The notes beneath the pieces were generated by a model that saw only the letters and a program-made list of their open reading frames with translations, was not told the DNA's origin and searched no databases. From assembly GCA_946644025.1 (NCBI GenBank), contig CAMPCG010000120.1:1-8136 (forward strand): a stretch of DNA of 8,136 nucleotides, in the 5' to 3' direction. Position 1 is the first letter of the stretch. Each line of letters starts with the position of its first letter. The DNA comes from an uncultured Prevotellaceae bacterium. Lineage in GTDB: Bacteria; Bacteroidota; Bacteroidia; Bacteroidales; Bacteroidaceae. Positions 1 to 8,136 of the stretch are shown here, one piece after another. A program made the translations under genes and the position numbers.

Positions 1-714
1 CATGCCGTCGTTCAGGTTGGCACCGTTGCTCACGGCGGTCACCACGAGGATGGTCATCAGCACAAAGACAATCCAGCCGGCGGCAACCTTGTGCTCGCCG
101 ACAAACGACATCATGTCGGAGTAGCTCAGGTTGTGGTGCTTGATGAAGGGGATGGTGGTCTTCAGGCTCTTGTGGGCCTCGGCCTCGTGCTTCACCACCT
201 CGGTCTGCCCCGACTGTCGGGGGACGCTGATGTTCTCGCGCATCACCACGTCGGGACTCAGGTAGAGCGTCAGGCCCACGATAAAGCCTATCGACACCTG
301 GCCCACAATCTTGTACTTCATCTTCAGGCCGTCCTTGTTGTGACGGAAGACTTTCTTGAAGTCGTCGGCAAAGCCCAGGAAACCGAGCCAAAGCGTCGTG
401 ATGACCATCAGGATGAGATAGGTGTTGCGCAGACGGCCCAGCAGAAGCACGGGCACAAGCATGGCCACGATGATGATGACTCCGCCGAAGGTGGGGACGC
501 CCTTCTTCTGCACGCCAAAGGGGTCGATGGAGGGGTCGCGCTCAGTCTCGAACACCTTCCTGCGCCTCATCCACTTGATGAACCACTCGCCAAACCAGGC
601 CGAGATGACCAGCGAAAGAATGAGCGCCAGAAGCGCACGAAAAGAGATATAGCTCCACAGGTGGCTGCCCGGGATGTCGTATTGCTCTAAGTATCGAAAG
701 AGGTAGTATAGCAT
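1..714 (-). CDS. mraY: Phospho-N-acetylmuramoyl-pentapeptide-transferase MraY, N-terminal 238 codons (runs off the window)
   Basis: MraY transfers phospho-MurNAc-pentapeptide from UDP to undecaprenyl phosphate at the inner face of the cytoplasmic membrane, making lipid I. The visible part begins MLYYLFRYLEQYDIPG and shows hydrophobic spans near residues 25-42, 77-93, 99-115, 136-152 and 212-228. The family motif GVPTFGGV is at 72-79, the catalytic Asp pair in GFADDFKK at D117-D118, KYKIVGQ at 133-139, and the NxxNxxDG signature (NGANLNDGM) ends the window, with D236 the likely third catalytic Asp. A hydrophilic stretch of about 50 residues (roughly 157-208) between two spans matches the loop insertion I know from Bacteroidetes MraY. 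The ATG lies 201 nt after the murE stop, with only AGAAG directly before it as a ribosome site. The rest of the gene, about 180 residues by family length, lies beyond position 1. Confidence 0.96.
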   Translation of the reverse strand, partial: MLYYLFRYLEQYDIPGSHLWSYISFRALLALILSLVISAWFGEWFIKWMRRRKVFETERDPSIDPFGVQKKGVPTFGGVIIIVAMLVPVLLLGRLRNTYLILMVITTLWLGFLGFADDFKKVFRHNKDGLKMKYKIVGQVSIGFIVGLTLYLSPDVVMRENISVPRQSGQTEVVKHEAEAHKSLKTTIPFIKHHNLSYSDMMSFVGEHKVAAGWIVFVLMTILVVTAVSNGANLNDGM

Positions 715-721
715 CTTCTAT

Positions 722-897
722 CGTCGTTATGTCGTGTCGTTATGCCGTGTCGTTATATCGTTATATCGTTATATCGTTATATCGAGGTGTCGTTATATCG
801 TTATATCGTTATATCGAAATATCGTTATATCGAGGTGTCGTTATATCGTTGCATCGATATTTCGATATAACGATATTTCGATATAACGAGATAACGA
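722..897. repeat. Period-8 simple repeat tract (TTATATCG) filling the murE-mraY gap
   Basis: Almost the whole 201-nt spacer between murE and mraY is built from the 8-mer TTATATCG and its relatives. Four consecutive copies run from about 753 to 784, followed by AGGTGTCG, three more copies, and then degenerate units (GTCGTTATG near 722-748, ATATCGAAATATCG near 811-824). From about 855 the units are in the reverse orientation (CGATATAA). The tract is much more AT-rich than the flanking genes. It would be transcribed as part of the operon mRNA. The plus-strand open frame across it is a translation of the repeat, not a gene. Confidence 0.9.
798..897. repeat. 36-bp inverted repeat within the TTATATCG tract
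   Basis: Positions 806-833 and 862-889 are perfect reverse complements (28 of 28). The pairing extends outward through 798-805 and 890-897 with a single mismatch (805/890), giving 36-bp arms around a 28-nt loop (834-861). In the operon mRNA this would be a long AU-rich stem just upstream of the mraY start. No U-run follows on the minus strand, so I do not call it an intrinsic terminator. Because the arms are periodic, other pairing registers are possible. Confidence 0.88.
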
Positions 898-915
898 GGC
901 AACGGCCTTTCCTTA

Positions 916-2394
916 TCAGGCCTGAATACATTCCCTTACCACTTCCCGGTCGTCGAAGTGGTGCTTCACGCCCTGAATCTCCTGGTAGTCCTCGTGGCCC
1001 TTTCCAGCAATGAGGATGACGTCGCCCCGCTGTGCCAGCATGGTGGCGGTACGTATGGCCTCGCGGCGGTCCACGATGGTCAGCACCTTCTTGCGCTGCT
1101 GCGGCGTGAGTCCGGCCGTCATGTCGTCGATGATGGCCTGCGGGTCCTCGTTACGGGGATTGTCGCTCGTGATGATGACGCGGTCGCTCTGCTTCACGGC
1201 CTCCTGGGCCATAAGGGGCCGCTTGCCCTTGTCGCGGTTGCCGCCGGCACCGCAGACGGTGATGATATGTCCCTGCTTGCCGTCGAGCACCTCGTGGATG
1301 GCCTTCAGCACGTTCTCCAGGGCGTCGGGGGTGTGGGCATAATCCACGATGGCCGTCCATCCCTCGGGCGAGGCGATGGGCTCCATGCGCCCGGCTACGC
1401 TCTTCAGCGTGCTCATCACGAGGAGGATGTCTTCAGGCTCCTTGCCCAGCAGACGGGCGGTGCCGTAGACGGCCAGCAGGTTCTGAAGGTTGTGGCGGCC
1501 AATGAACTGCACGCCCACCTCGCGGCCGTCAATCTCCAGGTACATCCCCTCGAAGTGCTCCTCGATGATGCGTCCGCGGAAGTCGGCCATGCTGCGCGTG
1601 CTGTAGGTCTTGACGGCGGCTTTCGTGTTCTGCACCATGAAGAGGCCGTTCTTGTCGTCGGCATTGGTCAGGGCGAAGGCGCCACGGGGCAGCATGTCGA
1701 AGAACTGCTTCTTCGCGTCGCGGTAGTTCTCCACCGTCTTGTGGTAGTCCAGGTGGTCGCGGGTGAGGTTGGTAAAGATTCCTCCACGGAAGTGAAGCCC
1801 GCCAATGCGCCGCTGGGCGATGGCGTGGCTTGAGCACTCCATGAACACATACTCGCAGCCGGCGTCGGCCATGCGGCGCAGCAGCTGGTTAAGCTCAATG
1901 GGGTCGGGCGTGGTGTGCGTGGCAGCGACAGCCTCGCCGTCGATGTAGTTGCAGACCGTAGAGAGCAGTCCGCAGCGGTGCCCCATCTGGCGGAACATAT
2001 TGTATAATAGCGTGGCGATGGTGGTCTTGCCGTTTGTTCCGGTGACGCCCACCAGCGTCAGTTCTTCTGTGGGATGACCAAAGAACGTCGTTGCGACGGT
2101 ACCGACGACAGCATCGGTGGAGGAGACCTGGACGATGGTCGGGTAACGACCGTCGCGCATCACGCGTTTCGTGTCGTCCTGCCACGTCATCTCTTCGCAG
2201 AGAATGGCAGCAGCTCCTCGCTCCAATGCGTTGCCGATAAAGCGATGTCCGTCAGTCTGTGTGCCACGGATGGCCACAAACAGACTGCCCGGCATCACCT
2301 GCCGTGAGTCGATGCACACGCCTGTGATCGTGGTTTCCAAAGAACCCTCGACGGCTTTCACATCTATGCTTTCTAAAACATCATTTAGATTCAT
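916..2394 (-). CDS. murE: UDP-N-acetylmuramoyl-tripeptide synthetase MurE (meso-diaminopimelate-adding type)
   Basis: MurE is the cytoplasmic ATP-dependent ligase that adds the third residue to UDP-MurNAc-L-Ala-D-Glu. Numbering from the upstream ATG at 2409 (497 codons), the landmarks are: the N-terminal UDP-sugar domain with [16 protein letters not shown] (34-49), the ATP loop [10 protein letters not shown] (121-130), TTPDP (166-170), ECSSHAI (191-197), [12 protein letters not shown] (212-223), and the YRDAKK segment (229-234) that carries the lysine normally carbamylated. DNPRNED (416-422) is the meso-diaminopimelate recognition motif, with [10 protein letters not shown] (469-478) as its partner. 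I prefer the ATG at 2394 (492 aa), because [10 protein letters not shown] matches the usual MurE N terminus; 2409 would add only MIQRK. The ftsI stop is 65 nt upstream. All catalytic motifs are intact and length is normal. Confidence 0.97.
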
Positions 2395-2459
2395 CTTTCT
2401 CTGAATCATCTCTCTCTATATAAAAACTATTAACCAATATGTTCACTAAAAATCGCTGT

Positions 2460-4604
2460 CTACTGTAGTTCCAGGACGCAGGTCATGCCTGGTTCCAGGG
2501 TTGTTCCCGGCTGTATGCTCTGGCTGACCACCTCGCCCGTGCCGTGGAGCCTTACGCTCACGCCCTGCTGCTCCAGCAGGTAGACGGCGTCGCGCGCTCC
2601 CATGCCGATGGTGCTGGGCATGGTGTTGGCGGCAAAGTCGGGCTTGTGCAGTGCCACACCCTCCTGTCCTACGTTCAGGTGTCTGAGCACGTAGTCGGCG
2701 GCGGGAATGTCGCCCTGCTTCACGTCGGGCACGAAGCTGGAGAGCGTGTCGCGGGCATCCTGCACGCGCAGCACCAGGTTGCGGGCCATGACGCCCTCGG
2801 CAATGTTGTGGAACACGGCTCCCGACATGCTTCCTCCCGAGGCGGGCAGTCCGGCCTTGCGCATACAGACGATGCAGGTGTACTTCGGGTCGTCGGAGGG
2901 GAAATATCCGCAGAACGAGAGCCAGTACTCGGTGATGCCGCTGCGGTAGTGTCCGCCCTTGGCCACCTGTGCCGTGCCCGTCTTTCCCGATACCTGGAAG
3001 GACTTGCTGCCGGCCTTCTTTCCCAGTCCCTGGCTGACGACGTGTCGCAGCACGGTCTGTATGGTGCGGATGGCCTCCGGACGCGCTATTTGCTCCTTGA
3101 TGACCTGCGGCTCCACGGTGGCCACGACCTGGCCGTCTTTGACGAACTCCTTCACGAACCGGGGGCGCATCATGCGGCCGTTGTTGGCAATGGCGTTGTA
3201 GAACGTCACGGTGTTGATGGGAGCCACCTGTGTCTCATATCCTATGGACATCCAGGGCAGCGTCGTCTTGCTCCAGTAGAGGGCGCGGTTGGTGGTCTTG
3301 AAGTCGGGGTAGCGTATCTTCGGCTTGGCATATCCCACCATGGGCAGCTCCAGGTCCTGTCCGATGCCCACGCGGTAGAGTCCCTCGACATACTTTCGGG
3401 GATTGCTGCCATAGAAGTGGTCGATGGTGTAGCTCACGCCGATGTTTGAACTCACCTCGAGGGTGCGCGCCAGGTTGATGCTGCCGTAGCCACCGCGGTG
3501 CCAGTTGTGGTCCTTCATCCTGGCACCGTGCATGGGCATGATGCCGTGTCCGGTGTGGATGACGTAGGAGGTGTCCACCACGCCGTCGTCGAGGGCCACG
3601 AGGATGGAGGCCGTCTTGAACACGGAGCCGGGCTCGCAGCGGTAGCTGATGGCGTCGTTGAACATTTCGCGGTAGATGCCGTCGGAGCCGCGGCGCATGT
3701 TGACGATGGCCTTGACGTCGCCCGTCTTCACCTCCATGAGTATGGCCACGCCGATGCTGGCCTCCCACTTGTCCAGTTCCTGCACGAGTGCTTTCTCGGC
3801 CAGGTCCTGCATACCGATGTCGATGGTGGTGACGATGTCGGCGCCGTCTACGGGTGGCGTCACGGTGAAGGGCACTATCTTGTTGAGCACCTTCTCCTTG
3901 CGCTGTACGCCGTAGCTGCCGCGCAGGATGCTGTCGTAGCTCAGCTCGATGCCGAAGCGGGCGGTGTCCTGTCCGCCCTCGAAGGAGCGTATGTCGCCGA
4001 TGGTGCGCTCTGCCAGCGAGCCGAAGGGCCGGCGGCGGGCGTCGAAGGGCTCGGCGTGGAAGCCGAACTTGTTGCGGGGCAGGTTGAAGTAGGGCAGCTG
4101 CTTCACCTCGCAGTAGGTGCTGTAGCTGATGCGTCGCGGCCACACGGCCCAGTGGCGTGCGCCGTAGGTCACCTCGCCGGTCTTGCGGTCGACCACCTTC
4201 TTGTGGCGACCCTCCTCCAGACGGTCCTTGAACTGCTGGGCCGTCCACTCGGGGAAGAGCTCGTGCAGACCGAGGCAGAGGCTGTCCACCAGCTCGTTCC
4301 AGATGGTGTCGCGCTTATGGGCCCAGGCGGTGTCGCTGCGGTCGCCCGACTGGAAGTCCATGAAGATTTTGTATTCGGGAATACTGCTGGCCAGCAGTTG
4401 TCCGTCGCTGCTGAGTATGTTTCCGCGATTGGGGCGCACGCGCACACTGTCGCTCCTCTGGCTCTCGGCCACGACGTCCCAGTAGTACCTGTTCGACGTC
4501 ATGGTGTAGGCAGCCTTGGCAATCACGGCCACACCTACCAGCGTGAGCAACACCGCTATAACCAAGTAGCGCGGCAACACCTTATCTTTGCTAAACTTAC
4601 TCAC
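2460..4604 (-). CDS. ftsI: Division-specific class B penicillin-binding protein (FtsI/PBP3 family) with C-terminal PASTA domain
   Basis: This is the septal peptidoglycan DD-transpeptidase, anchored in the cytoplasmic membrane with its catalytic part in the periplasm. The 714 residues read: short basic N terminus, one membrane anchor (about 12-34), a PBP dimerisation/pedestal region (about 55-240, including RVRPNRGNILSSDG), then the transpeptidase domain with the active-site SVFK (S327-K330), SSN (385-387) and KTG (541-543). The tail from about 659 (TMPSTIGMGARDAVYLLEQQG...) looks like one PASTA domain, and 622-645 may be a degenerate second. PASTA-tailed division PBPs are usual in Bacteroidetes dcw clusters. 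Translation starts at GTG: an in-frame TAA lies three codons upstream (two codons between), and the next Met (residue 35) would remove the anchor. AAG directly precedes the GTG. It follows ftsL by 68 nt. Confidence 0.96.
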   Translation of the reverse strand: MSKFSKDKVLPRYLVIAVLLTLVGVAVIAKAAYTMTSNRYYWDVVAESQRSDSVRVRPNRGNILSSDGQLLASSIPEYKIFMDFQSGDRSDTAWAHKRDTIWNELVDSLCLGLHELFPEWTAQQFKDRLEEGRHKKVVDRKTGEVTYGARHWAVWPRRISYSTYCEVKQLPYFNLPRNKFGFHAEPFDARRRPFGSLAERTIGDIRSFEGGQDTARFGIELSYDSILRGSYGVQRKEKVLNKIVPFTVTPPVDGADIVTTIDIGMQDLAEKALVQELDKWEASIGVAILMEVKTGDVKAIVNMRRGSDGIYREMFNDAISYRCEPGSVFKTASILVALDDGVVDTSYVIHTGHGIMPMHGARMKDHNWHRGGYGSINLARTLEVSSNIGVSYTIDHFYGSNPRKYVEGLYRVGIGQDLELPMVGYAKPKIRYPDFKTTNRALYWSKTTLPWMSIGYETQVAPINTVTFYNAIANNGRMMRPRFVKEFVKDGQVVATVEPQVIKEQIARPEAIRTIQTVLRHVVSQGLGKKAGSKSFQVSGKTGTAQVAKGGHYRSGITEYWLSFCGYFPSDDPKYTCIVCMRKAGLPASGGSMSGAVFHNIAEGVMARNLVLRVQDARDTLSSFVPDVKQGDIPAADYVLRHLNVGQEGVALHKPDFAANTMPSTIGMGARDAVYLLEQQGVSVRLHGTGEVVSQSIQPGTTLEPGMTCVLELQ

Positions 4605-4612
4605 CTTGAATT

Positions 4613-4644
4613 ATTTTACGTTTTACGGATTTACGAATTTACTA
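4613..4644. repeat. Four degenerate 8-bp units (TTTTACG/ATTTACG type) in the ftsL-ftsI gap
   Basis: The 68-nt spacer between ftsL and ftsI contains four consecutive 8-mers on the plus strand: ATTTTACG, TTTTACGG, ATTTACGA and ATTTACTA. It is a small AT-rich, period-8 tract in a GC-rich operon, similar in unit length to the larger tract between murE and mraY but with a different unit sequence. It lies just upstream of the ftsI GTG. Confidence 0.6.
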
Positions 4645-4672
4645 TCTGTTATCTTTGCGGCGGCAGGACTGC

Positions 4673-5224
4673 TCATTCCTCCACCGGCACGATGTAGGGC
4701 GGCTGTTCGGGCATCATCAGCTGGTTCTCCTCGTCCTGGCTGAGCACCTTGAGCACGTTGCTCTGCCGGCACAGCTCGGTGAGGTTGCTGGAGCTGGACA
4801 TGGCCCTGAACTTCGCGTCGGTCAGTTCCTTTTCCAGCCGGCTTATCTCGATGACGTCCTGCTGGCACTGGTAGCGCACTCCGACGTAGACGCAGGTGAG
4901 GAGCACTACGAGGACGATGAACCAGACGTAGTGTCTGACGAGTGCCAGGAGGTAGTCTCCACCCACTATCTGCCTCAGTGTCAGCGTGCCTGTGGGGGCA
5001 TCGTCGTCTTCGCTGGCCTGCTCCTTGAGCTGGCGCAGGGTCTTAGCCCCCCCTACTGCCCCCGAGGTCGAAGCCCCTGAGGCCCCTGAAGCCCCCCCTA
5101 CTGCCCCCGAGGGGGCTTCTATAGTTTCGCCGCTCTGGGAAGGGTCTATCGTGTCCCCCTCGGGGGACGAAAGGGGGGCCTCCTGGTCCTCTGGGATTTC
5201 TATAATCAGTTCAGGGTCTTTCAT
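4673..5224 (-). CDS. ftsL: FtsL-like divisome protein with an N-terminal repeat-encoded extension
   Basis: FtsL is a bitopic membrane protein that joins FtsB/FtsQ and helps activate the septal synthase FtsW-FtsI. The 183-residue product has a conserved core starting at LTLRQIVGGDYL (about 81-92), a membrane span around 98-117 (HYVWFIVLVVLLTCVYVGV), then a heptad-like coiled-coil region (about 121-162, SRLEKELTDAKFRAM) and a short Pro-rich end. I recognise this core from Bacteroidetes FtsL-like proteins of roughly 110-120 residues. Here about 80 extra residues precede it. Residues 15-59 (EAPLSSPEGDTI...SGAVGGA) are Ser/Pro/Gly-rich and encoded by an 89-nt repeat also found in rsmH. The ATG at 5224 is chosen because it lies 10 nt after the rsmH stop with AAGAGAAAAG upstream; an in-frame ATG at 5266 would lie inside rsmH. 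Confidence 0.9.
   Translation of the reverse strand: MKDPELIIEIPEDQEAPLSSPEGDTIDPSQSGETIEAPSGAVGGASGASGASTSGAVGGAKTLRQLKEQASEDDDAPTGTLTLRQIVGGDYLLALVRHYVWFIVLVVLLTCVYVGVRYQCQQDVIEISRLEKELTDAKFRAMSSSSNLTELCRQSNVLKVLSQDEENQLMMPEQPPYIVPVEE
5092..5180 (-). repeat. 89-nt coding-compatible repeat element, copy in ftsL
   Basis: This segment matches 5639-5727 in rsmH at 85 of 89 positions with no gaps. It is framed by two short GC palindrome-like blocks, CCCCCGAGGGGG (5104-5115) and CCCCCTCGGGGG (5155-5166), which are also reverse complements of each other and could pair across a 39-nt loop. Read in the ftsL frame it encodes PLSSPEGDTIDPSQSGETI followed by EAPSGAVGG. Downstream coding sequence (5041-5091) consists of partial CCCCTGAGG/CCCCCTACTG-like duplications, as if the edge had been copied repeatedly. 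Confidence 0.9.
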
Positions 5225-5234
5225 TGCTTTTCTC

Positions 5235-6341
5235 TTATCGCTTGTCGTCCGACACTTTTTCGGCAATGCGCAGCTTGGCGCTGCGGCTGCGGGGGTTGCG
5301 TGCCAGCTCCTCGTCGGAGGGTGTCACCACCTTATTATTAATAATGTGTAGCGGGGCCTTCACCCGTCCGAAGAAATCCTTCTCGGTGTGTCCCTCGACG
5401 TTGCCGCTTCGCATGACGTTCTTCACCATGCGGTCTTCCAGCGAGTGGTAGGTGATGACCACCAGCCGTCCGCCGGGGCGCAGCAGCTCTGTGGCCGAGG
5501 TGAGCATTTCGCGCAGCACCTCCATCTCCCTGTTCACTTCTATGCGCAGGGCCTGGAAGAGCTTGGTGGCGTCCTTCTTCCAGCCAAAGGCCCACGAGGC
5601 CTCCAAAGGCGAGCCCCCCCCTACGGCCCCCAAAGCCCCCCCCCCTACGGCCCCCGAGGGGGCTTCTATAGTTTCGCCGCTCAGGGAAGAGACTATCGTG
5701 TCCCCCTCGGGGGACGAAAGGGGGGCCTTGCCCTCGGGGGACGAAAGGGGGGCCTTGCCCTCGGGGGACGAAAGGGGGGCGTTTATTGCCCTTAGCAGTT
5801 GTCCGGTAGTCTCTATGGGCTGCTGCTGGCGGGCCTTCACGATGGCCTTTGCCAGGCGTCGTGCGTCGGCCAGCTCGCCGTAGAGGCGGAAGATGTCGGT
5901 GAGCTGCTGCTCGTCGTATCCGTTCACCACGTCGGCGGCGGTCTTGCCGGCGCGGCGGTTCATGCGCATGTCGAGTGGACTGTCGAAGCGGAAGGAGAAT
6001 CCGCGGCTGGCATCGTCGAAGTGGTGCGACGACACGCCCAGGTCGGCCAGTACGCCGTCCAGACAGTCTACACCGTAGTAGCGCATCCAGTTCTTCACAT
6101 ACCTGAAATTGCTGCGCACGAAGGTGAAGCGGTCGTCGGCAGCGATGTTCTTCTCAGCGTCGGCATCCTGGTCGAAGGCGTAGAGGTGGCCCTCCGGACC
6201 CAGCCGGCGCAGTATCTCGCCCGAGTGTCCGCCGCCACCGAAGGTCATGTCGGCATAGACGCCGCCGGGCTGAATGTCCAGCCCGTCGACACTCTCCTGA
6301 AGGAGTACCGGTACGTGATATGTCCCTGCCGTCGTTGCCAT
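5235..6341 (-). CDS. rsmH: 16S rRNA (cytosine-1402-N4)-methyltransferase RsmH (MraW) with an internal repeat-derived insertion
   Basis: RsmH uses S-adenosylmethionine to methylate N4 of C1402 in the 16S rRNA decoding centre. The 368-residue product starts MATTAGTYHVPVLLQE and shows ADMTFGGGGHSGEIL (30-44, SAM loop), FDQD (56-59), VLADLGVSSHHFD (97-109), RGFSFRFDSPLDMRMN (113-128), ALRIEVNREMEVL (264-276), GGRLVVITYHSLEDRMVK (290-307) and RNPRSRSAKLRIAEK (348-362). Residues about 188-254 are not family sequence: three tandem APLSSPEGK/D units, then the 89-nt element peptide, then Gly/Ala-rich duplications ending near WAFGW. They sit between the helical subdomain (QLLRAI) and KKDATKLFQALR, where relatives carry only a short loop, which accounts for the excess over the usual 300 or so residues. 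The ATG is 13 nt after the mraZ stop with AAAGAGG in the gap. Confidence 0.97.
   Translation of the reverse strand: MATTAGTYHVPVLLQESVDGLDIQPGGVYADMTFGGGGHSGEILRRLGPEGHLYAFDQDADAEKNIAADDRFTFVRSNFRYVKNWMRYYGVDCLDGVLADLGVSSHHFDDASRGFSFRFDSPLDMRMNRRAGKTAADVVNGYDEQQLTDIFRLYGELADARRLAKAIVKARQQQPIETTGQLLRAINAPLSSPEGKAPLSSPEGKAPLSSPEGDTIVSSLSGETIEAPSGAVGGGALGAVGGGSPLEASWAFGWKKDATKLFQALRIEVNREMEVLREMLTSATELLRPGGRLVVITYHSLEDRMVKNVMRSGNVEGHTEKDFFGRVKAPLHIINNKVVTPSDEELARNPRSRSAKLRIAEKVSDDKR
5639..5727 (-). repeat. 89-nt coding-compatible repeat element, copy in rsmH
   Basis: This is the second copy of the element described at 5092-5180, in the same orientation and the same reading frame relative to its host gene, with four substitutions and no indels. 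The paired GC blocks are at 5651-5662 and 5702-5713. In this copy the element edge at 5728-5780 has been extended by two more 27-bp units, and the other edge (5608-5638) by a second CCCCCTACGGCCCCC-type block and runs of eight and ten C residues. The element is open in four of six frames; a TAG stops the other two. Confidence 0.9.
5700..5780 (-). repeat. Three 27-bp in-frame tandem repeats in rsmH
   Basis: Each 27-bp unit encodes APLSSPEGK (the last ends in D). The two units at 5727-5753 and 5754-5780 are identical, and the third, at 5700-5726, differs only in its last codons and merges into the 89-nt element. Being a multiple of three, changes in copy number would keep rsmH in frame while varying the loop length of the protein. 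Confidence 0.9.
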
Positions 6342-6354
6342 AGCGCCTCTTTCA

Positions 6355-6807
6355 TTATTTCTTAGCCATCAGGGCCTGCAGTTTCGCCGCGAAGTCCGCC
6401 TGCGAGAAGAACGGTTTCTCCATCTTCTCGGCAGCCCAGATCTCGATGGTGTCCCTGACGCCGATGAATCTCACCGACTGCTTAATATCGGCCAAATCCA
6501 GGTAGCGGCGCGGGATGAGCACACGTCCGCTGCCGTCGATGGGCAACTTCTCGGCCTCCGACACCCAGACGCGATAAATCATCTCGCTATCGCTGTCGAA
6601 CTCGTTGACGTTCTCAGACAGCGCGTCGGTGATGCGGTTCCAGGCCGTCATCGGGTAGAGCACCAGGCAGGGTTGCGTATAGTGCATACGAAGCACCAAC
6701 ACATCGCCATCCGGCTCCTCCGCCTGTATAATCTTGCGGAAGGCGGAAGGGATGAAAACGCGGCCCTTCGCGTCGGTCTTCGATTCTATGTTGCCCAGAA
6801 ATCTCAT
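6355..6807 (-). CDS. mraZ: Transcriptional regulator / division protein MraZ
   Basis: MraZ is a DNA-binding protein with two SpoVT/AbrB-like halves that forms ring oligomers and controls the dcw cluster, including its own promoter. The 150-residue product shows one DxxGR signature in each half: DAKGRVFIPSAFR (12-24) and DGSGRVLIPRRY (91-102). The start chosen is ATG 6807, giving MRFLGNIESKTDAKGR, which matches the usual MraZ N terminus. An in-frame upstream ATG at 6849 would add 14 residues, but it is rejected because the promoter -7 element (6825-6832) lies between the two, so the upstream codon would not be in the mRNA. rsmH follows after 13 nt, so the genes are probably cotranscribed. Confidence 0.95.
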   Translation of the reverse strand: MRFLGNIESKTDAKGRVFIPSAFRKIIQAEEPDGDVLVLRMHYTQPCLVLYPMTAWNRITDALSENVNEFDSDSEMIYRVWVSEAEKLPIDGSGRVLIPRRYLDLADIKQSVRFIGVRDTIEIWAAEKMEKPFFSQADFAAKLQALMAKK

Positions 6808-6824
6808 ATTCCGATAATTCGCCA

Positions 6825-6855
6825 CAAAATTAAGCATAAAATTCCCCACCGCAAA
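6825..6855 (-). promoter_or_regulatory. Bacteroidetes-type sigma-ABfr promoter of mraZ and the dcw operon
   Basis: On the minus strand TTTG (6852-6855) is followed after exactly 19 nt by TAATTTTG (6825-6832), a full match to the Bacteroidetes -33/-7 consensus TTTG ... TAnnTTTG. Transcription would start around 6818-6822, leaving a leader of only about 10-15 nt before the mraZ ATG at 6807. I see no other equally good promoter inside the operon. Confidence 0.75.
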
Positions 6856-6878
6856 ACACTTCGCCCCACTTCACTACA
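6844..6878 (-). promoter_or_regulatory. Putative MraZ operator: four boxes spaced 10 nt apart
   Basis: Read on the minus strand, TGTAG (6874-6878), TGGGG (6864-6868), TGTTT (6854-6858) and TGGGG (6844-6848) occur with exactly 5-nt spacers. MraZ of Escherichia coli is known to bind TGGGN repeats separated by 5 nt upstream of mraZ. Two boxes are good matches and two are degenerate (TG only). The array overlaps the -33 element at 6852-6855 and most of the promoter spacer, so MraZ binding here would be expected to repress the operon. The role is inferred from spacing and position. Confidence 0.6.
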
Positions 6879-6914
6879 TATTTAACTTTATTTTACAGTA
6901 TTCTGGCCCTTTCA

Positions 6915-7064
6915 TGCCCTTTTCCTTCACACTTTCCCGATTTTGTGCATACGCTTTTCGGCGGCAGTCTGGCCGACTGACGCTTTGGTTGCGTACCCCA
7001 AAGGATGTGTGCGCCCACCAATGCTCCCTTCTGTTGATGGGAAAGAGCCGTGGAAAAGGTGTCG
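6915..7064 (-). ncRNA. Candidate structured small RNA (rod-like fold, 6S-like or Bacteroidales-1-like) upstream of mraZ
   Basis: About 150 nt of non-repetitive, non-coding sequence can fold into a rod. P1 pairs CCUUUUCC (7052-7059) with GGAAAAGG (6918-6925). After a symmetric 6 x 6 internal loop, P2 pairs CUUUCCC (7039-7045) with GGGAAAG (6932-6938). Inside are two hairpins: CUUUGG/CCAAAG (6998-7003 with 6983-6988, 9-nt loop) and CAGUC/GACUG (6975-6979 with 6965-6969, 5-nt loop). A near-consensus promoter places the 5' end just before P1, which favours the minus strand. I cannot confirm a family: 6S RNA and the Bacteroidales-1 motif are the candidates to test. No U-run terminator follows, so it could also be a structured long leader of mraZ. 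Confidence 0.42.
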
Positions 7065-7067
7065 TTG

Positions 7068-7095
7068 CAAGTATATTAAATGTAGAAAGGGCAAA
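7068..7095 (-). promoter_or_regulatory. Possible promoter for the candidate small RNA
   Basis: On the minus strand TATACTTG (7068-7075) matches five of the six fixed positions of the Bacteroidetes -7 element TAnnTTTG. A TTTG lies upstream at 7092-7095, but the spacer is 16 nt rather than the usual 19 or so, so the -33 element is weak. The predicted start near 7061-7064 falls directly before the paired base of the candidate RNA. Confidence 0.35.
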
Positions 7096-7103
7096 GACAA
7101 TCT

Positions 7104-7187
7104 ACAAACCACGTCAGTGTTTGTATAAACGCCGACGTGGTTTGTACAAACGCCGACGTGGTTTGTACAAACACTGACAGCGTTTGA
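7104..7187. repeat. Four tandem 21-bp palindromic units (ACAAAC-N9-GTTTGT)
   Basis: Units lie at 7104-7124, 7125-7145, 7146-7166 and 7167-7187 without spacers. Units 2 and 3 differ at one position (ATAAAC against ACAAAC). Each unit has ACAAAC-like and GTTTGT-like ends as an imperfect dyad. Unit 1 is nearly the reverse complement of units 2 and 3, so the first two can pair as CAAACCACGTC with GACGTGGTTTG. The units have no start codon or ribosome site suggesting translation. They could be binding sites or simply a dispersed repeat. Confidence 0.85.
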
Positions 7188-7205
7188 AGATTTGAGGCCC
7201 AGCAA

Positions 7206-7281
7206 CCCACCCCCAAGAGACCCTCCCCCAAGAGACCCACCCCCCGGCCCCTCCCCAAGAGACCCTCCCCCGGCCCCTCCC
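7206..7281. repeat. C-rich direct repeats with AAGAGACCC cores
   Basis: The plus strand carries three AAGAGACCC cores (7215-7223, 7230-7238, 7257-7265) separated by C-rich linkers such as CCCTCCCCC and CCGGCCCCTCCC. The third copy is the left arm of the inverted repeat that follows. The minus-strand open frame across this stretch is only Gly/Leu-rich repeat translation and is not called a gene. Confidence 0.75.
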
Positions 7282-7370
7282 AAGGGAGGGGAGTAGAATG
7301 TTCTACCGCCTCTAAGTCTAACTACTCCCCTCCCTCACAGGGAGGGGCTGGGGGGAGGGTCTCTTGGGGA
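7252..7370. repeat. Large GC-rich inverted repeat directly behind the rel gene
   Basis: The left arm (7252-7296) and right arm (7322-7370) are near-complementary over about 45 bp: CCCAAGAGACCCTCCCCC pairs with its complement at 7352-7368, and GGGAGGGGAGTAG (7284-7296) with CTACTCCCCTCCC (7322-7334). Each arm also contains its own hairpin: CCCCTCCC-AA-GGGAGGGG (7274-7291) and CCCCTCCCT-CAC-AGGGAGGGG (7327-7347). The loop is 7297-7321. It begins 11 nt after the rel stop, so it could stop transcription or protect the rel mRNA 3' end, but there is no U-run. It resembles a short non-coding palindromic repeat element; I see no transposase. Confidence 0.85.
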
Positions 7371-7380
7371 ACGGTGGGGC

Positions 7381-8136
7381 CTAAACCCTCTCCACCTGCT
7401 TCACGCCCTTCACCGTGCGCAGCTTCTTGATGAGCGTCTCCAGGCGGGTGTTGTCGTTAATCATGATGGTCATGGTGCCGCGGAAGAGACCGTCGTTGGA
7501 GTCGATGTTGATGCTGCGGAGCACCAGCTTCTCGTCTTTCGAGATGATGGAGGTGAGGTTGTTGACGATGCCCAGGTCGTCGTTGCCTATGATGCGCAGC
7601 GTTATCTGGTACTGCGACGAGCCTTTCCCGCTCCAGCGTGCCTTGACGACACGGTAGCCGAAGCGTCGGCGCATCTCGGGGGCGTTGGGGCAGTCCTCGC
7701 GGTGAATCTTGATGCCGCCGCCCGTGGTGACGAAGCCGAAGACGGGGTCGCCGTAGATGGGGTTGCAGCAGTGGGCCAGGTGGAAGTCCAGCCCCTTGAG
7801 GTCCTGGCCGATGACGAGCACGTCGTCGGACAGCTGGGGGTTGAGGCCCGGGAGCTGCGAGTTGTCGAGCACGAACTCCTCGGCCGAGCGCGTCTCGCCT
7901 CTCACCTCTCCGTTCTCGCCCTTTAGCTCCAGGTACTTCTCGATGACGGTCTGCACGTCGAGCGTCTCGCTGACCAGGTCGCGGTAGAAGTCGCTGCTCT
8001 CCTTGTAGCCCAGCTTGCGTATGACGCGCATCATGGTTGCCTCGTCCTGCTCTATGTGGCGGTTGCGGAACTTGCGCTCCAGCATCTCCTTCACCAGCAG
8101 GGCCTCCTTCTGCTGCGTCTCCTTGATGGCCAGGCG
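7381..8136 (-). CDS. rel: Rel/SpoT-family (p)ppGpp synthetase/hydrolase, C-terminal 251 residues (start lies outside the window)
   Basis: Bifunctional Rel enzymes make and degrade (p)ppGpp and sense uncharged tRNA on stalled ribosomes through their C-terminal half. Only that half is seen. The frame is open from the window edge (RLAIKETQQKEALLVKEML...) to a TAG at 7381-7383. It contains an alpha-helical region (visible residues 1-80), the zinc-finger/RIS region with AHCCNPIYGD (HCC at about 122-124) and IHREDCPNA (His145, Cys149), and a C-terminal ACT domain (about 172-251, QYQITLRIIGNDDLGIVNNLTS). A GTG at 8094 is internal, not the start. The catalytic HD and synthetase domains and the TGS domain must lie beyond 8136, so bifunctionality cannot be judged here. 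It is codirectional with the dcw cluster but separated from mraZ by a repeat-rich gap. Confidence 0.95.
   Translation of the reverse strand, partial: RLAIKETQQKEALLVKEMLERKFRNRHIEQDEATMMRVIRKLGYKESSDFYRDLVSETLDVQTVIEKYLELKGENGEVRGETRSAEEFVLDNSQLPGLNPQLSDDVLVIGQDLKGLDFHLAHCCNPIYGDPVFGFVTTGGGIKIHREDCPNAPEMRRRFGYRVVKARWSGKGSSQYQITLRIIGNDDLGIVNNLTSIISKDEKLVLRSINIDSNDGLFRGTMTIMINDNTRLETLIKKLRTVKGVKQVERV

Follow-up and report, generated by a model that had tools for sequence, protein, structure and literature searches.

A dispersed palindromic element read in frame in rsmH and ftsL is one of several palindromes that alternate in the same protein loops of Prevotella-group genomes

Introduction

How did nearly the same 89-nt palindromic sequence come to lie in frame within two neighbouring genes whose products are unrelated? 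The question is raised by the window, the whole stretch of 8,136 nt analyzed here, which is filled by an mra/dcw cluster on the minus strand with the genes for a penicillin-binding protein, FtsL, RsmH and MraZ, together with a gene that we take to be murE. An initial annotation, made from the letters of the window, had pointed out one copy in ftsL and another in rsmH and had offered two explanations, a palindromic repeat that spreads within coding DNA wherever it is tolerated, or a local duplication or gene conversion between the two genes. The palindromic elements of Rickettsia, to which the sequence was likened, measure about 100–150 bp.

Results

The two copies in the window

The features of the locus are collected in Table 1. 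Recomputing the comparison of the two 89-nt copies confirmed an ungapped identity of 85 positions, with mismatches at window positions 5102, 5136, 5143 and 5145; a repeat search of the window lists the same pair as 90 nt at 96%. The shared orientation and codon phase were also borne out (the offset is 2 in both ftsL and rsmH), as was the observation that four of the six frames are open, and they are the same four in each copy. Around the full copies there are additional pieces. The right arm in rsmH continues as a tandem array, a 27-nt unit repeated 2.9 times from position 5704, and left-arm half-copies adjoin both full copies. The RsmH insert therefore amounts to about 65 residues, since half-copies flank the full copy. 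The ATG start of ftsL was picked by eye within an open reading frame that extends up to 5266. A scan of the window against Rfam returned no family at the gathering score, and the z-scores of the predicted single-strand DNA folds of the two copies were −2.5 and −4.5.

Table 1. Host genes, element copies and partial copies in the window
Feature	Position	Strand	Basis or reading
rsmH host gene	5235..6341	-	MraW methylase family, PF01795, E 1e-92
ftsL host gene	4673..5224	-	FtsL_2, PF19579, E 1e-12
Full palindromic element copy, in frame in ftsL	5092..5180	-	minus-strand reading EAPLSSPEGDTIDPSQSGETIEAPSGAVGG
Full palindromic element copy, in frame in rsmH	5639..5727	-	minus-strand reading KAPLSSPEGDTIVSSLSGETIEAPSGAVGG
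Two extra tandem right-arm half-units, 27 nt each, in frame in rsmH	5731..5784	-	repeat search
Left-arm half-copy adjoining the rsmH copy	5615..5638	-	repeat family D3
Left-arm half-copy adjoining the ftsL copy	~5046..5067	-	repeat family D3
Whole RsmH insert region, approximate, ~residues 188-252	5586..5780	-	alignment with relatives

The element is dispersed in related genomes

Copies were counted in the genomes of relatives found through rsmH rather than in the window's own genome. The nearest named relatives are Prevotella metagenome-assembled genomes (MAGs), several of them from rumen or abomasum, and most of the named genomes are MAGs. The 89-mer matched 8 of the 19 genomes of these relatives (E ≤ 0.01), with 44, 17 and 11 matches in genomes G002, G007 and G001, respectively. 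Of 299 genomes drawn from the genus group of G002, a Prevotella relative, 55 also contained the element (E ≤ 1e-6). When 393 genomes were sampled across the order at the stricter threshold of E ≤ 1e-8, the reference genome G002 was the only one that matched, in a sample whose share of the genus is unstated. Five copy-bearing genomes held from at least 28 to at least 69 matches each (E ≤ 1e-5), a count that includes half-copies and both strands of the palindrome. Among viral contigs, an exact 28-mer of one variant of the element was found in none.

With so many copies in other genomes, a chance match between the two window copies is excluded. With these copies known, neither a local duplication nor gene conversion between the two genes need be invoked. 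It is true that the two window copies are adjacent and, being identical at 85 of 89 positions, slightly closer to each other than to any copy seen elsewhere. Nonetheless, three copies in genome G261 match a window copy at 92–93%, the dispersed copies in related genomes are many, and the sequences that flank the two window sites encode unrelated proteins, so that a purely local origin is very improbable. We conclude that the 89-nt sequence is a dispersed element, present in multiple copies in a subset of Prevotella-group genomes.

Anatomy and reading phase

Among the loci examined there were 172 near-full matches, which correspond to 165 unique copies from 35 sources, including the window. The alignment of 162 distinct sequences showed an arm consisting of a C-rich tail and a hairpin, a variable spacer, and an inverted arm. 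Near-full copies are 74 to 110 nt long. Genomes G256, G078 and G002 contribute 35, 30 and 28 copies, and counts over the 165 copies are not independent, because the copies share descent, the hits were selected, and 93 come from these three genomes.

To be called coding by the strict test, a copy had to be flanked on both sides by the same frame, without a stop, as judged by a codon-usage score for which 66,245 codons served as the training set. This test was passed by 129 of the 165 copies, a share that may be no higher than the coding density of the genomes would give. By orientation and phase, 110 of the 129 were (−,2), 13 were (+,1), 5 were (−,0) and 1 was (−,1). Counting both orientations of the palindrome together, 123 of the 129 use one phase, since the two main phases are mirror images, APLSSPEGDTI..TIEAPSGAVGGA and APPTAPEGASIV..SIVPPSGGEGGA. 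The element is almost palindromic, and a nearly identical stop-free peptide rich in Pro, Ser, Gly and Glu is consequently encoded in either orientation. Stop codons alone do not account for the choice of phase, because phases that are rarely or never used are often open; (+,2), although open in 104 of 164 copies, is the reading phase of none of the 129, and (−,0) is open in 76. The five (−,0) copies belong to one cluster of related proteins and lie at about the same site; L228, the one searched, has a permease family match below the cut-off.

The window copy in ftsL is outside the strict set because the adjacent low-complexity half-copies depress the score on one side, and it passes as coding by a looser rule only. 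That rule accepts 149 copies, and its figure of 143 of 149 in the main phases is partly a product of construction, since the 20 additional copies were admitted in the two main phases only; the claim on phase rests on the strict 129. We infer that a hydrophilic, turn-rich reading is kept by selection. A target preference tied to codon phase could be another source of the bias.

Length, too, is regular, being 2 mod 3 in 161 of the 165 copies. The regularity holds for 127 of the 129 strict coding copies and 34 of the 36 others, or for 147 of 149 and 14 of 16 by the looser rule. Because copies that fail the coding test share it, this length characterizes the family as a whole and is not solely the result of selection at individual sites.

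DNA symmetry and the encoded peptide

The closing base pair of the right-arm hairpin was counted in 146 copies, after leaving out 19 of the 165 that did not fit the pattern. It is TA in 52, GC in 50 and CG in 42, and it is unpaired in 2. Complementarity in 144 of 146 copies far exceeds the shuffled values (mean 64.3, maximum 83, 2000 shuffles). Among the (−,2) copies the encoded forms are SPEGD (45), APEGA (35), PPEGG (32) and five others. Each of the genomes G256, G078 and G002 has all three types of closing pair. The corresponding pair of the left arm is GC in 152 of 156 copies and, hardly varying, is uninformative on covariation. It seems that the symmetry of the DNA is kept rather than the peptide, with a base pair that co-varies at the expense of the amino acids. 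The covariation could come in part from a few master subfamilies, though each type is complementary.

These data bear on the possibility that the insert is a conserved peptide, a linker or binding motif, that selection maintains for a function at the protein level. The peptide is nearly constant, and at the site shared by L236, L183 and L286 the insert is 97–99% identical while the flanking protein is 78–100% identical. Against this explanation, two of its residues vary together as base pairing dictates, and the same loops in other genomes hold peptides of unrelated palindromes or short native loops. A protein-level function is accordingly very unlikely.

Host proteins and the structure of the loop

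Twenty host open reading frames were searched against NCBIfam. Matches above the curated cut-offs were obtained for MutS2, RsgA, MiaB, LeuS, FGAM synthase, an amino-acid adenylation domain, DXS and DnaG. Below the cut-offs were ClpA (992.1 vs. 993.15), an NtrC-type regulator, an M3-type peptidase, glutamate synthase, an ADOP permease, and an MsbA-like exporter that carries two copies of the element; some of the reading frames in this group are cut by the end of the locus. In the same search L236, L283, L133 and L132 had no match, and those of L136 and L135 were weak. Profile and alignment searches added PyrG, RsmH, FtsL and ArgS to the hosts.

Alignments to PDB chains placed the PyrG insert between query residues 136 and 162, which correspond to residues 130 and 131 of the chain, and the RsmH insert between query residues 187 and 257, corresponding to 182 and 193 of 1wg8. 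The initial annotation had located the RsmH copy in a surface loop where the family has no such sequence, and an AlphaFold model (12 sequences, mean pLDDT 74) agreed in showing the insert as a low-confidence loop, with pLDDT below 50 at residues 192–251. The model is consistent with an unstructured loop, in a region where a shallow alignment also lowers pLDDT. Insert-free sites, the existence of which a dispersed repeat predicts, were found as well: 10 of the 11 aligned RsmH relatives have shorter loops, and orthologue alignments revealed short loops without insert at the same place in several other hosts.

Unrelated palindromes occupy the same loops

Not all of the occupied loops contain the window's element, which is designated A in what follows. 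B is a GC-rich palindrome, such as CCCACCCCC...GGGGGTGGG, and C is the AGTGAAGAGT...ACTCTTCACT palindrome; B, C and half-copies were assigned by eye. ArgS was matched in 24 of 30 genomes, and the loop between ARIRSILRK and KEIELIQK could be read in 22 of them. It holds A in 6, B in 2, C in 4 (3 full and 1 half), and shorter or other content in 10. PyrG was matched in 23 of the 30 genomes, two of which gave two loci each; its first loop, readable in 25 distinct loci, contains A in 6, half of A in 1, B in 4, another palindrome in 1, half of C in 1, and a short form in 12. The second PyrG loop carries A in G270 and G113, B in G203, G184 and G002, and the native short form elsewhere. Similar alternation was seen in MiaB (A in G008, B in G060), in a ClpA-like protein (A in G191, C in G307) and in MutS2 (A in G256, C in G113). 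As for RsmH itself, the loop of the closest relative (L001) has a TTGACCA-type inverted repeat in place of A, and that of G227 (L191) has a half derived from A at the same place. The other families are dispersed too, C in all 8 genomes searched and B in 6 of the 8. Twelve of 23 near-full C copies passed the strict coding test, in both orientations and with much the same peptide. Near-full copies of B at the cut-off were few (4 of 4 coding), and no coding share is therefore claimed for this family.

The same alignments speak to the concern that the inserts are artefacts of assembling short reads. Most of the named records are MAGs, in which repeats can be misjoined. Nonetheless, in many assemblies the two halves of ArgS, and likewise those of PyrG, align in frame with one and the same orthologue on either side of the insert, and an artefact is scarcely credible.

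Sites that differ between close genomes

Within each of two pairs of close genomes, G307/G060 and G306/G070, identity is about 97% for the mra region and 91–96% over 259,879 aligned bases. The aligned blocks were chosen around sites of A, and gaps of 24–599 nt were kept. Of the resulting 25 gaps, the five in coding sequence all differ by a multiple of 3, as compared with 5 of the 20 that lie elsewhere. Swaps account for two of these coding gaps, with C facing A in ArgS and an AATGGAG-type repeat facing A in another gene. At a third, a short sequence stands opposite a piece derived from A; at a fourth, one genome has a short loop where the other has a palindrome from a different family; the fifth does not resemble a repeat. 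The gap list does not include the two sites at which L165 and L140 differ. Outside this list, G307 and G060 carry A in opposite orientations in a further gene, and at a second site one genome of this pair has A and the other a B-like palindrome.

Neither the close pairs nor the orthologues with short loops showed a consistent target-site duplication. The patterns used to recognize target sites gave no match at L423, L422, L003, L073, L009 and L333, and these sites rest on comparison with orthologues. Several filled sites replace a few native residues, so they are not pure insertions.

Differences between strains might also arise if the inserts spread mainly by short-tract homologous recombination, the swaps being exchanges of alleles. 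Recombination is plausible in dense communities, and 39 pairs of copies lie at orthologous sites of different genomes. Opposing evidence comes from the swap between L330 of G307 and L309 of G060, where the flanks are nearly identical up to the insert, from the site at which the same element is inverted, and from 88 flank clusters that are singletons in this sample of genomes. A comparison of orthologous-site copies with copies elsewhere in the same genome was mixed: for 23 of 38 pairs a closer copy exists in the same genome, and for 15 none is closer, a count that leans towards turnover because one orthologous copy is set against the maximum over several paralogues. Recombination as the main route of spread is a doubtful explanation.

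Search for a mobilizing enzyme

The arrangement of two inverted hairpins with a spacer recalls REPINs, and the element could be a canonical REPIN/BIME mobilized by a REP-associated tyrosine transposase (RAYT). Genes for Y1 transposases are common in these bacteria (15 of 19 genomes in one set and 13 of 16 in another), and in related genomes certain Y1_Tnp loci are bordered by their own hairpin repeats. Furthermore, frame-keeping REP insertions in tnpA(REP) genes of subclass 2.4 are reported in a portion of PMC6006769. On the other side, the element was found beside none of 39 Y1_Tnp loci examined, out of 42 distinct matches, within about 1.5 kb on either side. The copy-bearing genomes G007 (17 matches), G307, G207 and G297 gave no Y1_Tnp match, though drafts may miss genes. 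The tags were inspected in 60 of the 162 alignment rows and in the consensus; the 5′ GT[AG]G foot was not seen, one arm has a variable CTAC on its 5′ side, and the other arm is untagged. Taken together, these results make a canonical REPIN unlikely. As to features of miniature inverted-repeat transposable elements (MITEs), terminal inverted repeats are present and no target duplication was readable, in a search for parent transposons that covered Y1_Tnp only.

Discussion

The question raised by rsmH and ftsL is best answered by a dispersed, non-autonomous hairpin element, in which two inverted arms enclose a variable spacer and which would be moved in trans and kept in frame as a tolerated protein loop. 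We give this explanation a probability of roughly 80%. Copies would be moved by an enzyme that recognizes the DNA hairpin, and most insertions off the benign phase or off loops would be lost by selection. Translation would turn the surviving copies into additional, unstructured loops tolerated by their host proteins, and the rsmH and ftsL genes of the window would each have acquired copies separately. The original suggestion, a palindromic repeat that colonizes tolerated positions in coding DNA, is upheld by the copy counts, the frame statistics, the insert-free loops of orthologues and the RsmH model.

The element represents a new family of in-frame dispersed palindromes and is one of several that alternate in the same protein loops. 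A more far-reaching proposal, which we put forward tentatively, is that unrelated palindrome families act as interchangeable loop cassettes. Fixed loops of ArgS, PyrG, MiaB, ClpA, MutS2 and RsmH may repeatedly gain, lose, invert and regain an insert, its source being the palindrome that happens to be active in a given lineage. Dyad symmetry provides a usable frame in either orientation, and selfish hairpins could therefore be continually re-sculpting the surfaces of essential proteins.

In-frame selfish palindromes have been discussed mostly for Rickettsia, according to the consulted portion of PMC10969869. Prevotella offers a rich second system, in which the nearest named relatives come from ruminants and pairs of closely related genomes differ at individual sites. 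It allows tests of how mobile DNA persists in essential genes by means of a benign phase, orientation-neutral symmetry and loop sites, of the rate at which core-enzyme loops are renewed, and of the identity of the enzyme that moves these hairpins, no RAYT having been found for them. In addition, what look like insertions in protein families of Prevotella may in fact be repeat DNA rather than domains. A literature search, with most subscription journals outside its reach, found no paper on in-frame palindromes in Prevotella.

Compared with known systems, the element resembles the Rickettsia palindromic elements in behaviour and REPINs in build, while membership in either family is not shown. 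The Rickettsia elements are described, in the part of PMC10969869 seen here, as palindromes of about 150 bp that lie in frame in unrelated genes and encode a conserved peptide. Likewise, the present element is a dispersed, multi-copy palindrome of about 100 nt, found in frame in the genes of many unrelated proteins and absent from orthologues. The likeness observed is one of behaviour, the sequence having been called different in the initial annotation, and the relatives studied here belong to a different phylum, Bacteroidota. Unlike the Rickettsia elements, unrelated families alternate at the same loops of core enzymes, and nearly the same peptide is encoded in both orientations.

With REPINs the element shares the two inverted hairpins, the spacer and the multiple copies. 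Subclass 2.4 of tnpA(REP) is abundant in Cyanobacteria and Bacteroidetes, as stated in the available section of PMC6006769. REPs are mostly intergenic, with a variable number inside open reading frames (PMC3733652, in part), whereas most of the copies examined here are in frame in genes. Passages of PMC3733652 also describe CGTC-tagged palindromes, short, seemingly lacking a dedicated transposase and present in five phyla that include Bacteroidetes; some of them are equal to RPE-4 and RPE-6. In the Prevotella element CGTC precedes the hairpin in the TA-type right arm, on the strand of the open reading frame, but it is not constant, since the other two types, about as common, have CGCC and CGGC; the two sets were compared by description. 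PARCEL, according to an excerpt of PMC2996958, consists of dyad-symmetric coding DNA that specifies tandem domains of 25 residues in open reading frames without assigned functions. Both are dyad-symmetric and protein-coding, the Prevotella element being a dispersed insert and often located in conserved enzymes. Finally, parts of the pattern have precedent among REPs, because PMC3733652, in the text available, describes intragenic copies, including those in uvrA, recB and tRNA synthetase genes, as well as two recB genes in which distinct REPs occupy roughly the same position.

Copies of the element in relatives

Three genomes (loci L236, L183 and L286) carry at one insertion site a 77-nt copy of the element that is 97-99% identical among them, although the protein flanking it is 78-100% identical; this insert perhaps represents a recent transfer or one that was retained. 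Five copies from four genomes (L228, L173, L265, L218 and L178) are in an off phase, which gives an Arg-rich reading, and their hosts are related membrane-type proteins with the insertion at about one site. In the ArgS protein of genome G297 (L377), the element is followed by tandem half-arms in frame, read as PSGAVGGAV repeats, showing that half-units were amplified locally within the gene.

Other repeats

Loci encoding Y1_Tnp (RAYT-like) transposases (L118, L119, L120 and L127) have their own repeated hairpins nearby, containing CTGGCGGGTT, GGACAGAC and GGAATTAC.

Positions of the repeats and of the shared element copy
Feature	Location	Sequence
77-nt element copy	L236, L183, L286: about 1500-1577	
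Long array of 8-nt units, adjoining murE	Window 723-897	TCGTTATA
Tandem 21-nt palindromic unit, in the region of the GC-rich inverted repeat	Window 7103-7186	GTTTGTACAAACGCCGACGTG
GC-rich inverted repeat, upstream of mraZ	Window 7205-7379	CCCCAAGAGACCCTCCCCCAAG / CTGGGGGGAGGGTCTCTTGGGG

The array near murE forms an inverted repeat as a whole and is a further palindromic repeat type. The GC-rich inverted repeat upstream of mraZ resembles the family B palindromes, which are found in frame in genes elsewhere.
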